From Fischerella sp. CENA71 (GTDB lineage Bacteria; Cyanobacteriota; Cyanobacteriia; Cyanobacteriales; Nostocaceae): a stretch of 64,000 nucleotides of DNA. Position 1 is the stretch's first letter; every line of letters starts with the position of its first letter. The DNA lies in assembly GCA_024239075.1 (NCBI GenBank), contig JANBVI010000008.1, forward strand, positions 176,038 through 240,037, given 5' to 3'. Below are positions 1 through 64,000 of the stretch, piece after piece. The notes beneath the pieces are model-generated. The model was given only the letters and a program-made list of their open reading frames with translations. It searched no databases and was not told where the DNA came from. The position numbers were made by a program, and so were the translations under genes.

Positions 1-1256
1 ATCTGCTCTGCGTTGACAGTGTTAGCATCTACAATTCCACCAGCTATTTGGGAATTAGGTTGATAATAAATAGAAACTTTTCCAGAGGTTTGTGCTAATT
101 TTTTATTTAGTCGATTAATTGAAGAAAATAATCGATTAATTACTTTATCTTTATCTTCAAGTCTTGCTTGATATTGTGCTTCTAATGCTTTATGTGCGAA
201 TTCATAACCCTGCATGAAGTCGCCATGTATTTTTGCCTTGTCGGCATCAGGGGCAACTGACACTCTTACTACAAGAATACCTTCCCCTTTTTTCTCAATG
301 CTTTGGACATCTAGTTGAGCGCCTTGGTTTTCAACTTCTACTTTCTTGAAAGAGTATGCAAAAGCGTCCCAGTCTATGCCGTTGCGGAAAATTAGGTCTA
401 AAGTTTCTAATGATTTTTGAAATAATTTAGTAAACTCTCCTGGTGCAAAGTTTCCACTAATGGGACGGCGTTCTTGTTGGTCTTGGCGGAGGTAAATATA
501 ATCACAAATTACGTAAGTGAGATTTGTAGTGCTGTTGGTATGCCAGTCTTCTATACAGGCTCCTGTGAACGTTGCTCCAGTGAAATTAACTCCTAGTGCT
601 TCAGATTCAATAAGGTTAGCCCTACTAAGATTAGCGTCGCTCAGATTAGCCTGACTCAAATTAGCCTTATTGAGATTAGCGCCGCTAAGGTCAGCCTGAC
701 TCAAATTAGCCTTATTAAGATTAGCGCTGCTAAGGTTAGCCCTACTCAGATTAGCTTCGCTAAGATTAGCCTGTTGAAAGTCAGCCCCAAAAAAGCTTGC
801 AACAAGATCAGACCCTTTTAGATTAGCTTCTCTAAAATTGGCTTTAGCAAAAGTAGCCCCTCTAAGGCTAGCTTCACTAAGGTCAGCCTCACTGAGATTG
901 ACTCCTCTAGAATCAGAGTTTGTGAGGTCAGCTTTACTAAGACTTGCTGCAAAGAGGTTTGCCCCGAAAAGGTTTGCTCCTGCAAGGTTTGCTCCTGCAA
1001 GGTTTGCGCCGCTAAGGTTTGCTCCTGCAAGGTTTGCGCCGCTAAGGTTTGCTCCTGCAAGGTCGATATCTCTGAGATTAGCATCTCTGAGGTCAGTGTT
1101 TTTCAAGTTAGCATCACTGAAGTTTGCGCCTCTAAAGTTAGCCTCTCTGAGATCAGCACCACTAAGATTTACCTTGACGTTAAAACTTTTCTTCCACAAA
1201 TTCCAAAGTTTTATATTTAGTAGAAAAAGGATAACTTGATGTCCTACATTTGCCAT
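1..1256 (-). CDS. pentapeptide-repeat protein with cyanobacterial C-terminal conserved region (3' end cut by window edge)
   Basis: A reading frame is open from ATG at 1256 to the left edge (418 codons) with no stop, so the protein continues outside the window. Residues about 8-20 are hydrophobic and aromatic, a possible membrane anchor. Residues about 30-215 are pentapeptide repeats of the A(N/D)LSx type, which fold as a right-handed quadrilateral beta-helix. A conserved tail begins at GACIEDWHTN and is shared, with divergence, by the protein at 3647-5440 (GATIEDWGITN). It is followed by a charged helical stretch and, near the edge, by AGGIVDANTVNAEQI, which matches AGGLVNAQTVIAQQI in the CHAT protein next door. 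It is last in a leftward run of four genes. Function unknown; pentapeptide proteins are usually scaffolds. The reading frame is certain, the role is not. Confidence 0.85.
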   Translation of the reverse strand, partial: MANVGHQVILFLLNIKLWNLWKKSFNVKVNLSGADLREANFRGANFSDANLKNTDLRDANLRDIDLAGANLSGANLAGANLSGANLAGANLAGANLFGANLFAASLSKADLTNSDSRGVNLSEADLSEASLRGATFAKANFREANLKGSDLVASFFGADFQQANLSEANLSRANLSSANLNKANLSQADLSGANLNKANLSQANLSDANLSRANLIESEALGVNFTGATFTGACIEDWHTNSTTNLTYVICDYIYLRQDQQERRPISGNFAPGEFTKLFQKSLETLDLIFRNGIDWDAFAYSFKKVEVENQGAQLDVQSIEKKGEGILVVRVSVAPDADKAKIHGDFMQGYEFAHKALEAQYQARLEDKDKVINRLFSSINRLNKKLAQTSGKVSIYYQPNSQIAGGIVDANTVNAEQ

Positions 1257-1327
1257 CTAACGTAAGCCTTTTACCTTTTATTATTGAATGCAGCTTAACC
1301 TAGTTCTTGTTTCCTCAAAAACAAGGT

Positions 1328-2488
1328 TTACTCCGCCTCCTGCCAACCTTCTATAGAAGCCAACAGGATATTAATTAAAGGATTATCAATTAGCTCTTTC
1401 AACGCTTCCGTTCCACCTGCTTTCAATGCCCCAATAACTCGCGCTTTTAAAGTAGGATTTTTCTCAATTTCATCCACAGCCTTAGCCACAACCGTCATTT
1501 TTTCTGCACTGGTTGTAGTGGGGTAAGTTTGTTGCAAGTGTTGCAGGAGAGCTTCAATTTCTTTAGCTGCTTCTACAAGGTTTTGCCTTTGTTCAGGCGT
1601 GTAGTTGGTGATATTGCCGCCAATTTGCTGCGCGATAACAGTTTGAGCGTTTACAAGACCACCTGCAAATTGGGCATTGGAAAGGTCAAAATTAGAAGTT
1701 TTATTTTTCATACTTTGCCTATATTGATTACCTTGTATATAGTCACCTTCAATACGCTCGTTATAATTACCACTACCCATATTAATAATGCGAGCGCCAG
1801 CCATTTTTGCTTTTTTCTCCTTGAAATTAGGTATGAATAAAGTTTTAGAATTATTTCTAATTTTTATCTTTGGAATGAGAGACTCTGGTATACCATTGAG
1901 GTCAATATTATTGCGACCAAATTCAAAAGCATCTTGATAATTTCTTCCTGCACCAAGAGCGTCATAAAATGCTACAGAGAAATTAATAGCAGCTTTATCT
2001 GTGATAGCGCGTTCCATGCCAATAACACAGTGAATATGCTGATAAATTGCCTCTGCTTGAGCTTCAGAGTAGCAAGCATTAAGTAGTACGCATTCAATTG
2101 AGTCTTTACATAACTCAAATAGGGTTGCTAGTGAGTTTGTACTAACTAGTTGCATTTGACCGGAGTTATTTTCTAAAGCTATGCCACCTGATTGAGAATT
2201 TAAGCGGATAGCATTGCGCTGATGCTGCTCATAATTATTCTTTGAATCTACACCATTATTTTTTGTAGCGTGACCAGAAAAATGTACAATTTGTGGTTCA
2301 TTATCTAATAAAGCACGGCGCAAATCATCAATCCGAACTGCCCACCTGGTAATTAATTCAAATTCTTCTCTTGCTCTCGAACGTTCCAAAGCAGCTTGGA
2401 TTTCCCGCACTTCCTCATCTAAACGAAGTTTATTTGTATCTTTTGGATTAGCTGATAAAACTAAAATTTTTTTCATAAACATACACAA
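1328..2488 (-). CDS. CHAT-domain (caspase-like) protein with two short repeat motifs
   Basis: 386 residues. The N-terminal 220 residues fit the CHAT (caspase HetF associated with TPRs) peptidase fold: a KKILVLSANP start, HFSGH with candidate catalytic His73, and LLNACYSEAQAEAI with candidate catalytic Cys139. Two short motifs follow: INMGSGNYNERIEGDYIQG at about 234-253, shared with the two neighbouring proteins, and AGGLVNAQTVIAQQIGGNI at about 275-293, shared with the protein at 1-1256. The C-terminus (about 297-386) is helical. The sequence MAGARIINM at 229-237 resembles the N-terminus of the next gene (MANRHVINL), so this may be a fusion of a CHAT gene to a motif-bearing gene. Starts at 2488, 2482 and 2476 are all possible; none has a clear ribosome-binding site. 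It lies 14 bp after the upstream gene. Both catalytic residues are present, so it is probably an active protease of unknown substrate. Confidence 0.85.
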   Translation of the reverse strand: MCMFMKKILVLSANPKDTNKLRLDEEVREIQAALERSRAREEFELITRWAVRIDDLRRALLDNEPQIVHFSGHATKNNGVDSKNNYEQHQRNAIRLNSQSGGIALENNSGQMQLVSTNSLATLFELCKDSIECVLLNACYSEAQAEAIYQHIHCVIGMERAITDKAAINFSVAFYDALGAGRNYQDAFEFGRNNIDLNGIPESLIPKIKIRNNSKTLFIPNFKEKKAKMAGARIINMGSGNYNERIEGDYIQGNQYRQSMKNKTSNFDLSNAQFAGGLVNAQTVIAQQIGGNITNYTPEQRQNLVEAAKEIEALLQHLQQTYPTTTSAEKMTVVAKAVDEIEKNPTLKARVIGALKAGGTEALKELIDNPLINILLASIEGWQEAE

Positions 2489-2502
2489 TATTATGAAATT
2501 GC

Positions 2503-3654
2503 TCAGACTCTGCTAAAAATATAGCCACGTCCATCATTACCTGTGCCATAAAATTTATTGTCCTTGATGCTTTGTATGGCTATGACAAGCATATATGGTT
2601 GCCAACCACTAATTAAGCCTTGTACTTGTAGTATTTGAGTTTGAGGAATAAACGCCCATTGACCAGTAAATGGAATATTTGATCCTAATAATCCTGCTAG
2701 TTGTATACCTTGAAAAGTTCCATTGGGATAGAAGATAGCTTGCATCATACTTCCATCAGTTACTTGTAGGAGCCATTGACCAATGGGTTGAAACTGAATG
2801 GGGTCTGATATTTCCAACGGATACTTTTCTGAAACTTTGTGATTGTCATGAAGCAAAATATCGCATTGTCTTACCCATTCTGTACGACCGATCTGCTCAA
2901 ATATTGCCCGTGCATCGTGTAACAAATCAATGTGGGTATTATTGCCAGATGTCGCAAGTAAAAAGGTAGCTTGAGCCTGACGGAATTTATCAATATCACT
3001 TATAGGCTCATGCAAAAGATTTAAAACACGATAGAGAATTTTACGCATCTCATACGGCTCATCAGGTGTTAACTGACCCAGAGCTTGTGCCATATGTAGA
3101 AGCACTTCAGTATTTGATGGCTCAAGCTCATTTGCTTCCCGCAGCAGCTTCAAAGACTGCTTTAGTTTTGCCGTATGTGCTGCCCTATCAAAACCGACAA
3201 GTATATCATTCAAGTCAAGTTGAAAAGTATCTCCTATGGCTTGTGCTTTTGCTTTTTCTATCTTGGATTTGTGACGCTCAAGCTGATCAAAAAACAATTG
3301 CTCTGCTTCTGTTTTTAGCAAGACAGCTTTCTTGATAAGTACATCAACACGGGAAATTTTCAATTTATCTGCTCGAATCTCCTTGAGATGCTCTCCCTGT
3401 TGTTCTAAGCCTTTGACAACATTTAAAATTTCGTCAAGGTTGTTTTGTATAGTTTTGAGTTCCTGCTGACTTTCTGTCTCAGAAACTAGGCTTGGTTGTA
3501 CTTCTGTTGGAATTTTTGCAATTTGGCGCAATTGGTCAATGGCTTCTTGTGACGGGTTGACCAATTGAATAACAGATCCAATTTGTATATAATCGCCTTG
3601 AATGTACTCGTTATAATTGCCGCTATCCAGATTAATAACGTGCCTATTAGCCAT
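2503..3654 (-). CDS. motif-bearing coiled-coil/TPR-like protein with C-terminal beta domain
   Basis: 383 residues, no named family recognised. It opens with VINLDSGNYNEYIQGDYIQIG (residues 6-26), the motif also found inside the CHAT protein and at the C-terminus of the gene upstream. Residues about 60-160 are charged and helical, probably coiled coil. About 165-260 read as TPR-like helical pairs (LLREANELEPSNTEVLLHMA). The last ~95 residues are Gly/Trp/Phe-rich with alternating hydrophobics (QPIGQWLLQV, FTGQWAFIPQ), suggesting a small beta-barrel or sandwich that could sense a ligand. Its start overlaps the end of the upstream gene by 8 bp, so translation is probably coupled. N-terminal motif plus C-terminal sensor-like domain resembles the receptor side of a two-gene signalling pair; that is inference. 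Confidence 0.75.
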   Translation of the reverse strand: MANRHVINLDSGNYNEYIQGDYIQIGSVIQLVNPSQEAIDQLRQIAKIPTEVQPSLVSETESQQELKTIQNNLDEILNVVKGLEQQGEHLKEIRADKLKISRVDVLIKKAVLLKTEAEQLFFDQLERHKSKIEKAKAQAIGDTFQLDLNDILVGFDRAAHTAKLKQSLKLLREANELEPSNTEVLLHMAQALGQLTPDEPYEMRKILYRVLNLLHEPISDIDKFRQAQATFLLATSGNNTHIDLLHDARAIFEQIGRTEWVRQCDILLHDNHKVSEKYPLEISDPIQFQPIGQWLLQVTDGSMMQAIFYPNGTFQGIQLAGLLGSNIPFTGQWAFIPQTQILQVQGLISGWQPYMLVIAIQSIKDNKFYGTGNDGRGYIFSRV

Positions 3655-5440
3655 ATTCTGAATAATCTCCCTTTATATAATCACCTTGAATATCCTCGTT
3701 GTAATTTCCATCTCCCATATTTATGGTGCGATTTTCGCTGTAAAAACTAGGACGTTCTAACGCCGTCATGACCATATTTTCTAATCTGCGAATTTGATTC
3801 TCTTTTTCTGCTACTAATAATTTTATTTCTCGTGCTGTTAAGGCTTTTATCTCATTGTAAGTATCAAAATATTCAGCACTTAATTCAGACTTATCAGCAG
3901 TTTCTGCTGTCTTGGCTCTAAGTAAAAACTTATCCTGACCCCGTTTTTCCATTGCCACAATTTCTAGTTCTGCATCTGGATTGTTTTCAGCTAGTTGTTT
4001 AAAGGCGATCGCAATCGCTCTGGGATCAACACCTTGGTTGTGGTAGAGGTCGAGGGTATCAACAATTGGTTTGATAAAGTCGGCAAAGTCGCCGTCAGAA
4101 AATTTTTCTTCCCAATTGTCAGGCTTACGGTGGGGGTTAGGGTCTTCTTTAGTTGGGAGTCGCATAAAAACATACTCACACCTCACCCCATGCAACTTAG
4201 TATGATTTGTAATGCCCCAGTCTTCGATAGTTGCTCCTGTTAAAGTAGCTCCTGTTAGGTCTGTTGCATCTAGTTGGGTTTGTACCAGCTTTGACCGCGA
4301 TAAATCTGTATCTTGTAAATTAGCCTTATTGAGGTCTGTGCTGACAAAGCTAGCATCTTTCAGGTTGGCTCCACGCAAGTTGATACTGCATAGGTCAAGG
4401 CGATCAAAGTTTTGATCTTGTCCATCATTTGTAATTACCAATTGCTGTACCTTGGGATTTAGGAGATAACTTTCTCCTAGTCGGGCATAGTCTAGCTTTT
4501 GAGCTTGGAACCAGTAAGTACGGTTGAGTTTAGCACCTCTGAAATCTGTACTTTTGAGGATTGTTTGGCTAAAGTCTGCATTTGTCAAATTGCTCCTTTG
4601 AAAACTAGTTCCAAATGTTGTCGCAATGGCAACGGCAATATTGCGAATGAAAGCTTGCTTTTGACCTTTAAAGAAAGCGCACCGACCAACGTAAGTAGAA
4701 GACGCTGTTACTCCCACTGCCACTGCTACTGCTCCTGCCATTGTCACTGTGAGTGTCACTGTCGTCCCTGCTGAAGCTGCCGCTCCCGCTAGTATCATCG
4801 CACCTGTGGCAGTCACTGCTTTTACCACGACCGCTACTCTTAGCCATGCTAATGTCACTATCACGATTACTGTCGCTAGGACTGCTCCGATCATGGTTCC
4901 TAGCCCTGACAATGCTACTGCCACTGCCCCAAGTACAACTACCCCTGTCACCAAAAACCCTGTTCCCACTACTGCTACTGCTGCTGCCACTGTTACTGCC
5001 GCTTCCTCTACCACTACCGCTGTCAGTGCGCCCAGCACTGCCACTGCGATCGCTATTGTCCCTGCCATTAACAAAAATCTAAAGGCTGCTACTAAATTTT
5101 GATCAACAGCAACGATTAAAAAAACTGCTAGTACTACTAAACTGACTACACCAGCAAACAGATAATTTAAATCGCCACTAATTAGGCAAAGTCCGATGGC
5201 AGCTCCACTAACTGCTGAAATAAAACCTGAAACTGCCTCGAGCAGTAATGAAAATATGACTAAGCTAATTGTCCAACGGTTCTGTAGCCCAGCCTTAGCC
5301 CCTGTAAACTTTGCCCCTCTTAAGTTAGCGTTACTAAAATCTGCACCTCGGATATCTGCACCACTAAAATTTGCCCCTTCAAGATTTTGACCTTTAAAGG
5401 AGCGGCCACGAAGATTCTGTCTAGAGAAGTCCAGGGGCAT
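3647..5440 (-). CDS. membrane pentapeptide-repeat protein with C-terminal shared motif
   Basis: 597 residues. Residues 1-50 are pentapeptide repeats (ANFSGADIRGADFSNANLRG). About 55-265 is a long, strongly hydrophobic region almost entirely of A, V, T, G, L and I, enough for six or more membrane segments. A second pentapeptide array covers about 283-320 and 350-405. The conserved cyanobacterial tail starts at GATIEDWGITN, then come a charged helical region (REIKLLVAEKENQIRRLE) and the shared motif INMGDGNYNEDIQGDYIKG, which with a few further residues forms the extreme C-terminus. First of the four-gene run and translationally overlapping the next gene. The arrangement suggests a membrane scaffold or pore-forming effector recruited through its tail; no function is established. 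Confidence 0.8.
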   Translation of the reverse strand: MPLDFSRQNLRGRSFKGQNLEGANFSGADIRGADFSNANLRGAKFTGAKAGLQNRWTISLVIFSLLLEAVSGFISAVSGAAIGLCLISGDLNYLFAGVVSLVVLAVFLIVAVDQNLVAAFRFLLMAGTIAIAVAVLGALTAVVVEEAAVTVAAAVAVVGTGFLVTGVVVLGAVAVALSGLGTMIGAVLATVIVIVTLAWLRVAVVVKAVTATGAMILAGAAASAGTTVTLTVTMAGAVAVAVGVTASSTYVGRCAFFKGQKQAFIRNIAVAIATTFGTSFQRSNLTNADFSQTILKSTDFRGAKLNRTYWFQAQKLDYARLGESYLLNPKVQQLVITNDGQDQNFDRLDLCSINLRGANLKDASFVSTDLNKANLQDTDLSRSKLVQTQLDATDLTGATLTGATIEDWGITNHTKLHGVRCEYVFMRLPTKEDPNPHRKPDNWEEKFSDGDFADFIKPIVDTLDLYHNQGVDPRAIAIAFKQLAENNPDAELEIVAMEKRGQDKFLLRAKTAETADKSELSAEYFDTYNEIKALTAREIKLLVAEKENQIRRLENMVMTALERPSFYSENRTINMGDGNYNEDIQGDYIKGDYSEYG

Positions 5441-5535
5441 AACTTAAAGCTGAAGATAGGCTTAATCTTCTTATACAGGAACAGGGCGAAAGTTTCCCGA
5501 ATTGTCACACCTCAAATCTCACACTCACAGGCTTC

Positions 5536-5591
5536 AGGTGCGATCGCTCTGGCTACTGGCTAAGTTAAATGAGTGAGTAGCGATCGCACCT
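5536..5591. repeat. 13-bp inverted repeat built on two HIP1 octamers
   Basis: AGGTGCGATCGCT at 5536-5548 and its exact reverse complement at 5579-5591 flank 30 bp. Each arm contains a GCGATCGC HIP1 octamer. It lies upstream of the four-gene run and beside a terminator. It may be a dispersed HIP1-based palindrome or an extra hairpin. Confidence 0.6.
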
Positions 5592-5597
5592 AACTTA

Positions 5598-5634
5598 TTA
5601 AAAAGGCGACCAACTCGTGCGATCGCCTTTTTAA
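5598..5634 (-). terminator. intrinsic terminator after the micropeptide pair
   Basis: A perfect 12-bp stem, TTAAAAAGGCGA at 5598-5609 and TCGCCTTTTTAA at 5623-5634, with a 13-nt loop. On the minus strand it ends in a T-run. It begins 2 bp after the stop codon of the small gene at 5636-5755, which supports a genuine short leftward transcript. It could also stop rightward transcription. Confidence 0.7.
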
Positions 5635-5635
5635 C

Positions 5636-5755
5636 CTATTTCTTTTGAGCAGGAGGTTGTAACAGAGAAGCAAACTTATCCTTCAAGTCTTCGCTTATCT
5701 TGGGGGCTTGAATTGGCTGAAGCAAATTTTCAGAAAAGAGAGTATTTTTATTCAT
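5636..5755 (-). CDS. 39-residue micropeptide, unknown function
   Basis: ATG at 5755, TAG at 5636-5638, 39 residues, beginning MNKNTLFSENLLQPIQAPK and ending ASLLQPPAQKK. It has no membrane segment, is Lys-rich, and contains two LLQP motifs. Its ATG overlaps the last codons of the small reading frame upstream (5748-5873), and a strong terminator lies directly after its stop. Composition and context look like a real small gene rather than noise. No family is recognised; a leader-type peptide or a small regulator are both possible. Confidence 0.5.
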   Translation of the reverse strand: MNKNTLFSENLLQPIQAPKISEDLKDKFASLLQPPAQKK

Positions 5756-5873
5756 GACTTTTTTTCTCTTGGACAAGTTTTCTTTCCTGCTCACTGCACC
5801 AAGCAGCAATTAATTCTTTAGCAACACTACTCATATCCGTTTCTGCCTGGACACATAGGCTGATATCTTGCAC
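5748..5873 (-). CDS. 28-41-residue micropeptide upstream of and overlapping the next small gene
   Basis: The frame is open from GTG at 5873 (41 residues) or ATG at 5834 (28 residues, MSSVAKELIAAWCSEQERK...) to TAA at 5748-5750. It overlaps the start of the 39-residue gene by 8 bp, a layout typical of translational coupling. The predicted peptide is helical and charged with one Cys. The GTG start falls in the left arm of a 13-bp inverted repeat whose other arm is at 6153-6165. Family unknown. It may instead be the broken 3' end of a larger lost gene. Confidence 0.4.
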   Translation of the reverse strand: MQDISLCVQAETDMSSVAKELIAAWCSEQERKLVQEKKSHE

Positions 5874-6165
5874 CTAGCTGTATAAACACTTAATACGTAG
5901 AATAACAGTATCAAGTATTGCATATTTATTAAGTGGCTACATACTGAGCATAAAGTCATTGATAATACTTAGTGATGCTTTAAATACTTGAGTATTTCAG
6001 TGAATGATATTATGGATAATGATAATCATGAAGAGGGGCAAAGGTGAGCCCTTGAGTTCATCTTCCCTAAAATTCTTGTGTCTTCTTTTTTACTTCATCT
6101 TGCACATATGATTCCTCTTGCACGTAGTTGTGGTTTTGACATCTCTATTTCCAGGTGCAAGATAT
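5863..6165. repeat. 303-bp segment bounded by 13-bp inverted repeats; otherwise no gene
   Basis: ATATCTTGCACCT at 5863-5875 and AGGTGCAAGATAT at 6153-6165 are exact inverted copies. Between them the DNA is AT-rich and holds a Fur-box-like site (6015-6033) and a 27-codon frame starting at 6029 that looks like the start of a secretion signal and stops at once. It could be a small non-autonomous element or the scar of a deleted gene. Confidence 0.35.
6015..6033. promoter_or_regulatory. Fur-box-like operator
   Basis: GATAATGATAATCATGAAG matches the classical 19-bp Fur consensus GATAATGATAATCATTATC at 16 of 19 positions, including the first 15 without a break. It lies about 140 bp upstream of the leftward micropeptide pair and directly upstream of a short rightward signal-peptide-like frame (MKRGKGEPL..., 27 residues, from 6029). 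Which transcript it controls is unclear. Confidence 0.5.
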
Positions 6166-6192
6166 AAGTTAACAAAGACTATCAAATTCAAG

Positions 6193-6221
6193 AGGCGGTT
6201 TGCGCCAATCACAAACCGCCT
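6193..6221 (-). terminator. probable terminator of the ChaB-like gene
   Basis: AGGCGGTTTG at 6193-6202 pairs with CAAACCGCCT at 6212-6221, a 10-bp stem with a 9-nt loop, 28 bp past the stop codon at 6250. The T-run after it is weak on the minus strand, so it could also be a simple hairpin. Confidence 0.5.
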
Positions 6222-6249
6222 TTGAGTTAATATCTAAATTAGTCCAAAA

Positions 6250-6561
6250 TTAATTACCACCAGAAGTGACAGCTTTATGATGTTGGGCAGTAACTTCTCC
6301 TTTCGAGTGCCATTTACCGTCAGCGCCTTTTTCATATTGATTTTTCACGCTGTTCCAGGCAACTTGACGCGCGCCCTCTTCACTTATACCATCGCTTTGA
6401 GCAGCTTTGAAAGCAGCAGCAAAAATTTGTTGAGCTTCTTGAGGTAATTCTGCTTTAATTTCTTCAGTTAAAACCCCAGCATTATTATTTTTGCTTTCTG
6501 CTGAAGTTTGCTCTTGATTATTATTTTTATTTTCTGATTGCTCGACGTTGATATCAGTCAT
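6250..6561 (-). CDS. ChaB-family protein
   Basis: 103 residues. The N-terminal third is low-complexity (Asn, Gln, Glu). Residues about 38-85 carry the ChaB signature: LPQEAQQIFAAAF, then ARQVAWNSVKNQYEKGADGKW. ChaB is named as a cation-transport regulator in enterobacteria, but its biochemical role is poorly known; cyanobacterial members often sit among stress genes. A second ChaB-type domain ends the protein at 61812-62579 in this window. A hairpin follows the stop. The family assignment is good, the function is not. Confidence 0.8.
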   Translation of the reverse strand: MTDINVEQSENKNNNQEQTSAESKNNNAGVLTEEIKAELPQEAQQIFAAAFKAAQSDGISEEGARQVAWNSVKNQYEKGADGKWHSKGEVTAQHHKAVTSGGN

Positions 6562-6741
6562 CAGTCCACTCCGATATTATCTTAATCTCAAATTAGTCTT
6601 GACTTCATCGTAAAAACTCAAAGACTCATTCTCCTCTTTCTGCAAGCATAGATATGGATTAACCCCCAGTAGTAATTGCAGAAATTTAGTTTTCTTGTCA
6701 TTCAGTTTTGGGGATGATTTCAAAGTTTAATTCAGTCAATA

Positions 6742-6843
6742 TCAAGAGCCATGAGCATCAATATAAGGTTGCAGAACTAATGCGATCGCTCCTACAACTA
6801 CGAACGCTAACGTTACCCAAAGTAGCATCATGTTTAGTCTCAT
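6742..6843 (-). CDS. 33-residue single-span membrane peptide
   Basis: ATG at 6843, TGA at 6742-6744. The peptide is MRLNMMLLWVTLAF followed by a Val/Ala/Leu-rich stretch and a short polar tail ending DAHGS, which gives one membrane helix of about 22 residues. A Shine-Dalgarno GGAG lies 10 nt upstream (GGAGATAACAAATTATG). It sits alone between the ChaB-like gene and the universal stress gene on the same strand. Function unknown; small cyanobacterial membrane peptides are often accessory subunits or stress-induced. Confidence 0.55.
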   Translation of the reverse strand: MRLNMMLLWVTLAFVVVGAIALVLQPYIDAHGS

Positions 6844-7034
6844 AATTTGTTATCTCCAAAGCATCTAGAAATTTTGAACAGCGAAAATTTACAATAATTC
6901 AGATGCTATGAAGCTAAAAGAATGTTTTTCTTCTTTCTAAAGAAGGGTCTATTTATAAAGAAATAATTTCAAAAATATCCGAATAAATCATACCTTTGGT
7001 AGAAGTTAAAGTGTACCCAGTTCATAAAGCTTAC

Positions 7035-7553
7035 TTAAGTTTTTGCAGTTAGCTCATTTGGTTCAATTGCATGAATTAATCCTTGTACTGTCAAAACAGA
7101 GCAAGAAGCATGATGCAAAACATAATTGCTAACACTACCAAGGAAAAATTCACTCAGTCCTCGACGACCTCGACGACCAATTATAATTAAGTTAGCTTCC
7201 CAATTTCGGGCTACTTCACAAATTACTCTACCTGGTTCACCAAAATTTTGCGTATATTCAGTTGTGACACCTTTAGCGATCGCCTGATTATAAAAAATTT
7301 TTAAAAATTCTATACCTTCTTGCTTAAGTGTTTCCCACTGATCCATGTAGTAATTTACAGCTTCCGAATGAAAACTTGGATAAAGACTATCTGTTTGTAA
7401 AGCTATAGCACTTGGGTAACGTTCATCGAAAGGATCGAGAACGTGAAGCAACATCAAACGAGCATTTAGTTTTTGTGCTAAAGCAAGAGCTTCATCAAAA
7501 ACGTATTGTCCAATTTCAGAATTGTCTATACCAACCAAGATTTTATTCAACAT
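7035..7553 (-). CDS. universal stress protein (UspA family)
   Basis: 172 residues. The N-terminus KILVGIDNSE and the C-terminal GRRGRRGLSEFFLGSVSNYV fit the ATP-binding Usp class: G-2x-G-9x-G-S is complete. Family members bind ATP and form dimers under stress; the specific role varies. An insertion-like central region (about residues 50-95) is usual for cyanobacterial single-domain Usps. It stands alone on the minus strand. Confident family call. Confidence 0.9.
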   Translation of the reverse strand: MLNKILVGIDNSEIGQYVFDEALALAQKLNARLMLLHVLDPFDERYPSAIALQTDSLYPSFHSEAVNYYMDQWETLKQEGIEFLKIFYNQAIAKGVTTEYTQNFGEPGRVICEVARNWEANLIIIGRRGRRGLSEFFLGSVSNYVLHHASCSVLTVQGLIHAIEPNELTAKT

Positions 7554-8318
7554 GCTAATTTTTCCTGATTTAAAATTTATGGATTAACTTGATGAGTGAC
7601 ATCTCTACAAAAGCAAATTCCTATAAATATTGTGAATTGAACATTTTACAGACACAATTGTTCGTTATAAACGTGATTTACACTTATTCAGGTGAACATT
7701 GCCATTTTTACTTTTTACATTTATAACCATATAAAATTAATTTGAGGATCTTGTGAAGAATGAATCATGAAACAAAAATAGGAATCCAATTTGATTGTTT
7801 ATTCCATTCACAACGGGTAGCGTGCGCCGCTCGTGAGGCGCTCTTAACAGGGAACAGGAAAGAAGAGAGGTAGAAGTTTACTGAGTTTTTAAGTGCAGAG
7901 CGCAGGCTACGCCAATAAAAATCACATACGAGTTCTATAGTAGATAGCCAAATTTTATATATTTTTACATTTAGCAAAATAAATACTCAGTCTAATTTTG
8001 AGATAAATCACATAATTTATAAAAATTTTAAATATTAGTCGCCTAATTCTTACAATAGGTAATGATTATAGATAAATAAACAAAAGATTTTGTGTTTTTC
8101 AAGAGATTAAGTAAGTTGATAGTAATACATTACTTTGTGTAAATAAATATGAATTCTTTATCATTTTTGCCCAACAGTTTTTAGTTATACCAAATAATCT
8201 AGAATCCTCTGTATTGCACAAGCGTTCACTAATATACATTTATTCATACCAATTGACTTAATTAAGAGTTTGTTTTTTTGTAATTAACACAATTTAAGCT
8301 AAATTTTTTCAAAAACCT
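7554..8318. other. AT-rich intergenic stretch, no gene seen
   Basis: 765 bp, mostly A+T. It contains GC-rich fragments near 7815-7850 and 7894-7916 that look like pieces of dispersed repeats. Frames here are short and composition-driven. The last 100 bp probably hold the promoter of the zinc-ribbon gene at 8319, but no clear -10/-35 pair was identified. Confidence 0.5.
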
Positions 8319-8492
8319 ATGAATTACTGTCCTTGCTGTTCCAGCCCTCTTTTATTACATATACGTGGATCTGAAATATACTGGTTTTGCCGTCATTGCT
8401 GGGAAGAAATGCCTGTGCTGAACTGGGAAAAGCACATTTCATCCTCTAAGTTATTCGTAAAAGATTTAACTCTTTCTGCTGCTGCTTCGTAA
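8319..8492 (+). CDS. 57-residue zinc-ribbon-like small protein
   Basis: ATG at 8319, TAA at 8490-8492. The sequence begins MNYCPCCSSPLLLHIRG and continues YWFCRHCWEEMPV; Cys4, Cys6, Cys7, Cys24 and Cys27 form two CxxC-type knuckles, as in a small zinc ribbon. I believe similar short proteins occur widely in filamentous cyanobacteria, but no function is known to me. A large hairpin (8540-8610) follows its stop and may terminate its transcript. Confidence 0.7.
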   Translation: MNYCPCCSSPLLLHIRGSEIYWFCRHCWEEMPVLNWEKHISSSKLFVKDLTLSAAAS

Positions 8493-8539
8493 AGTAAATA
8501 GATTATTCCAGCGTCTTTTCGCTATACCTGCTCAAAATT

Positions 8540-8610
8540 CAACTAGATCCGCAAGGAGTCCCAACACCAAATCAAAGATTATGGTGTGGGACTCCTTGCG
8601 GATCTAGTTG
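8540..8610. repeat. long near-perfect hairpin (about 29-bp arms)
   Basis: The arm at 8540-8569 (starting CAACTAGATCCGCAAGGAGT) is the reverse complement of 8582-8610 apart from one unpaired base, with a 12-nt loop. It could form a cruciform or a very stable RNA hairpin. No T-run follows, so it is more like a mobile palindrome (MITE remnant) than a normal terminator. Confidence 0.7.
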
Positions 8611-8693
8611 ATGACCTTTGATAAGACTTGAATAGATTTTAGGTTACAGTTCCATGCCCTATTGGGATATGTCCCTCTTGGCCCTAAAATTCT

Positions 8694-8725
8694 ACACGGG
8701 GAGCCAATCAAGGCTTGACCCGTGT
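8694..8725 (+). promoter_or_regulatory. hairpin in the ppa leader
   Basis: ACACGGG at 8694-8700 pairs with CCCGTGT at 8719-8725, and inside it AGCC (8702-8705) pairs with GGCT (8712-8715). It ends 26 bp upstream of the chosen ppa start. It may be a leader structure or a small dispersed palindrome. Confidence 0.35.
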
Positions 8726-8751
8726 ATTACTATTATCTCAGGAGTTTTGTT

Positions 8752-9264
8752 GTGGACTTATCCCTTATTCCCCCTCAACCCAAACCAGGTCTAATCAACG
8801 TTCTGATTGAAATTACGGGTGGAAGTAAAAATAAATACGAATATGACAAAGAGCTACAGGCTTTTGCTTTAGATAGGGTACTTTACGCATCAGTGCAGTA
8901 TCCATATGACTATGGCTTTGTTCCCAACACATTAGCTGATGATGGCGATCCACTTGATGGCATGGTGATTATGGACGAACCTACTTTTCCAGGGTGTGTA
9001 ATTGCCGCCCGACCTATTGGTATGTTAGAAATGATAGACGGTGGCGATCGCGACGAAAAAATCCTTTGTGTACCCGACAAAGATCCTCGCTATACCAACG
9101 TCAAATCAATCAAAGACATAGCCCCACATCGGTTAGAAGAAATAGCAGAGTTTTTCCGCACATATAAAAATCTTGAAAAGAAAGTGACAGAAATTCTTGG
9201 TTGGCATGATGTTGATAAAGTTATGCCTTTAGTGGAAAAATGCATTCAAGCTGGTAAAGGCTAG
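8752..9264 (+). CDS. ppa: inorganic pyrophosphatase
   Basis: Hydrolyses pyrophosphate to phosphate in the cytoplasm, pulling biosynthetic reactions forward. The sequence shows the class I signature [15 protein letters not shown] with its metal-binding Asp residues, YDYGFVPNT, and [19 protein letters not shown] at 8752 with GGAG 7 nt upstream gives 170 residues ([13 protein letters not shown]...), the usual cyanobacterial length. An in-frame GTG at 8722 would add ten Tyr-rich residues without a ribosome-binding site. It precedes panD on the same strand, separated by dispersed repeats, so the two may be transcribed independently. Confidence 0.95.
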
Positions 9265-9265
9265 A

Positions 9266-9432
9266 GTATATCGGGGATCGGGGATCGGGGATCAGGGATC
9301 AGAAATTGCTATTTATTTTTCCCCTTGTCTCCCCACTCCTCTTGTCCCCCTTGTTCCTTGTTCCTTGTTCCTTGTCCTTCGTCTCCCCACATTCCCCAAT
9401 CCCCAATTCCCAATCCCCAATCCCCCGCCCCC
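9266..9432. repeat. dispersed low-complexity repeats (GGGGATC and CCTTGTTC/CCCCAAT units)
   Basis: A run of GGGGATC heptamers (about 9274-9300) is followed by CCTTGTTC units and CCCCAATTCCCAATCCCC. The same units recur at 15190-15291 (inside nirA), 20620, 21577 and 26000. They are of the STRR kind known from heterocystous cyanobacteria. No gene here. Confidence 0.75.
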
Positions 9433-9440
9433 TACAATCA

Positions 9441-9824
9441 ATGCAACGCACACTTCTTTTAGCAAAAATTCATAACTGTACAATTACAGCAGCTAATCTC
9501 AACTATGTAGGTAGTATCAGTATAGATCGCATATTGATGGAGAAAGCTGGTATCTTACCTTATGAGCAGGTACAAGTAGTAAACAATGCCAACGGTGAAC
9601 GCTTTATTACTTATGCAATCCCCGCACTAGAAAATTCTGGGGCGATTGAACTAAATGGTGCAGCAGCACGTCTAGGCATGATAGGCGATCGCCTGATTAT
9701 AATGGCTTACGGGCAGTTTACTACAGAAGAGTTAAAAAGTTACTCTCCGACTGTTGTCATTGTGGACGAAAAAAATTGTATTTCGGAAATTCGCTACTAT
9801 GATGACCTGCTTAGTAAGACCTAA
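9441..9824 (+). CDS. panD: aspartate 1-decarboxylase proenzyme
   Basis: Makes beta-alanine from L-aspartate for pantothenate and coenzyme A synthesis. From ATG at 9441 the protein has 127 residues, the family length. Gly24-Ser25 (NYVGSISID) is the self-cleavage site that yields the pyruvoyl group on Ser25; Lys9, Arg54 and Tyr58 of the known active site are also present. The frame is open further upstream to 9306, but that part is repeat sequence with no family similarity, so the later ATG is chosen. The next gene begins 12 bp after the stop, so they are probably co-transcribed. Confidence 0.95.
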
Positions 9825-9835
9825 TAGCAAAAAAA

Positions 9836-10735
9836 ATGTCAAATTTTGAGCAGTCATCACCCCAGATATATTTGAATCAGAAGCAAGATATTCAACCCTC
9901 CAACCACCGGGGAAAATTCCTAGTGCAATTTTGGGGTGTACGGGGTTTAATTCCCACGCCAGATAGCAGTACAAGCCGCTATGGTGGTAATACTGCTTGT
10001 GTAGAAATGCAGTTAGCCAACAAACACCTCGTTTTTGATGGAGGTACTGGTTTACGTATACTCGGTAAAACTTGGCTAAAACAACAACAGTCACTAGAAG
10101 CTCATTTATTTTTTACTAACTCCCAATCAAATCGGATTCAAGGATTTCCATTCTTTGCGCCAGCATTTATTTCTGAAAATAGTTTTCACATCTATGGAAC
10201 AGCAGCCTCAAATGGAGCTTCTATCAAGCAATGTTTATATGATCAGATGCTGCTACCACACTTTCCTTACCCTTTACAGATGATGCAATCTGAGTTGCAA
10301 TTTCACAATTTTCATCCGGGTAAGATAGTAAAGCTAGATGAGATCACGATAACGACTGCGCTCATAAATAAAATCCAAAAGTCTATAGGTTATAAAATCA
10401 GTTGGCAGAATTGTAATGTTGCTTATGTAACTGATTTACCCAAGGAAGTTGACCCTACTGAGCAAGAAAACATCATTCAGCTAGTTAAAGATGTTGATTT
10501 GCTGATTACTAATATCAGCACTTCTTTAAGCTTCCACAAAACTGACTCTGGTAATTCACATTGGCAAACAGCTGTGGATTTAGCTGATATACATAATATC
10601 AAGCAAATAGTCTTTTCTCTCCATCACCCAGACGATTCTGATGATTGGCTTGATCAGATACAAATAGAAATTGCATCTGCTTTTCCACAAGCTTTAATAG
10701 CTTGTGAAGGTTTAATTTTGAATGTTTGTCAATAG
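9836..10735 (+). CDS. metallo-beta-lactamase-fold protein lacking the metal site
   Basis: 299 residues. The N-terminal half fits the MBL-fold group that starts FWGVRGxIPTP...RYGGNT, with GGTG at 69-72. Where the family has THxHxDHxxGFPFF, this protein reads TNSQSNRIQGFPFF (94-107): all four metal-binding residues of HxHxDH (positions 95, 97, 99, 100) are replaced by N, Q, N and R. The late HHPD motif remains. It is therefore probably a pseudoenzyme with a binding or regulatory role, not a hydrolase. It follows panD closely in what looks like one operon. The reading frame is intact and typical in codon use. Confidence 0.85.
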   Translation: MSNFEQSSPQIYLNQKQDIQPSNHRGKFLVQFWGVRGLIPTPDSSTSRYGGNTACVEMQLANKHLVFDGGTGLRILGKTWLKQQQSLEAHLFFTNSQSNRIQGFPFFAPAFISENSFHIYGTAASNGASIKQCLYDQMLLPHFPYPLQMMQSELQFHNFHPGKIVKLDEITITTALINKIQKSIGYKISWQNCNVAYVTDLPKEVDPTEQENIIQLVKDVDLLITNISTSLSFHKTDSGNSHWQTAVDLADIHNIKQIVFSLHHPDDSDDWLDQIQIEIASAFPQALIACEGLILNVCQ

Positions 10736-10742
10736 TCAATGA

Positions 10743-11837
10743 TCAAGAGTCAATTGTTAGTAGCTTGGGATTATAGACTGTGGACTTCAGTTTATCAATG
10801 CTTTGAGTAACTTCTTGAAGTTTTACTGCTACTGCACCAGTTGTCAATAATTCTTTTGCCTTGGTAATACCCGATTGCATATCTGAACAAATACCAGAAC
10901 GCCACAGGTAAAACCCACCGTTCCATAAAGCTGTTTCCATGAGTTCACAAGATATAGCTTTTAATACACCTTGCATATCTGCCACTAGTTCTTCAGTAGT
11001 ACTCAAGGGTACATTTGTGGTAGTAAAGCCGTAATCACGAGGAGCTAAATGCAATCTTTTTATTTGATTGCTGGTTGCAGGTGTTAACAAACCAATAATC
11101 GCGGTGCGATCGCGTGGTAAATCACAACTACCTTCTAATCCTTTGACAGTTGTAAAATTAGTTACTCCTCGCCTAGTCAAAGCATCTTGAAACATAGCTT
11201 CTGTGGGAGGATGAACAAACCCCGACACAATGTGAGCATTGCCAGCATAAGGACACCAAATTAATTCCATAGTGGCAAAGGGTGGACGCTTACCTAATTG
11301 ATCACGGTAATCCCAAATACTTTTAGTTAAGGTAAAATGCTGAGGTTGGTACACAAAGCCAATACCTGTTTCCTCAAGCACCTGTTGAGTTCTTTCCAAA
11401 ATTAAACCAGTCCAATCTACCCCCAAACCCTGCCAAATTTCTACCAAAGGTAAACCATATTTAGTTGGTAAGCGATCGCCTCCATGCATCACTACTGGTT
11501 GTCCAGCAGCAGCTAATATCAACGCCGTGATCGGGCTAATGGGTGCTGTGCGGGTTCTGCCATCATAGGGTATACCCAAAACCATAACTGGTTTTACAGA
11601 AGATATAGACGCTAGCTTTGGCCCTAGTTGATCATAGGCATCTAACATCCCTGCTAATTCCTCTCCATTCGGACGTTTAATGCGGTGAGCAATCAAAAAA
11701 GCCCCTATTTGGGCTGGTGTTGCTTCACCCAACAGCATCATCCTAGTAGCAGCAGCAGCTTCCTCACGAGTCAAATTTTCTCCCGTATGATTACCACTAC
11801 CTACCTTTTTCAGTAAATCCCGAAATGTATTGCTCAT
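10743..11837 (-). CDS. cnaT: CnaT, TrpD-like protein needed for nitrate-assimilation gene expression
   Basis: 364 residues related to anthranilate phosphoribosyltransferase (MLLGEATPAQIGAFLIAHRIK near the N-terminus, MHGGDRLPTKYG where TrpD binds substrate). The canonical PRPP motif is altered (GIPYDGRTRT), so classical TrpD activity is doubtful. In Anabaena PCC 7120 the gene next to ntcB with this similarity is cnaT, whose product is required for expression of the nir operon; position and similarity support the same name here. It is third in the leftward nirB-ntcB-cnaT run, 82 bp after ntcB. Whether it modifies a regulator is unknown. Confidence 0.8.
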   Translation of the reverse strand: MSNTFRDLLKKVGSGNHTGENLTREEAAAATRMMLLGEATPAQIGAFLIAHRIKRPNGEELAGMLDAYDQLGPKLASISSVKPVMVLGIPYDGRTRTAPISPITALILAAAGQPVVMHGGDRLPTKYGLPLVEIWQGLGVDWTGLILERTQQVLEETGIGFVYQPQHFTLTKSIWDYRDQLGKRPPFATMELIWCPYAGNAHIVSGFVHPPTEAMFQDALTRRGVTNFTTVKGLEGSCDLPRDRTAIIGLLTPATSNQIKRLHLAPRDYGFTTTNVPLSTTEELVADMQGVLKAISCELMETALWNGGFYLWRSGICSDMQSGITKAKELLTTGAVAVKLQEVTQSIDKLKSTVYNPKLLTIDS

Positions 11838-11839
11838 AT

Positions 11840-11915
11840 TTTTTGTCCTTTGTCATTACTCATTTGTCCTTTATACAAAGACACTTGACCAATGACCAAT
11901 GACCAATAATTAATT
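11840..11915. repeat. heptanucleotide STRR between ntcB and cnaT
   Basis: Runs of GACCAAT and GACAAAG/TCATTAG-type heptamers fill most of the ntcB-cnaT spacer. Similar spacers lie before nirA, nrtA, nrtC, nrtD, mlaF and the oxidoreductase gene at 35478. Confidence 0.65.
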
Positions 11916-11919
11916 GTAC

Positions 11920-12858
11920 TTAACAAGCGGATTTCTCTAAAGGAACTTGTGGTGGTACATTGTCCCTCACTAACTGCCAAAAATGCAGGATAGGAGGAAT
12001 TTGCAAACGATCTTGAGTTGTCACCATCACCACTCGACGAGTCAGGTTGGAGTTGTCAGCAGAACCATTACTAACCAAGGGACGAACGGCTAAGGTGGGG
12101 TCTTTACGTGCTTCTACCAATGCTGAATTAGGCAGCAAAGCGATTAATTCTCCCTGACGCACTACTCCCCGGAAAGCGTCTAAAGTATTGACTTCTAACA
12201 CTGCCTGGAGTGTAGCTTGCAAGCGTTCAAATCGATCTTGAACAAGACGTTGCATTCCATAACCATCTTTGAAAACTACTTGTGGATAACGAACTAACTC
12301 TGACCAAGGAATGCGTTCATACTGGGCTAGTGGATGATTGGCCGCGATCAGGACTTCTATTGCTTCATCATATAAAACTTCTACCACCATTTCTTTACCC
12401 GCAGTTAAAAAGCGATTATTCATTACAATCGCCATATCTACTAGTCCATCTTTGAGAACTTTTAAAGCGCGATCGCTACCCAAGGATGTCACTCGCAGTT
12501 GCACGTTGGGATAATCGTGACAAAATTGTTGCAATACTGGTGGCAAGTAATAAGCACACAGCGAGTGAATTACTGCTATACACAACTCAGGCTGCTTTCC
12601 TGCTACTAAATCAGCTATCTCATTGGTAGCTGTTTGCCACTCTTGGCAAATTTTACGCGCACGAGGTAGCAAGCGTTCACCAGCCAAAGTCAGCTTTGCT
12701 TGACCTGTTCTATGAAATAATTCCAAACCCAAATCTGCTTCCAGTGCCTGGATTTGGCGACTGATAGTCGATTGGGTAACATTACATTTTCTTGCTGCCC
12801 CTTGGAAGCTACCAGTGTCCGTGATCGCTAGAAAGGCTTGCAACTGCTCTAGTCGCAT
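11920..12858 (-). CDS. ntcB: NtcB, LysR-type activator of nitrate assimilation genes
   Basis: 312 residues. The N-terminal winged helix-turn-helix reads MRLEQLQAFLAI...GSFQGAARKCNVTQSTISRQIQALE, the LysR pattern, followed by a periplasmic-binding-like effector domain. In cyanobacteria NtcB activates the nir operon when nitrite or nitrate is present, acting together with NtcA. The gene faces away from nirA, between nirB and cnaT, as in Anabaena. Its own upstream region has an NtcA box with a correctly spaced -10 (12895-12936). A TGCA-N5-TGCA site near nirA is a likely target. High confidence from sequence plus context. Confidence 0.9.
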   Translation of the reverse strand: MRLEQLQAFLAITDTGSFQGAARKCNVTQSTISRQIQALEADLGLELFHRTGQAKLTLAGERLLPRARKICQEWQTATNEIADLVAGKQPELCIAVIHSLCAYYLPPVLQQFCHDYPNVQLRVTSLGSDRALKVLKDGLVDMAIVMNNRFLTAGKEMVVEVLYDEAIEVLIAANHPLAQYERIPWSELVRYPQVVFKDGYGMQRLVQDRFERLQATLQAVLEVNTLDAFRGVVRQGELIALLPNSALVEARKDPTLAVRPLVSNGSADNSNLTRRVVMVTTQDRLQIPPILHFWQLVRDNVPPQVPLEKSAC

Positions 12859-12864
12859 GTGGAT

Positions 12865-12878
12865 GTAGCCTGAATTAC
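12865..12878. promoter_or_regulatory. second GTA-N8-TAC site in the ntcB leader
   Basis: GTAGCCTGAATTAC is a full NtcA core palindrome, 7 bp before the ntcB ATG and downstream of the predicted transcription start. In this position NtcA binding would block rather than activate. It may also be chance. Confidence 0.4.
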
Positions 12879-12894
12879 ATTTATGGGTGGAACT

Positions 12895-12936
12895 AACTTA
12901 ACGTATTTGTAGCAACATTTTAGTAGAGTTTGTTAC
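12895..12936 (-). promoter_or_regulatory. NtcA-activated promoter of ntcB
   Basis: GTAGAGTTTGTTAC at 12923-12936 is a perfect GTA-N8-TAC core. On the minus strand exactly 22 bp separate it from TAAGTT (12895-12900), a TAN3T -10 element. This is the class II NtcA promoter layout. Transcription would begin about 30 nt before the ntcB start codon. Confidence 0.7.
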
Positions 12937-13032
12937 ATCTATTTTTGTATTTGCATTCAAAACGACAATTAAGTATTCCCCTTTGTCCTCCTTGTTCCTC
13001 TTACCAATTTTTAATTTTTAATTGATAAGTCC

Positions 13033-14127
13033 TCACTCCCATTTGAGAGCCAGATTCTTCAGTGCTGCGATCGCATGTAGTCTGACTCGTTCATCAGTAT
13101 CTTCTGCAAGAGCAATTACAGCTTTTTTAGCTTCTATTCTGCCTAATTGTCCCAGCGATAAAGCTATTTCTCCTTTAATTGCTACATTTTCCAGTGCTGG
13201 GTGCTGTTTTTGCAACATTGCCAATAATATTTCTGTTGCGATTGGAGTTAACTGTGGTTGTTTGATTCTTCCCAGAACTGTTACGATTTCTTGACACAAT
13301 GTCACTGATTCCAATTGATTCAGCGCTGTGCCAAGATATTCCAAACTGGAAGGTGTTTCTATCCAGCTCAAAGCATGGATAATGTCGATTTGCAATTTTA
13401 TTGGTGTGTGAGGCGACACCAGTACTTGAAATAAATATTGAGCAGCATTGTCACCACCCATACGCGACAAAGCAACTGCCGCCGTACAACAGACATCCAG
13501 ATTAAAGTCATAGAGTCTAGGTTGCAATTTTGTGACTAAATCTAATGTGTCGCATAATTCTGGATGGAAGCTCAAACCTAATATAGCTTCTCGCCGAACC
13601 GGGGCAGCAATATCATCTAACGCCCGTAGAAGTACTGGTGGTATACGTTCATCATGGAAGCTGCTCAGGGTTTCAATTACAGTAGTACGAACGGCTACAA
13701 ACGGATCGGCTACTACAGTTAACAGTGGTGTAATAACTTCTTGATGACGAATGAGGGAAAGCGATCGCACTGCTAACAAGCGCGTTTCGTCATCTGTCAA
13801 CAGTTCGCTTAAAGCAGCAATCGCAAGCGTACCCATTTGTCCGAGTGCTGATACTGCCATTGTTGTCAGTTCTTCATCTGCTTCTGTTTTCAGTAATTCT
13901 ATCAGGGCAGAAATTGCATCTGGATGCTGAAATTCTCCCAAAATTCGTGCTGCATACCAGCGCAATTCTTCTTCGAGTTCATCATCTGTCAATATCTCTA
14001 TCAGTTGAGGAATAGCGATCGCTCCCAAATGTTTAAATACTTTGGTTATCTCCCAGCGTTGCTGAAAGTCCCCCATGAGCAAAGCAGAGAGTGCAAATTC
14101 CAGTTGTTCCTGTTTATTTTCTATCAT
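13033..14127 (-). CDS. nirB: HEAT-repeat protein, NirB of the cyanobacterial nir region
   Basis: 364 residues composed almost entirely of HEAT-type helical pairs (for example ALIELLKTEADEELTTMAVSALGQM), as in PBS-lyase-like HEAT proteins. In Anabaena PCC 7120 a protein of this kind, encoded divergently from nirA and called nirB, is needed for full nitrite reductase activity. It is unrelated to the NADH nitrite reductase also named NirB. Gene position here is the same: divergent from nirA across a 429-bp regulatory region. It probably helps nitrite reductase maturation or assembly; the mechanism is not known. Name by context and similarity. Confidence 0.75.
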   Translation of the reverse strand: MIENKQEQLEFALSALLMGDFQQRWEITKVFKHLGAIAIPQLIEILTDDELEEELRWYAARILGEFQHPDAISALIELLKTEADEELTTMAVSALGQMGTLAIAALSELLTDDETRLLAVRSLSLIRHQEVITPLLTVVADPFVAVRTTVIETLSSFHDERIPPVLLRALDDIAAPVRREAILGLSFHPELCDTLDLVTKLQPRLYDFNLDVCCTAAVALSRMGGDNAAQYLFQVLVSPHTPIKLQIDIIHALSWIETPSSLEYLGTALNQLESVTLCQEIVTVLGRIKQPQLTPIATEILLAMLQKQHPALENVAIKGEIALSLGQLGRIEAKKAVIALAEDTDERVRLHAIAALKNLALKWE

Positions 14128-14291
14128 TTTTTATTTAAATCTTGACCTAGCCTGAGTAAGCCTTGAACTATAGTTTTTGGCTGATAGGGCGTCTTCCCTC
14201 AAAACAATCAAGCACCAATTAACCACTAACAAAAAAATACTGGCGATCGCTTGTATCTAAACGCTTTACGGCTATTTTGGGTTACATTTCA

Positions 14292-14304
14292 TGCACTAAA
14301 TGCA
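14292..14304. promoter_or_regulatory. NtcB-type operator upstream of nirA
   Basis: TGCACTAAATGCA fits TGCA-N5-TGCA, the site described for NtcB in unicellular cyanobacteria. A related pair with a 4-bp spacer (TGCATATATGCA) follows at 14323-14334. Both lie 10-50 bp upstream of the NtcA box, where a co-activator would be expected. Confidence 0.6.
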
Positions 14305-14342
14305 TGTTTTTAATACATTTTGTGCATATATGCAACTATTTC

Positions 14343-14384
14343 GTAACAAAGTATACGATTTTTATGTTTTTACAATTTTAACCT
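14343..14384 (+). promoter_or_regulatory. NtcA-activated promoter of the nirA operon
   Basis: GTAACAAAGTATAC (14343-14356) is a GTA-N8-TAC NtcA core, and TAACCT (14379-14384) is a TAN3T -10 box exactly 22 bp downstream. This gives a predicted start near 14391 and a leader of about 166 nt. The leader contains CCCAATG heptamer repeats (about 14498-14530). Confidence 0.8.
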
Positions 14385-14494
14385 AAGTACGTGTGAATCA
14401 AAATTGCGATTCAGTACTCAAAAAGAATTGACCAACTAACCACATATCTTAGTCCTTAGCCCTTTGTTATTTGTCATTCGTCATTAGTGCAAGG

Positions 14495-14535
14495 CTGATG
14501 CCCAATGCCCAATGCCCAATACCCAATGCCCACAG
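14495..14535. repeat. CCCAATG heptamer repeats in the nirA leader
   Basis: Five near-identical CCCAATG/CCCAATA heptamers lie in the predicted 5' untranslated leader of nirA, 20-60 nt before its start codon. STRR family. Confidence 0.75.
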
Positions 14536-14556
14536 ACTAGTGATTAACAACTAATC

Positions 14557-16203
14557 ATGACAGAAGCAGCAACTACCACCACAACTACCCTCAATCGATT
14601 CGAGAAATTTAAGGCAGAAAAAGATGGACTCGCTGTCAAGTCAGAAATCGAAAAGTTTGCCTCTATCGGGTGGGAGGCAATGGACGAAACTGATCGCGAT
14701 CACCGTCTCAAGTGGGTGGGTGTGTTTTTTCGCCCAGTCACTCCAGGTAAATTTATGATGCGGATGCGGATGCCAAATGGCATTCTTACTGCTGCTCAAA
14801 TGCGAGTGTTAGCAGAAGTTGTACAGCGTTATGGTGATGACGGCAGTGCCGACATTACTACTAGACAAAATATACAACTACGGGGCATTCGGATTGAGGA
14901 TTTACCAGAAATTTTTAATAAATTTCATACAGTCGGCTTAACCAGTGTGCAGTCAGGAATGGACAATGTTCGTAACATCACTGGTGATCCCGTAGCTGGA
15001 TTAGATGCGGATGAGTTATTTGACACACGCGAGTTGGTACAGCAAATTCAAGACATGCTTACCAACAAAGGCGAAGGCAACCCAGAGTTTACTAATCTGC
15101 CACGGAAGTTTAATATTGCCATCACCGGCGGCCGGGATAATTCGGTTCATGCTGAGATTAATGATTTAGCCTTCGTACCTGCATTTAGGGAAGGGATCGG
15201 GGATTGGGGATCAGGGATCGGTGATCAGGGATTGAGAATTGAGCAAGAATCTTCCCAAACCCCAATTCCCGATCACCGCTCCCCGGTCTTCGGCTTTAAT
15301 ATTCTCGTTGGTGGATTCTTCTCTGCTAAACGTTGTGAAGCAGCTATTCCCCTGGATGCTTGGATACCACCAGCAGATGTGGTTGCTGTATGTAGAGCAG
15401 TATTAGAAGTATTCCGTGATCATGGCTCACGTGCCAATCGTTTAAAATCTCGACTGATGTGGTTAATTGATGAATGGGGTTTAGAGAAGTTCCGTTCAGA
15501 AGTTGAACAGCGTTTGGGTAATCCGTTTTTACCAGCAGTACCTAAAGACGAAATTGATTGGGAAAAACGTGACCATATTGGTGTATACAAACAAAAGCAG
15601 CCTGAATTAAACTACGTTGGATTACATATTCCTGTGGGTCGGATGACAGCCCAGGACATGTTTGAAATTGCACGTCTTGCTGATGTGTACGGAAGTGGAG
15701 AAATCCGATTAACATTAGAGCAAAACGTGATTATCCCTAATATTCCTGATTCACGTTTGGTATTATTTTTAGCAGAACCACTGCTAGAAAAATTTAGTAT
15801 TGATCCCAAACCATTAACGCGATCGCTCGTTTCTTGTACCGGCGCTCAATTTTGCAACTTTGCCCTGATTGAAACCAAAAATCGCGCCCAAGCATTAATA
15901 CAAGCTTTAGAAGCAGATTTAGAAATGACTCGTCCAGTACGAATTCATTGGACTGGTTGTCCTAACTCCTGTGGACAGCCCCAAGTTGCAGATATTGGCT
16001 TGATGGGAACCAAAGCCCGCAAAAACGGCAAAGCTGTGGAAGGTGTTGATATCTATATGGGCGGTAAAGTCGGCAAAGAAGCACAGTTGGGAACCTGCAT
16101 TCAAAAAGGCGTTCCCTGTGAAGACTTGCAGCCAGTATTGCAACAATTATTGATTCAACATTTCGCAGCTAGACCCAAGCAAGAAGCTTTAGTAATTCAT
16201 TAA
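14557..16203 (+). CDS. nirA: ferredoxin-nitrite reductase with repeat-derived insertion
   Basis: Reduces nitrite to ammonium with six electrons from ferredoxin, using siroheme and a [4Fe-4S] cluster. Cluster and siroheme ligands are visible as Cys427, Cys433, Cys468 and Cys472 (SCTGAQFCNF and TGCPNSCGQP). The two sulfite/nitrite reductase half-domains are intact. Residues about 212-245, between HAEINDLAFVPAFREG and FGFNILVGGFFSAKR, are an extra segment of 34 residues encoded by GGGGATC-type dispersed repeat DNA, which keeps the frame. Without it the length is about 514, normal for the family. First gene of the operon, under an NtcA/NtcB promoter. Confidence 0.95.
   Translation: MTEAATTTTTTLNRFEKFKAEKDGLAVKSEIEKFASIGWEAMDETDRDHRLKWVGVFFRPVTPGKFMMRMRMPNGILTAAQMRVLAEVVQRYGDDGSADITTRQNIQLRGIRIEDLPEIFNKFHTVGLTSVQSGMDNVRNITGDPVAGLDADELFDTRELVQQIQDMLTNKGEGNPEFTNLPRKFNIAITGGRDNSVHAEINDLAFVPAFREGIGDWGSGIGDQGLRIEQESSQTPIPDHRSPVFGFNILVGGFFSAKRCEAAIPLDAWIPPADVVAVCRAVLEVFRDHGSRANRLKSRLMWLIDEWGLEKFRSEVEQRLGNPFLPAVPKDEIDWEKRDHIGVYKQKQPELNYVGLHIPVGRMTAQDMFEIARLADVYGSGEIRLTLEQNVIIPNIPDSRLVLFLAEPLLEKFSIDPKPLTRSLVSCTGAQFCNFALIETKNRAQALIQALEADLEMTRPVRIHWTGCPNSCGQPQVADIGLMGTKARKNGKAVEGVDIYMGGKVGKEAQLGTCIQKGVPCEDLQPVLQQLLIQHFAARPKQEALVIH
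15190..15291. repeat. dispersed repeat inserted in frame in nirA
   Basis: The segment reads GGGATCGGGGATTGGGGATC on one side and CCCCAATTCCCGATCACC on the other, the same units as the intergenic repeats at 9266-9432. Its length is a multiple of three (about 102 bp) and it has no stop in the nirA frame. Confidence 0.8.
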
Positions 16204-16225
16204 AAGGACAGAGTACAGAGGACAA

Positions 16226-17551
16226 ATGACAAATCTCTCTAGAAGGAAATTTATTCTCACCGCAGGTACAGCTGCGGCGGCTTCTATCCTTGCTCACGGT
16301 TGCTCCTCTGGTGGTTCTCAGTCAGCAACAACGGGCGGCGATAAACCAAGCGCAACCCCAGCAGCGAATGTCTCTACAGCAGCTAATGCTATCCAAGTAG
16401 AAACAACTAAAGCAAAGCTAGGATTTATACCGTTAACTGACTCTGCTCCTCTGATTATTGCCAAGGAAAAAGGTTTCTTTGCCAAGTACGGTATGACCGA
16501 TGTCGAGGTGGTAAAGCAAAAATCTTGGCCTGTCACCCGTGATAACTTGAAAATCGGCTCGGCTGGTGGCGGTATTGATGGCGCCCACATTCTCAGCCCC
16601 ATGCCCTATTTGATGACCATCAACGATAAAGTGCCAATGTATCTCTTGGCACGGTTAAATACTAACGGTCAGGCTATATCCGTTGCCAATAAATTAAAAG
16701 ATTTGAAAATTGGTTTACAAAGCAAAGCACTTAAAGAAACAGCTGCTCAAGCCAAAGCAAACAAACAAACCATGAAAGTTGCGATGACTTTTCCTGGTGG
16801 TACTCATGATTTGTGGATGCGCTACTGGCTAGCAGCAGGAGGGATTAATCCTGATCAAGATATAGCTTTGGAACCCGTACCACCACCACAAATGGTGGCA
16901 AATATGAAAGTTGGTACTGTCGATGCTTTCTGTGTAGGAGAACCCTGGAACGCTCAATTGGTGAGTCAAAAGTTGGGTTATACAGCCCTTGTGACAGGGG
17001 AATTATGGAAAGATCATCCAGAAAAAGCTTTTGCAATGCGGAAAGATTGGGTTGATAAAAATCCCAATGCTACACAAGCATTATTGATGGCTATTATAGA
17101 AGCCCAGCAGTGGTGCGATCGCGCCGAAAATAAAGAAGAAATGTGCAAAATCTGCTCTGATCGCAAATATTTTAACGTCGCTGTGGCAGATATTCTCGAA
17201 CGATCTAAAGGTAATATTGACTACGGTGATGGACGCACCCAACAAAATTTCTCACACCGGATGAAATTCTGGGCTGATAATGCTTCCTATCCTTACAAGA
17301 GTCATGATATTTGGTTCTTAACAGAAGAAATTCGCTGGGGTTATTTGCCAAAAGATACCAAAGTTAAAGAAATTGTAGACCAAGTTAACAAAGAAGATTT
17401 GTGGAAAAAAGCCGCGAAAGCAATTGGTGTAGCCGATTCCGAAATTCCGACTAACGTTTCTCGTGGAGTTGAAACTTTCTTTGATGGTGTTAAGTTCGAC
17501 CCCGAAAAACCCGAAGCATATTTACAGGCTTTAAAAATCAAGAAAGTCTAA
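16226..17551 (+). CDS. nrtA: nitrate/nitrite ABC transporter substrate-binding lipoprotein
   Basis: 441 residues. It begins with a twin-arginine-type signal (SRRKFILTAGTAAAA) ending in a lipobox LAHGC, with lipidated Cys26 predicted, so it is anchored outside the plasma membrane. The mature part is the NrtA/SsuA-like binding protein (IPLTDSAPLIIAKEKGFF, YGMTDVEVVKQKSW, FCVGEPWNAQL). It captures nitrate and nitrite for NrtBCD. It lies 22 bp after nirA in the same operon. The ATG is embedded in a CAAATGACAAAT repeat unit. Strong call from sequence and position. Confidence 0.95.
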   Translation: MTNLSRRKFILTAGTAAAASILAHGCSSGGSQSATTGGDKPSATPAANVSTAANAIQVETTKAKLGFIPLTDSAPLIIAKEKGFFAKYGMTDVEVVKQKSWPVTRDNLKIGSAGGGIDGAHILSPMPYLMTINDKVPMYLLARLNTNGQAISVANKLKDLKIGLQSKALKETAAQAKANKQTMKVAMTFPGGTHDLWMRYWLAAGGINPDQDIALEPVPPPQMVANMKVGTVDAFCVGEPWNAQLVSQKLGYTALVTGELWKDHPEKAFAMRKDWVDKNPNATQALLMAIIEAQQWCDRAENKEEMCKICSDRKYFNVAVADILERSKGNIDYGDGRTQQNFSHRMKFWADNASYPYKSHDIWFLTEEIRWGYLPKDTKVKEIVDQVNKEDLWKKAAKAIGVADSEIPTNVSRGVETFFDGVKFDPEKPEAYLQALKIKKV

Positions 17552-17698
17552 TCGTTGGCTCATTAAGTTTTCTTAGTGTCTTAGTGTCTTAGTGGTGAAA
17601 AAGACAATCCTTGAAACACCAAGACACTAAGACACCAAGTAGAATGCACCCTTACACCCTTTCTTTAGTCAACTGGACACAACTTGGAGAAACCAAAA

Positions 17699-18541
17699 AT
17701 GGCAGCTACCCTTGGCAGTCGTACTATTAGGAAAAATCCCCGAAAGAATATTTCTAAAATAATTGTTAAAAAAGTTGTGCCACCAATTGTAGCTTTAGCT
17801 ATTTTTCTAGTTGTTTGGCAAATACTTTGTTTAAACCCTAATTTTAAATTACCTGGGCCAATAGAAACTTTTTCGGAAACTTGGGACCCTTTTATTATTC
17901 ATCCCTTTTTTGATAATGGTGAAAGTGATAAAGGTTTAGGCTGGCAAATATTAAATAGTTTGGGAAGAGTTGGTTTAGGTTTTTCTTTAGCAGCAATTGT
18001 GGGAATTGTATTAGGAATCTTAATTGGAGCTAATAAATTACTCCATACAGCTGTAGATCCAATTTTTCAAGTGTTACGCACTGTACCACCATTGGCATGG
18101 CTACCAATTTCTTTGGCAGCATTTCAACAGGCTAACCCTTCAGCAATTTTTGTGATTTTCATCACGTCTATTTGGCCAATTTTGATTAACACTACTGTGG
18201 GTGTACAACAGATTCCTCAAGACTATATTAATGTTGCTAGAGTTTTAAAGCTCAAAGGACCAAAATATTTTGTAAAAATCGTCTTTCCCGCCACTGTTCC
18301 TTATATATTTACAGGCTTGAGAATAGGCATTGGTTTATCTTGGCTAGCGATTGTGGCAGCAGAAATGTTAGTCGGTGGTGTCGGGATTGGTTCTTTTATT
18401 TGGGATGCCTACAATACAACAACAGAAACCAATTTGAGTGAAATTATTTTGGCTTTAGTTTATGTTGGTTTAGTTGGTTTAATGCTCGATAGATTAGTAG
18501 GATTTATCGCCAGCAAAGTCGTACCAGAAGAGCAGAAATAG
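17699..18541 (+). CDS. nrtB: nitrate/nitrite ABC transporter permease
   Basis: 280 residues from ATG at 17699, which has GGAG 9 nt upstream; a TTG at 17684 would add five residues. About six membrane spans are visible, with the EAA-type cytoplasmic loop (YINVARVLKLKGPKYFVKIV) near residue 178 that contacts the ATPases. It forms the channel of the NrtABCD transporter in the plasma membrane. It is separated from nrtA by a 147-bp spacer that contains CTTAGTGT repeats, arranged as imperfect inverted copies. Homologous in kind to SsuC and CynB permeases. Confidence 0.95.
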   Translation: MAATLGSRTIRKNPRKNISKIIVKKVVPPIVALAIFLVVWQILCLNPNFKLPGPIETFSETWDPFIIHPFFDNGESDKGLGWQILNSLGRVGLGFSLAAIVGIVLGILIGANKLLHTAVDPIFQVLRTVPPLAWLPISLAAFQQANPSAIFVIFITSIWPILINTTVGVQQIPQDYINVARVLKLKGPKYFVKIVFPATVPYIFTGLRIGIGLSWLAIVAAEMLVGGVGIGSFIWDAYNTTTETNLSEIILALVYVGLVGLMLDRLVGFIASKVVPEEQK

Positions 18542-18633
18542 TTATTAGACGCGATTAATCGCGTTTGTACAATAGCCATTAGTCATTAATAAAAACAAAT
18601 GACAAATGACCAACGACAAAGGACAATTGACCA

Positions 18634-20619
18634 ATGACTACTTTTGTAGAAATTGACCACGTTGATCGTGTATTTAGCCTACCAAATGGTGGTCAGTATA
18701 TCGCTTTAAAAAATATTGACCTCAAAATCCGACAAGGAGAGTTTATTTCTCTAATTGGACATTCTGGTTGTGGTAAATCTACCTTACTAAATATTATTGC
18801 AGGTTTAGATCGAGCTAGTGTTGGTGGTGTGACTTTGGAAGGACGGGAGGTGAGAGAGCCAGGTCCAGACCGGATGGTAGTATTCCAAAATTATTCACTC
18901 TTACCTTGGTTGACGGTGCGGGAAAATATCGCCTTAGCAGTCGATGAAGTCTATCAAAATAAGTCTAAAGGCGATCGCACTTCCATCGTTGATCACCACA
19001 TCGACATGGTAGGGTTGCGTCCGGCGGCGAAAAAACGTCCGAGTGAATTATCGGGGGGGATGAAACAGCGAGTTGCGATCGCTCGTGCTTTGGCTATCCG
19101 TCCAAAGTTGTTATTGCTAGATGAACCCTTTGGGGCGTTGGATGCACTCACACGGGGTGGTTTGCAAGAACAATTAATGAAAATTTGTAATGAGCATAAT
19201 GTTACCTGTGTGATGGTGACACACGACGTCGATGAAGCATTATTGTTGAGCGATCGCGTTGTCATGCTCACCAACGGCCCAGAAGCACACATTGGACAAA
19301 TCCTAGAAGTACCTATCCCCCGTCCCCGTCACCGCTTGGAAGTAGTTAATCATCCTAGCTACTACAATCTGCGGAACGAGATGATTTACTTCCTCAACCA
19401 ACAAAAACAAGCCAAGAAACGCAAGGTTAAAGTTGAAGCACCAGTAATCATTTCCCGCAATGGTTTAGAAAAAGTCAATTTAGAGATTGGATTTCTGCCT
19501 TTAACTGATGCTGCACCTTTAATCGTGGCAAAAGAAAAAGGCTTCTTTGCTGATTACGGATTAGAAGAAATTACCCTCAACCGTGGATCAAATTGGCAAG
19601 AAATAGCCGCAGGTATTGCAACTGGGAGATTTGACGCCGCTCAGATGGTTGCTGGAATGCCCCTGGCTCTCACTTTGGGCGCTGGTGGAAAAACACCAAT
19701 TCCCGTAGTCAATGCCCTAAATCTCTCGCGCAATGCTAACGCCATCACCTTAAGCAAAAGGTTGTACAGCGAAGGTGTCAGAACTCTAGCTGATTTAAAA
19801 GCCGCAATAAATGCCTCTCCTGACAAAATTCTCACTTTGGGAATTGTGCATCCGACATCAATGCAGAACTTGATTCTGCGTTACTGGCTAGCGGCTGGTG
19901 GTATAGATCCTGACAGAGACGTCAGCCTCACAGTCATACCACCAACACAAATGGTTTCCCAACTCAAAGCCGGAAAAATTGACGGCTACTGTGCTGGAGA
20001 ACCTTGGAATCATCTGGCTGTACATGAAGATGTGGGATTTGTTGCTGCTACAGCCCTCGAAATTTGGTCAGGACAGCCAAAAAAAGTGCTGGGAGTACGG
20101 GAAGATTGGGCGCAGAAGTATCCAGAAACCTACCTTGCTTTGGTCAAAGCACTGTTAGAAGCCTGCAAATACTGCGACGATTTCCGCAACCGTGAAGAGA
20201 TTTTGGCATTAATTTGCCGTCCTCAGTACCTTGATATTGATCCTGTCCACGTCCGTCCTGGTTTTATCGATCCTTACGATCGCGGCGACGGTACACAACC
20301 CCAAGAATTAACAGGATACAACCAGTTTTATCTGAATCAAACCAACTATCCCAACCGTACCGAATTGCTGTGGATGGTTACTCAAATGGCACGTTGGGGT
20401 TTAGTACCCTTTCCTAAAAACTGGGTAGAAGTGATTGAACGAGTTTGCCGTACAGATATCTTCGGTGCAGCAGCCCGCGACTTAGGTTTACTCGATATCG
20501 GAGAAGATGACCCCATTCACCTATTTGATGGTAAACTTTTTAACCCTTCAAAGCCGATTGAGTACCTCGAAAGCTTGGAAATTAAACGTCAGATACGTAT
20601 TGAAGAAGTATTTATTTAG
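18634..20619 (+). CDS. nrtC: nitrate/nitrite ABC transporter ATPase with NrtA-like sensor domain
   Basis: 661 residues in two parts. Residues 1-260 are an ABC ATPase: Walker A GHSGCGKST (42-50), signature LSGGMKQR, Walker B LLLLDEPFGALD. Residues about 280-661 repeat the NrtA fold (IGFLPLTDAAPLIVAKEKGFF, YCAGEPWNHLAV) without a signal peptide, so this copy is cytoplasmic. In Synechococcus this domain is a regulatory domain needed for ammonium inhibition of uptake. The ATG falls in a GACCAATGAC repeat. Length and domain order are typical for NrtC. Confidence 0.96.
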   Translation: MTTFVEIDHVDRVFSLPNGGQYIALKNIDLKIRQGEFISLIGHSGCGKSTLLNIIAGLDRASVGGVTLEGREVREPGPDRMVVFQNYSLLPWLTVRENIALAVDEVYQNKSKGDRTSIVDHHIDMVGLRPAAKKRPSELSGGMKQRVAIARALAIRPKLLLLDEPFGALDALTRGGLQEQLMKICNEHNVTCVMVTHDVDEALLLSDRVVMLTNGPEAHIGQILEVPIPRPRHRLEVVNHPSYYNLRNEMIYFLNQQKQAKKRKVKVEAPVIISRNGLEKVNLEIGFLPLTDAAPLIVAKEKGFFADYGLEEITLNRGSNWQEIAAGIATGRFDAAQMVAGMPLALTLGAGGKTPIPVVNALNLSRNANAITLSKRLYSEGVRTLADLKAAINASPDKILTLGIVHPTSMQNLILRYWLAAGGIDPDRDVSLTVIPPTQMVSQLKAGKIDGYCAGEPWNHLAVHEDVGFVAATALEIWSGQPKKVLGVREDWAQKYPETYLALVKALLEACKYCDDFRNREEILALICRPQYLDIDPVHVRPGFIDPYDRGDGTQPQELTGYNQFYLNQTNYPNRTELLWMVTQMARWGLVPFPKNWVEVIERVCRTDIFGAAARDLGLLDIGEDDPIHLFDGKLFNPSKPIEYLESLEIKRQIRIEEVFI

Positions 20620-20640
20620 GGATCGGGGATCGGGGAAAAA

Positions 20641-20726
20641 GTATGGTTAATAACTACTAATTACTAACTACTAACTACTAACTATTAACCATTAACTACT
20701 AACCATTAACTATTAACAAATTTAAT
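20641..20726. repeat. CTAACTA/TTAACCA heptamer repeats before nrtD
   Basis: About ten tandem units of the ACTAACT/ATTAACC type fill the nrtC-nrtD spacer directly up to the nrtD start codon. STRR-like; no gene. Confidence 0.7.
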
Positions 20727-20727
20727 C

Positions 20728-21576
20728 ATGCGAACACTAAACGGAAGTAGCAGCGAAGTTCAAATCAATCAACTGCAAACTCAAAAAGCAGAAAACTTTC
20801 TTGTCATTGAAGATGTAAACAAAATTTATCCAACTGCTGATGGGCCTTACACCGTATTAGATGGGGTTAACCTCAAAGTTCGCGAAGGTGAATTTGTTTG
20901 TATTATCGGTCACTCTGGCTGTGGTAAGTCAACACTGCTGAATATGGTTTCTGGTTTTAATACACCCACTGATGGTGTAGTTATACTACAGAACCAACCA
21001 ATTACTGAACCAGGCCCAGACCGGATGATGGTATTTCAGAATTACTGTCTACTGCCTTGGCTGAGTGTTTTTGAGAACATCTATTTAGCTGTAGATACAG
21101 TATTCCCTCGTAAAACACAGGCAGAAAAACGAGCGATTGTCAAAGAACATTTGGCGATGGTGGGATTGACAGAGGCTGCTGATAAGAAACCCAGTCAAAT
21201 TTCTGGTGGGATGAAGCAGCGAGTTGCGATCGCTCGCGCCCTTTCTATCCGTCCCCAAGTTTTGATTTTGGACGAACCCTTTGGGGCTTTAGATGCGATC
21301 ACCAGAGAAGAATTGCAAGAAGAATTGCTGCAAATCTGGCGTGAACATCAAGTTACAGTTCTGATGATTACTCATGACATTGACGAAGCGTTGTTTTTAG
21401 CAGACAGGCTAGTAATGATGACTAATGGCCCTGCTGCCAAGATTGGTGAAGTCCTCAATATTCCTTTTGCCCGTCCCCGCAATCGCCGCCGCATCATGGA
21501 AGACCCGGAATATTATAACTTGCGGAACTACGCCCTAGATTTCCTGTATCGTCGCTGCGCTCATTCTGAGGAATAG
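20728..21576 (+). CDS. nrtD: nitrate/nitrite ABC transporter ATPase
   Basis: 282 residues, a single ABC ATPase domain: Walker A GHSGCGKST, Q-loop MVFQNYCLLPWL, signature ISGGMKQR, Walker B VLILDEPFGALD and H-loop ITHDIDEAL. It pairs with NrtC to drive nitrate import through NrtB. About 25 N-terminal residues precede the domain and are polar. It follows nrtC after a spacer of ATTAACC-type heptamer repeats and precedes the permease gene nrtP. Strong call. Confidence 0.95.
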   Translation: MRTLNGSSSEVQINQLQTQKAENFLVIEDVNKIYPTADGPYTVLDGVNLKVREGEFVCIIGHSGCGKSTLLNMVSGFNTPTDGVVILQNQPITEPGPDRMMVFQNYCLLPWLSVFENIYLAVDTVFPRKTQAEKRAIVKEHLAMVGLTEAADKKPSQISGGMKQRVAIARALSIRPQVLILDEPFGALDAITREELQEELLQIWREHQVTVLMITHDIDEALFLADRLVMMTNGPAAKIGEVLNIPFARPRNRRRIMEDPEYYNLRNYALDFLYRRCAHSEE

Positions 21577-21690
21577 GGATCGAGGATCGGGAACAAACTT
21601 GTTAAATAATTCCCCCCACACTCCCCACTCTCCCTTCCCTTGTCCCCGATGCCCAACAACCAACAACTAACGAGCAATCACTAACATCTT

Positions 21691-23193
21691 ATGCTGAAAG
21701 GATTATTTTCATTTAATGGTCGCTACCGCATCTTACATTTGACTTGGTTTGCTTTCTTTCTGACTTTTGTATGCTGGTTTAACTTTGCTCCCTTTGCGAC
21801 AACTATTGGCAAACAGTTAAATCTGACACCAGAACAAATCAAAACTTTAGGCATTTGTAACCTCGCTTTGACAATTCCGGCGCGCATCATCATTGGTATG
21901 CTGCTGGATCGTTTTGGCCCTAGAATTACGTATTCATTGCTACTGATATTTGCTTCTGTTCCCTGTCTAGCGACTGCACTATCACAAAATTTTCACCATC
22001 TAGTTATTAGTCGTTTGTTGATGGGGATTGTCGGAGCTGGGTTTGTGGTGGGTATCCGCATGGTGGCAGAATGGTTTCCCCCGAAAGAAATTGGTATTGC
22101 TCAAGGTATTTATGGTGGATGGGGTAACTTTGGAGCTTTTGGGGCAGAGTTTGCTTTACCAACAATTGCAGTGGCTGCTAGCTTGATGACTGGTGGCGCT
22201 TCCAATTGGCGATTTGCGATCGCTTTGACAGGTATCATTGCTGCAATTTACGGTCTCATTTATTTCAATAGCGTGAAAGATACACCTGTTGGTAAAATCT
22301 ATAAGCGTCCTAAGAAAAATGGTGCTTTGGAAGTAACCAGTGTCAAAAGTTTTTGGGCAATGATTTTCTCCAATTTTGGTTTAATTTTTGCCTTGGGTTT
22401 ATTAGCTTGGCGCTTGGAACAAAAGAATATTCATTTTTTAACTTTGAGCCAAATGTATTTGGTTTGGTTGGTATTAGCAGGATTGTTTATTTACCAAACC
22501 TATAAAGCTTGGCAAGTTAATAAAGAACTTTTAATTGGCAAGAAAACCTATGCTGCTTCGGAACGTTATCAGTTTAGACAAGTAGCATTATTAGAGTTCA
22601 CTTACATTACCAATTTTGGCTCTGAACTTGCTGCCGTTTCTATGCTACCTGCCTTCTTTGAAAAAACCTTTGGGTTAGAGCATGTAGTTGCTGGAATGAT
22701 CGCCGCTACCTATCCATTTTTGAACTTAGTTTCTCGTCCTAGTGGTGGCTTAATTTCTGATAAATTTGGCTCTCGGAAATGGACAATGACGATTATTAGT
22801 GTTGGTATTGGTGTTGGCTATTTGATGGCACATTTTATTAACAGTAGCTGGCCTTTACCCTTAGCGATCGCTGTTACTATGTTTGCTGCTTATTTTGCTC
22901 AAGCTGGGTGTGGCGCAACCTACGGTATTGTACCTCTAATCAAAAAAGAAGCCACAGGACAAATTGCAGGTAACGTCGGAGCTTACGGTAATTTTGGTGG
23001 AGTTGTTTATCTAACAATTTTTAGCTTAACCGACGCCTCCACATTATTTTCCACAATGGGTATAGCCGCCATTATTTGTGCTTTTATGTGTGCCTTCTTC
23101 CTCAAAGAACCCAAGGACTCTTTTGCTAGTGCTTATGAAGATGAGTTAGCAGAAACAACAAATCAAAAACATAACATCCTAGCAGAAGAATAG
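21691..23193 (+). CDS. nrtP: MFS nitrate/nitrite permease (NarK/NrtP family)
   Basis: 500 residues with about 12 membrane spans. It has the nitrate-porter features: FNFAPFATTIGKQLNL at the start, the MFS loop GMLLDRFGPR, the Gly-rich nitrate signature in GIYGGWGNFGAFGAEF and a second one in GNVGAYGNFGGVVYL. It is a single-polypeptide, proton-driven importer, found in marine strains and in some freshwater filamentous cyanobacteria, usually in place of NrtABCD. Here it follows nrtD in the same cluster, 114 bp away, and is followed by a terminator. The central loop of about 60 residues (EQKNIHFLTL...) is a membrane-rich variant region. Confidence 0.9.
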   Translation: MLKGLFSFNGRYRILHLTWFAFFLTFVCWFNFAPFATTIGKQLNLTPEQIKTLGICNLALTIPARIIIGMLLDRFGPRITYSLLLIFASVPCLATALSQNFHHLVISRLLMGIVGAGFVVGIRMVAEWFPPKEIGIAQGIYGGWGNFGAFGAEFALPTIAVAASLMTGGASNWRFAIALTGIIAAIYGLIYFNSVKDTPVGKIYKRPKKNGALEVTSVKSFWAMIFSNFGLIFALGLLAWRLEQKNIHFLTLSQMYLVWLVLAGLFIYQTYKAWQVNKELLIGKKTYAASERYQFRQVALLEFTYITNFGSELAAVSMLPAFFEKTFGLEHVVAGMIAATYPFLNLVSRPSGGLISDKFGSRKWTMTIISVGIGVGYLMAHFINSSWPLPLAIAVTMFAAYFAQAGCGATYGIVPLIKKEATGQIAGNVGAYGNFGGVVYLTIFSLTDASTLFSTMGIAAIICAFMCAFFLKEPKDSFASAYEDELAETTNQKHNILAEE

Positions 23194-23210
23194 TATTCGT
23201 GAAAAACAAT

Positions 23211-23245
23211 ATCCCCGACTTCGTAGGAGTTGTCGGGGATTTGGT
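23211..23245 (+). terminator. terminator after nrtP
   Basis: ATCCCCGAC (23211-23219) and GTCGGGGAT (23232-23240) form a 9-bp stem with a 12-nt loop, then TTGGTTT. It begins 17 bp after the nrtP stop, so narB may use its own promoter in the 23246-23651 spacer. Confidence 0.7.
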
Positions 23246-23651
23246 TTATCAATTTTCAAAACTTAAATAGAATTACTATATATTAATGGGTGATTATCAA
23301 TATATTTTTATTACTAATAAGTTATTTTTTTATAAATAAAAACTATCTATTGAAGAGAAAAAATTCAGATAAATTTTAAAAATGTATCAGGATAAACATT
23401 TTGTTTGTTTGAATTGATATCTAATAGTTATAAAGACTTATTGTAGTAGTTTATCAAAATATAGATAAACAGAATCATGAGTTTATCATAACTCAAATCA
23501 ATAATTTTTATTGATGCTAAAATCAAATATTTTATGATGACTATTTAGGTGATATTCCTATCGTTTAAAAACACCAAAATTAGCTGAATTTATCTTCTAT
23601 TAAACTGGAATTTTAACATTTAAAAAATAAGTTAAAGCAGTGTATTTACGT
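23246..23651. other. AT-rich spacer before narB, no gene seen
   Basis: About 400 bp, very A+T-rich, with no long frame. No GTA-N8-TAC NtcA core was found here on inspection, although narB would be expected to be nitrogen-regulated; read-through from nirA past the terminator is an alternative. Confidence 0.5.
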
Positions 23652-26060
23652 ATGACTGAATTTAATAAAACACTCTGTCCTTACTGTGGTGTGGGCTGTG
23701 GTTTAGAAGTTTCACCCCCAGCTCAACCAGGTAAAGCAACTCATCGCGATAGTCAAGGGAATCCAATTTGGCGAGTACGGGGTGATAAAACCCATCCATC
23801 GAGTCAAGGAATGGTTTGTGTTAAAGGTGCAACCATCGCTGAGTCTTTAGATAAAAACAGACTGCATTATCCAATGGTGCGCGACTCTCTAGATCAAAAA
23901 TTCCGGCGTGTGAGTTGGGATGAAGCTTTTGATCTGATCACCAAACGCATTCAAACTGTGCGTTTCACTCAAGGGCCACAAGCTATATGCATGTATGGTT
24001 CTGGTCAGTTTCAAACCGAAGATTATTACATAGCCCAGAAGTTGTTGAAAGGATGCTTGGGTAGCAATAATTTTGATGCGAACTCTCGCTTGTGTATGTC
24101 TAGTGCTGTAGCTGGTTATATCCAAAGCTTTGGTGCGGATGGACCTCCCTGCTGCTATGACGATTTGGAGTTAACTGACTGTGCATTCTTAATTGGTACT
24201 AACACAGCAGAATGTCACCCCATCATTTTTAACCGATTGGAGAAATACCACAAAAAAAACCGCAAGGTCAAAATGATTGTGGTTGATCCCCGTCGTACAC
24301 CCACCGCAGAAGTAGCTGACTTACATTTAGCAATTCGTCCTGGTACAGATATTGACTTGTTGAATGGAATTGCTCACTTGTTGATGCGTTGGAACTACAT
24401 TGATGTGGGTTTTATTGATGACTGTACCAGCAACTTCCCCGCTTATGCTGAGGTAATCCGCCATTATTCTCCAGAAATAGTAGCTGACCGCTGCGGAATA
24501 GACATTAAAGATTTGGAGACAGCAGCTAGGTACTGGGGTGAATCACAACGTGTGTTGTCTATGTGGTCAATGGGTGTGAATCAGTCTTCAGAAGGGACAG
24601 CCAAGGTCAGAACTATTATTAATCTGCACTTGATGACCGGACAGATTGGTAAACCAGGGGCGGGGCCATTCTCCCTCACAGGTCAGCCCAACGCCATGGG
24701 AGGTAGAGAAGCCGGAGGATTGGCGCATTTGTTACCTGGTTATCGCTTGGTGAAAAATCCTCAGCATCGCGCCGAAGTTGAAGAAATTTGGGGATTGAAG
24801 CGGGGACAAATTTCACCTAATCCAGGTTTGACGGCTTGGGACATGATTACTGGCTTAGAAGATGGGACTGTGGGCTTGCTGTGGATTGCTGCGACTAATC
24901 CGGCGGTGAGTATGCCAGATTTGGAACGGACAAAAGCAGCGTTGATGCGATCGCCTTTCACTATTTATCAAGACGCCTATTATCCCACAGAAACTGCTAC
25001 CTATGCTCATGTTCTTTTACCTGCTGCCCAATGGAGTGAGAAAACAGGCGTTATGACCAATTCGGAACGCCGAGTTACCCTATGTCCAGCATTTCGCCGA
25101 CCACCAGGACAAGCTAAAGCAGACTGGGAAATTTTCGCCGAAGTCGGGCGCAGGTTAGGTTTTGTGGGAGAATTCGCCTTTGCTAATTCTGCCGAAGTGT
25201 ATGCAGAGTTTGTCAAACTCACTCGCGATCGCCCCTGCGAGATGACAGGGTTAAGTCATGAACAATTGCGATCCCAAGGCCCGACTCAATGGCCACACCC
25301 AGAAGAGAATACGGGGACGCGGGGAAGCGAGGAAACGGCGACACGGAGACGCGGAGACACGGAGACGCGGGGAGGTGAAGAGGCACAGGGAAATGAGGAC
25401 ACGGAGAGTAATTTTGATACATTCTCCGCGTCACCGCGTCTTTCCCTCTCCACGTCTTCCAAAGCGTCACCGCGTCTCTCATTCTCCGCGTCTTCAAAAG
25501 CATCTTCCTCAAAGGGAAAGCGTCTCTACACTGATTTGCGCTTTCACACTCCCGATGGACGCGCCAGATTTGGAGCTTATCACTCGCGAGGACTAGCAGA
25601 ACCCCCAGATCCTGATTATCCCTTTGTACTAACCACTGGTAGACTTTATGGACATTGGCACACCCTGACACGCACTGGTCGGATTGAAAAAACTCGGCAA
25701 ATGCATCCTGAACCGTTTATCGAAATTCATCCCCGTGATGCTGCTGGATTAGGAATTACTGAGAACCAATTAGTCGAAGTGCGATCGCGTCGTTCCAAAA
25801 CTTTCTTCCCAGCCAAAATTACTAAAGCGATCGCCCCTGGTACAGTGTTCGTCCCCATGCATTGGGGTGCTATGTGGGCGGATAACGCCGAAGCCAACGC
25901 CCTTACCCATCCTGAATCTTGTCCCGATTCTCTCCAACCAGAATTAAAAGCCTGTGCGGTACAGATAATTCCAGTCACAGCAGATTTAACAGTTATTAGG
26001 AATCGGGGATCAGGGATCAGGGAACGGGGAACGGCGATTAAATTAGTGACAAACTCGTGA
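23652..26060 (+). CDS. narB: ferredoxin-nitrate reductase with repeat-derived insertions
   Basis: Reduces nitrate to nitrite with electrons from ferredoxin, using a [4Fe-4S] cluster and Mo-bis-MGD. From ATG at 23652 (802 residues) the cluster ligands are Cys9, Cys12, Cys16 and Cys56 ([12 protein letters not shown]); SRLCMSS holds the likely Mo ligand. A GTG 12 bp earlier is less likely. Residues about 550-625 are a low-complexity Thr/Arg/Ser/Glu insertion ([19 protein letters not shown]...) encoded by CGGAGACACGGAGACG repeat DNA, and the C-terminal tail ([15 protein letters not shown]) comes from GGGATCAGGGATCAGGG repeats. Without these the size is normal. Both sit at surface positions outside cofactor motifs, so activity is probably kept. 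Confidence 0.93.
25300..25530. repeat. dispersed repeats inserted in frame in narB
   Basis: Purine-rich units (GACACGGAGACGCGGGGA) are followed by pyrimidine-rich units (CCGCGTCACCGCGTCTTTCC), an inverted arrangement that could fold. Similar units occur at 43731-43755 and 34440-34505. The narB frame stays open throughout. Confidence 0.75.
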
Positions 26061-26121
26061 TCCAGTAATATCAAGTTCGGATAATTAGTTATATTCCCAC
26101 AGTCATTGCACCCTACCCCTC

Positions 26122-26224
26122 ATACCATTTCACTAAAACCTTGGTACAAATACAGGCGGTGTAGAGACGCGCCATGGTGCGTCTCTACAAATTTATATGG
26201 ATCGTGATTAACGTGAAATGGTAT
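26122..26224. mobile_element. 103-bp MITE-like element with 12-bp terminal inverted repeats
   Basis: ATACCATTTCAC (26122-26133) and GTGAAATGGTAT (26213-26224) are exact inverted copies. The middle holds a palindrome GTAGAGACGC...GCGTCTCTAC (26161-26188). If the terminal TA pairs are target duplications, the element would be CCATTTCAC...GTGAAATGG, as expected for an IS630/Tc1-type transposase. No protein is encoded. Confidence 0.7.
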
Positions 26225-26511
26225 TAACCCTCTTTTGTTACTACGAGGAGAGAAAAATACCGCCTCAACTCTGAACACTAAACAAAATAATGAATTGTGC
26301 GATCGCATCCCAACTTTGTCATTTAAATCCCTTTGTTGAAAAAAGATGTAAAAATAGGGGTTTGAGATTATTCTCTGCCGAAGGTAACAAATAAGGGATT
26401 AATCCCCTCCCCGCACACGCTTAGGGCGGGGTGGGGTTCTTCGGGAATCAAAGTAATCAAGCGAACCTGATATAATGCTTGGTTAAAGATTTTTGTCATA
26501 ATTTTGGGGTT

Positions 26512-26540
26512 GTAGAGACGTTGCAGTGCAACGTCTCTAC
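26512..26540. repeat. perfect 14-bp palindrome (GTAGAGACGTTGCA family)
   Basis: GTAGAGACGTTGCA and TGCAACGTCTCTAC with a single-base loop. It shares the outer GTAGAGACG with the core of the MITE at 26122-26224, so the two belong to one dispersed family. The rest of 26225-26628 shows no gene; a GC-rich patch at 26400-26440 resembles another dispersed repeat. Confidence 0.75.
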
Positions 26541-26628
26541 TTTTGGTGAATATTTTGGTGAATATTTTTGAGATTTCAGAATTCGCCAGCAGTATGAGGT
26601 AAAAGTAGCCCTATATTCTTATATATAA

Positions 26629-27762
26629 ATGTATAAGTTAATTTCTGATTGCTCATTTCAAATCATGATTTCTCTCAATAAACTTCTGCAATGGTTAATT
26701 TTGACGCTCCTCTTTCCATTAGTTTTTCTTAATGGTTGGTTAGCGTTTAAATTTTTTCAATATTTTCAACCCATAGTTACTATTTTAGTTTTAGCTACTT
26801 TGTTAGCTTTTATTTTGGACTACCCTGTTGCACTTCTTGAGCAACGAGGAATGAAACGTAAATATGCAGTGTTATTAGTTTTGATTTCAGGTTTAGTTAT
26901 TGTGGTTAGCTTGGGTATTACTTTGTTACCTATTGCTCTACAACAATTAAATGAAATGATTATAACAGTTCCTCAATGGATTGATGCGACTGAACAAAAA
27001 CTTCAATTTCTTAATAATTGGGCAGAGAGTCACAGACTAAATATTAATTTTAGTGAAATATTTAATCAGTCTATAAATCATTTACCAGATGAATTGGAAA
27101 AAACAGGAGATAAGCTATTTGGTATTATTGTAGATACTATTGATAGCATTTCTGAAGCTTTAATCACAGTTGTATTAACAATATATCTTTTAATAGATGG
27201 CGAAAGAATTTGGAAAGGAATATTTAAAAAGATATCTTTTGATTTAGCCCATAAGATACAAAAATCTCTTCAAAATAATTTTCAAAATTTTCTGATTGGT
27301 CAGGTGATTTTAGCTTTAATGCTGGGAGTGTCACAAACGATCTTATATTTAATTCTGAAACTAAAATTTGGTTTAGTATTTGGTTTGGGCGTGGTTATTC
27401 TGAGCCTAGTCCCTTTTGGTGATATTGTCAGTTATTTTATTATTGCTTTAATACTCGCACCACATAACATTTGGTTAGCTGCTAAAGTTTTAGTTCTATC
27501 TTTGATTCTTGATCAGTTGATTGATCAAGCGATCGCACCCCGAATTTTAGGTAGTTTTACTGGTCTGAGACCAATTTGGGTAATTATCTCTTTGCTGGTA
27601 GGAACTTATGTTGGCGGATTATTAGGGTTACTGCTTGCTGTTCCTTTAGCTGGTTTTATCAAAGATGCGATCGATGGTTTTGCTGATTTCCCTGAAAGTA
27701 TTGATTCTGTAGAGGATAAGAATTTACCAGAGATGTTAGTTAACGAGTCAACTTTGCAGTAA
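26629..27762 (+). CDS. AI-2E-family (UPF0118) membrane permease
   Basis: 377 residues with about eight membrane spans. The pattern fits the AI-2E/UPF0118 family: N-terminal paired spans, a soluble helical stretch (about 110-170), and the conserved C-terminal region (GLRPIWVIISLLVGTYVGGLLGLLLAVPLAGF). Family members export small molecules or ions (AI-2 in E. coli TqsA, Na+/H+ in some bacteria); the substrate here is unknown. An ATG at 26665 (MISLNKLLQWL) would give a more usual N-terminus; neither start has a clear ribosome-binding site. It stands alone between repeat-rich regions. Confidence 0.85.
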   Translation: MYKLISDCSFQIMISLNKLLQWLILTLLFPLVFLNGWLAFKFFQYFQPIVTILVLATLLAFILDYPVALLEQRGMKRKYAVLLVLISGLVIVVSLGITLLPIALQQLNEMIITVPQWIDATEQKLQFLNNWAESHRLNINFSEIFNQSINHLPDELEKTGDKLFGIIVDTIDSISEALITVVLTIYLLIDGERIWKGIFKKISFDLAHKIQKSLQNNFQNFLIGQVILALMLGVSQTILYLILKLKFGLVFGLGVVILSLVPFGDIVSYFIIALILAPHNIWLAAKVLVLSLILDQLIDQAIAPRILGSFTGLRPIWVIISLLVGTYVGGLLGLLLAVPLAGFIKDAIDGFADFPESIDSVEDKNLPEMLVNESTLQ

Positions 27763-27857
27763 TTCAACCACAGGGGAACATCGCACTATTCTAGAGAATC
27801 ACCAACAAGCGATCGCACTCGGTAGAGAAAATTTAAGACGCGATCGCTCACAACCGA

Positions 27858-28196
27858 TCACAAAACCGTAAACTCTGTATGTTTTCGCTGTTCAAGGGTT
27901 CTAAAACCCAAAACAATCTGCTCTTTAGGAATTCCCGCAGTAACTAAATCTACAGCAACACCCTCTTCTGTACCATCGTGCTGAATCCAAAGTTTCTGAT
28001 CAATAATATCGATGTGTAACAAAGTTCCATAGATACGATAACCATCCTGCCAACCAGTTTCTACTAAAAGGTAGCGATCGCGTTCTCTATCGAACACCAA
28101 TTCCACTTCTACTTCTTCGTCATTACCCAAAAAATCAACATACTCTTTTAGCACTTTTTCGATTATTTCTCTATACTGTTCCTTCAGTGAATCCAT
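27858..28196 (-). CDS. xisI: XisI family protein
   Basis: 112 residues matching the XisI pattern: IEKVLKEYV, ELVFDRERDRYLLVETGWQDGYRIYG, LWIQHDGTEEGVAVDLVTAGIPKEQIVLGF. XisI and XisH were first described as accessory factors for excision of the fdxN DNA element during heterocyst development; most cyanobacteria carry several pairs away from that element, and their general role may be toxin-antitoxin-like. Its ATG overlaps the 3' end of the xisH frame upstream, which is broken here. The gene itself is intact. Family call is strong. Confidence 0.9.
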   Translation of the reverse strand: MDSLKEQYREIIEKVLKEYVDFLGNDEEVEVELVFDRERDRYLLVETGWQDGYRIYGTLLHIDIIDQKLWIQHDGTEEGVAVDLVTAGIPKEQIVLGFRTLEQRKHTEFTVL

Positions 28197-28624
28197 TGGA
28201 TAATTTCCTCTTTCAATATATCGAAGGTAACTAAACGAATAATGCCATCTTCAATCAAAGTTTGACCTGCTTCTTCTTCAAAAACTCTCTTACGAGTTTC
28301 TTCACTCACTGCAAGATAGAGAATATATTCGGGATAGTAGCGTTTCAACAAACGGGTGTATAAAACAAACTGACCGACAGCTTATTCCAAATCTTTCATA
28401 TCTGAAGGACGAGTGAAACTTTTTACTTCAACCGCTATTTTTTCAACTCCCCGTTCTGCTGCTAACAAACGCTTTGCACCCAAATCAACAAACAGATTTT
28501 TTCCACGAGCTAGGCGAATCCGCAATGGATCGTGAGTGATTGCCCAACCATCTTTAATCAACGCATTTTTGACTGTATCGTGATAAATATCTTTAGCAGG
28601 CATAGTAGTTTTATTGTACTGCAC
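28184..28624 (-). pseudogene. xisH: xisH interrupted by an in-frame TAA
   Basis: The frame begins MPAKDIYHDTVKNALIKDGW, the normal XisH start, and contains the restriction-nuclease-like core (DLGAKRLLAAE, IAVEVKSF). After ...SDMKDLE a TAA (28382-28384) interrupts it, and the same frame then continues AVGQFVLYTRLLKRYYPEYI to the usual XisH end, finishing at 28184 inside xisI. The stop stands where a Gln codon (CAA) would fit, so one C-to-T change explains it. Total length with the stop suppressed is 146 residues, close to full-size XisH. The first 80 residues alone may still be made. Confidence 0.85.
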
Positions 28625-28740
28625 CTACGCGATCGCTTGTTGATGAATTATGAATGGCGATGCTGCAAAGCAGCCGCTACGCGAACGCCCACTAAACAAA
28701 TAATGCCATCTTCAATCACGCGATCGCCATTTTTGTTTAG

Positions 28741-28935
28741 AGTTTCTTGTTTCAACCCAGAAGTTTCTTGTTTCAACCCAGAAGTTTCTCGTTTCAACCT
28801 AGAAGTTTCTCGTTTCAACCTAGAAGTTTCTCGTTTCAACCCAGAAGTTTCTCGTTTCATCCCAGAAGTTTCTCGTTTCAACCTAGAAGTTTCTCGTTTC
28901 AACCCAGAAGTTTCTCGTTTCATCCCAGAAATTTC
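28741..28935. repeat. 21-bp tandem repeat, about nine copies
   Basis: Units of the GAAGTTTCTCGTTTCAACCTA type repeat in register with small changes (Tat/Cat, CCC/CCT). As 21 is a multiple of three, several frames are open; the minus strand would encode LKRETSG/LKRETSR heptads, with a C-terminal piece (IEDGIICLV) similar to the end of XisH. I doubt it is a gene, but a 98-residue product (28648-28944, minus) cannot be excluded. Confidence 0.75.
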
Positions 28936-29044
28936 TCGTTCCAACTTACATTCCGCAACTAGTCAAAAATCCTCGGTACTTTTCAAACCTTTGTATGACA
29001 AGGCTTCTAAGCTTTTACTGGTCAGGCGATCGCATTTATTTTCA

Positions 29045-29335
29045 TTAAGGATGTGGTGTAATTGCAAGAATACTTATCACTCCTTGTTCTGGTTCATAAA
29101 ACCAAAACACTCGGAAAGCTCCAGGTGTTTTATTCTCTACATAAGCTTCAAAAATTTCTTCGCCATTCGGGCCTGACAGTGATTCATATTTGTGAGTATT
29201 TAAACTAGGATGTCTTAGGTTTGTTTCCATTAAACCCAGTGTTTTTAAAACTTTTTGGTACTTTTTGGAATCTATTTCTTGCAACCTAGCTAAAGCTTCT
29301 TTTGCTTCAGTCGTAAATACTAAACGGAAATTCAC
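29045..29335 (-). CDS. RelE/ParE-type toxin
   Basis: 96 residues from GTG at 29335 (a TTG at 29353 would add six residues and overlap the upstream gene). The sequence NFRLVFTTEAKEALARLQ, then a central basic stretch (HPSLNTHKYESLSG) and C-terminal FRVFWFYEP with ISILAITPHP, fits the compact RelE/ParE fold of type II toxins. Cellular target (ribosome-bound mRNA or gyrase) cannot be told. It follows its antitoxin gene by 7 bp or less, the usual order. Confidence 0.75.
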   Translation of the reverse strand: MNFRLVFTTEAKEALARLQEIDSKKYQKVLKTLGLMETNLRHPSLNTHKYESLSGPNGEEIFEAYVENKTPGAFRVFWFYEPEQGVISILAITPHP

Positions 29336-29342
29336 CCAGCAC

Positions 29343-29633
29343 CTATTCTTCAATCTCTAAATTTGCATACTGAGCAAATGAACCCAAATCATGAAGCTCA
29401 CCAGAGGTTGCTTGCTTAATACCAAGTTCTAGAGAATTACGAGCAACAGAATTTTGCCATATCCAAAGTTCTCTTTCTGGAATGTTAACAACTGGATCTA
29501 GCAATATTTGCCCAACTTCATTAATTAAAACTCGGTAACTCTTTGTTTTGGCGACAGCACCCAGAGTTAACCTTCCTCTATCATCTGCACTAGCAGTTTC
29601 TTTAATTAAATGGAAATTATGATTTTCAATCAT
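29343..29633 (-). CDS. antitoxin of the RelE/ParE-type pair
   Basis: 96 residues from ATG at 29633, which has GAGAG 6 nt upstream; a frame extension to 29708 through a TTG has no such site. The N-terminus (IENHNFHLIKETASADDRGRLTLGA) looks like a swapped-hairpin (AbrB/MazE-like) DNA-binding part, and the C-terminus (LGSFAQYANLEIEE) is acidic and would wrap the toxin. Antitoxins of this kind neutralise the toxin and repress their own operon. It precedes the toxin gene directly. The pair sits in a repeat-rich accessory stretch beside xisHI. Confidence 0.7.
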   Translation of the reverse strand: MIENHNFHLIKETASADDRGRLTLGAVAKTKSYRVLINEVGQILLDPVVNIPERELWIWQNSVARNSLELGIKQATSGELHDLGSFAQYANLEIEE

Positions 29634-29773
29634 CAAAACTCTCGGTAAGCGGGAAACGAGCGTGTCTTTAGACTTGGATCGTTGATAGTACAACTGTATA
29701 CTCACCAAATTATAGTTTTTTGTGGGTAAGTGGGCAAGACCTACACAAACCTACACAAAAGAGAATACATATA

Positions 29774-29805
29774 AAAAACCCCCGATGTAATGACCAGGGG
29801 TTTTT
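29774..29805 (-). terminator. terminator of clpC
   Basis: AAAAACCCC (29774-29782) pairs with GGGGTTTTT (29797-29805). On the minus strand it ends in TTTTTTAT. A second hairpin, CGCTCCT...AGGAGCG, lies at about 29849-29874, nearer the clpC stop. Confidence 0.75.
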
Positions 29806-29920
29806 AAAATCACCATTTCACCCAATGTTGCCAGAGGCTTATCAAAATCGCTCCTTTAGGCTACATAGGAGCGACAGTCTTTTTCAACAATGTTAGCGCA
29901 ACAACGTGAATGTATAAATA

Positions 29921-32374
29921 TTAGCCTACATTCGCTAACATGAACTCTCTGGTTTCTGATTTGTTGATTGTGACTTGTCCATCATCGTCAACATCGACAA
30001 TGGCTGTATCACCTTCACCAATTTGACCAGATAACAATGCTTCTGCCAGAGAATCTTCTAAGAGGCGCATAATCGCCCGACGTAAGGGTCTAGCACCGTA
30101 GCTGGGGTTGTAACCTTCTTGAAGTACACGCTCTTTGAAGCGATCGCTCACCTCTAAAGTGATACCTTTTTCAGTTAAGCGGCTAGCAACTTCTTTGAGC
30201 ATGATCTCAGCGATTTGCTTGACTTCTTCTTTCTTGAGTTGAGTGAAGACAATAATTTCATCAAGACGGTTAAGGAACTCTGGACGGAAGTAGTTCTTCA
30301 TTTCTTCGTTCACCAAGTTACGAATCCGGTTGTAACTTGCTTCAGCTTCGTCTTCGTTGAACTGGAAGCCTAAACCGCCACCACCTTTTTCGATAACTCG
30401 TGAACCAATATTAGAAGTCAAGATAATCAGAGTGTTCTTGAAGTCTACTTTGCGACCTTTAGCATCGGTAAGATGACCGTCATCCAACATTTGTAGCAGT
30501 ATGTTGAATACATCGGGGTGCGCTTTTTCGATTTCGTCGAATAGCAAGACTGTGTATGGTCTGCGTCGGACGGCTTCGGTCAATTGTCCACCTTCGTCGT
30601 AGCCCACGAAACCAGGAGGCGAACCAATCAGCTTGGAGACGGTGTGGCGTTCCATGAACTCTGACATATCCAGACGAATCATGGCTTCTTCGGAACCAAA
30701 GAAGTAAGCCGCCAGTGACTTAGCCAATTCTGTCTTACCAACTCCCGTAGGCCCAGAAAAGATAAAGCTAGCAATGGGTCGATTCGGATTCTTCAAGCCG
30801 ACACGGGCGCGGCGAATCGCACGGGAAACAGCCGTAACTGCTTGCTCTTGACCGATGAGGCGCTGATGCAGGGTATCTTCTAAGTGCAGCAACATCTCAG
30901 ACTCAGATTCGGTCAATTTGTTGACTGGTACGCCAGTCCAAGAGGCGACGATTTGGGCGATGTCTTCTTCGTCAACGATGAGAGACTTGACAGATTTATC
31001 AGTTTGTGTTTGTGCTAATTGAGCTTCGAGTTCCAACTCGCGATCGCGCAATTCTCCAGCTTTGTCAAAATCTTGCGCTCTGACGGCTTCGTCTTTCATT
31101 TTAGTAACAGCAGCCAATTCGCGCTTAATTTCGCGATTCGCAGAAACTATCGAACTCCGCAGACGCACACGGCTACCAGCTTCATCAATCAAGTCGATGG
31201 CTTTATCTGGCAAGAAGCGATCGCTAATATAACGATCAGATAAATTTGCGGCTGCAATCAATGCTTGGTCAGTAATTTCCACTCTATGGTGTTGTTCGTA
31301 TACTGAACGCAAACCTTGGAGAATCTGAATTGTATCTTCTACCGAAGGTTCACCAACCATAATCGGTTGGAAACGACGCTCTAGTGCAGCATCGCGTTCG
31401 ATATGCTGACGATACTCATCAAGGGTAGTTGCACCAATGCACTGGAGTTCACCTCTAGCCAATGCGGGTTTGAGGATATTGGCAGCATCCATACCGCCTT
31501 CTACACCACCAGCACCCACAAGGGTGTGAATCTCATCGATCACCAGGACGATATTACCGACAGTGCGGATTTCGTCCATGATTTTCTTCAGACGTTCTTC
31601 AAAATCACCACGGAAGCGAGTACCAGCTACCAGTAACCCCATATCAAGACTGATAACTTGCTTGTCTTGCAAAATATCGGGGACATCTTGGTTGTGAATG
31701 CGTTGTGCTAAACCTTCTGCGATCGCAGTTTTACCAACTCCCGGTTCACCGATCAATACCGGGTTGTTTTTCGTGCGACGACCAAGAATCTGGATAGCAC
31801 GCTCAATTTCTTTCTCACGACCAACTACAGGGTCGAGCTTACCTTCTTGTGCTAATTTGGTCAGGTTTCTACCAAATTCTTCTAAACTCAAATTTTGAGT
31901 TCGTCTAGGACTAGTACTAGCACCTACAGTTGTGGGTGTAACTTCACCTAATATACGAATAACTGTGCTGCGGATATTGTTGAGGTCAACACCCAGATTT
32001 TGTAGTACCTTGGCAGCAACTCCTTCCCCTGCCTCAGTTAATCCTAACAATAAGTGTTCAGTACCAATATAGTTATGTCCTAAACTACGAGCTTCTTTAA
32101 ATGATTGCTCGAATAAGGTTTTTACTTTCGGAGTAAAAGGAATTTCTGGTGGTAAGTATCCAGAACCACGACCAATAATTCTTTCGACTTCGCGACGTGC
32201 TTCTTTGAGAGTAACGCCCAATTCAGTCAGCACTTTGGCAGCAACCCCATTTCCTTCTCCCAGCAAACCCAGGAGAATTTGTTCAGTTCCTACGAAGTTG
32301 TGACCCAGTCTTCGGGCTTCCTCCTGAGCGAGCATAACTACTTTAATAGCTTCGGAAGTGAAATGTTCAAACAT
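29921..32374 (-). CDS. clpC: ClpC, Hsp100 ATPase of the Clp protease
   Basis: 817 residues from ATG at 32374 ([19 protein letters not shown]). Order: a double Clp-N repeat ([16 protein letters not shown] and [16 protein letters not shown]), first AAA domain with [14 protein letters not shown], a UVR/M-domain coiled coil ([20 protein letters not shown]), second AAA domain with [14 protein letters not shown] and [17 protein letters not shown]. It unfolds proteins and feeds them to ClpP/ClpR; in cyanobacteria it is normally essential. The frame stays open to a TTG at 32461, adding 29 polar residues; I regard these as leader DNA but cannot exclude an extended form. A terminator follows. Confidence 0.95.
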
Positions 32375-32595
32375 AGCGGGTTTTGCTCCCTTGCTGCTTG
32401 GGCTTCGGGTAAAGTCAATTTCACCCTCACCTGAACTTTTGTCTACTTTTCTTAAAGACAATGTATCTTTATTTTAAGTTTAACGGCAGTGAGGAGAGCC
32501 GTAAGATTTTAGGTAGGGTAGCCGTCTGTTTGGCGATCAGGGATTGGGGGACGCAGGGACGCGGAGAGTAACAAATGACGAATGACAAATATTTT

Positions 32596-32877
32596 ATGAA
32601 CAAAGATCAACAACATCCTTTATATAATCGCGATCGCTCGATTGTGGAAAGTTTATTAGCTGGTGAGGCGACAGATTATAACTTGGCTGAATTAGCGAGA
32701 TTGCGAATTCGTTATCACGGCTTTCCCGGTGCAAGAGACATTCAAAGCGACTTGGATAAAATACTACAACAGTGGGGTCTAACGGAAGCGGAGCTATTTG
32801 ACAAAACTCGCGCCATTCACGCCGTTGGTGGAATTTATAAAAGTCGCTCTAAAAAAGATGAGCAAGATTGGAATTAG
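32596..32877 (+). CDS. DUF3288-like cyanobacterial protein
   Basis: 93 residues from ATG at 32596 (MNKDQQHPLYNRDRSIVESLLAGE); an ATG at 32575 adds seven residues encoded by ACGAATGACAAAT repeat DNA. The body (YNLAELARLRIRYHGFPGARDIQSDLDKILQQWGLTEAELF) is a compact helical protein, which I recall as the cyanobacterial DUF3288 family. It is soluble and has no catalytic motif that I can see. It faces away from clpC across about 220 bp. Function unknown. Confidence 0.7.
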   Translation: MNKDQQHPLYNRDRSIVESLLAGEATDYNLAELARLRIRYHGFPGARDIQSDLDKILQQWGLTEAELFDKTRAIHAVGGIYKSRSKKDEQDWN

Positions 32878-32891
32878 TCAATGGTCATTGG

Positions 32892-34355
32892 TCATTGGTC
32901 ATTAGTTTTTCCTCCTTCCTTGTCCCCTTTGTCCCTCTTGTCCCCGATTCTTAATCCTCGATCTTTACTATATTCACGTAATTTCTGCAATAGCTTTTCT
33001 TGAGATTCTGAGGTAGTAAACTCAATTGCTGTTGGTTGAATTTCTTTGCTTGCACTTATCTGTGTTGCAGGTGGAAGATTAAACTGAATGCTTGGTTGAT
33101 CTTTATTTTTTGGTTGATTTTTGTTTGTTGTTAATGTTGTTGCTTTGGGATTTTTTACGGCTGTTTTGACTGCATCGAGTGTAGATGCAACTTCAATTTG
33201 TTTCTCTATTTGCTCAGTAGAAGACACTAATTTACCTAAACCATTTACCAGGTTTCTGACATTTTCTCGAAAATTTGGATCACCAGTCAATTCGTCTAAA
33301 TCAGAAGTGATTTTCTCGACGTTTTCAAATGTTACCCTGGCAGAATCTAGAGTTTGTTGCAGCACCAAAATATTATTAGGATTGTTAAGCGCTTGGCTAG
33401 CATCCCGCAAATTAGCTGAGGCTTGGGCTGCGTTTGCAGAGAGTGTTTCTAAGTTTTGAATTACCTCTCCTTGTGTCAAGCGATTGATAGTTGGTGATAA
33501 GCTACTAACTGTAGTTCTGAGTTCAGTTGTAGTTGCCGTAATATTATTTAAAGTGCCAACCAGTGAAGAACGATTACTTGTGAGCAGGGTATCCAGATTT
33601 TTGATCAGTTGACTTGCTTGAGTTGCTGTGAGACTGAGATCCTTTGCTGTGGTACTAAATTGACTAGTTGTTTTAGTAGCAGATACGGTGATTTTATCGG
33701 CTGCATTTGCCACTGAATTTGTAGCAGTTGACAAACCACTTATTTGTTTTTGCGTACTTTTTGTCAAGTTGGAAAGATCGCGGCTAAGAACAACAACTTG
33801 AGCAGCCGCTTTGGAAGCATTTACTAATGTATTGTTGAGATTATCGTAGATTTGAGGTTGAGTATAAAGATTGGCAAAAACAGTACTGCTGCGAATTAAC
33901 TCATCCAAACTAATACCAATTTGACCTTTTAACCGTGAACCATTACAAATGATAAGACTCGGATCACAATCTTTATCTAAAGGTTTAGCAATCTTACCAC
34001 TTGGTAATGGTGATTTCGGTGTAATGTCAACAATGCTTTCGTTAATCAGACCCGATTGATTTGCTTCTACTTTTACATCACGGGGAATAATCAGGTTAGG
34101 ATTGGCAATTTCGATTTCTACCTCTACATTGTTCGGTCTTGGTCGGATTGCAGAAATATTGCCGACTTTGACGCCACGAAAGCGAACAACAGCTCCTTTT
34201 TGCATCCCACCAGCATTTGCAAATTCAACAAAAGCTTTGTATGAACTCGCAGCAACACTAAATCTTGTTAACCAGAGGATAATTATTCCAAACACACCTA
34301 CTCCAACGAGGAGTAGTAAACCCACAGAACCTTCTCGAAAAGTGCGCGATCGCAT
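32892..34355 (-). CDS. MCE/MlaD-family lipid transport protein
   Basis: 487 residues. An N-terminal membrane anchor (GLLLLVGVGVFGIIILWL) is followed by the MCE domain (KAFVEFANAGGMQKGAVVRFRGVKVGNI). The rest, about 170-400, is a long Ser/Thr/Asn/Ala-rich helical region with regularly spaced hydrophobics, likely a coiled-coil tube or needle; a polar low-complexity tail ends the protein. MCE proteins bind lipids and span the periplasm; the chloroplast homologue is TGD2. It lies 180 bp after the ATPase gene at 34536-35324 on the same strand, a normal partner. The MlaE-type permease is not in the window. Confidence 0.85.
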   Translation of the reverse strand: MRSRTFREGSVGLLLLVGVGVFGIIILWLTRFSVAASSYKAFVEFANAGGMQKGAVVRFRGVKVGNISAIRPRPNNVEVEIEIANPNLIIPRDVKVEANQSGLINESIVDITPKSPLPSGKIAKPLDKDCDPSLIICNGSRLKGQIGISLDELIRSSTVFANLYTQPQIYDNLNNTLVNASKAAAQVVVLSRDLSNLTKSTQKQISGLSTATNSVANAADKITVSATKTTSQFSTTAKDLSLTATQASQLIKNLDTLLTSNRSSLVGTLNNITATTTELRTTVSSLSPTINRLTQGEVIQNLETLSANAAQASANLRDASQALNNPNNILVLQQTLDSARVTFENVEKITSDLDELTGDPNFRENVRNLVNGLGKLVSSTEQIEKQIEVASTLDAVKTAVKNPKATTLTTNKNQPKNKDQPSIQFNLPPATQISASKEIQPTAIEFTTSESQEKLLQKLREYSKDRGLRIGDKRDKGDKEGGKTNDQ

Positions 34356-34535
34356 TTTTTTATCCTCCCACTCAGATTTTTAGATTTTAGATTAGGTTGT
34401 GGTTTGTTGGTTGTTATTGGTCATTTGTCATTTGTTATTCTCCGCGTCCCCGTGTTCCCGCGTCTCCCTGCTTCCTTGTCTCCCTTGTCCTCCTTGTCCC
34501 TCTTCCTAAATTTTTAATTTTTAATTGTTTACCCC

Positions 34536-35324
34536 TCATCCTGCTACTTGAATTGGTCCAGATATACTTCCGCTCATAAATTGTCTGATTAAAGGATTAT
34601 CTGTGTGGTCTAGTTCGCTGACTGCGCCTTGCCACTGTACTGTACCGTGATAGAGAAATATTATCCTATCAGCTGTTCTGCGGATGGTGCTTTCTTGGTG
34701 AGTGACAATTGCGTAGGTACTACAGACTCCTTGTGTTGATCGCAATTGTCGGATCAAATCCTCGATGACTGTTGAGGCGATGGGGTCGAGTCCAGCCGTG
34801 GGTTCATCGTATAGTAAAACCTCTGGTCCTTCTTTGGCGTTTTCCGGATTAGACATAATTGCGCGAGCAAAACTTACCCGTTTTCGCATCCCTCCGGATA
34901 GTTCCGCAGGATAGCGATCGCTAATTCCTGGTAAACCCACCATCTCTAATTTTTCCTCGACTAGTTCACGAACTCGCGATCGCGATAGTTTTGAGTGTTG
35001 ATAGAGAAAAAACCCGACATTTTCATCGACTGTCAGTGAATCAAATAATGCTGCCTGCTGAAATACCATACCAATACCAATTGGATCTGCTGCATCTTCA
35101 ACCAATCCTTCTCGGCGCACACCTTGCACAATAATTTCTCCAGCATCAGGAGCAATCAAACCTGCAATTATACGTAAAATTGTTGATTTACCAGTACCAC
35201 TAGGCCCAATTATTCCTAATGCTTCTCCCCGATAAATCCTCAAATCCACGTTATCTAATACTTTATTGTCACCAAAGGATTTAGAAACACCTTTTAGTTC
35301 GATTAATGGTTCGTCATTAGTCAT
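34536..35324 (-). CDS. MlaF/TGD3-like ABC ATPase for lipid transport
   Basis: 262 residues, one ABC ATPase domain: Walker A GPSGTGKST, Q-loop GMVFQQAALFDSL, signature LSGGMRKR, Walker B VLLYDEPTAGLDP, and H-loop IVTHQ. The FQQAALFDSLTV and SGGMRKR variants are typical of MlaF-type ATPases that power MCE lipid transporters. It precedes the MCE/MlaD gene on the same strand. The ATG lies in a GACTAATGACGAA repeat unit. A permease gene must be elsewhere. The function is well supported by family and pairing. Confidence 0.88.
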   Translation of the reverse strand: MTNDEPLIELKGVSKSFGDNKVLDNVDLRIYRGEALGIIGPSGTGKSTILRIIAGLIAPDAGEIIVQGVRREGLVEDAADPIGIGMVFQQAALFDSLTVDENVGFFLYQHSKLSRSRVRELVEEKLEMVGLPGISDRYPAELSGGMRKRVSFARAIMSNPENAKEGPEVLLYDEPTAGLDPIASTVIEDLIRQLRSTQGVCSTYAIVTHQESTIRRTADRIIFLYHGTVQWQGAVSELDHTDNPLIRQFMSGSISGPIQVAG

Positions 35325-35333
35325 TGGTCATTA

Positions 35334-35417
35334 GTCATTAGTCAATGGTCAAGGGTCATTAGTCAATGGTCAAGGGTCATTAGTCAATGGTCAAGGGTCA
35401 TTAGTCAATGGTCAAGG
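35334..35417. repeat. 21-bp tandem repeat, four copies, between divergent genes
   Basis: The unit GTCATTAGTCAATGGTCAAGG occurs four times without change (35334, 35355, 35376, 35397), flanked by partial units up to the start of the next gene. Each unit is three related heptamers, so it looks like an expanded STRR. No spacers, hence not CRISPR. Confidence 0.85.
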
Positions 35418-35477
35418 GTCATTTGTTATTAGTATTAGACAAGAGACAAAGGACAAATGACTAAGGACAAATGACTA

Positions 35478-36995
35478 ATGACAAAGGACAAATATGATGT
35501 CATCGTCATAGGTAGCGGGATTGGTGGGTTGTGTGCTGCGGGCTTACTTGCGCGTTACGGTAAACGCGTAATTGTCTGCGAAAGTCACACAATAGCTGGT
35601 GGTGCTGCTCATAATTTTAGACGTCGGGGATTTGAGTTTGATTCTGGCCCTTCATTTTATTGTGGTTTAACCGACATCCAGAGTTTGAATCCTCTCAAAC
35701 AAGTTTTAGATGTGATTGGTGAATCTGTTGCAGCCATACGCTACGATCCATTAGGACATTACCATTTTCCCGAAGGTACTTTGGCAGTTTACAGCGATGG
35801 CGATCGCTATCGTGGTGAAGTAGCGAAAATTACTCCTGTTGGTGCAAAGGAATTAGCACAGTTTGAACGCCGCCTGTTACCTTTATATGATGCGATGAAA
35901 GGCATTCCGACTCTGGCATTGAGAGCGGATTGGCAATTATTCCCTCTGCTGCTGGGGCGTTATTTACCATCTTTGTTAAAAATGCTACCTAATTTGCCGC
36001 TTGTCCAGGCTTCTGTAGGCAGCGTGATGGATGCTACAGTAAAAGACCCTTGGGTCAGACGGCTGATTGACCTAGAATGTTTTTTATTATCAGGTTTAAA
36101 AGCACACGGCACAATTGCACCTGAAGTAGCTTTTATGTTAGGTGAACGTACTCGTGCAGGTGTTGAGTATCCTGTGGGTGGAAGTGGAGCAATTGTCAAC
36201 GCTTTGGTGCGGGGGTTAGAACGCTGGGGTGGTAAGTTGTTGCTGGGGTGTCATGTTGAGCAAATTTTGGTGGAATCGGGGAAAGTTGTGGGTGTACGGT
36301 TGCGATCGCAATCTATCCTGAAAGCGCCTATAGTAATTTCTAATGCCAGTATTTGGGATACCTATACTCAGCTATTAGATTCTGATGACTTACCCACATC
36401 TGAACGCCAAGCAGCTTTGGCTACACCCACAGTCGCAAGTTTTATGCATTTACACTTAGGAATTCGCGCTGATGGTTTAGAAAATTTAACAGGTCATCAC
36501 GTAGTAGTTCACGACGCAAATCAAGATATCACCACACCAGGGAATACTTGTATGGTATCAATTCCCAGCGTTTGGGATGCAAAACTTGCGCCTGAAGGAC
36601 ACCATATAGTCCACGCTTACACCCTAGAACCTTATACTGCATGGGAACGCGATGATGGGTATGAACACAAGAAACGGGAAAAAGCAGAAACTTTGTATCG
36701 CGCCTTAAAGAAAATTATCCCGGATATTAGGGAACGTGTAGTGGTAGAACTTATCGGTACACCCCTAACTCATGCCAATTATTTACGAAGATATCAGGGA
36801 ACCTACGGCCCTGGGATCGCAGCAGGTAAGGGTATGTTTCCGGGAACCCACACACCCATACAGGGTTTGTATCGTGTTGGTGATAGCACTATGCCAGGAA
36901 TTGGTGTCCCTGCGGTAGCTGCGTCTGGTATTTTGTGCGCGAATACGTTAGTGGGAGTCAAGCAAATGAAGGAATTGTTGAAGTTTTATAGCTGA
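35478..36995 (+). CDS. FAD-dependent carotenoid isomerase/phytoene-desaturase-family oxidoreductase
   Basis: 505 residues. The N-terminal FAD-binding motif is VIVIGSGIGGLCAAGLLARYGKRVIVCES, and the C-terminus has the family motif YRVGDSTMPGIGVPAVAASGI. In between, YPVGGSGAIVNALVRGLERWGG is typical of CrtI/CrtH/CrtO-type proteins. Such enzymes desaturate, isomerise or oxidise carotenoids; the exact reaction here is not evident, and I would not call it CrtH itself. It is divergent from the mlaF-like gene across 21-bp repeats, and its ATG falls in an AATGACAAAGGAC repeat. Intact. Confidence 0.8.
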   Translation: MTKDKYDVIVIGSGIGGLCAAGLLARYGKRVIVCESHTIAGGAAHNFRRRGFEFDSGPSFYCGLTDIQSLNPLKQVLDVIGESVAAIRYDPLGHYHFPEGTLAVYSDGDRYRGEVAKITPVGAKELAQFERRLLPLYDAMKGIPTLALRADWQLFPLLLGRYLPSLLKMLPNLPLVQASVGSVMDATVKDPWVRRLIDLECFLLSGLKAHGTIAPEVAFMLGERTRAGVEYPVGGSGAIVNALVRGLERWGGKLLLGCHVEQILVESGKVVGVRLRSQSILKAPIVISNASIWDTYTQLLDSDDLPTSERQAALATPTVASFMHLHLGIRADGLENLTGHHVVVHDANQDITTPGNTCMVSIPSVWDAKLAPEGHHIVHAYTLEPYTAWERDDGYEHKKREKAETLYRALKKIIPDIRERVVVELIGTPLTHANYLRRYQGTYGPGIAAGKGMFPGTHTPIQGLYRVGDSTMPGIGVPAVAASGILCANTLVGVKQMKELLKFYS

Positions 36996-36997
36996 CA

Positions 36998-37215
36998 AAT
37001 TGCCAAGCATGAGAAAAACCTGAAACGTAAACAACAAAAGCTAGCACGCAATCAATATTAGAGCAGAGGGAATCAGAATGCTAAAGGTGGATGGTTCAGC
37101 CGTCTGGGCTTTCGGAGGGGAAGTGGACCAAAGATGGGACGAAAGTCTCATCTTTGGTCCACTTCCCCCGTGAGTACAGAAGCCACACCCTCAGCCGAAG
37201 GCAGGGTGTGGGGTA
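36998..37215 (+). mobile_element. decayed IS200/IS605-type element: tnpB fragment and right-end structure
   Basis: From 37005 the frame KHEKNLKRKQQKLARNQY then stop matches the basic helix of TnpB (KxEKxLKRxQRKLSRK). Directly after comes the GC-rich 3' region usual for tnpB ends: a 24-bp hairpin (37117-37140 with 37145-37168) closed by a GAAA tetraloop, a second hairpin CCACACCCT...AGGGTGTGG (about 37183-37211), and GGGGTAGTTCAC. The middle of tnpB is deleted. The 3' structured part corresponds to where the guide (omega) RNA lies in intact elements. Confidence 0.65.
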
Positions 37216-37217
37216 GT

Positions 37218-37619
37218 TCACCCCATTAAAATGACTGTATCAATAACGTGAATGACACCATTATCTGCTTCAATATCTGCGGCTAAAACAGTAGCATTTT
37301 TGACTTCAAACCCTTCAGAACAGTCAATTTTAATTGTTGAACCTTCTACAGAAGTCACAGTCCCAAATTGAGCTAAATCTGCTTGCTTGAGCTTTCCCGG
37401 TACAACATGATACTTTAAGATGCGTGTTAGCTGGGGAATATTCTGCACGAGGGTTTGTATGGTTCCTGGGGGTAACTTAGCAAAAGCATCATCATTAGGC
37501 GCAAAAACAGTAAATGGGCCAGGACTTTTTAATACATCTACTAAACCTGCGGCTTGCACAGCAGTTACCAAAGTTGTAAAAGAACCTGCACCAACAGCAA
37601 TATCAACTATATCAGCCAT
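37218..37619 (-). CDS. fasciclin-domain (FAS1) protein
   Basis: 133 residues, a single FAS1 domain: [37 protein letters not shown] (H1 region), [14 protein letters not shown], and [18 protein letters not shown] (H2 region). FAS1 domains mediate adhesion or bind surface ligands. No signal peptide is visible at this start, as in many cyanobacterial single-domain fasciclins. Its stop lies next to the IS605-type remnant (36998-37215), which may have removed a terminator. Family certain. Confidence 0.93.
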
Positions 37620-37780
37620 TTATTTCACCATTACTCTAAAAAAGATTTTAAATGAGAGTAAATTATTATTCGTTTTAATTAAGTAATGATACATATCAGT
37701 GAAGTACCCCCTACTTCGTAAAACTACGTGCGGGGCTTCCTGACCTCACCCACTGTGGATTGCAGCCTTTTGGTAAGACA

Positions 37781-37909
37781 ATGTTTGGTTTAATGTCTCT
37801 GTTTGGTAATAATGTTTGGTTAAATGCCCTAAGTGCGATCGCAGCTGGCTACTATGGCTTAATCATCCCCAACAAAATCGTAGGAACTAGTGCCTCACAT
37901 AACGTTTAA
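37781..37909 (+). CDS. possible 42-residue membrane peptide
   Basis: ATG at 37781, TAA at 37907-37909: MFGLMSLFGNNVWLNALSAI continuing to a hydrophobic stretch and ending SASHNV. One membrane span is likely. The spacer 37620-38007 otherwise shows only a GC-rich fragment (37705-37740) that looks like another transposon end. No ribosome-binding site is clear. It may be a small gene or a remnant. Confidence 0.25.
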   Translation: MFGLMSLFGNNVWLNALSAIAAGYYGLIIPNKIVGTSASHNV

Positions 37910-38007
37910 TATATATTAACGTTATTTCTAAGAGATGAGTTTTTAATCTCGCCATTTGGATGAGATGTTGAATTTATGACTGCCAAATGGCGATAAAGTT
38001 TTCACTA

Positions 38008-38283
38008 TCAACCACCAGCTACAGCCGGAACAATACTCACTTCATCACCATCTTTTAAAGATGTTTTTGTTCCTTCTAAAAAACGAATATCTTCGCTGTT
38101 GACGTATAAATTCAAAAATCGTCGTGGCTGTCCTCCCTCATCACACAAGCGTGATTTAATACCAGGAAAAGCTTGCTCTAGAGATTCAAAAAGTTCCGCT
38201 ATTGTATTAGCGTTGCAATCTAAAGTAGCTTGATTTTCAGTAAATTTTTGCAGAGCAGTAGGAACTAATACTTTTACAGACAT
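38008..38283 (-). CDS. MoaD/ThiS-like ubiquitin-fold sulfur carrier
   Basis: 91 residues with a beta-grasp pattern ([39 protein letters not shown]-like [20 protein letters not shown]) and a C-terminal VAGG. The terminal Gly-Gly is the site that is adenylated and thiocarboxylated in sulfur carriers. It follows thrC by 104 bp on the same strand. In actinobacteria a similar protein (CysO) supplies sulfur to a PLP-dependent cysteine synthase; pairing with a PLP threonine synthase may reflect a comparable link. Its substrate pathway is unproven. Confidence 0.85.
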
Positions 38284-38287
38284 TTTG

Positions 38288-38386
38288 AATTGTTAGTTGT
38301 TAGTTGTTTGTTGTTGGTTATGAGATGTTAGTTGTTAGTTATTAGTTGTTTGTTGTTGGTTCTTAACCACTAACAACTAACTTTTT
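38288..38386. repeat. TTGTTAG/TTGTTTG short tandem repeats between thrC and the MoaD-like gene
   Basis: The whole spacer consists of TTAGTTG, TTTGTTG and GGTTATG-type units. STRR-like; no gene. Confidence 0.7.
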
Positions 38387-38387
38387 A

Positions 38388-39686
38388 TTAAACAAGAACT
38401 TGTTGCCATTCTAGGCGTTCTAGTGTACGAGAACGCTCAAGAGCTTGTTCAAAACTATCGAGCTTTGCTTCTATTGTTAGAGGTTCACCAATGTAGCCCT
38501 GCACTGCTTCTTGGGTTTTTAAACCATTTCCAGTGATGTAGACTACGGTGGTTTCATCTGGATCAATTTTGCCAGCTTCTACTAATTTTTTGAGTACAGC
38601 AACGGTTGTACCGCCAGCGGTTTCGGTAAAAATACCTTCAGTTTCAGCTAGTAACTTGATGCCTTCTATAATCTCAGCATCAGTTACAGATTCAATGCTA
38701 CCACCTGTTTTCTTGGCGATTTCGACAGCGTAAATACCATCTGCTGGATTGCCGATCGCGATCGATTTAGCAATTGTATTTGGTTTCACTGGCTGAATAA
38801 AATCGCGATCTTCTTTAAAGGCTTGAGCAATCGGTGAACAACCTTCAGCTTGGGCGCCACTGAATTTAACTGACTTACCTTCTACTAAACCAACTTCGAC
38901 AAATTCGTTGAAGCCCTTATAAATTTTTGTAAATAGGGAACCTGAAGCCAGAGGTGCAACGATGTGATCAGGTAGTTCCCATCCTAGTTGTTCTGCAACT
39001 TCAAAGCCCAGAGTTTTGGAACCTTCGGAGTAGTAAGGACGCAAATTAATATTGACAAAACCCCAGCCATGTGTGTTGGCAACTTCCGAGCAGAGACGGT
39101 TGACTTGGTCATAATTACCCTTAACAGCCATTAAGGTAGGGCTGTAGATGAGACTACCCAAAACCTTACCAGCTTCCAGATCAGAAGGGATGAAGACACA
39201 ACAGTCTAAACCAGCATGAGCTGCGATCGCAGCTGTAGAATTTGCCAAATTACCAGTACTAGCACAAGAAACAGTTGTAAAACCCAACTCTCGCGCCCGT
39301 GTCAAAGCAACTGATACCACCCTATCTTTAAAACTAAGGGTAGGCATATTCACAGCATCATTTTTTATGTAAAGCTTATTCAAACCCAAGCGACGTGCCA
39401 AGCGTTGGGAACGCACCAAGGGAGTCATACCAGTTCCGACATCAATAGGATTCTCGCTAGCCACAGGCAAAAACTTGCGATAGCGCCACATCGAATTTGG
39501 TCCCGCTTGAATTGATTCGCGGGTGACAGTTTGACGAAGGGTGCTGTAGTCGTAACCTACTTCTAAAGGCCCAAAACAGAATTCACACACATGATTAGCT
39601 TTGAGTTCGTATTCCGCACCACATTCTTTACATTTCAAAGCTTTAAAAGCTGTGGCTGATTTTTGGGTGTCAATTGCCTGAGTCAT
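38388..39686 (-). CDS. thrC: threonine synthase
   Basis: 432 residues. Converts O-phosphohomoserine to threonine with PLP. An N-terminal zinc-ribbon-like segment (CKECGAEYELKANHVCEFCFG) precedes the catalytic domain, which has the PLP lysine in PTLSFKDRVVSVAL, the phosphate-binding SCASTGNLANSTAA and a late GNGLKTQEAV. This is the long form with an N-terminal zinc knuckle usual in cyanobacteria. It leads a two-gene run with the MoaD-like gene. Strong call. Confidence 0.92.
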   Translation of the reverse strand: MTQAIDTQKSATAFKALKCKECGAEYELKANHVCEFCFGPLEVGYDYSTLRQTVTRESIQAGPNSMWRYRKFLPVASENPIDVGTGMTPLVRSQRLARRLGLNKLYIKNDAVNMPTLSFKDRVVSVALTRARELGFTTVSCASTGNLANSTAAIAAHAGLDCCVFIPSDLEAGKVLGSLIYSPTLMAVKGNYDQVNRLCSEVANTHGWGFVNINLRPYYSEGSKTLGFEVAEQLGWELPDHIVAPLASGSLFTKIYKGFNEFVEVGLVEGKSVKFSGAQAEGCSPIAQAFKEDRDFIQPVKPNTIAKSIAIGNPADGIYAVEIAKKTGGSIESVTDAEIIEGIKLLAETEGIFTETAGGTTVAVLKKLVEAGKIDPDETTVVYITGNGLKTQEAVQGYIGEPLTIEAKLDSFEQALERSRTLERLEWQQVLV

Positions 39687-40376
39687 AAACTAGCTTCTCC
39701 CTGGATGTCCCTCAACTGTCGCTTGATGCTATCACGAGTAAAAATACCAGTCAAATATACCCGACAAAAAATGTCGGAATTAAGAAAAAAGCATTGCATA
39801 ACTTGCATGTACGTATCTAATGCCATGCACACTACGAAAATTACTGATAAATTTGTATTTTTACTAATAAAAAATATCTTTTTTGCGTAAACAAATATAT
39901 TGCTAGTATATTTTATAACAATTTATCTGTGAAAGAAAATAAAATTTCGTTGTTTTTACCGATGGTATGCCTTTGTGTTAAGGGCTACTGTTGGTAACAT
40001 GACTTTAACCCATCAATAATCTATCTTGAGATAGGTAAATTAGATAAAAATGTGGTTGATTAAAAGTCCGTACTTAAGCAGTACTCAAATCATAAGGTGC
40101 ACATTAGGACATGAAAACTCAAAAGCACGAATCTGTTGATAGATTTTTTGGCAAACTATGTTTCGTTTCTCAATTGCCACAAAGTCTATCTTTTATGTTG
40201 TGTTATTTTATACAGCAATAAAAAGCTAAGTGGTTAATTAAGCTTTTGTGTTGGGTTGAACCTGAATTGTTAAGTAAATCTGCGGGTGATTTATCCAAGG
40301 ATAGAAACTTTTGGACAAAAAAATCCTGTGTTTTTACACAGGGTTGATTTTGAATATAAATTAAGCAGCTTAAATC
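39687..40376. other. intergenic region upstream of the secreted-protein cluster
   Basis: 690 bp without a convincing gene. A hairpin CCTGTG-TTTTTA-CACAGG lies at about 40324-40341, about 35 bp before the start codon at 40377, in the probable leader. No NtcA core or clear sigma-70 promoter was identified. Confidence 0.5.
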
Positions 40377-42947
40377 ATGTCACAATTCAATCATTTTGTC
40401 AAGAAAGGACCAAGAGTGTATCGTTCCTTGGTTGTAACAGCGTTACTTGCCAATGGCATTTTCCAATTTGTTGCCCCTGTATTAGCTCAAAGTGCGCCTG
40501 CCGGTCAAACCATCAGTAACACGGCCACAGCAACCTACCAAGACCCTAATGGGCAAACACTCAACGCCACTTCTAACACAGTTATCGTTACAGTGGCAGA
40601 AGTCGCTGGTATTACAATCACAGGTAATGGTTTTGTAGATCAGAATCAGGGGACAGTAGTATCGGGTGACCAGCTCTACTATAACTTTACATTGAAGAAC
40701 GTTGGTAACGACCCCACGAAGTTCCACATTCCTGCCAGTAACAACGTAGCGATCACTGGTCCTGGTACAGTTGTCAGACTAGAATACAGCTTAGATGGTA
40801 CAAATAACTGGACGCCAATCAACGACGCCGATACACCTTCAATAGCTGCTGATGCTTCTATCTTCGTGCGTGCTGTTGTTACCGTTAATAATGGCGCTAC
40901 AGCTGCTCAACAAATTAGAGTTACTTTAGGTGATACTACTGGTAACCCTGGTACTCAGAACCAGCCACGAATCAACAATGTGGGTGACGTTTACACCGTA
41001 GATAATACAGCTCCTCTTCCACCTGGTGAAGTGGCTGGCAACCCTGCTAACGGTGTGCGTGAGGCTAGTGCTTTTGTAGACGCGACTGTCAATGCGTCAA
41101 GCTACACTTTTGCTACGATACTCAAGACACCCAATGGCATCAATGATGCTGGTACTGCAAAAGTCAATGATGACACACTAACTTATGGTCTGAGCCTGAG
41201 AGTAGAATCAGTTGATCCCACAGGCAAAGGCATTAACCCAGCAGCATTAACGGGTACGCTCATAAAAGGCTTGGCAGGACCTCGCATCTTAATCTCTGAT
41301 GCTATTCCCCTGAATACTCAACTGGCTGCTGTACCGACTAATGTACCATCTGGTTGGCAAGCGGTTTACACTACAGATCCCGTCAGTATCAATGCCAATG
41401 CTGCTACTTGGCAACTTCTCACTGCATCCACTGACTTGACGACAGTAACTCGCGTCGGTTTCGTCAACAACCCAGCCGCTAATCTCACTTCTGTTGCCCC
41501 AAATACAACAGTAACTGGATTCTCAATTCAGGTAAGAGTTAGGTCAACTTTTACTGGAACATCATTAAAGGTCAATAACATCGCTCAATTGTTTGGTCAG
41601 AGCAGTGGTATTGCAAATACAGATACCAATAACGATGGTATTCCTGATACCTATGTATATGACGAATCTGGTGACCAAAATCCCAGCAACTACAACGGTA
41701 CTACACCACCTGGGACAGATAATAATAACGATGGCCTTCCTGACGCCGAGCCAACCCCAATTGATGACGGTTATATTGCTAACGACACTGAGCTAGCCAA
41801 TGCTGGGACTGACCCTGGCAATAACCAAGGACAAGGTCCAGGTGGTGAGGCAAGCAGTACTATAGTGACACAAGTGACTGCCACAGTCCTAAATGGACCA
41901 GAAAACGCCCCAGATGCTATTGGTCCAGGTAATGATCCTAACACCGACTTCAGCAACAAATCTTCAGCAATCCCTGTGAATACAAAACCAGGAGCAACCA
42001 TAGATCCAGCGATTGTCACCTTCAATAATACGGTAAAAAATACTAGTACTCTCACAAACGATATCTCCCTGCTCCCTACCCCACCAGCTAATACTGCTGA
42101 TTTGCCAACAGGTACGACGGTAACTATTAGATACCAGAATCAGACAAAAGCATATACCTGGAACGGCACTCAATTCCTGGCTGGTGGTGCCCCAATTGAT
42201 GACACTACTGATTACATTACGATCGCTGATGTGCTTGCAAACGGCTCTATCAACTACTCTGTAGATGTGGATCTACCAAGTGGCACAAATCTCTCCACTG
42301 ACGATAATATCCTCAGAGGTTACCCAGTACCTATCACTGCCTTTGTTGATGATACAACCCCTGGTTTAAGTACAGAAACTGGCAAGAATACAACCATTCT
42401 TCGAGTTTACACAGGCTTCCTAAAACTGGTTAAAGAGTCCAGAGTCCTGCAAGGAACTGGTCCAGCTGTTGGAGCAGGCCAGGGTGACTTTAGCACAACA
42501 CCAGCTTATGATCCCGATGGTAATGGAGCATTGCCGTCTGTTGATCCCAATCCAAATGTTGCTGATGTGCCAAGAACACCCGCTCAAGGAAACGTTATTG
42601 AGTACCGGATTAGGTACAGGAACATTTCTGAAGCCCAGCCCACAGACGGAAATAATAACTTGGTTTTGACAGCCAACAACATTGTGATTACTGAAGATGG
42701 CGCGCTCTCTACTACTCCTGGGGATGGTCTGAACAACTGGGCAGTGGATAGCAATGGTGATGGTCAAATTGATACAAGCAACGTTGCAGGTTCAGCTAAT
42801 GATTCTGGTACTGCTACGATTCTTTTCTTCAACCAAAATACACCATCGGATACGAATAATGCCAATGTCACCAGGTATGTGGACAATGCAGGCAATATTG
42901 CACCTGGTGTGGAGCAAACGTTTAGCTTCCAACGCAGGGTGAACTAA
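40377..42947 (+). CDS. large secreted DUF11-type surface protein
   Basis: 856 residues. A basic start and hydrophobic stretch ending FVAPVLAQSAP is a signal peptide. The rest is Asn/Thr/Gly/Asp-rich beta-sandwich material of the DUF11/conserved-repeat type (ATATYQDPNGQTLNATSNTV, LYYNFTLKNVGNDPTKFH, VIEYRIRYRNISEAQP). Asp-rich stretches such as DTNNDGIPDTYVYDESGDQ and DNNNDGLPD resemble calcium-binding thrombospondin-3/dockerin-like loops. No transmembrane anchor is seen, so it is probably secreted or bound at the outer surface. First of five consecutive rightward secreted-protein genes. Exact role unknown. Confidence 0.8.
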   Translation: MSQFNHFVKKGPRVYRSLVVTALLANGIFQFVAPVLAQSAPAGQTISNTATATYQDPNGQTLNATSNTVIVTVAEVAGITITGNGFVDQNQGTVVSGDQLYYNFTLKNVGNDPTKFHIPASNNVAITGPGTVVRLEYSLDGTNNWTPINDADTPSIAADASIFVRAVVTVNNGATAAQQIRVTLGDTTGNPGTQNQPRINNVGDVYTVDNTAPLPPGEVAGNPANGVREASAFVDATVNASSYTFATILKTPNGINDAGTAKVNDDTLTYGLSLRVESVDPTGKGINPAALTGTLIKGLAGPRILISDAIPLNTQLAAVPTNVPSGWQAVYTTDPVSINANAATWQLLTASTDLTTVTRVGFVNNPAANLTSVAPNTTVTGFSIQVRVRSTFTGTSLKVNNIAQLFGQSSGIANTDTNNDGIPDTYVYDESGDQNPSNYNGTTPPGTDNNNDGLPDAEPTPIDDGYIANDTELANAGTDPGNNQGQGPGGEASSTIVTQVTATVLNGPENAPDAIGPGNDPNTDFSNKSSAIPVNTKPGATIDPAIVTFNNTVKNTSTLTNDISLLPTPPANTADLPTGTTVTIRYQNQTKAYTWNGTQFLAGGAPIDDTTDYITIADVLANGSINYSVDVDLPSGTNLSTDDNILRGYPVPITAFVDDTTPGLSTETGKNTTILRVYTGFLKLVKESRVLQGTGPAVGAGQGDFSTTPAYDPDGNGALPSVDPNPNVADVPRTPAQGNVIEYRIRYRNISEAQPTDGNNNLVLTANNIVITEDGALSTTPGDGLNNWAVDSNGDGQIDTSNVAGSANDSGTATILFFNQNTPSDTNNANVTRYVDNAGNIAPGVEQTFSFQRRVN

Positions 42948-42975
42948 AGTCAGCAGTTTCTCTAAGGGAAGCTAA

Positions 42976-43020
42976 GGGGGATCTTCCCTATATACACCGA
43001 TCCCCCACGCCTCCTTAAAA
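42976..43020 (+). repeat. GGGGGATC/GATCCCCC hairpin after the first surface-protein gene
   Basis: GGGGGATC (42976-42983) pairs with GATCCCCC (42999-43006), then CCTTAAAAAAGGGGG. This is a common cyanobacterial intergenic repeat and may attenuate transcription. Confidence 0.5.
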
Positions 43021-43077
43021 AAGGGGGCTAATTAACAATCAAAAATTTGGCAATTGAAGTTTAAAGAGGTTATTTAC

Positions 43078-43650
43078 ATGAAGCGTGTTTCTATTGCAAG
43101 TATAGGAGCGATCGCCTTAATTGCTACTCTGCCGTTTATAGGTGAAATTCCTGGAGTAGCAAATATCTGGCACTCAGGAAGTGCGATCGCGCAAAATACC
43201 CAACCCCAAGGACAAGTGCAGTTGCGTCTGGATGCAGAAAAGCAAATTGTGCAAAAGGATAAGCAGGGTAAGCAAAAGGTCGTCTGGCAGCCACTGCAAG
43301 GTAAAACTGTGGTGAATCCAGGAGATGTACTGCGTTATACAGTTAGTGGTGAAAACAAAGGCGATCGCCCAGTTAAGAATCTTACTATTAATCAACCCAT
43401 TCCTCAAGGAATGGTCTACAAGCTGAAATCTGCAAATGTAAATGTCAACAAAGGGGCAAAGATTACTTACAGCATTGATGGCGGACGCAGCTTTGTAGAA
43501 AATCCCACTGTTAAAGTCACCCTTCCTAACGGCAAAGTAGAAATTCGTCCTGCACCAGCCACAGCCTACACCCACATTCGCTTAGCTTTTGGTGAATCCA
43601 TCCCTGCGAAGACTACAGTCAAGGGGACTTATGAGGTACAAGTACGCTGA
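43078..43650 (+). CDS. small secreted DUF11-domain protein
   Basis: 190 residues from ATG at 43078 (MKRVSIASIGAIALIATLPF), which has AGAGG 9 nt upstream; a TTG at 43054 is less likely. A signal peptide ends near GSAIAQ. The mature part is one DUF11 beta-sandwich: VNPGDVLRYTVSGENKGDRPVKNLTINQPIPQGM, then a variable loop and a closing TTVKGTYEVQV. Single-domain DUF11 proteins of this form usually occur beside large DUF11 proteins in cyanobacteria and may be assembly subunits or pilin-like parts; this is inference from arrangement. Same strand as its neighbours. Confidence 0.8.
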   Translation: MKRVSIASIGAIALIATLPFIGEIPGVANIWHSGSAIAQNTQPQGQVQLRLDAEKQIVQKDKQGKQKVVWQPLQGKTVVNPGDVLRYTVSGENKGDRPVKNLTINQPIPQGMVYKLKSANVNVNKGAKITYSIDGGRSFVENPTVKVTLPNGKVEIRPAPATAYTHIRLAFGESIPAKTTVKGTYEVQVR

Positions 43651-43700
43651 GGAAAACAAGTTAGGAGTAGGGACTGGGGATTAGGAATTAAAAGAATTTA

Positions 43701-43812
43701 GGCGTTGCTGAATAAGGGGATGATTTAGGCTGACACGGAGACGGGGAGATGCGATGACACGGTGATTATTTTTTATGCAAATTCCAAAATCATCCCGCAA
43801 TTATGCAACGCC
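43701..43812. mobile_element. 112-bp MITE-like element with 8-bp target duplication
   Basis: The ends are GGCGTTGCTGAATAAGGGGA (from 43701) and, inverted, GGCGTTGCATAATTGCGGGA (from 43812); the arms are about 27 bp and mostly identical. AGAATTTA stands directly on both sides (43693-43700 and 43813-43820), a perfect 8-bp target-site duplication. No protein is encoded; the centre holds GACACGGAGACGGGGAG repeat units. It must have been moved by a transposase supplied in trans. Confidence 0.85.
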
Positions 43813-43977
43813 AGAATTTATAACTATGTGTTTTTCCCAGTCTCCACCCCCTTGATGTAGACATTTCCCATCATTAGCAGTCTAAGTATTTTAACGGTTG
43901 CCGATTTGACAGCTTCACGCTGTGAAATTTGTCACTGCCAGAACCCGAACCGTAAAGTTAAATAGGAGAAAAGCTCA

Positions 43978-45504
43978 GTGCGCCGTCAAAAGTCGCGACG
44001 CCAGATTTATATGTGCAATAGCTGGTTCCAGCGGTTAACGGCAACCGTTTTGGTCACAAGTCTTTTGCACAGTTCCTTACCTGGGAAAGCCCAACAAGCT
44101 AATAACAAGGTTGCGTCTTTCGCGAATCAAGCTAGTTATACTTATTCAGATCCAACTAGTAATACATTTCAAGGTACCACTGGCCAGATCGAAGTCGGCT
44201 CTGGTCCATTAATTGACCCCTTAGGGCGAATTTTAGGTTGCGGGAACGAAATTTTACCTGACTATACAGGCTTTTCTGTCGGTTTGTACGAACCTAACCC
44301 CAACGATCCAACAGGAACAGAACTGGGAAATTTGGTTCCTCTGACTCGGACAGAGGTGCCTGATATTCCTAACAACAAGATTCCTATTGGAAAAGCACCG
44401 AATACCGAGAATAGCAACCCTTACTTTGTTACCAATAATCCTGCGGGTGCATACAATTTCCTATTCGATGCAGACAAGGGCCAAACCAATATAGGTAGAA
44501 GCTATATTCTTGTAATTAATGCACCGCCGAATTCGATTTATAGCCAACGGCGCATCAAAATTGAAATCCTTGGAAACACAGACGTCAACAATAATACTGT
44601 TGTCCGGTATGTTGCGACTTCTTTGGATGGTCAGGCAATCAATCGCACAGGCGAAACCAGGGTAGAGAACACAGAGGTTTTAGTCGAAAATGCTGAACTT
44701 CAGGGACTGGACTTATTAGCATTTAATTTAAGCACAAATCTGTGTCAACCCAGCCAGGTGCAGATTATCAAAACAGGCGATCGCGCTACTGCTGAACCCG
44801 GAGATACGGTCATTTACCGCATTTCTGTGAGGAATTTGGTTGATGTCAATTTAAACAATGTAGTTGTTAGTGACAACTTACCCTTGGGATTCAACTTCTT
44901 GCCCAATTCTATTCGGGGAGAAATTGACGGTCAGCCTGTCACTATCACCTCAGAACGCAATGGAGCCACAGTCACATTCAGGACAGACGCTACTATCCAG
45001 CCAGAGAAAGTCCTGAATATTGCCTACGCTACCCAACTAACGCCTGACTCTGTACGGGGTACAGGTCGTAATAGTGCGATCGTCAACTTGCAACGAGCCG
45101 ATAACGGTTTTAGCACCAAGGATGGCCCCGCAACCCACCAGTTGAAAATTCGACCAGGAATTGTCTCTGACTGCGGCACCATTATTGGTCGCGTGTTTGT
45201 GGATAAGAACTTTGACGGGGAACAGCAGTCTGGTGAGCCTGGAGTGCCCAATGCAGTGATTTTTATGGAAGATGGCAACCGCATCACCACAGACCCCAAA
45301 GGTTTGTTCTCTCTAGCCAATGTCTTACCTGGAAGCCATACAGGTGTACTAGACCTCAGCAGCCTACGCGGTTATAGCCTAGCTCCCAATAAAAAATTCC
45401 GCGAACGCAATAGCCAATCTCGCCTCGTGCGTTTAGAGCCTGGTGGCATCGTACGCATGAATTTCGCAGTCACCCGCACATTCCAGGAGCCAGTCAAGAA
45501 ATGA
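43978..45504 (+). CDS. secreted DUF11/SdrD-like protein
   Basis: 508 residues from GTG at 43978, preceded by AGGAGA. A signal sequence (about 15-38) is followed by a beta-rich N-terminal domain (NQASYTYSDPTSNTFQGTT), a DUF11 domain at about 262-350 (AEPGDTVIYRISVRNLVDVNLNNVVVSD) and a C-terminal carboxypeptidase-regulatory-like/SdrD-B domain (GRVFVDKNFDGEQQSGEPGVPNAV...TDPKGLFSLANVLPGSH). Its stop overlaps the start of the barrel gene (45501), so the two are translationally coupled and probably interact, for instance as a periplasmic or surface partner of the barrel. Confidence 0.8.
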   Translation: MRRQKSRRQIYMCNSWFQRLTATVLVTSLLHSSLPGKAQQANNKVASFANQASYTYSDPTSNTFQGTTGQIEVGSGPLIDPLGRILGCGNEILPDYTGFSVGLYEPNPNDPTGTELGNLVPLTRTEVPDIPNNKIPIGKAPNTENSNPYFVTNNPAGAYNFLFDADKGQTNIGRSYILVINAPPNSIYSQRRIKIEILGNTDVNNNTVVRYVATSLDGQAINRTGETRVENTEVLVENAELQGLDLLAFNLSTNLCQPSQVQIIKTGDRATAEPGDTVIYRISVRNLVDVNLNNVVVSDNLPLGFNFLPNSIRGEIDGQPVTITSERNGATVTFRTDATIQPEKVLNIAYATQLTPDSVRGTGRNSAIVNLQRADNGFSTKDGPATHQLKIRPGIVSDCGTIIGRVFVDKNFDGEQQSGEPGVPNAVIFMEDGNRITTDPKGLFSLANVLPGSHTGVLDLSSLRGYSLAPNKKFRERNSQSRLVRLEPGGIVRMNFAVTRTFQEPVKK

Positions 45505-48500
45505 AACGCAGACTGCATCGTCCAACTAGTTTCAAACTTAGCTTGCTGGGGGTTGTGGCATTTACTGCCAGCTTGGTTGCCTATGCAACCGTAGTCAAAG
45601 CCGAATTTCTTGAGCAACTAAAGACTCAAGCAGCAGCCAATACCAAGTTAACCACAGAATTACGGCAAAGAACAGCAACTGAGGACAAGAAAACAAAGCG
45701 AAAAAATGAGATTTCCTCTCTCTCTCCCAAGTTTTCAATTTCCCAAGCCTCCTCAACAGCAATCAAAATCCTCGCACCAACAGCTGATACAGTTCTAGAT
45801 GGTTCTACTACAACGGTAACGTTGCAATTTCGCGCCGGCAATCAAATAGAATTGTGGGTGAATGGTGCATTAGTAGAGACCTCCTTAATTGGACGCACAG
45901 AAACTGATACCAATACCAAGCTAGTAACACAGACATGGTTCGGTGTTTCCTTAAAAGAAGGAGAAAACATCATCACTGCACAGGTTGTGGGTGCGACAGA
46001 ACCACCTGTGACAATACGGGTAGTGGCCCGGGGAGCGCCGAAGCAACTCACACTAAAAACGCTTGAGGCTCGTATCCCGGCGGATGCACGTTCCACGGCA
46101 ACAATTCGGGGTCAACTCATTGATGAAAATGGCAATCTCACTAACCAAGATGCTGTTGTTACCTTAATATCCACTGCTGGTGAGTTTGTTGGGGAAGACT
46201 TCAAACCCGATCAACCAGGATTTCAGGTCGAGGCAAAGGCAGGGGAATTCACAGCAAATCTGCGGTCAGACTTGAAGGCACAAACTGTGCGAATTCAGGC
46301 AACTACCAGTGATTTAGAAGCTTTTACCCAACTGCAATTTGAAACGGCACTACGTCCTAGTTTGGTCACTGGGGTAGTAGATTTGCGTTTGGGCGCTAGA
46401 GGTACAAATTATTATGGTAGTTTCCGTGATTTCTTGCGTCCTGATGAAGATAACAAAACGCAATTAGATTTTCATTCAGCGATATTTGCTACTGGAACCA
46501 TCGGCGAGTGGTTGTTTACAGGTGCATACAACAGTTCTCGCAGCCTCAACGAAGACTGCAATTGTGATAATCGGCTGTTTAGAAGTTATCAATTTAGTGA
46601 GCAAAACTATCCTGTTTACGGCGATAGCTCCAGAGTTGATGTCGTCGCTCCTTCAATTGACAGCGTATTTCTACGTTTTGAGCGCTCGACTGGCATTCTT
46701 GGAGCTACTCCTGATTATGCCATGTGGGGTGACTACAACACTGAAGAATTTGCTCGTTCATCGCAGCAATTTACTGCTATCACTCGTCAACTCCACGGTT
46801 TTAAAGCCAATTACAACTTGGGAAATCTACAAATTACAGGTTTCTATGGCAACAATCTAGAAGGGTTTCAACGGGATACCATTGCTCCAGATGGCACTAG
46901 CGGCTTTTACTTTCTTTCCCGGCGAATACTGGTTCCAGGTAGTGAAAATGTTTTTATTGAGTTAGAAGAACTCAATCGCCCTGGTACTGTATTGGATCGC
47001 AAACAGCTCAACCGAGGCTCAGATTACGAAATAGATTACGATCGCGGTACTTTATTATTCCGCGAACCGATTCTTCGCACCGATATCGATCAAACTGGAC
47101 AAGTATTGGTACGTCGAATTGTTGTGACCTACCAATACGACAGCCAAGACTCTGACAGTAATATCTTTGCTGGTCGCCTGCAATATAATCTTTCCCGCAA
47201 AGCCAATAACGAAAGTTGGATCGGAACAACTTTTGTACAAGAAAATCAGGGGGTGCGTGACTTTCAACTCTACGGTGCAGATGCGCTGATTGCTTTGGGT
47301 GACAAGGGCAAGTTAATTGTAGAATATGCCCATTCTTCCAATGATTCTGAACTCATAGGAAAGGTCAGTGGCAGTGCTTATCGCTTGGAAGCTGAGGGAC
47401 AGATTGCCAAGAATATTCAAGGTCGCGCCTATTATCGCTATGCCGATACGGGCTTTGCTAATAATGCAACTGTCAGCTTTGTACCAGGACAAACCCGCTA
47501 TGGTGCACAAGTTACAGGCAGACTGACATCAACTACAAATGTGCGGGTACAATACGACCACGAAAATAATTTTGGCATTGCACCCCAACCACTGGATACA
47601 TTTGAAGAACTGTTTGCACCACGTTCGGAAGCGACACCTGGCAGCAAAGTGGATAATTCACTGACGACGATTTCTGCTGGGATTCAACAACGCTTCGGTA
47701 GTACCACACTCGATATGGATTGGATTCATCGCGATCGAGAAGACCGCATTCCCGGTAATGCCTTGAGTAGCAGTTCCGATCAGTTGCGATCGCGCCTCAC
47801 TTTCCCCATAGCCGAAAAGTTGACTTTCCTGGCCCAAAATGAACTTACCTTATCTTCTGAGGCTGATACTGTTTACCCAGACCGCACTATTTTAGGGCTG
47901 AATTGGGCTGCATTACCTGGTGTCAATTTCACTCTTGCTCAACAGTTTTACTCTAGCGGTGAGTTTGGTGGTAACTCAATCACCAGCTTAAGTATTAACG
48001 GTGAACACAAACTCGGCTCAGATACCACTTTGACCGGTCGTTACTCGATTTTGGGTGGTGCGAATGAAGTTACTACCCAAGGTGCAATTGGTCTGAATAA
48101 TCGCTGGACTATTGCTCCTGGTTTGCGGTTGAACCTAGCTTATGAACACATCTTTGGTGGCTTCTATGGTCGGACTGCGGCAGGACAGCAATATGCCCAA
48201 CCCTTTGCCATTGGTCAAACTGCCTCTTCTCTCGGGTTTAGTGATGGCGATAGCTACAGTGTTGGGCTGGAATACACTAATAGTAAAGAGTTTCAGGGTA
48301 GTGTCCGCTACGAGCATCGCACCTCTTCTAGCGGTTCTAACACCGTCATCTCAGCAGCAGCTACTGGTAAAATTTCTCCGGCTCTCACCGCTTTGGTACG
48401 CTATCAACAGGCAAACTCTTCCAATCAAAAGCTTTCAGGACTAGGAGATACAGTTAACTTAAAGGTGGGTTTAGCCTACCGCGACCCCAATAACGATAAA

Positions 48501-49058
48501 TTTAATGCTTTATTGCGTTATGAATATCGCCAAAATCCGTCGGTCATTCCTGACACTCTCCTGTTAGGCAGTGGTACGGGTTCTAATGACCATACGTTTG
48601 CCGTAGAAGGCATCTATGCCCCTAACTGGCAATGGGAATTCTACGGTAAGTATGCCTTGCGTAACAGCACGTCTTACTTAGCTGACGATTTAGTCGGCAC
48701 TAGTTCAGTCAATCTGGCACAATTGCGAGCTACCTATCGCTTGGGATACAGCATGGATTTGGTAGGTGAGGCTCGCTGGATCGGTCAATCAGACTATACG
48801 GAAACTGGCTTCGTGCTTGAAACAGGCTACTACCTGACTCCTAACCTACGAGTTGCTGCTGGATATGTTTTTGGTAATGTTGATGACCGAGATTTTTCAG
48901 GTACGCGATCGGCTGGAGGACCGTATTTAGGGTTAACACTGAAGCTCAACGAATTGTTTGATGGCTTTGGACTGCAAAATAATCCTCCAAGCCAACAAGA
49001 AGTATCTATGCGGAAAACCCTTTTGCAGAAACTAAAAAAGCCAAAGGCTCTGAAATAG
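45501..49058 (+). CDS. large outer-membrane beta-barrel protein with Ig-like N-terminal domains
   Basis: 1185 residues. A signal peptide (LLGVVAFTASLVAYATVVKA) is followed by an Ig-like domain (about 85-190) and a Big/invasin-like domain (about 190-280, DENGNLTNQDAVVTLISTAGEF). From about 290 to 1165 the sequence alternates short polar and aromatic-hydrophobic strands with Gly turns (YGSFRDFLRP, YNLGNLQITGFYGNN, YGAQVTGRLTSTTNVRVQYDHE), the pattern of a many-stranded barrel. Its end (GGPYLGLTLKLNEL) may be the last strand, but a tail of about 28 residues follows, so no terminal aromatic residue is seen. Probable anchor or export channel for the neighbouring surface proteins; no named family recognised. 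Confidence 0.8.
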   Translation: MKRRLHRPTSFKLSLLGVVAFTASLVAYATVVKAEFLEQLKTQAAANTKLTTELRQRTATEDKKTKRKNEISSLSPKFSISQASSTAIKILAPTADTVLDGSTTTVTLQFRAGNQIELWVNGALVETSLIGRTETDTNTKLVTQTWFGVSLKEGENIITAQVVGATEPPVTIRVVARGAPKQLTLKTLEARIPADARSTATIRGQLIDENGNLTNQDAVVTLISTAGEFVGEDFKPDQPGFQVEAKAGEFTANLRSDLKAQTVRIQATTSDLEAFTQLQFETALRPSLVTGVVDLRLGARGTNYYGSFRDFLRPDEDNKTQLDFHSAIFATGTIGEWLFTGAYNSSRSLNEDCNCDNRLFRSYQFSEQNYPVYGDSSRVDVVAPSIDSVFLRFERSTGILGATPDYAMWGDYNTEEFARSSQQFTAITRQLHGFKANYNLGNLQITGFYGNNLEGFQRDTIAPDGTSGFYFLSRRILVPGSENVFIELEELNRPGTVLDRKQLNRGSDYEIDYDRGTLLFREPILRTDIDQTGQVLVRRIVVTYQYDSQDSDSNIFAGRLQYNLSRKANNESWIGTTFVQENQGVRDFQLYGADALIALGDKGKLIVEYAHSSNDSELIGKVSGSAYRLEAEGQIAKNIQGRAYYRYADTGFANNATVSFVPGQTRYGAQVTGRLTSTTNVRVQYDHENNFGIAPQPLDTFEELFAPRSEATPGSKVDNSLTTISAGIQQRFGSTTLDMDWIHRDREDRIPGNALSSSSDQLRSRLTFPIAEKLTFLAQNELTLSSEADTVYPDRTILGLNWAALPGVNFTLAQQFYSSGEFGGNSITSLSINGEHKLGSDTTLTGRYSILGGANEVTTQGAIGLNNRWTIAPGLRLNLAYEHIFGGFYGRTAAGQQYAQPFAIGQTASSLGFSDGDSYSVGLEYTNSKEFQGSVRYEHRTSSSGSNTVISAAATGKISPALTALVRYQQANSSNQKLSGLGDTVNLKVGLAYRDPNNDKFNALLRYEYRQNPSVIPDTLLLGSGTGSNDHTFAVEGIYAPNWQWEFYGKYALRNSTSYLADDLVGTSSVNLAQLRATYRLGYSMDLVGEARWIGQSDYTETGFVLETGYYLTPNLRVAAGYVFGNVDDRDFSGTRSAGGPYLGLTLKLNELFDGFGLQNNPPSQQEVSMRKTLLQKLKKPKALK

Positions 49059-49231
49059 AGAAGTGAGAGATGAATAAATTATCACTTTTATATATGCGTA
49101 ATTTTACTAAGTCATTACATACGGAAGCGATCGCCAATGCCTGCAACCACTCTTCTCTACACTGGAAAAATTGGCTTTGTGCAATGCATAGCAGCAAATC
49201 AGTAGCTTTGTCAGGTATTTAGGCAAATTAT

Positions 49232-52200
49232 ATGAAACTTCTAGCCAAACATCGTAAAAGAATAGCCAAGTCTCTCGCAGCGGGAGTTAAGAGCACTCAA
49301 AACTTTCTTTCTACAGCAAATCTTTTAAAAAGTCATAATTTAGGTGCAATCACTTTACTGGCGGTATTAGGTTCGCTGCTATTTCCGACATCTGTTAGAG
49401 CAGTAACTACCACCCTCAATTTCAATGATACAACTCCCACCCTAGTGAGTGGAACAGCCCTATCACAAGGTGCAGTCTATCGGTTCAAAAATGTTGCTTC
49501 AGGTGTGGATGCCTTAGTAACTATCGCAACAGTATCTAATGCTACATTAACCAATCTAGACGATAACAGTACCTTTGCTAACAGATTTCAACCTGTTATT
49601 AACCATACCAGTGGTGCAAATACAACGTCTTATATCAGGTTTAATTTTCAATTAGTTGTCTCAGGAACAACAACACCTATTTCTGTTCCTAATCTGTATT
49701 ACAGTGCCCAAGATGTTGATGGAGGAGGTGCCAACACCATTCGTGAATTTGTAGAAATCATAGGCGCACAGGTAACCTATATTCCTACACCTACCTATTT
49801 GCAAACGATGACAACTCTCCCCGTAACTGGTGGAGTTGGCTATGAGCAGGCGAATGCTGGACAAACCCAGCCTGGCATCGGAACAGACGATCGCTATGAA
49901 ATATACAGCTATGTCGGATCATCTGTCACCAATTTTTCCATCATTGGTGGAAATATTAACGGAACGACAGCTTGTACTGCTGGAAGTAGTTGCCCACGCC
50001 AAAACTCATGGACTTTCGATGTTGTCGATGTCCAAAAACTAGATTTTGGTGATGCACCCATTACTTATGGAGATGCATACCATCCTGTACCTCTATCTCC
50101 AACAGTTTATCTGGGAGGAACCCCAGTTGTAGACGGTGATGACGGTCCAAACTACTCAGTAAATGCTAATGGAGATGATACCAACGGTACTGATGACGAA
50201 AATGGTGTCGCAACTTTTCCAGCATTAACACAGAGTTCGATGACCTATAGTGTCACGGCTACTTGTCCGACTACACTTGGTTTACCTGTGTCTGCATGGA
50301 TTGACTTCAACCGCAATGGTACATTTGAGACAACTGAACGTACCACAGGAACGTGTAATGCTGTCCCTTTGCTGTTAACCTGGACAGGCTTGAGCGGTCT
50401 GTCGGCAGGAACAACTTATGCACGTTTCCGGATTGGTAGCACTGCTTCAGAGGTTTCCAATCCTACAGGTGCAGCATCAAATGGTGAGGTAGAAGATTAC
50501 ACGCTGACGATCGCAGCCGTACCTGGAACCATCTCTGGTTCGCTTTATCAAGATGCAAACAGTAACGATACTTTAAATTTTGGAGAGACTAGACTTCCAG
50601 CAAATATTGATGTCGAATTACTCAACAGTGCCGGCACAGTTATCGCGACGGTTCAAACAAATGCCACTGGTGACTACACGTTTACTAACGTCCCTACTGG
50701 AACTGGCTATCAAGTCAGGGCTGTAACCAGCGATCCACAGGTTCCAACAGGATTGGTCATTGGCACAACTAACCCGATTACAGGTATCACGGTCACAGCG
50801 GGGGCTACAGTTGCCAATCAAAACTTTGGATTTGATATTACCGTTTCTGGGACCCTCTATCAAGACACTGATGGCAGCAATGCTTTTGAAAGCGGTGAAG
50901 CTCGGCTGGCTGCCGGAATTACAGTCATTCTCTACGATGATGCTAACAGTAACAACGTTATTGATACAGGCGAGCAAGTCGGTTCTGTCACTACAGATGC
51001 AAACGGTAATTACACCTTCACAGCTATTGCCAACGGTACTAAATATAAGCTGAGGGTAGACACTGCTGACTCAGACATTCCAGCTGGTCTGCTGCTGGGA
51101 ACTGCTAACAACTTAGCAATCACTGTTAACAATGCTTCGGTGTTGAATCAAAACTTTGGTTTTGACCCACCAGCTACATTGCCAACTGGTAGCTCAAGTT
51201 TCTGTGCTGTTTTATACCCTGAAGTATATATTGGAACAGATGCTAACAGTATTTATGCTATTCATACTGAGACTGGTGCTACATCCCTACTCACAAGTAC
51301 TGCCCTTGCTGCTGCAAACAGCTTGGCTACGGATCACAACAACCGTCTGGTTTACTATGCAATTAATAACGCTGTTTATGCCTATGATGTCATCAATAAC
51401 ATCCATATTACAATTACCAACAACTTCTCATCTTTTCTACCAACTGGTTATACCTTTAGCAGTCTTGCTAGTGGTGGCGCGGCATTCTACAACGGCTCCC
51501 TCTATCTCGGAATAGATGGAAACGCTAATCAGACAGCTGACGTTTTGAGAGTCAATTTTTCTGCGGATGGACGAACCATTCAGCGAGTGACACCATTGTA
51601 CCTAAATGCTCGCGGACTAGCAGCTAACAATGACTGGGGCGATCTAATTATCGGCAACAATGGTGTTCTGTATGGCTCTGCTCTAAATGAGGCTCAATAT
51701 TGGAGTGTCGATCTCAATAGCTCTAGTAGCGCCGTCACTAAGCTCAACACTGGTACGACAATTCTTCAACTTGCAAAAACTGGTGATGGTAGACTCTGGG
51801 CTTTTAGTGGCACTCCTGCAAATGTTCAACAAATTACCCAATCAACAGGGGCTTTCCTGGGAACCTCTAAAGCAACAACCGCAGGAACCTCAGCCGCAGA
51901 TGCAGGAGAGTGTGTGCGTGGGCAAGCCACCGTTGGCGATCGCGTTTGGAGTGACTACAATGGCAACGGAACCCAGGACACCGGAGAACCTGGTATCTCA
52001 GGAGTGACAATTGAAATCTACCGCGATATTAACAAAAATGGCACCTTCGATACTGGTGAACCACTTCTCGGAACCAAAACCACCGATGCAAATGGTAATT
52101 ACACCTTTACTGACTTGTTACCTCAAGATCGCACTACTGGAACTGGACACAATGACTTCCTTGTGAGAGTAAATGGAGGTGTGCCAACAGGAGCAACCGC

Positions 52201-52855
52201 AACCACAGCAACAACAGTTGCAGTAGACCTGTCTAGCGCTACACAAATTTACAATACTGCTGATTTTGGTTACCGAGTTGGAACTGCTAAATTACTTTTA
52301 GTCAAACGCATTACCCGCGTCAACGGCAACACCTCGAATGGAACTGTTAATTTAACTCAAGTTGTTGATGACCCCAACACCACCGATGACAACAACAGCA
52401 ACTGGCCTGCTAATTACCTGGTGGGTGCGATCAATGGTGGTATAGTTCGACCTGGTGATGAATTAGAATACACGGTTTACTTCCTCTCCAGTGGTGGTAT
52501 TCCTGTTCAAAATGTCAGTGTCTGTGACCTGTTGCCTGTTAATACCACCTTTGTTCCCACAGCTTTTACATCTACTTCTGGCATTACTCTAGCGATCGGC
52601 TCGACAGCACCAGTCTCTTTGACAAATGATAGTGACACCGACAACGGTCAGTTTCTCGTAGCTGGTACAGAAACTCCTGGCTCTTGTAACAAAGCTGCTT
52701 TCTCCAGCCCTACTTCACCCTCTCCACTTCCAGGCGATCAAAACCTTGCAGGAGCCGTAGTAGTGGATGTAGTCACGGGTTCGAATACCTTCCCTGCTAC
52801 CACAACTGGTAGTCCTGCATACGGTTTCATTCGGTTGCGCGCCAAGGTGAAGTAA
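49232..52855 (+). CDS. giant secreted SdrD-B/DUF11 adhesin-like protein
   Basis: 1207 residues. After a long basic leader (about 65 residues ending TSVRA) comes a beta-rich domain, a GEVED-type domain (NGEVEDYTLTI near 425), at least three SdrD-B/CNA-B-like repeats (ISGSLYQDANSNDTLNFGE, VSGTLYQDTDGSNAFESGE, VGDRVWSDYNGNGTQDTGE), a propeller-like region between them (about 665-885) and a C-terminal DUF11 domain (RPGDELEYTVYFLSSGGIPVQ). The Asp/Asn-rich loops suggest calcium binding. Last gene of the surface cluster, 173 bp after the barrel gene, and followed by a strong terminator. Likely an adhesin or sheath component. Confidence 0.85.
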   Translation: MKLLAKHRKRIAKSLAAGVKSTQNFLSTANLLKSHNLGAITLLAVLGSLLFPTSVRAVTTTLNFNDTTPTLVSGTALSQGAVYRFKNVASGVDALVTIATVSNATLTNLDDNSTFANRFQPVINHTSGANTTSYIRFNFQLVVSGTTTPISVPNLYYSAQDVDGGGANTIREFVEIIGAQVTYIPTPTYLQTMTTLPVTGGVGYEQANAGQTQPGIGTDDRYEIYSYVGSSVTNFSIIGGNINGTTACTAGSSCPRQNSWTFDVVDVQKLDFGDAPITYGDAYHPVPLSPTVYLGGTPVVDGDDGPNYSVNANGDDTNGTDDENGVATFPALTQSSMTYSVTATCPTTLGLPVSAWIDFNRNGTFETTERTTGTCNAVPLLLTWTGLSGLSAGTTYARFRIGSTASEVSNPTGAASNGEVEDYTLTIAAVPGTISGSLYQDANSNDTLNFGETRLPANIDVELLNSAGTVIATVQTNATGDYTFTNVPTGTGYQVRAVTSDPQVPTGLVIGTTNPITGITVTAGATVANQNFGFDITVSGTLYQDTDGSNAFESGEARLAAGITVILYDDANSNNVIDTGEQVGSVTTDANGNYTFTAIANGTKYKLRVDTADSDIPAGLLLGTANNLAITVNNASVLNQNFGFDPPATLPTGSSSFCAVLYPEVYIGTDANSIYAIHTETGATSLLTSTALAAANSLATDHNNRLVYYAINNAVYAYDVINNIHITITNNFSSFLPTGYTFSSLASGGAAFYNGSLYLGIDGNANQTADVLRVNFSADGRTIQRVTPLYLNARGLAANNDWGDLIIGNNGVLYGSALNEAQYWSVDLNSSSSAVTKLNTGTTILQLAKTGDGRLWAFSGTPANVQQITQSTGAFLGTSKATTAGTSAADAGECVRGQATVGDRVWSDYNGNGTQDTGEPGISGVTIEIYRDINKNGTFDTGEPLLGTKTTDANGNYTFTDLLPQDRTTGTGHNDFLVRVNGGVPTGATATTATTVAVDLSSATQIYNTADFGYRVGTAKLLLVKRITRVNGNTSNGTVNLTQVVDDPNTTDDNNSNWPANYLVGAINGGIVRPGDELEYTVYFLSSGGIPVQNVSVCDLLPVNTTFVPTAFTSTSGITLAIGSTAPVSLTNDSDTDNGQFLVAGTETPGSCNKAAFSSPTSPSPLPGDQNLAGAVVVDVVTGSNTFPATTTGSPAYGFIRLRAKVK

Positions 52856-52866
52856 TAAAATTATGA

Positions 52867-52910
52867 ATTTTGGAGTCATAAATTTGAACTTCAATCCATG
52901 ACTCCAAAAT
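52867..52910 (+). terminator. terminator of the surface-protein cluster
   Basis: ATTTTGGAGTCAT (52867-52879) and ATGACTCCAAAAT (52898-52910) form a perfect 13-bp stem starting 12 bp after the stop. A second hairpin, GCTCCCA...TGGGAGC, lies at about 52927-52949. Confidence 0.7.
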
Positions 52911-52949
52911 AGTATCAACGATATATGCTCCCATGCTATGCGTGGGAGC

Positions 52950-53515
52950 AAGGTAGAATAAGGCTTTTACCTTCAGCTGACACTAAAGCACGGTTATGCA
53001 CATTTGTATAGTGATTATTACTCAAATGAATGAAAACTGCTGTGACTTTTAACTTAGTAATAATAATTATTTAGTAATAACAGTGTGTTGTTTTTACCCT
53101 AAACATTAGATGTCTATTAAATTATTTTTTAACATAAAAAATAGAAATAAGGAGGGAATCAAAACTAAGTGTAAAACTTTAGTTTTAGACACCTCCTTGG
53201 TTTTCAGGCTAACGCTCTTACTGTATATCTCTCTTTATTTGTATACCTATAAACTTAAAATAAACACAGTAATATTACTGAGCTTTTTGCTAAATAGGTC
53301 AAGAAAGCTTGATGGGATTTTCTCAAAATCATTAAAATTGACACAAAACTACATGTTGTAGAGGTATTCATGATTTTTACCTCTACTGTGAAAATCAGGC
53401 TTTTAGCTATTGTTAGCGTACCTCCTGAATCATTCGGGTTGAGCAATTACCTTGACATACTCCCCGCCAATCAAGGAATTAAGGAACATGAATCTAAGTT
53501 TTGATTTTATCTTTT
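52950..53515. other. AT-rich spacer, no gene; possible transposon-end fragment
   Basis: About 565 bp between the adhesin terminator and the riboswitch. A frame at 53110-53361 is composition-driven. At about 53451-53478, CCTTGACATACTCCCCGCC resembles the left end of IS200/IS605 elements, but nothing else of such an element is present. Confidence 0.45.
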
Positions 53516-53519
53516 AAGG

Positions 53520-53680
53520 CACAAACTCATGCTAGACTACTCAAACTTAGAGTTGGGAAAGTCCGGTGGAATCCCGGTACTGTGCCGCAGCTGTAATCCA
53601 ATTGGTTATTTGAGTAGTAGTTAGTAAAACAACCAACTACCAACTACCAATTCGGTTAGTCAGAACGCCAATTTCTAAGG
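53520..53680 (+). ncRNA. cobalamin riboswitch
   Basis: The conserved B12-aptamer core is present: GGGAAAGTCCGGTGGAATCC, then CGGTACTGTGCCGCAGCTGT (B12-box region) and the closing AGTCAGAACGCC (about 53658-53670). Arms ACTACTCAAA (about 53537) and TTTGAGTAGT (about 53610) form an outer stem. It precedes cobG-cobH-cobI, so cobalamin would lower expression of its own synthesis genes. The exact ends are approximate. Confidence 0.88.
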
Positions 53681-53706
53681 GTGTCAATAAGACGCATTGT
53701 TTCTCT

Positions 53707-53733
53707 GCTCCCTGCGTTGCACAGGGAAGGAGC
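53707..53733 (+). promoter_or_regulatory. hairpin that can hide the cobG ribosome-binding site
   Basis: GCTCC (53707-53711) pairs with GGAGC (53729-53733), and CTG with CAG inside. The right arm contains AAGGAG, the Shine-Dalgarno 8 nt before the chosen GTG start at 53741. It lies just after the aptamer and may be its translational expression platform. Confidence 0.5.
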
Positions 53734-53740
53734 CTTAGAG

Positions 53741-55243
53741 GTGTATTTATCGTCGATTTCTGTTCCTTGTCCTGGTATTTTTTACAGCACGTCCGCGCGA
53801 GACGGTACTCTATCACGCATCCGTATCCCTGGAGGGATAGTCACTACTGGACAATTTCGAGTAGTCGCTGATTTAGCTGATAAATTTTCTGTGGGTTATG
53901 TCAATATTACTAATCGTGCTAACTTCCAAATTCGTGAAGTTCACACAGAAATAAATTCTGAGGTTTTGCACCAATTGCGAGAAGTTGGTTTAGCTTCGCC
54001 AATTCCAGGTGTTGATCATCTGCGTAATATTATGGGTAGCCCAACAGCTGGGATTGATGCAGAAGAATTGATTGATACGCGATCGCTCATTCGCGCATTA
54101 GATAATTACATCACCACCCATGCTGAACTTGCGCCCTTGTCACCAAAATTTAGCATTGCAGTTGACGGTGGAGGTGCGCTAAAGGTGTGCGATCGCCCCA
54201 ATGATATTGTCTTCAGTGCGGTTGAAATCAGTACACAGATTTACTTTCACCTCAAACTGAATTTAGGTGAATCATTTCTAGATACAGGCATATTACTGCA
54301 ACCCCAAGCATGTGTAGACGTAGTCGGTGCGATCGCCAAAGTCTATTTACAGTATTCTGCACTAGAGCCAGAAAACGTCACACCCTATCGCAAATCCCGT
54401 AAATTTCGTTTGTTTGAAGTTCTGCACAACTTGGGTAGAGAAAGATTTCTCCAACAAGTAGAACGTCATCTTCCCTACTCCTTACAACAACTTCCCAATA
54501 TCCCCACTTCTCCATCCACACAACCATACCTAACTCGCTATCTCCACCTTGGTGTTCACCCCCAAAGACAACAACAACTTTCCTACATTGGTGTTGTACT
54601 ACCACTCGGTAAATTAGAAACATGGCAAATGCACGGTTTAGCAGACATCGCCCAAAATTACGGAAGTGGTACATTGAGGCTCACACCCTGGCAGAATCTT
54701 CTGTTAACAGATATTCCTCAACTGTATATTCACGAAGTCAAGAGCAAAATAGAAAACTTAGATTTGCATTGCTCCCCAACCAAAATACACAGCGCTTTAG
54801 TTGCGTGTGCTGGTAGTAGAGGATGTGCATCCTCAGCAACGGATACCAAAAATCATGCCTTAAAGTTAGCTGAGTATTTAGATCAACGCATCACCCTAAA
54901 TCAACCTGTCAATATTCACTTTACAGGATGTCCAAAATCTTGCGCCCAACACAACAACAACGATATTACTCTCTTGGGTGTTGGTGAAGAAAAGTATCAC
55001 TTATATGTTGGAGATAGTGACAATGAAAGCAAATTCGGGCGGGAACTTTATCAGTGTGTGGCGTTTGCAGAATTACCCTCATTGGTAGAAAAAATTCTTC
55101 AAGTTTACACTGCCAAACGTCTAACTCGCCATGAATCACTGGGGGAATTCGCCAACCGATATAGTATTGCAGAGTTGCAAGAGATGGTCGAGGAAGGGAC
55201 GGCTGATATATCAATTCAAAATCTAAAATCTAAAATCGAATGA
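53741..55243 (+). CDS. cobG: CobG, precorrin-3B synthase-like siroheme-type oxygenase
   Basis: 500 residues from GTG at 53741 (VYLSSISVPCPGIFYSTSARDGTLSRIRIPGG), with AAGGAG 8 nt upstream. The nitrite/sulfite-reductase-like fold is clear, with cluster ligands in ACAGSRGCASS and TGCPKSCAQ. CobG hydroxylates precorrin-3A in aerobic cobalamin synthesis; in cyanobacteria the homologue may act in a mixed pathway. A GTG at 53681 would add 20 residues encoded by riboswitch-platform RNA and is unlikely. It overlaps cobH by 4 bp. Distinct from nirA, though of the same superfamily. Confidence 0.85.
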   Translation: MYLSSISVPCPGIFYSTSARDGTLSRIRIPGGIVTTGQFRVVADLADKFSVGYVNITNRANFQIREVHTEINSEVLHQLREVGLASPIPGVDHLRNIMGSPTAGIDAEELIDTRSLIRALDNYITTHAELAPLSPKFSIAVDGGGALKVCDRPNDIVFSAVEISTQIYFHLKLNLGESFLDTGILLQPQACVDVVGAIAKVYLQYSALEPENVTPYRKSRKFRLFEVLHNLGRERFLQQVERHLPYSLQQLPNIPTSPSTQPYLTRYLHLGVHPQRQQQLSYIGVVLPLGKLETWQMHGLADIAQNYGSGTLRLTPWQNLLLTDIPQLYIHEVKSKIENLDLHCSPTKIHSALVACAGSRGCASSATDTKNHALKLAEYLDQRITLNQPVNIHFTGCPKSCAQHNNNDITLLGVGEEKYHLYVGDSDNESKFGRELYQCVAFAELPSLVEKILQVYTAKRLTRHESLGEFANRYSIAELQEMVEEGTADISIQNLKSKIE

Positions 55244-55869
55244 CTATTGACTATATTCGAGATGGGAATGAAATATATCGTAAATCCTTTGCTATAATTC
55301 GCGCTGAGGCAAATTTATCTGTGCTGGCGCCGGATGTGGCGAAGGTAGCAGTGCGTTTGATTCATGCCTGCGGTATGACTGATATTGTGGATGATTTAGT
55401 AGCTTCCTCTACTGCTGTCAAAGTTGGACGTACAGCAATAGCAGCAGGCGCACCGATTTTGTGTGATTGTCGCATGGTGGCTGAAGGAATTACCCGTAAG
55501 CGCCTACCAGCAGATAATCCGGTGATTTGCACTCTGAATCACCCCGATGTACCAGAACTTGCCCAAAAACTGGAAAATACTCGTTCTGCTGCGGCTTTAG
55601 AATTGTGGCGATCGCACTTAGAAGGATCTGTAGTCGCAATTGGTAATGCACCTACTGCTTTATTTCGACTACTGGAAATGCTGGATGAAGGCGCACCCAA
55701 ACCCGCGTTAATTCTGGGTTTTCCGGTTGGGTTTGTGGGAGCCGCAGAGTCAAAAGCAGCACTCGCAGCCGATAGTCGTGGTGTGCCATTTATGACATTA
55801 AAGGGACGTCGGGGAGGAAGTGCGATCGCAGCCGCCGCAGTTAATGCCTTAGCAACGGAGAAGGAATAG
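55240..55869 (+). CDS. cobH: precorrin-8X methylmutase
   Basis: 209 residues. Moves the methyl group from C-11 to C-12 to give hydrogenobyrinic (or cobyrinic) acid. The catalytic His is in VRLIHACGMTDIV (about residue 42), and GAPILCDCRMVAEGI, NAPTALFRLLEML and GFPVGFVGAAESK are family motifs. Start ATG overlaps the cobG stop (ATGA), so translation is coupled. Middle gene of the cobG-cobH-cobI operon under the B12 riboswitch. The anaerobic name for the same activity is cbiC; the sequence cannot distinguish them. Confidence 0.93.
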   Translation: MTIDYIRDGNEIYRKSFAIIRAEANLSVLAPDVAKVAVRLIHACGMTDIVDDLVASSTAVKVGRTAIAAGAPILCDCRMVAEGITRKRLPADNPVICTLNHPDVPELAQKLENTRSAAALELWRSHLEGSVVAIGNAPTALFRLLEMLDEGAPKPALILGFPVGFVGAAESKAALAADSRGVPFMTLKGRRGGSAIAAAAVNALATEKE

Positions 55870-55873
55870 TAAA

Positions 55874-56572
55874 ATGAAAGGTCGTCTTTATGGTGTTGGT
55901 GTTGGGCCTGGAGATCCAGAATTATTGACTCTTAAGGCATTACGCCTATTAAAATCTTGTCCAGTGGTTGCTTATCAATCAGCAGAAGATAGAGAAAGTA
56001 TTGCTAGGGGTATTGTGGCTGAATACCTACCTGGAAATCAAATTGAGGTAGAGTATCATCTCCCCCGCGCCCTTGACCCCTACGAAGCACAACCAATTTA
56101 CGACCAAGTTGTCATTCCTATTGCTGAACATCTCGCGGCTGGACGGGATGTGGTGGTTTTGTGTGAAGGTGATCCGTTATTTTACGGTTCCTTTATGTAT
56201 GTCTTTACACGACTATCTGATCAGTTTGAAACAGAAGTTGTACCAGGAGTTTCCTCACCAATGGGGTGTGCTTCTGCATTAACAGTACCCCTGAGTTATC
56301 GCAACGATGTCTTTAGCGTTTTACCAGCTACCCTACCAGCCGAAACCTTGAAAGCACAATTGTTAAACGCTGATGCAGCAGCGATTATTAAACTGCGGCG
56401 ACATTTTGCGAAGGTTAGAGAAGTATTGCATCACTTAGGGATGGGATCACGGGCGCGTTACATTGAACGAGGAACAATGGTAAATCAAAAAATTATCTCT
56501 CTAGATGAAGTAGATCCCGCTCAAGTACCTTATTTTTCGATGATTTTGGTGCCAAGTCAAAGTCGGTTATAA
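55874..56572 (+). CDS. cobI: precorrin-2 C20-methyltransferase
   Basis: 232 residues of the SAM-dependent corrin/porphyrin methyltransferase fold: GVGVGPGDPELLTLKALRLL at the start, LCEGDPLFYGSFMYV, and VPGVSSPMGCASAL. It methylates C-20 of precorrin-2, giving precorrin-3A, which is the substrate of CobG encoded upstream. It follows cobH by 4 bp and ends the operon. An anaerobic equivalent (CbiL) acts on the cobalt form; neighbouring cobG favours the aerobic assignment but does not prove it. Strong family call. Confidence 0.93.
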   Translation: MKGRLYGVGVGPGDPELLTLKALRLLKSCPVVAYQSAEDRESIARGIVAEYLPGNQIEVEYHLPRALDPYEAQPIYDQVVIPIAEHLAAGRDVVVLCEGDPLFYGSFMYVFTRLSDQFETEVVPGVSSPMGCASALTVPLSYRNDVFSVLPATLPAETLKAQLLNADAAAIIKLRRHFAKVREVLHHLGMGSRARYIERGTMVNQKIISLDEVDPAQVPYFSMILVPSQSRL

Positions 56573-56618
56573 GACAAAGCGATCGCATCGGATATAAAAA
56601 ATTGCGATCGCTCAAATT

Positions 56619-56870
56619 TTAACTAATGGTGAGAATAAACTCCTGATGATTAATTGTGTGTTCTGGATCACGATAGTGTGAATCTAGCCAACAACGCGGT
56701 AAAGACTCACCAGAGGGAAAACTCATTTCCAATTTTGTGTATGAATCAGGTTCTTGTAATTCTTCCCCTGCGTGTGTCACCCCCATTACTTCTTTCATAC
56801 AAGGGTTGAAGAGTCGGTCTAGAGTCAAAATCTCGACTAGAGTCCCTGAAGGTTTATGCATCAAGAACAT
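56619..56870 (-). CDS. small conserved cyanobacterial protein, unknown
   Basis: 83 residues: MFLMHKPSGTLVEILTLDRL, then VMGVTHAGEELQEPDSY and FPSGESLPRCWLDSHYRDPEH. The HAGEE and GESLPRCW segments look conserved in style, and I believe similar short acidic proteins are common in cyanobacteria, but I cannot name a family. It is soluble and has no signal peptide. It stands alone on the minus strand between cobI and sufE. Codon use and length suggest a real gene. Confidence 0.65.
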   Translation of the reverse strand: MFLMHKPSGTLVEILTLDRLFNPCMKEVMGVTHAGEELQEPDSYTKLEMSFPSGESLPRCWLDSHYRDPEHTINHQEFILTIS

Positions 56871-57114
56871 AGTAATTCTCCTATGTCAAGAGCTACTAAA
56901 TATATAGTAGACCGAATTCAGTCCGAAAACTAATTTACGCAATAGTTTGCAAAATTAATACATATCTATTTTTTATAGCTTGAGCTTGGTTTGCTTTTTG
57001 CGAATCTTTAATTCTTCTTTAGACGATAACCATATCGTCTGCTTACTACGAACTGCACAATCATCTGCAAAATCATCTAAACTCAAGGTGTATGCTCGCT
57101 TGGTCAATTGTCTT

Positions 57115-57543
57115 ATGTCCTCCATCATAAACTCGTTGCCACCAAACCTTGCCAAAATTGTCCAGCGCTTTCAACGTGCTACAGATCCGAAACGACGCTA
57201 CGAACAGCTAATTTGGTATGGTCAGAAGCTGAAGGAGTTTCCAGAAGCTGATAAAATTTCAGAAAACAAAGTACCTGGCTGTGTTTCCCAAGTTTATATT
57301 ACGGCTGCTTTGACAGATGATAAAGTCATATTTCAAGGCGATTCAGATTCTCAATTAACTAAAGGATTAGTCGGTCTTTTAATTGAAGGTTTGAATGGAC
57401 TTACACCTGCTGAAATTGTTCAACTCACTCCAGATTTTATTCAAGAAACTGGCTTAAATGTTAGCCTGACACCTTCTCGTGCTAATGGTTTCTATAACAT
57501 CTTCAAAACTATGCAAAAGAAGGCTTTGGAATGTCAAAGTTAG
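57115..57543 (+). CDS. sufE: SufE, sulfur acceptor for cysteine desulfurase
   Basis: 142 residues from ATG at 57115 (MSSIINSLPPNLAKIVQRF). The family signature is present: YEQLIWYGQKL, NKVPGCVSQVY with the sulfur-accepting Cys56, and LIEGLNGLTPAEI. SufE takes persulfide sulfur from SufS and passes it to SufB for iron-sulfur cluster assembly. The frame is open back to 56980, but that part has no SufE similarity. No other suf gene is nearby. High confidence. Confidence 0.93.
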   Translation: MSSIINSLPPNLAKIVQRFQRATDPKRRYEQLIWYGQKLKEFPEADKISENKVPGCVSQVYITAALTDDKVIFQGDSDSQLTKGLVGLLIEGLNGLTPAEIVQLTPDFIQETGLNVSLTPSRANGFYNIFKTMQKKALECQS

Positions 57544-57629
57544 GGGGAAAAGGAAAGAGGAAATTTTTTGTTTACAATTTAATTAATTATAAAAGCTATT
57601 AATAATCAATCACAATACAAATTTGTCTA

Positions 57630-58541
57630 ATGTCAACTAATTTATTATCATCTCCGACTAATTTTGGGATCGGTGGAGTAGTCAAAGAACTCACCTGGAA
57701 CTGGGAAAATCAGCAATTGCGGATTGTTTATGAAACGATTGGAAATGGATCGCCGCTATTGCTACTTCCTGCTTTTAGTACTGTGTCTACACGAGAAGAA
57801 ATGAGTGGGATAGCTAGGTTACTGGCTCCCTATTTTCAAGTTGTTGCTGTAGATTGGCCAGGATTTGGAGATTCTTCCCGTTTACCTGTAAATTACGAAC
57901 CTGCAATCTATGAACATTTTCTTGAATATTTTGTTACCTCTGTATTTAATAGTCCTGTAGCAGTAGTTGCTGCTGGTCATAGTGCAGCTTATGTTCTGAA
58001 ATTAGCTTGTAAGAATTCCTCAGTATTTTCACGATTAGTTTTAGTAGCACCGACTTGGCGTGGTCCCCTACCAACAATGGGTGTAGATCGACAGCTAGCA
58101 GGGGTATTTAGAGAAATAGTGCGATCGCCTATCGTAGGACAAGTACTCTACAAGCTCAACACTGTGCCATCTTTTTTAAGTTTTATGTACCGTCGCCATG
58201 TCTACGTAGATGCTGCTAAACTGACTCCCAGTTTCATTGAGCATAAGTGGCAAAATACCCAACAACCAGGAGCTAGATTTGCGCCTGCTGCTTTTGTAAC
58301 TGGAAATCTCGACGCTGTAAACAACCAAGCTGATTTTTTGGCGTTGGTTCAAGATTTATCTGTGCCTTTACTGGTGATAATTGGAGAATCCTCTCCCAGC
58401 AAATCCCGTGCTGACATGGATGCTTTAGCTGCATTAAGCGGAGTCCAATCAGCAATTGTTCCTGGTTCCTTGGGAATGCATGAAGAATATCCAGAAGCAG
58501 TAACAGAAATTATTTTGCCTTTTTTGAGGACTGGTTCGTAA
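57630..58541 (+). CDS. alpha/beta hydrolase
   Basis: 303 residues. The nucleophile elbow GHSAAYV and the late His in GSLGMHEEYPEA give two of the catalytic residues; the acid may lie in the IIGESSPSKSRADMD segment. The motif VAVDWPGFGDSSR is typical of the fold. The substrate is not predictable; similar proteins include esterases and dehalogenase-like enzymes. It follows sufE by 87 bp on the same strand, but a functional link is not implied. No signal peptide, so probably cytoplasmic. Confidence 0.85.
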   Translation: MSTNLLSSPTNFGIGGVVKELTWNWENQQLRIVYETIGNGSPLLLLPAFSTVSTREEMSGIARLLAPYFQVVAVDWPGFGDSSRLPVNYEPAIYEHFLEYFVTSVFNSPVAVVAAGHSAAYVLKLACKNSSVFSRLVLVAPTWRGPLPTMGVDRQLAGVFREIVRSPIVGQVLYKLNTVPSFLSFMYRRHVYVDAAKLTPSFIEHKWQNTQQPGARFAPAAFVTGNLDAVNNQADFLALVQDLSVPLLVIIGESSPSKSRADMDALAALSGVQSAIVPGSLGMHEEYPEAVTEIILPFLRTGS

Positions 58542-58632
58542 AGAGAGAAAAACTAACCAGCAATCAAAAAATAACTATCAATCACTAACCATTTTTGTAT
58601 ATCAGTGCTTAAATGGGAAATTAAAAAGCGCT

Positions 58633-59904
58633 ATGAATGATGATTTTTACAATCAGGGATTGACCAAAGCAAAGCAAAAAGATTACGCTGGAGCGATCGC
58701 AGAATTTACTCGTGCTATTGAGATTAACCCCTACTTTGCTGATGCTTTCTGTCAACGGGGTTTAGCGTACTATGATTCTGGTGAAATTCTCTTAGCTGTT
58801 TCTGATTATACGGCAGCTCTGCAACTAAATCCTGCCAGTGTTGAAGCTTATTATTGTCGCGCTTTGGCTAGGGTGGCGCTGAAAAATTTACCGGGGGCGA
58901 TCGCAGATGCAGATCAAGCTATTCGTTTCAATCGCAATTATGCTGCGGCCTATCATTTACGAGGAATGGTATACCGGAAACTGGGGCAGATTCAAGATGC
59001 GATCGCCAATTTTAAGTTAGCCGCAGATTTATATTTACAACAAAAAGACAAAGAAAATTGTCGTCTGTGTTTAGAACAAATTCAACAACTGCAACCAAAA
59101 CCAACTCCTGCTGTAGTCCACGAATCAACTACCCCCACTACACGGATCATATCGCCACAGGAATATTTCACCCAATTGTTGGAAAAGGCTGAAAAAGGAG
59201 ATACTCGTCAAGCCTTGGAAGATTTAAACTGGGCTTTACAAGTCGATCCACAAGACGCCCAAGCTTATTGCTGTCGGGGAGTAGTGCATTATAAACAGGG
59301 AAACTATCGTGAGGCGATCGCAGATTTTAACCAAGCGCTACAACTCAATTTTCAAGATGCCATAGTTTATCGCAACCGGGGAAGAGCGCGTTCGCAGTTA
59401 GGAGATCATCAGGGAGCGATCGCAGATTTTAACCAAGCACTGCAACTCCAACCAGAAGACGCACTGCTTTATATTGCCAGAGGTAATGTCTATCGAGCAA
59501 TGGGTAATTATCTCGGTGCGGTAACTGACTATACTAGAGCTTTACAAATTCATCCTGATGACCCTCAAGCTTACTACAATCGGGGTCTTGCCTATACTCA
59601 CATGGAAGAAATGCAACGCGCTATAGCAGATTATCAGCAAGCAGCAAGTATATTTTGTGAAAAAGAAGACTGGATAAATTACGAACAAGTCCTGGAAAAT
59701 CTCAAAAAAATTAAGTCTCCAAGTACTGAATCAAAGCCAGGTAAGTATAAACTGCTACGACAACGTTTGTTGAGACTGGTCGGGGGATACTGGGAAATAG
59801 CCCAACGGTTAATTGATCAAACAAAAAGATACTATCCTGGGATGTCGGAAGAATGGTACATGGAAAAAGTAATTGATGATTTGGAACGCGATCGTGGTAG
59901 GTAA
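58633..59904 (+). CDS. TPR-repeat protein
   Basis: 423 residues with about eight TPR units in two blocks: residues about 1-150 (NPYFADAFCQRGLAYYDSGE) and about 185-345 (DPQDAQAYCCRGVVHYKQGN), with a Pro/Thr-rich linker between. The C-terminal 70 residues are basic and helical. TPRs are protein-binding scaffolds; no catalytic domain is attached. It is intact and alone on its strand block. The repeat DNA of the two blocks carries HIP1 sites at equal positions (GCGATCGCAGATTTTAACCA), a sign of internal duplication. Confidence 0.9.
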   Translation: MNDDFYNQGLTKAKQKDYAGAIAEFTRAIEINPYFADAFCQRGLAYYDSGEILLAVSDYTAALQLNPASVEAYYCRALARVALKNLPGAIADADQAIRFNRNYAAAYHLRGMVYRKLGQIQDAIANFKLAADLYLQQKDKENCRLCLEQIQQLQPKPTPAVVHESTTPTTRIISPQEYFTQLLEKAEKGDTRQALEDLNWALQVDPQDAQAYCCRGVVHYKQGNYREAIADFNQALQLNFQDAIVYRNRGRARSQLGDHQGAIADFNQALQLQPEDALLYIARGNVYRAMGNYLGAVTDYTRALQIHPDDPQAYYNRGLAYTHMEEMQRAIADYQQAASIFCEKEDWINYEQVLENLKKIKSPSTESKPGKYKLLRQRLLRLVGGYWEIAQRLIDQTKRYYPGMSEEWYMEKVIDDLERDRGR

Positions 59905-60530
59905 TACGATTTTGGATTTTAGACTTCGTCGTGAGCGCTACTTCGACAAGGCTCAGTACAAGTCAGTCGAACGATTTTGGATTGGGAAACTCTTTGTCCA
60001 TGAGAATTCTGTAGGTCTATCTACCGCATTCTTGAATTTGCGGCTACTTTTGGGTTTGTGTGGATATGCGATCGCTCTGTGGTCAATTACCTTTTCAGAC
60101 GTTCTCTACACCAAATCTAAACCAACAATAATACTTACAGATGGGGATGGGAAGGTGTTATACGGGTGTTGGCTATTCACATCCTCTTCATTTTTGGTAA
60201 TTCAAAATAATATTATTAGTAAAAATAATAATTCATTAATGAATTATATAGCTCGACAAATATATATATAAATCTCTATCTCTAGAGAGAGTTTTTTGTA
60301 AAATTTTATATTCAGATTTTCAGTCTACAGGTCGATTCTACATTCCTAGATTCCCGACTATAAAATTACTATGCACGCATTGAAAAAAACCAATGCGAAA
60401 TGCAATCAAGAAAATTTTATTGAGGCAGACAAACAAAAATAGATGCTAACTGAATATGAGCATTTAGGATTTATGACTGCACAATATTCTCTTGATTTTA
60501 TATTATTTACTGACTTGTGGAGAAATTAAA
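59905..60530. other. intergenic region, no convincing gene
   Basis: About 625 bp. A frame at 59873-60271 overlaps the TPR gene and has no family features. CTCTATCTCTAGAGAGAG followed by TTTTTT (about 60274-60298) is a possible terminator. The last 100 bp probably hold the promoter of the gene at 60531. Confidence 0.5.
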
Positions 60531-60896
60531 ATGCAAAAAACTATTTCTTTGTTAAGTTCTATTTTGCGTCCCGTACGTTTTCTAGTAGTAGCCTTTACAT
60601 GTACTTTGTTACTATTCTCTCATGCTTTTCCTGCTGCTGCAATTGAAAGCTATCAAAGCAATCCAACAGAAGCTACCGATCAATTGCTTGAAACTCAACG
60701 TGAAACTGACGAGGTAGCTAAATCGGCTCCTCTGGGATTGAAAGAAACTCAAAAGCGTACCAGTGGCGGAGGACTGAACGAAGTTCAAGGTACTGCTGAT
60801 GCTAAGAATATGAATCGTCCTGAAAATTCTCAAGATGCAGTTTCAGTAGAAGAAGAAGTAAGCAACTTCCTGAAAAAAGTCACTGGTAATAAGTAA
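60531..60896 (+). CDS. small exported stress-type protein
   Basis: 121 residues from ATG at 60531, with GGAG 9 nt upstream. A signal peptide (FLVVAFTCTLLLFSHAFPAAA) is followed by a polar helical mature part (NPTEATDQLLETQRETDEVAK, NRPENSQDAVSVEEEV). It resembles the short cyanobacterial proteins annotated as low-temperature-induced, but that is recall, not a search. Located upstream of dps and a ChaB-domain protein, so a stress role is plausible. A terminator follows. Confidence 0.75.
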   Translation: MQKTISLLSSILRPVRFLVVAFTCTLLLFSHAFPAAAIESYQSNPTEATDQLLETQRETDEVAKSAPLGLKETQKRTSGGGLNEVQGTADAKNMNRPENSQDAVSVEEEVSNFLKKVTGNK

Positions 60897-60916
60897 TAAG
60901 CATCAAATTTCTTTCG

Positions 60917-60948
60917 CCCCAGTTGAAGATACTGGGGATTTATTTTTA
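60917..60948 (+). terminator. terminator of the small exported protein gene
   Basis: CCCCAG (60917-60922) pairs with CTGGGG (60932-60937), then ATTTATTTTTA. It lies 20 bp past the stop codon. Confidence 0.7.
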
Positions 60949-61138
60949 AATAGCAATTCTCTCGGATTCTATGAAATCTATATATAGACATATATTTTAT
61001 ATATTTGAATCTAAAAATATTTTTTATATGCAATAATGCTCTGTTTACAAAATAAATCACAATCATTCTTTGGGTTGATGTTGTGTAGTTAATGAATTGC
61101 TGAAGTTATAAGAGGAGTTAGCTTAAGGATTTGAAACA

Positions 61139-61675
61139 ATGCGTCCATTAAATATTGGTTTGACAGATGAACAACGCCAAGGTGTAATTGAACTATTAAA
61201 TCAAGATTTGTCGGATTCGTATCTACTAGTAGTGAAAACCAAAAAATTTCACTGGGATGTGGTTGGACCTCAGTTCCGCAGTCTGCATGAAATTTGGGAA
61301 GAACAGTACGAACAACTGACTGAAAATATTGATGCTATTGCTGAACGAGTTCGTGCTTTAGGTGGTTATCCCATTGGTACAATGGAGGGATTTTTGAAGG
61401 CGGGTTCCATCAAAGAGCAAGCTGGTAATATTCCTACAGCAACCGAGATGGTAGCTTTGCTGGTAGATAACCATGAGCAAATTATTCGCAATCTTCGTGA
61501 ACATATTGATCGTTGTGCTGAAGAATTTCACGATCAAGGAACAGCTGATTTCCTTACAGGATTGATGGAAGGTCACGAAGAAGCAGCTTGGATGCTACGT
61601 TCCTTTATTGAGGGAGAAGAATTGCAACCTGATGGTTCTCAACCAGAAACACGAAAAACACCCGTAGGTGTGTAA
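61139..61675 (+). CDS. dps: Dps-family ferritin-like protein
   Basis: 178 residues. The ferroxidase motif reads KKFHWDVVGPQFRSLHEIWEEQYEQL, with His38, His50 and the acidic residues 54 and 58 in the usual spacing. Dps forms a 12-subunit shell that oxidises and stores iron with hydrogen peroxide and can protect DNA. A C-terminal tail of about 20 polar residues is present; no long Lys-rich N-terminus is seen, so DNA binding is uncertain. It lies between a small stress-type gene and a ChaB-domain gene on the same strand. Strong family call. Confidence 0.93.
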   Translation: MRPLNIGLTDEQRQGVIELLNQDLSDSYLLVVKTKKFHWDVVGPQFRSLHEIWEEQYEQLTENIDAIAERVRALGGYPIGTMEGFLKAGSIKEQAGNIPTATEMVALLVDNHEQIIRNLREHIDRCAEEFHDQGTADFLTGLMEGHEEAAWMLRSFIEGEELQPDGSQPETRKTPVGV

Positions 61676-61713
61676 CTCAAGGTAGATAGAATTAACACCT
61701 CATGAATAATAAG

Positions 61714-61784
61714 GTTCGTAGTAAGGATTTTGAGTAATTAAATATTTAGTTAGATATTTAAGTGCTAAAGCACTTACTACGAAC
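61714..61784. repeat. 71-bp palindromic repeat after dps
   Basis: GTTCGTAGTAAG (61714-61725) and CTTACTACGAAC (61773-61784) are exact inverted copies; within the segment AGTGCTAAAGCACT (61761-61774) is also near-palindromic. A run of A follows. It may act as a terminator or be a MITE-like dispersed repeat. Confidence 0.65.
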
Positions 61785-61811
61785 AAAAAAATCATAGAAA
61801 AGGAGTGTTTA

Positions 61812-62579
61812 ATGGCGACAGAATACAAAGCTGAACGCACAATTTCAGCTGTCTATAAAGAACAAAACCAAGTTGATGATGTGATTCGGCGTTTGCTTGA
61901 CCGGGGTGTACCTAGAGATCATATTTCGGTCATGGGTAGAAACTTTAAGTCAGAAACTAGAATTGCTGGTTTTATTACTAAAAAAGATGTAATTCTTGGT
62001 GGTTTAAGAACAGGAGCAATTTTTGGTTCCTTTTTTGGTTCTTTGCTGGGTTTACTTACAGGGGTTGGTGTACTATTCATTCCTTTTGTTGGGCCAATTG
62101 TAGCAGCAGGCCCTATCGGTGCATTATTACTTGGCGCTGCAAGTGGAGCGATCGCAGGTAGTGCAGGTGCTGGTTTAGTATCTATATTAGCAACCTTGGG
62201 TATGCCAGAAGATAAAGCCGCAGTATATCAGACTCGTCTGCAAGCTGGAGAGTTCTTAGTTATGGCAGAAGTTCCAGCTGATCGTAGTGGAGAATTTCAA
62301 ATACTCATGGAAAGTGCTGGTGGTGAAGAAATTCACACAATGGACAAAGCATTACCCCGTCCCTGTGCTGGCCGTTGCAGTAGTCCAGAAGATTTATCTC
62401 CAGAGGTACGCTCCCATCTTTCCAGTGAAGCTCAGAATACATTTATTGAGCGCTACAATGCTGTCTTAGATGAGACAAAGGATCAAACCAAGGCAGAACA
62501 AGCAGCTTGGGAAGCGATTCATCAAAATTTTGATGAAGATGACAACGGTGTTTGGTCTAAGAAAAAGGTGGCTGTTTAG
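61812..62579 (+). CDS. membrane stress protein with C-terminal ChaB domain
   Basis: 255 residues. Residues 1-60 are of the general-stress type ([27 protein letters not shown]). About 65-135 is a Gly/Ala/Leu-rich pair of membrane segments ([20 protein letters not shown]). The C-terminal 60 residues carry a ChaB-like domain ([20 protein letters not shown]...[22 protein letters not shown]), comparable with the ChaB protein at 6250-6561. ATG at 61812 has AGGAG 7-11 nt upstream. The combination of a membrane hairpin and ChaB is a recurrent cyanobacterial layout; function unknown. Confidence 0.8.
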
Positions 62580-62645
62580 TCAGTGGTCAAGTGACAAATA
62601 ACAAATGACGACCATAACTAAAAAAATATAACGCACAACGAGTTG

Positions 62646-63044
62646 TTAAGGTGATTTATAACTACCAACTCGAATAGTTAACTGACCTTTGCGGGGGTCT
62701 TGGTTAAAGACAAATGCTCCTTCCTCCTTTTCACCACGAGATAAAAAGTCTATTTGTTGTTCTCCTGTTTGGGTGACTTTTCCTTGGATTTCTAACTCAG
62801 CTATCAGTTGTACTGATTCGGCTGTCTCTCCACCTGTATTGACAATTTCAAACGGAACATAAAATTGTCCATCAGCTTCCCAAATTTTCTGTTTGTTACT
62901 GACAGAAAGAACGGGGGGTTGATTTTTTTCATTTATCCAAATGTAAATGACTAAGCTCACAATCACAGCCAGGATAAATGAAGCAATACTTAAAGTAACC
63001 CATTCCGCAGTAGAACGTTTTGGTTGTTCTTGTTCTGTGTTCAT
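62646..63044 (-). CDS. TIGR02588-like membrane-anchored protein
   Basis: 132 residues. An N-terminal anchor (WVTLSIASFILAVIVSLVIYIWI) precedes a beta-rich extracytoplasmic domain (FYVPFEIVNTGGETAESVQLIAELEI). The layout and neighbourhood fit the TIGR02588 family, which is defined as a companion of TIGR02587 integral membrane proteins. Its start overlaps the end of the TIGR02587-like gene by 4 bp, so the two are coupled. No biochemical function is known for the pair. Confidence 0.75.
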   Translation of the reverse strand: MNTEQEQPKRSTAEWVTLSIASFILAVIVSLVIYIWINEKNQPPVLSVSNKQKIWEADGQFYVPFEIVNTGGETAESVQLIAELEIQGKVTQTGEQQIDFLSRGEKEEGAFVFNQDPRKGQLTIRVGSYKSP

Positions 63045-63874
63045 ATAGCCAACCTACCAGCAGCGCCACCAATTGTTGCAGGTAATCCTAATAGTAATGT
63101 GTATTCCAACCACATTCTCCACGGATCATTAAGAGTCAATTTTTGAAAAAACCAGAGCATAAAAGCTGCTGCTATTAGTGATACTAAATAAGACATGATT
63201 GTTTCACTGATTGGTCTTTGGAAAAGACCTCGTTGCTGTCTACGTTTTCGCTGATCTGAAAAGCCAGCTTCAAATACAATTGCATAGGAAATCAGCAAGG
63301 ATACAGCAATAATTGCTATTAGTCGCCCTGGTGAAACTGCCGCCGCTAACATGGGAATTTCATCTGTAGGAGCGATGTTAAACGCGATGACGATCGCACC
63401 AATTATAGTGGCACCAATATCTGCAAAGGTGGCAGATAATTGATCAGATTTATGATTATCAGTTTGTTTGTTTTCTTGAGAGTTTGTTTGTTTGTCTGAA
63501 TTAGTTTGGCCGCGAGTGTCTCCTAAAAATTGATTAGCTAGTGCCACGCCAAGGGTAAATGGTACGCTTTCAAATACAATTTTGCCCAGAATTTCTCCAA
63601 GGGAAGTTTCTGATGTCAGTTCTTGCAATAACAGCAGTATCAATGTAGAACAGGTTATGCCGATCGCCATTGCTTCAATAGTATCTGTGAGTGCTTCGTA
63701 AGAGCGAGTACCATGTCTACGTTTGCGAAAACCTTCTGTGCGATTGAGTAAGAAAACCACTATAAAAGTCAGTGCGATCGCTAACATTACCATTGACGGT
63801 TTAGCAATAGATCCAATCCACCAAACTTCCATCGTATAAAGTAACGGCGTGCCAAATAAAAAGCCGCCACACAT
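63041..63874 (-). CDS. TIGR02587-like integral membrane protein, 5' end cut by an IS5-like element
   Basis: 277 residues from ATG at 63874, with about six to eight membrane spans (FLFGTPLLYTMEVWW, IGAIVIAFNIAP, AISLLISYAIVFEAGF-like segments) and a central polar loop rich in Gln/Asn. The frame continues upstream as L-R-G directly into the insertion element (63883), and LRG-M-C-G-G-F-L-F-G looks like uninterrupted family sequence, so the original start lay further upstream and has been separated. The internal ATG may still allow synthesis of most of the protein. Partner of the TIGR02588-like gene. Confidence 0.75.
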   Translation of the reverse strand: MCGGFLFGTPLLYTMEVWWIGSIAKPSMVMLAIALTFIVVFLLNRTEGFRKRRHGTRSYEALTDTIEAMAIGITCSTLILLLLQELTSETSLGEILGKIVFESVPFTLGVALANQFLGDTRGQTNSDKQTNSQENKQTDNHKSDQLSATFADIGATIIGAIVIAFNIAPTDEIPMLAAAVSPGRLIAIIAVSLLISYAIVFEAGFSDQRKRRQQRGLFQRPISETIMSYLVSLIAAAFMLWFFQKLTLNDPWRMWLEYTLLLGLPATIGGAAGRLAI

Positions 63875-63882
63875 TCCTCTAA

Positions 63883-64000
63883 GAGGTTGTTTGAAAAGTC
63901 AGGCAGGGTGTAAAAAAGCTCTCTCAGTATAAGCTGTGAATGAATAGTAAACAGCACCGAGAGAGTGGCATGAGTAAAGCATACAAGAGCAATCTGACCC
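63883..64000 (+). mobile_element. IS5-like insertion sequence, left end
   Basis: The element seems to begin at 63883 with GAGGTTGTTTGAAAAGTC, preceded by CTAA (63879-63882), a typical IS5-group target. GCTCTCTC...GAGAGAGTGGC (about 63918-63970) are inverted. A transposase frame starts at 63970. The right end is outside the window. Confidence 0.7.
63970..64000 (+). CDS. IS5-family transposase, first ten codons
   Basis: ATG at 63970 begins MSKAYKSNLT, the start common in IS5-group (DUF4096-type) transposases (MSKAYxSNLTxxQW). The frame runs off the right edge. Too short for catalytic motifs. Confidence 0.65.
   Translation, partial: MSKAYKSNLT

Follow-up and report, generated by a model that had tools for sequence, protein, structure and literature searches.

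A motif-linked four-gene cassette

The window, the 64,000-nucleotide stretch of Fischerella sp. CENA71 analysed here (G000:C8:176038-240037, from a genome of 7.47 Mb in 95 contigs), contains at its left end four minus-strand genes in the order PPR-TM, protein 3, CHAT, and PPR-B, all with intact ORFs (4/4). All coordinates given below are on the minus strand. PPR-TM (3647..5440) is a pentapeptide-repeat membrane protein of 597 aa on the effector side (Pentapeptide E 6.7e-29), with six hydrophobic segments in residues 58-246 (4703..5269, Kyte-Doolittle scan). Motif models place motif A at its C-terminus (3653..3736). Its gene overlaps by 8 bases that of protein 3 (2503..3654), a 383-aa putative A-side sensor with motif A at its N-terminus (3565..3648) and a body without detected relatives. 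The CHAT protein (1328..2488, 386 aa) consists of a CHAT domain in residues 11-187 (1928..2458; PF12770, E 1.4e-12), motif A (1715..1798), motif B (1589..1696), and a C-terminal tail domain (residues 297-386, 1331..1600) that belongs to no Pfam family and is of the kind found after motif B elsewhere. PPR-B, a pentapeptide protein with a C-terminal motif B, occupies 1..1256 and 30 bases beyond the left edge; the portion of its motif within the window is 1..74.

A sequence-only reading of this DNA had taken the CHAT protein for an effector. It does belong among the effectors; the candidate catalytic His73 (2270..2272) and Cys139 (2072..2074) align with the corresponding pair of the solved CHAT protein 8tl0. 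Among the window proteins scanned with PADLOC, CHAT matches chat-type models and protein 3 has no match below E 0.019. NCBIfam yields a single match above cut-off, the Alr5209-type pentapeptide family for PPR-B, and no Pfam family covers motif A or B in the window proteins.

The same reading had noticed the string INMG-x-GNYNE-x-I-x-GDYI in three consecutive genes and Q-x-AGG-x-V-x-A-x-TV-x-A-x-QI in both CHAT and the left-edge pentapeptide protein. Both are confirmed by models built without the window copies. Searched against 1869 six-frame segments, these models recover all three copies of motif A (E 4e-15, 1e-12, and 4e-10) and both copies of motif B (E 8e-19 and 4e-11), and the next-best matches after these five have E 1.5 and 2.1. 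The proposed RHIM-like cores are rejected: the RHIM core consensus matches 0 of 144 motif-A and 0 of 103 motif-B instances.

Elsewhere in the window genome we found no motif A at E <=0.1, and the only further motif B is a 17-position fragment on C13, beside another CHAT gene. We thus found no second carrier of A or B in this genome, and hence no NLR tagged with either motif. The fragment (G000:C13:7236-7286, near L022) lies just upstream of the CHAT gene and may be what is left of a PPR-TM/B/CHAT gene fusion. Four motif-A strings do not occur in the literature examined, and a literature search, mostly without full text, returned no recognised description of an A/B motif system.

Carriers of the motifs in related genomes

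Motif A is present in 75 of 218 genomes of the family (E <=0.1); in a class-wide sample of 338 genomes, 13 have it, the window's own included (E <=0.001). Among the 150 matches listed, 98 have a second one within 6 kb, 54 of 57 neighbouring pairs lie on one strand, and 52 of 93 clusters hold a single listed match. From these best 150 of a larger number of matches, 81 of the 93 clusters (80 and the window's own) were examined; the 12 left out are one near-copy (G003:C10) and 11 lower-scoring clusters. The 81 regions contain 144 ORFs with motif A, which is N-terminal in 71, in the C-terminal part in 57, and internal in 16.

Do motif pairs always fall in adjacent genes, as had been asked of them? 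They do so in part. At least two motif-A ORFs are found in 49 of the 81 regions, while 28 have one (8 at a contig end, 20 elsewhere) and four have none at the model threshold.

The two ends of the pair are carried by different proteins. Among N-terminal carriers of at least 180 aa, Pfam identifies NACHT in 28/40 and NB-ARC in 5/40 (40 of 42 were scanned, omitting protein 3 and one twin); 12/40 lack a NACHT match, and not every such carrier is an NLR. C-terminal carriers are pentapeptide proteins in 29/53 and CHAT proteins in 11/53 cases, with TRADD-like_N matched once (1/53; 53 of 57 were scanned, omitting four cut ORFs), and 29 of the 57 have five to seven hydrophobic segments. No Pfam family dominates among 41 of the 45 remaining carriers, which are short proteins with an N-terminal motif or proteins with an internal one; GUN4 occurs in four. 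Some short ORFs consist of motif A and the tail domain alone. At the other extreme, L103_07 fuses pentapeptide repeats, a membrane part, both motifs, and CHAT in one protein. By eye, we also noticed that in L089, L098, and L105 a GDNN-type repeat string comes after motif A of PPR-TM and recurs at the start of the following gene, as a further tag stacked on A; in L098 this following gene is NACHT-like.

Motif B is found in 78 of 218 family genomes (E <=0.01). Among the 150 matches listed, 94 have a second one within 6 kb, both members share a strand in 48 of 53 neighbouring pairs, and 56 of 97 clusters hold a single listed match; 40 of these 97 clusters, drawn from the best 150 of more matches, were fetched, four being already in the set. 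A recurrent order begins with an effector bearing B and a tail, continues with a pentapeptide protein ending in B, and closes with at least one protein with N-terminal B. PPR-B of the window resembles the middle gene of this series. Of the motif-B receptors, 35 of 37 were scanned (two cut ones were omitted), giving 15 NACHT, 13 AAA_35, 4 TIR_2, and 3 NB-ARC. Directly past PPR-B, just outside the left window edge (L017 8013-9212), are ORFs that by our own reading resemble pieces of an IS630-type transposase; they occupy the place where motif-B operons often carry a receptor.

Two more cassettes in the window genome, L018 (G000:C61) and L019 (G000:C66), have a third motif, C, in common. There, a PPR-TM paralogue or a CHAT protein bears motif C with the same kind of tail, and these effectors adjoin STAND-type proteins with an N-terminal motif C.

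Matching by motif type and exchange of tails

Using a tail-domain model built from the tails of A pairs, we identified 91 ORFs with a tail domain, every one of which (91/91) has motif A, B, or C, and scored the motif of the next gene on the strand within 700 bases. For the 56 A effectors, the next gene bears A in 36 cases and no modelled motif in 3, and 17 have no gene within this distance. The 27 B effectors are followed by B in 20, by no modelled motif in 2, and by no gene in 5. Both C effectors (2/2) are followed by C. Three effectors with A and B face B twice and A once, and three with A and C face A, a gene without modelled motif, and no gene, once each. Thus, where the next gene bears a motif, A effectors face A in 36/36 and B effectors face B in 20/20 cases, and none of the 91 tail-domain ORFs is an A effector facing B or a B effector facing A. 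Receptors are usually encoded next to the effector, but the adjacent gene may also be PPR-B or a further effector. Together with the NACHT proteins among N-terminal carriers (28/40), these counts bear out across genomes the earlier proposal that the motifs sit at the effector C-terminus and the receptor N-terminus of nearby genes. Support for motif pairing, the core of our account, is strong.

How fine is this matching? Co-variation of paired A motifs beyond that of their carrier proteins was not found (partial Mantel r 0.05, p 0.35). Partners are matched by motif type and not by fine sequence.

On a quick tree of the PPR-TM bodies (44 sequences with the motif region removed, one of them on a very long branch), 14 changes of motif type are required, against a possible minimum of 4. 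Shuffled labels give a mean of 16.1 changes and reach 14 or fewer in 20 of 200 trials, and the branches marked with a star require A to change at least 8 times. Because motif type is scattered over the body tree, tails have been exchanged on the PPR-TM backbone with the neighbours still matching. An independent-pairs test agrees in 3/3, with only 3 pairs and p 0.25. Motif types cluster on the tree of CHAT domains (8 changes against a shuffled mean of 15.2; 0/200 as low), so this evidence for exchange concerns the membrane effector and not CHAT in general. The tail domain itself is presumably helical.

A hybrid CHAT protein

G003, of the same genus, has PPR-TM(A), CHAT(A), and NACHT-GUN4(A) in this order, with no motif B in CHAT; G205, of another genus, has PPR-TM(A), CHAT(A+B), and a 545-aa PPR protein (B). 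In 60-column steps, the DNA of the window and G003 CHAT genes is 82-100% identical through motif A and 49-60% identical in the tail. In protein sequence the L191_10 tail, of B type, is 83% identical to that of the window; no A-type tail exceeds 54%. By these alignments the window cassette is a hybrid in which an A-type CHAT switches to a B-type tail. The simplest account would have an A-type operon cross over with a B-type one, whereby the cassette gained motif B, the tail, and PPR-B and lost its A receptor. Between the window and G205, dN/dS is 0.10 for CHAT, 0.07 for the CHAT tail, 0.10 for the PPR-B C-terminus, and 0.28 for PPR-TM.

Protein 3 and Avs-like receptors

The N-terminal motif A places protein 3 on the receptor side. 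It had been called the sensor of the module, and its position and motif fit that putative role, but no relative of its body could be found. We detected no relatives of the body in the other 387 genomes of the order (E 0.001) and no confirmed ones in the genome-contig collection or in plasmids. The body has a weak TPR resemblance, its best PDB match being a designed TPR (E 0.031). The whole protein matches in 2 of 59 other genomes (G003 and G012), over at most the first 73 residues. Since our searches of the window genome turned up no NLR tagged with A or B, protein 3 is the likeliest candidate for the A-side trigger of the window cassette.

Avs2 and Avs4 (AVAST), named here as in PADLOC, are phage-sensing STAND proteins. 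Two motif-A receptors of related genomes, L084_07 and L076_02, match the Avs4 and Avs2 profiles, respectively, across the STAND and sensor parts. They differ from Avs2 and Avs4 in having motif A instead of the N-terminal effector part, with the effector encoded by a gene of its own. Avs models match only these 2 of 40 motif-A receptors and none of 35 motif-B receptors. The Avs likeness belongs to the relatives L076 and L084; the window is without any Avs, and its genome has no match to Avs2 (PDLC02164) or Avs4 at E 1e-20.

A model for the cassette and its alternatives

On balance, we favor the view that the four genes form a recombined cassette of a motif-linked immune system of the STAND/NLR type, in which A and B serve as short homotypic tags. 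In an intact cassette, a sensor NTPase with an N-terminal tag would be triggered, possibly by phage. The tags of triggered sensors would come together and recruit effectors whose C-terminal part bears the matching tag: the membrane pentapeptide protein, the CHAT protease, or both. In the window, the two-tag CHAT would join an A assembly (PPR-TM and protein 3) to a B assembly (PPR-B). The tags would act by assembly, which may be amyloid-like, and the output may be cell death or arrest. Amyloid templating by motifs A and B might equally well hold or fail.

Could the motifs instead be constitutive docking or folding elements of a standing effector-receptor complex, activated allosterically and with no templated assembly? 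Type matching and adjacency need only specific binding, and the tail domain, frequent after motif A, could itself bind; against this, the same motif is found on unrelated bodies, and its placement, C-terminal in effectors and N-terminal in NLRs, is that of amyloid signalling pairs (PMC7889193). We consider standing docking rather unlikely. That the window copy is a remnant, its receptors removed by recombination and insertion elements and its effectors left without a trigger, strikes us as improbable. Its genome yielded no NLR with tag A or B, the pieces we read as IS630-type transposase lie after PPR-B at the receptor place of B-type operons, and similar transposase-like ORFs follow CHAT in G003 contig C7; yet all four window ORFs are intact, and the hybrid CHAT occurs in two genera with a dN/dS of 0.10 between them, as do the PPR-B C-termini. 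The window copy likely has a function, still a putative one. Finally, low-complexity or chance likeness among Gly/Asn-rich proteins, for which the Gly/Asn/Gln-rich composition and the repeat proteins among the carriers might speak, is practically dismissed by the E-values of independent models, the type match in 56/56, and the motif at the N-terminus of NTPases.

Relation to known systems and significance

BASS motifs of bacterial NLR/effector gene pairs were reportedly described by Dyrka in 2020. In published accounts of BASS, adjacent genes of filamentous bacteria carry a short motif at the C-terminus of the effector and at the N-terminus of the NLR, the families are defined from Bell-NLR pairs, and CHAT is named as a less frequent partner (PMC7889193, PMC8086366, PMC9815663, PMC12261475). 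Fibrils or prion behaviour are reported there for motif families other than A and B (PMC9815663, PMC7889193). Motifs A and B share this placement in related genomes, the window itself having no NLR. They differ from the Bell-NLR pairs of those accounts in having membrane pentapeptide proteins and CHAT as main effectors, in the tail domain after the motif, and in the effector with two motif types. Compared with BASS by such descriptions, the A/B system appears to be a new variant of BASS-type signalling. EAD / TRADD-N conflict systems of multicellular bacteria likewise join STAND NTPases in a modular way with caspase-like, TIR, and other effectors; their adaptors are globular domains, whereas the common part here is ~28-36 residues (PMC8195603). 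SAVED-CHAT protein 8tl0 resembles the window CHAT in CHAT domain sequence and in the candidate His/Cys pair; unlike it, the window CHAT has no SAVED domain and is apparently linked to its partners by short motifs.

What would such an arrangement mean for these cyanobacteria? Tentatively, and with more doubt than confidence, we suggest that in filamentous cyanobacteria short, type-matched motifs stand in for the covalent fusion of effectors to STAND phage sensors, among them Avs2 and Avs4, that exchanged tails rewire effector bodies to other sensors, and that the window CHAT is a two-input node joining an A assembly, with protein 3 as a new kind of sensor, to a B assembly. Because related membrane-effector bodies bear different tails and the modelled neighbour motif follows the tail, these genomes offer a natural experiment for asking if the choice of partner in bacterial immunity is governed by short signalling motifs. 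The motif class is also tied to proteins that match known phage sensors, and therefore motif signalling could be tested with sensors of known trigger. The window contributes an effector with two tags that purifying selection has maintained between two genera.
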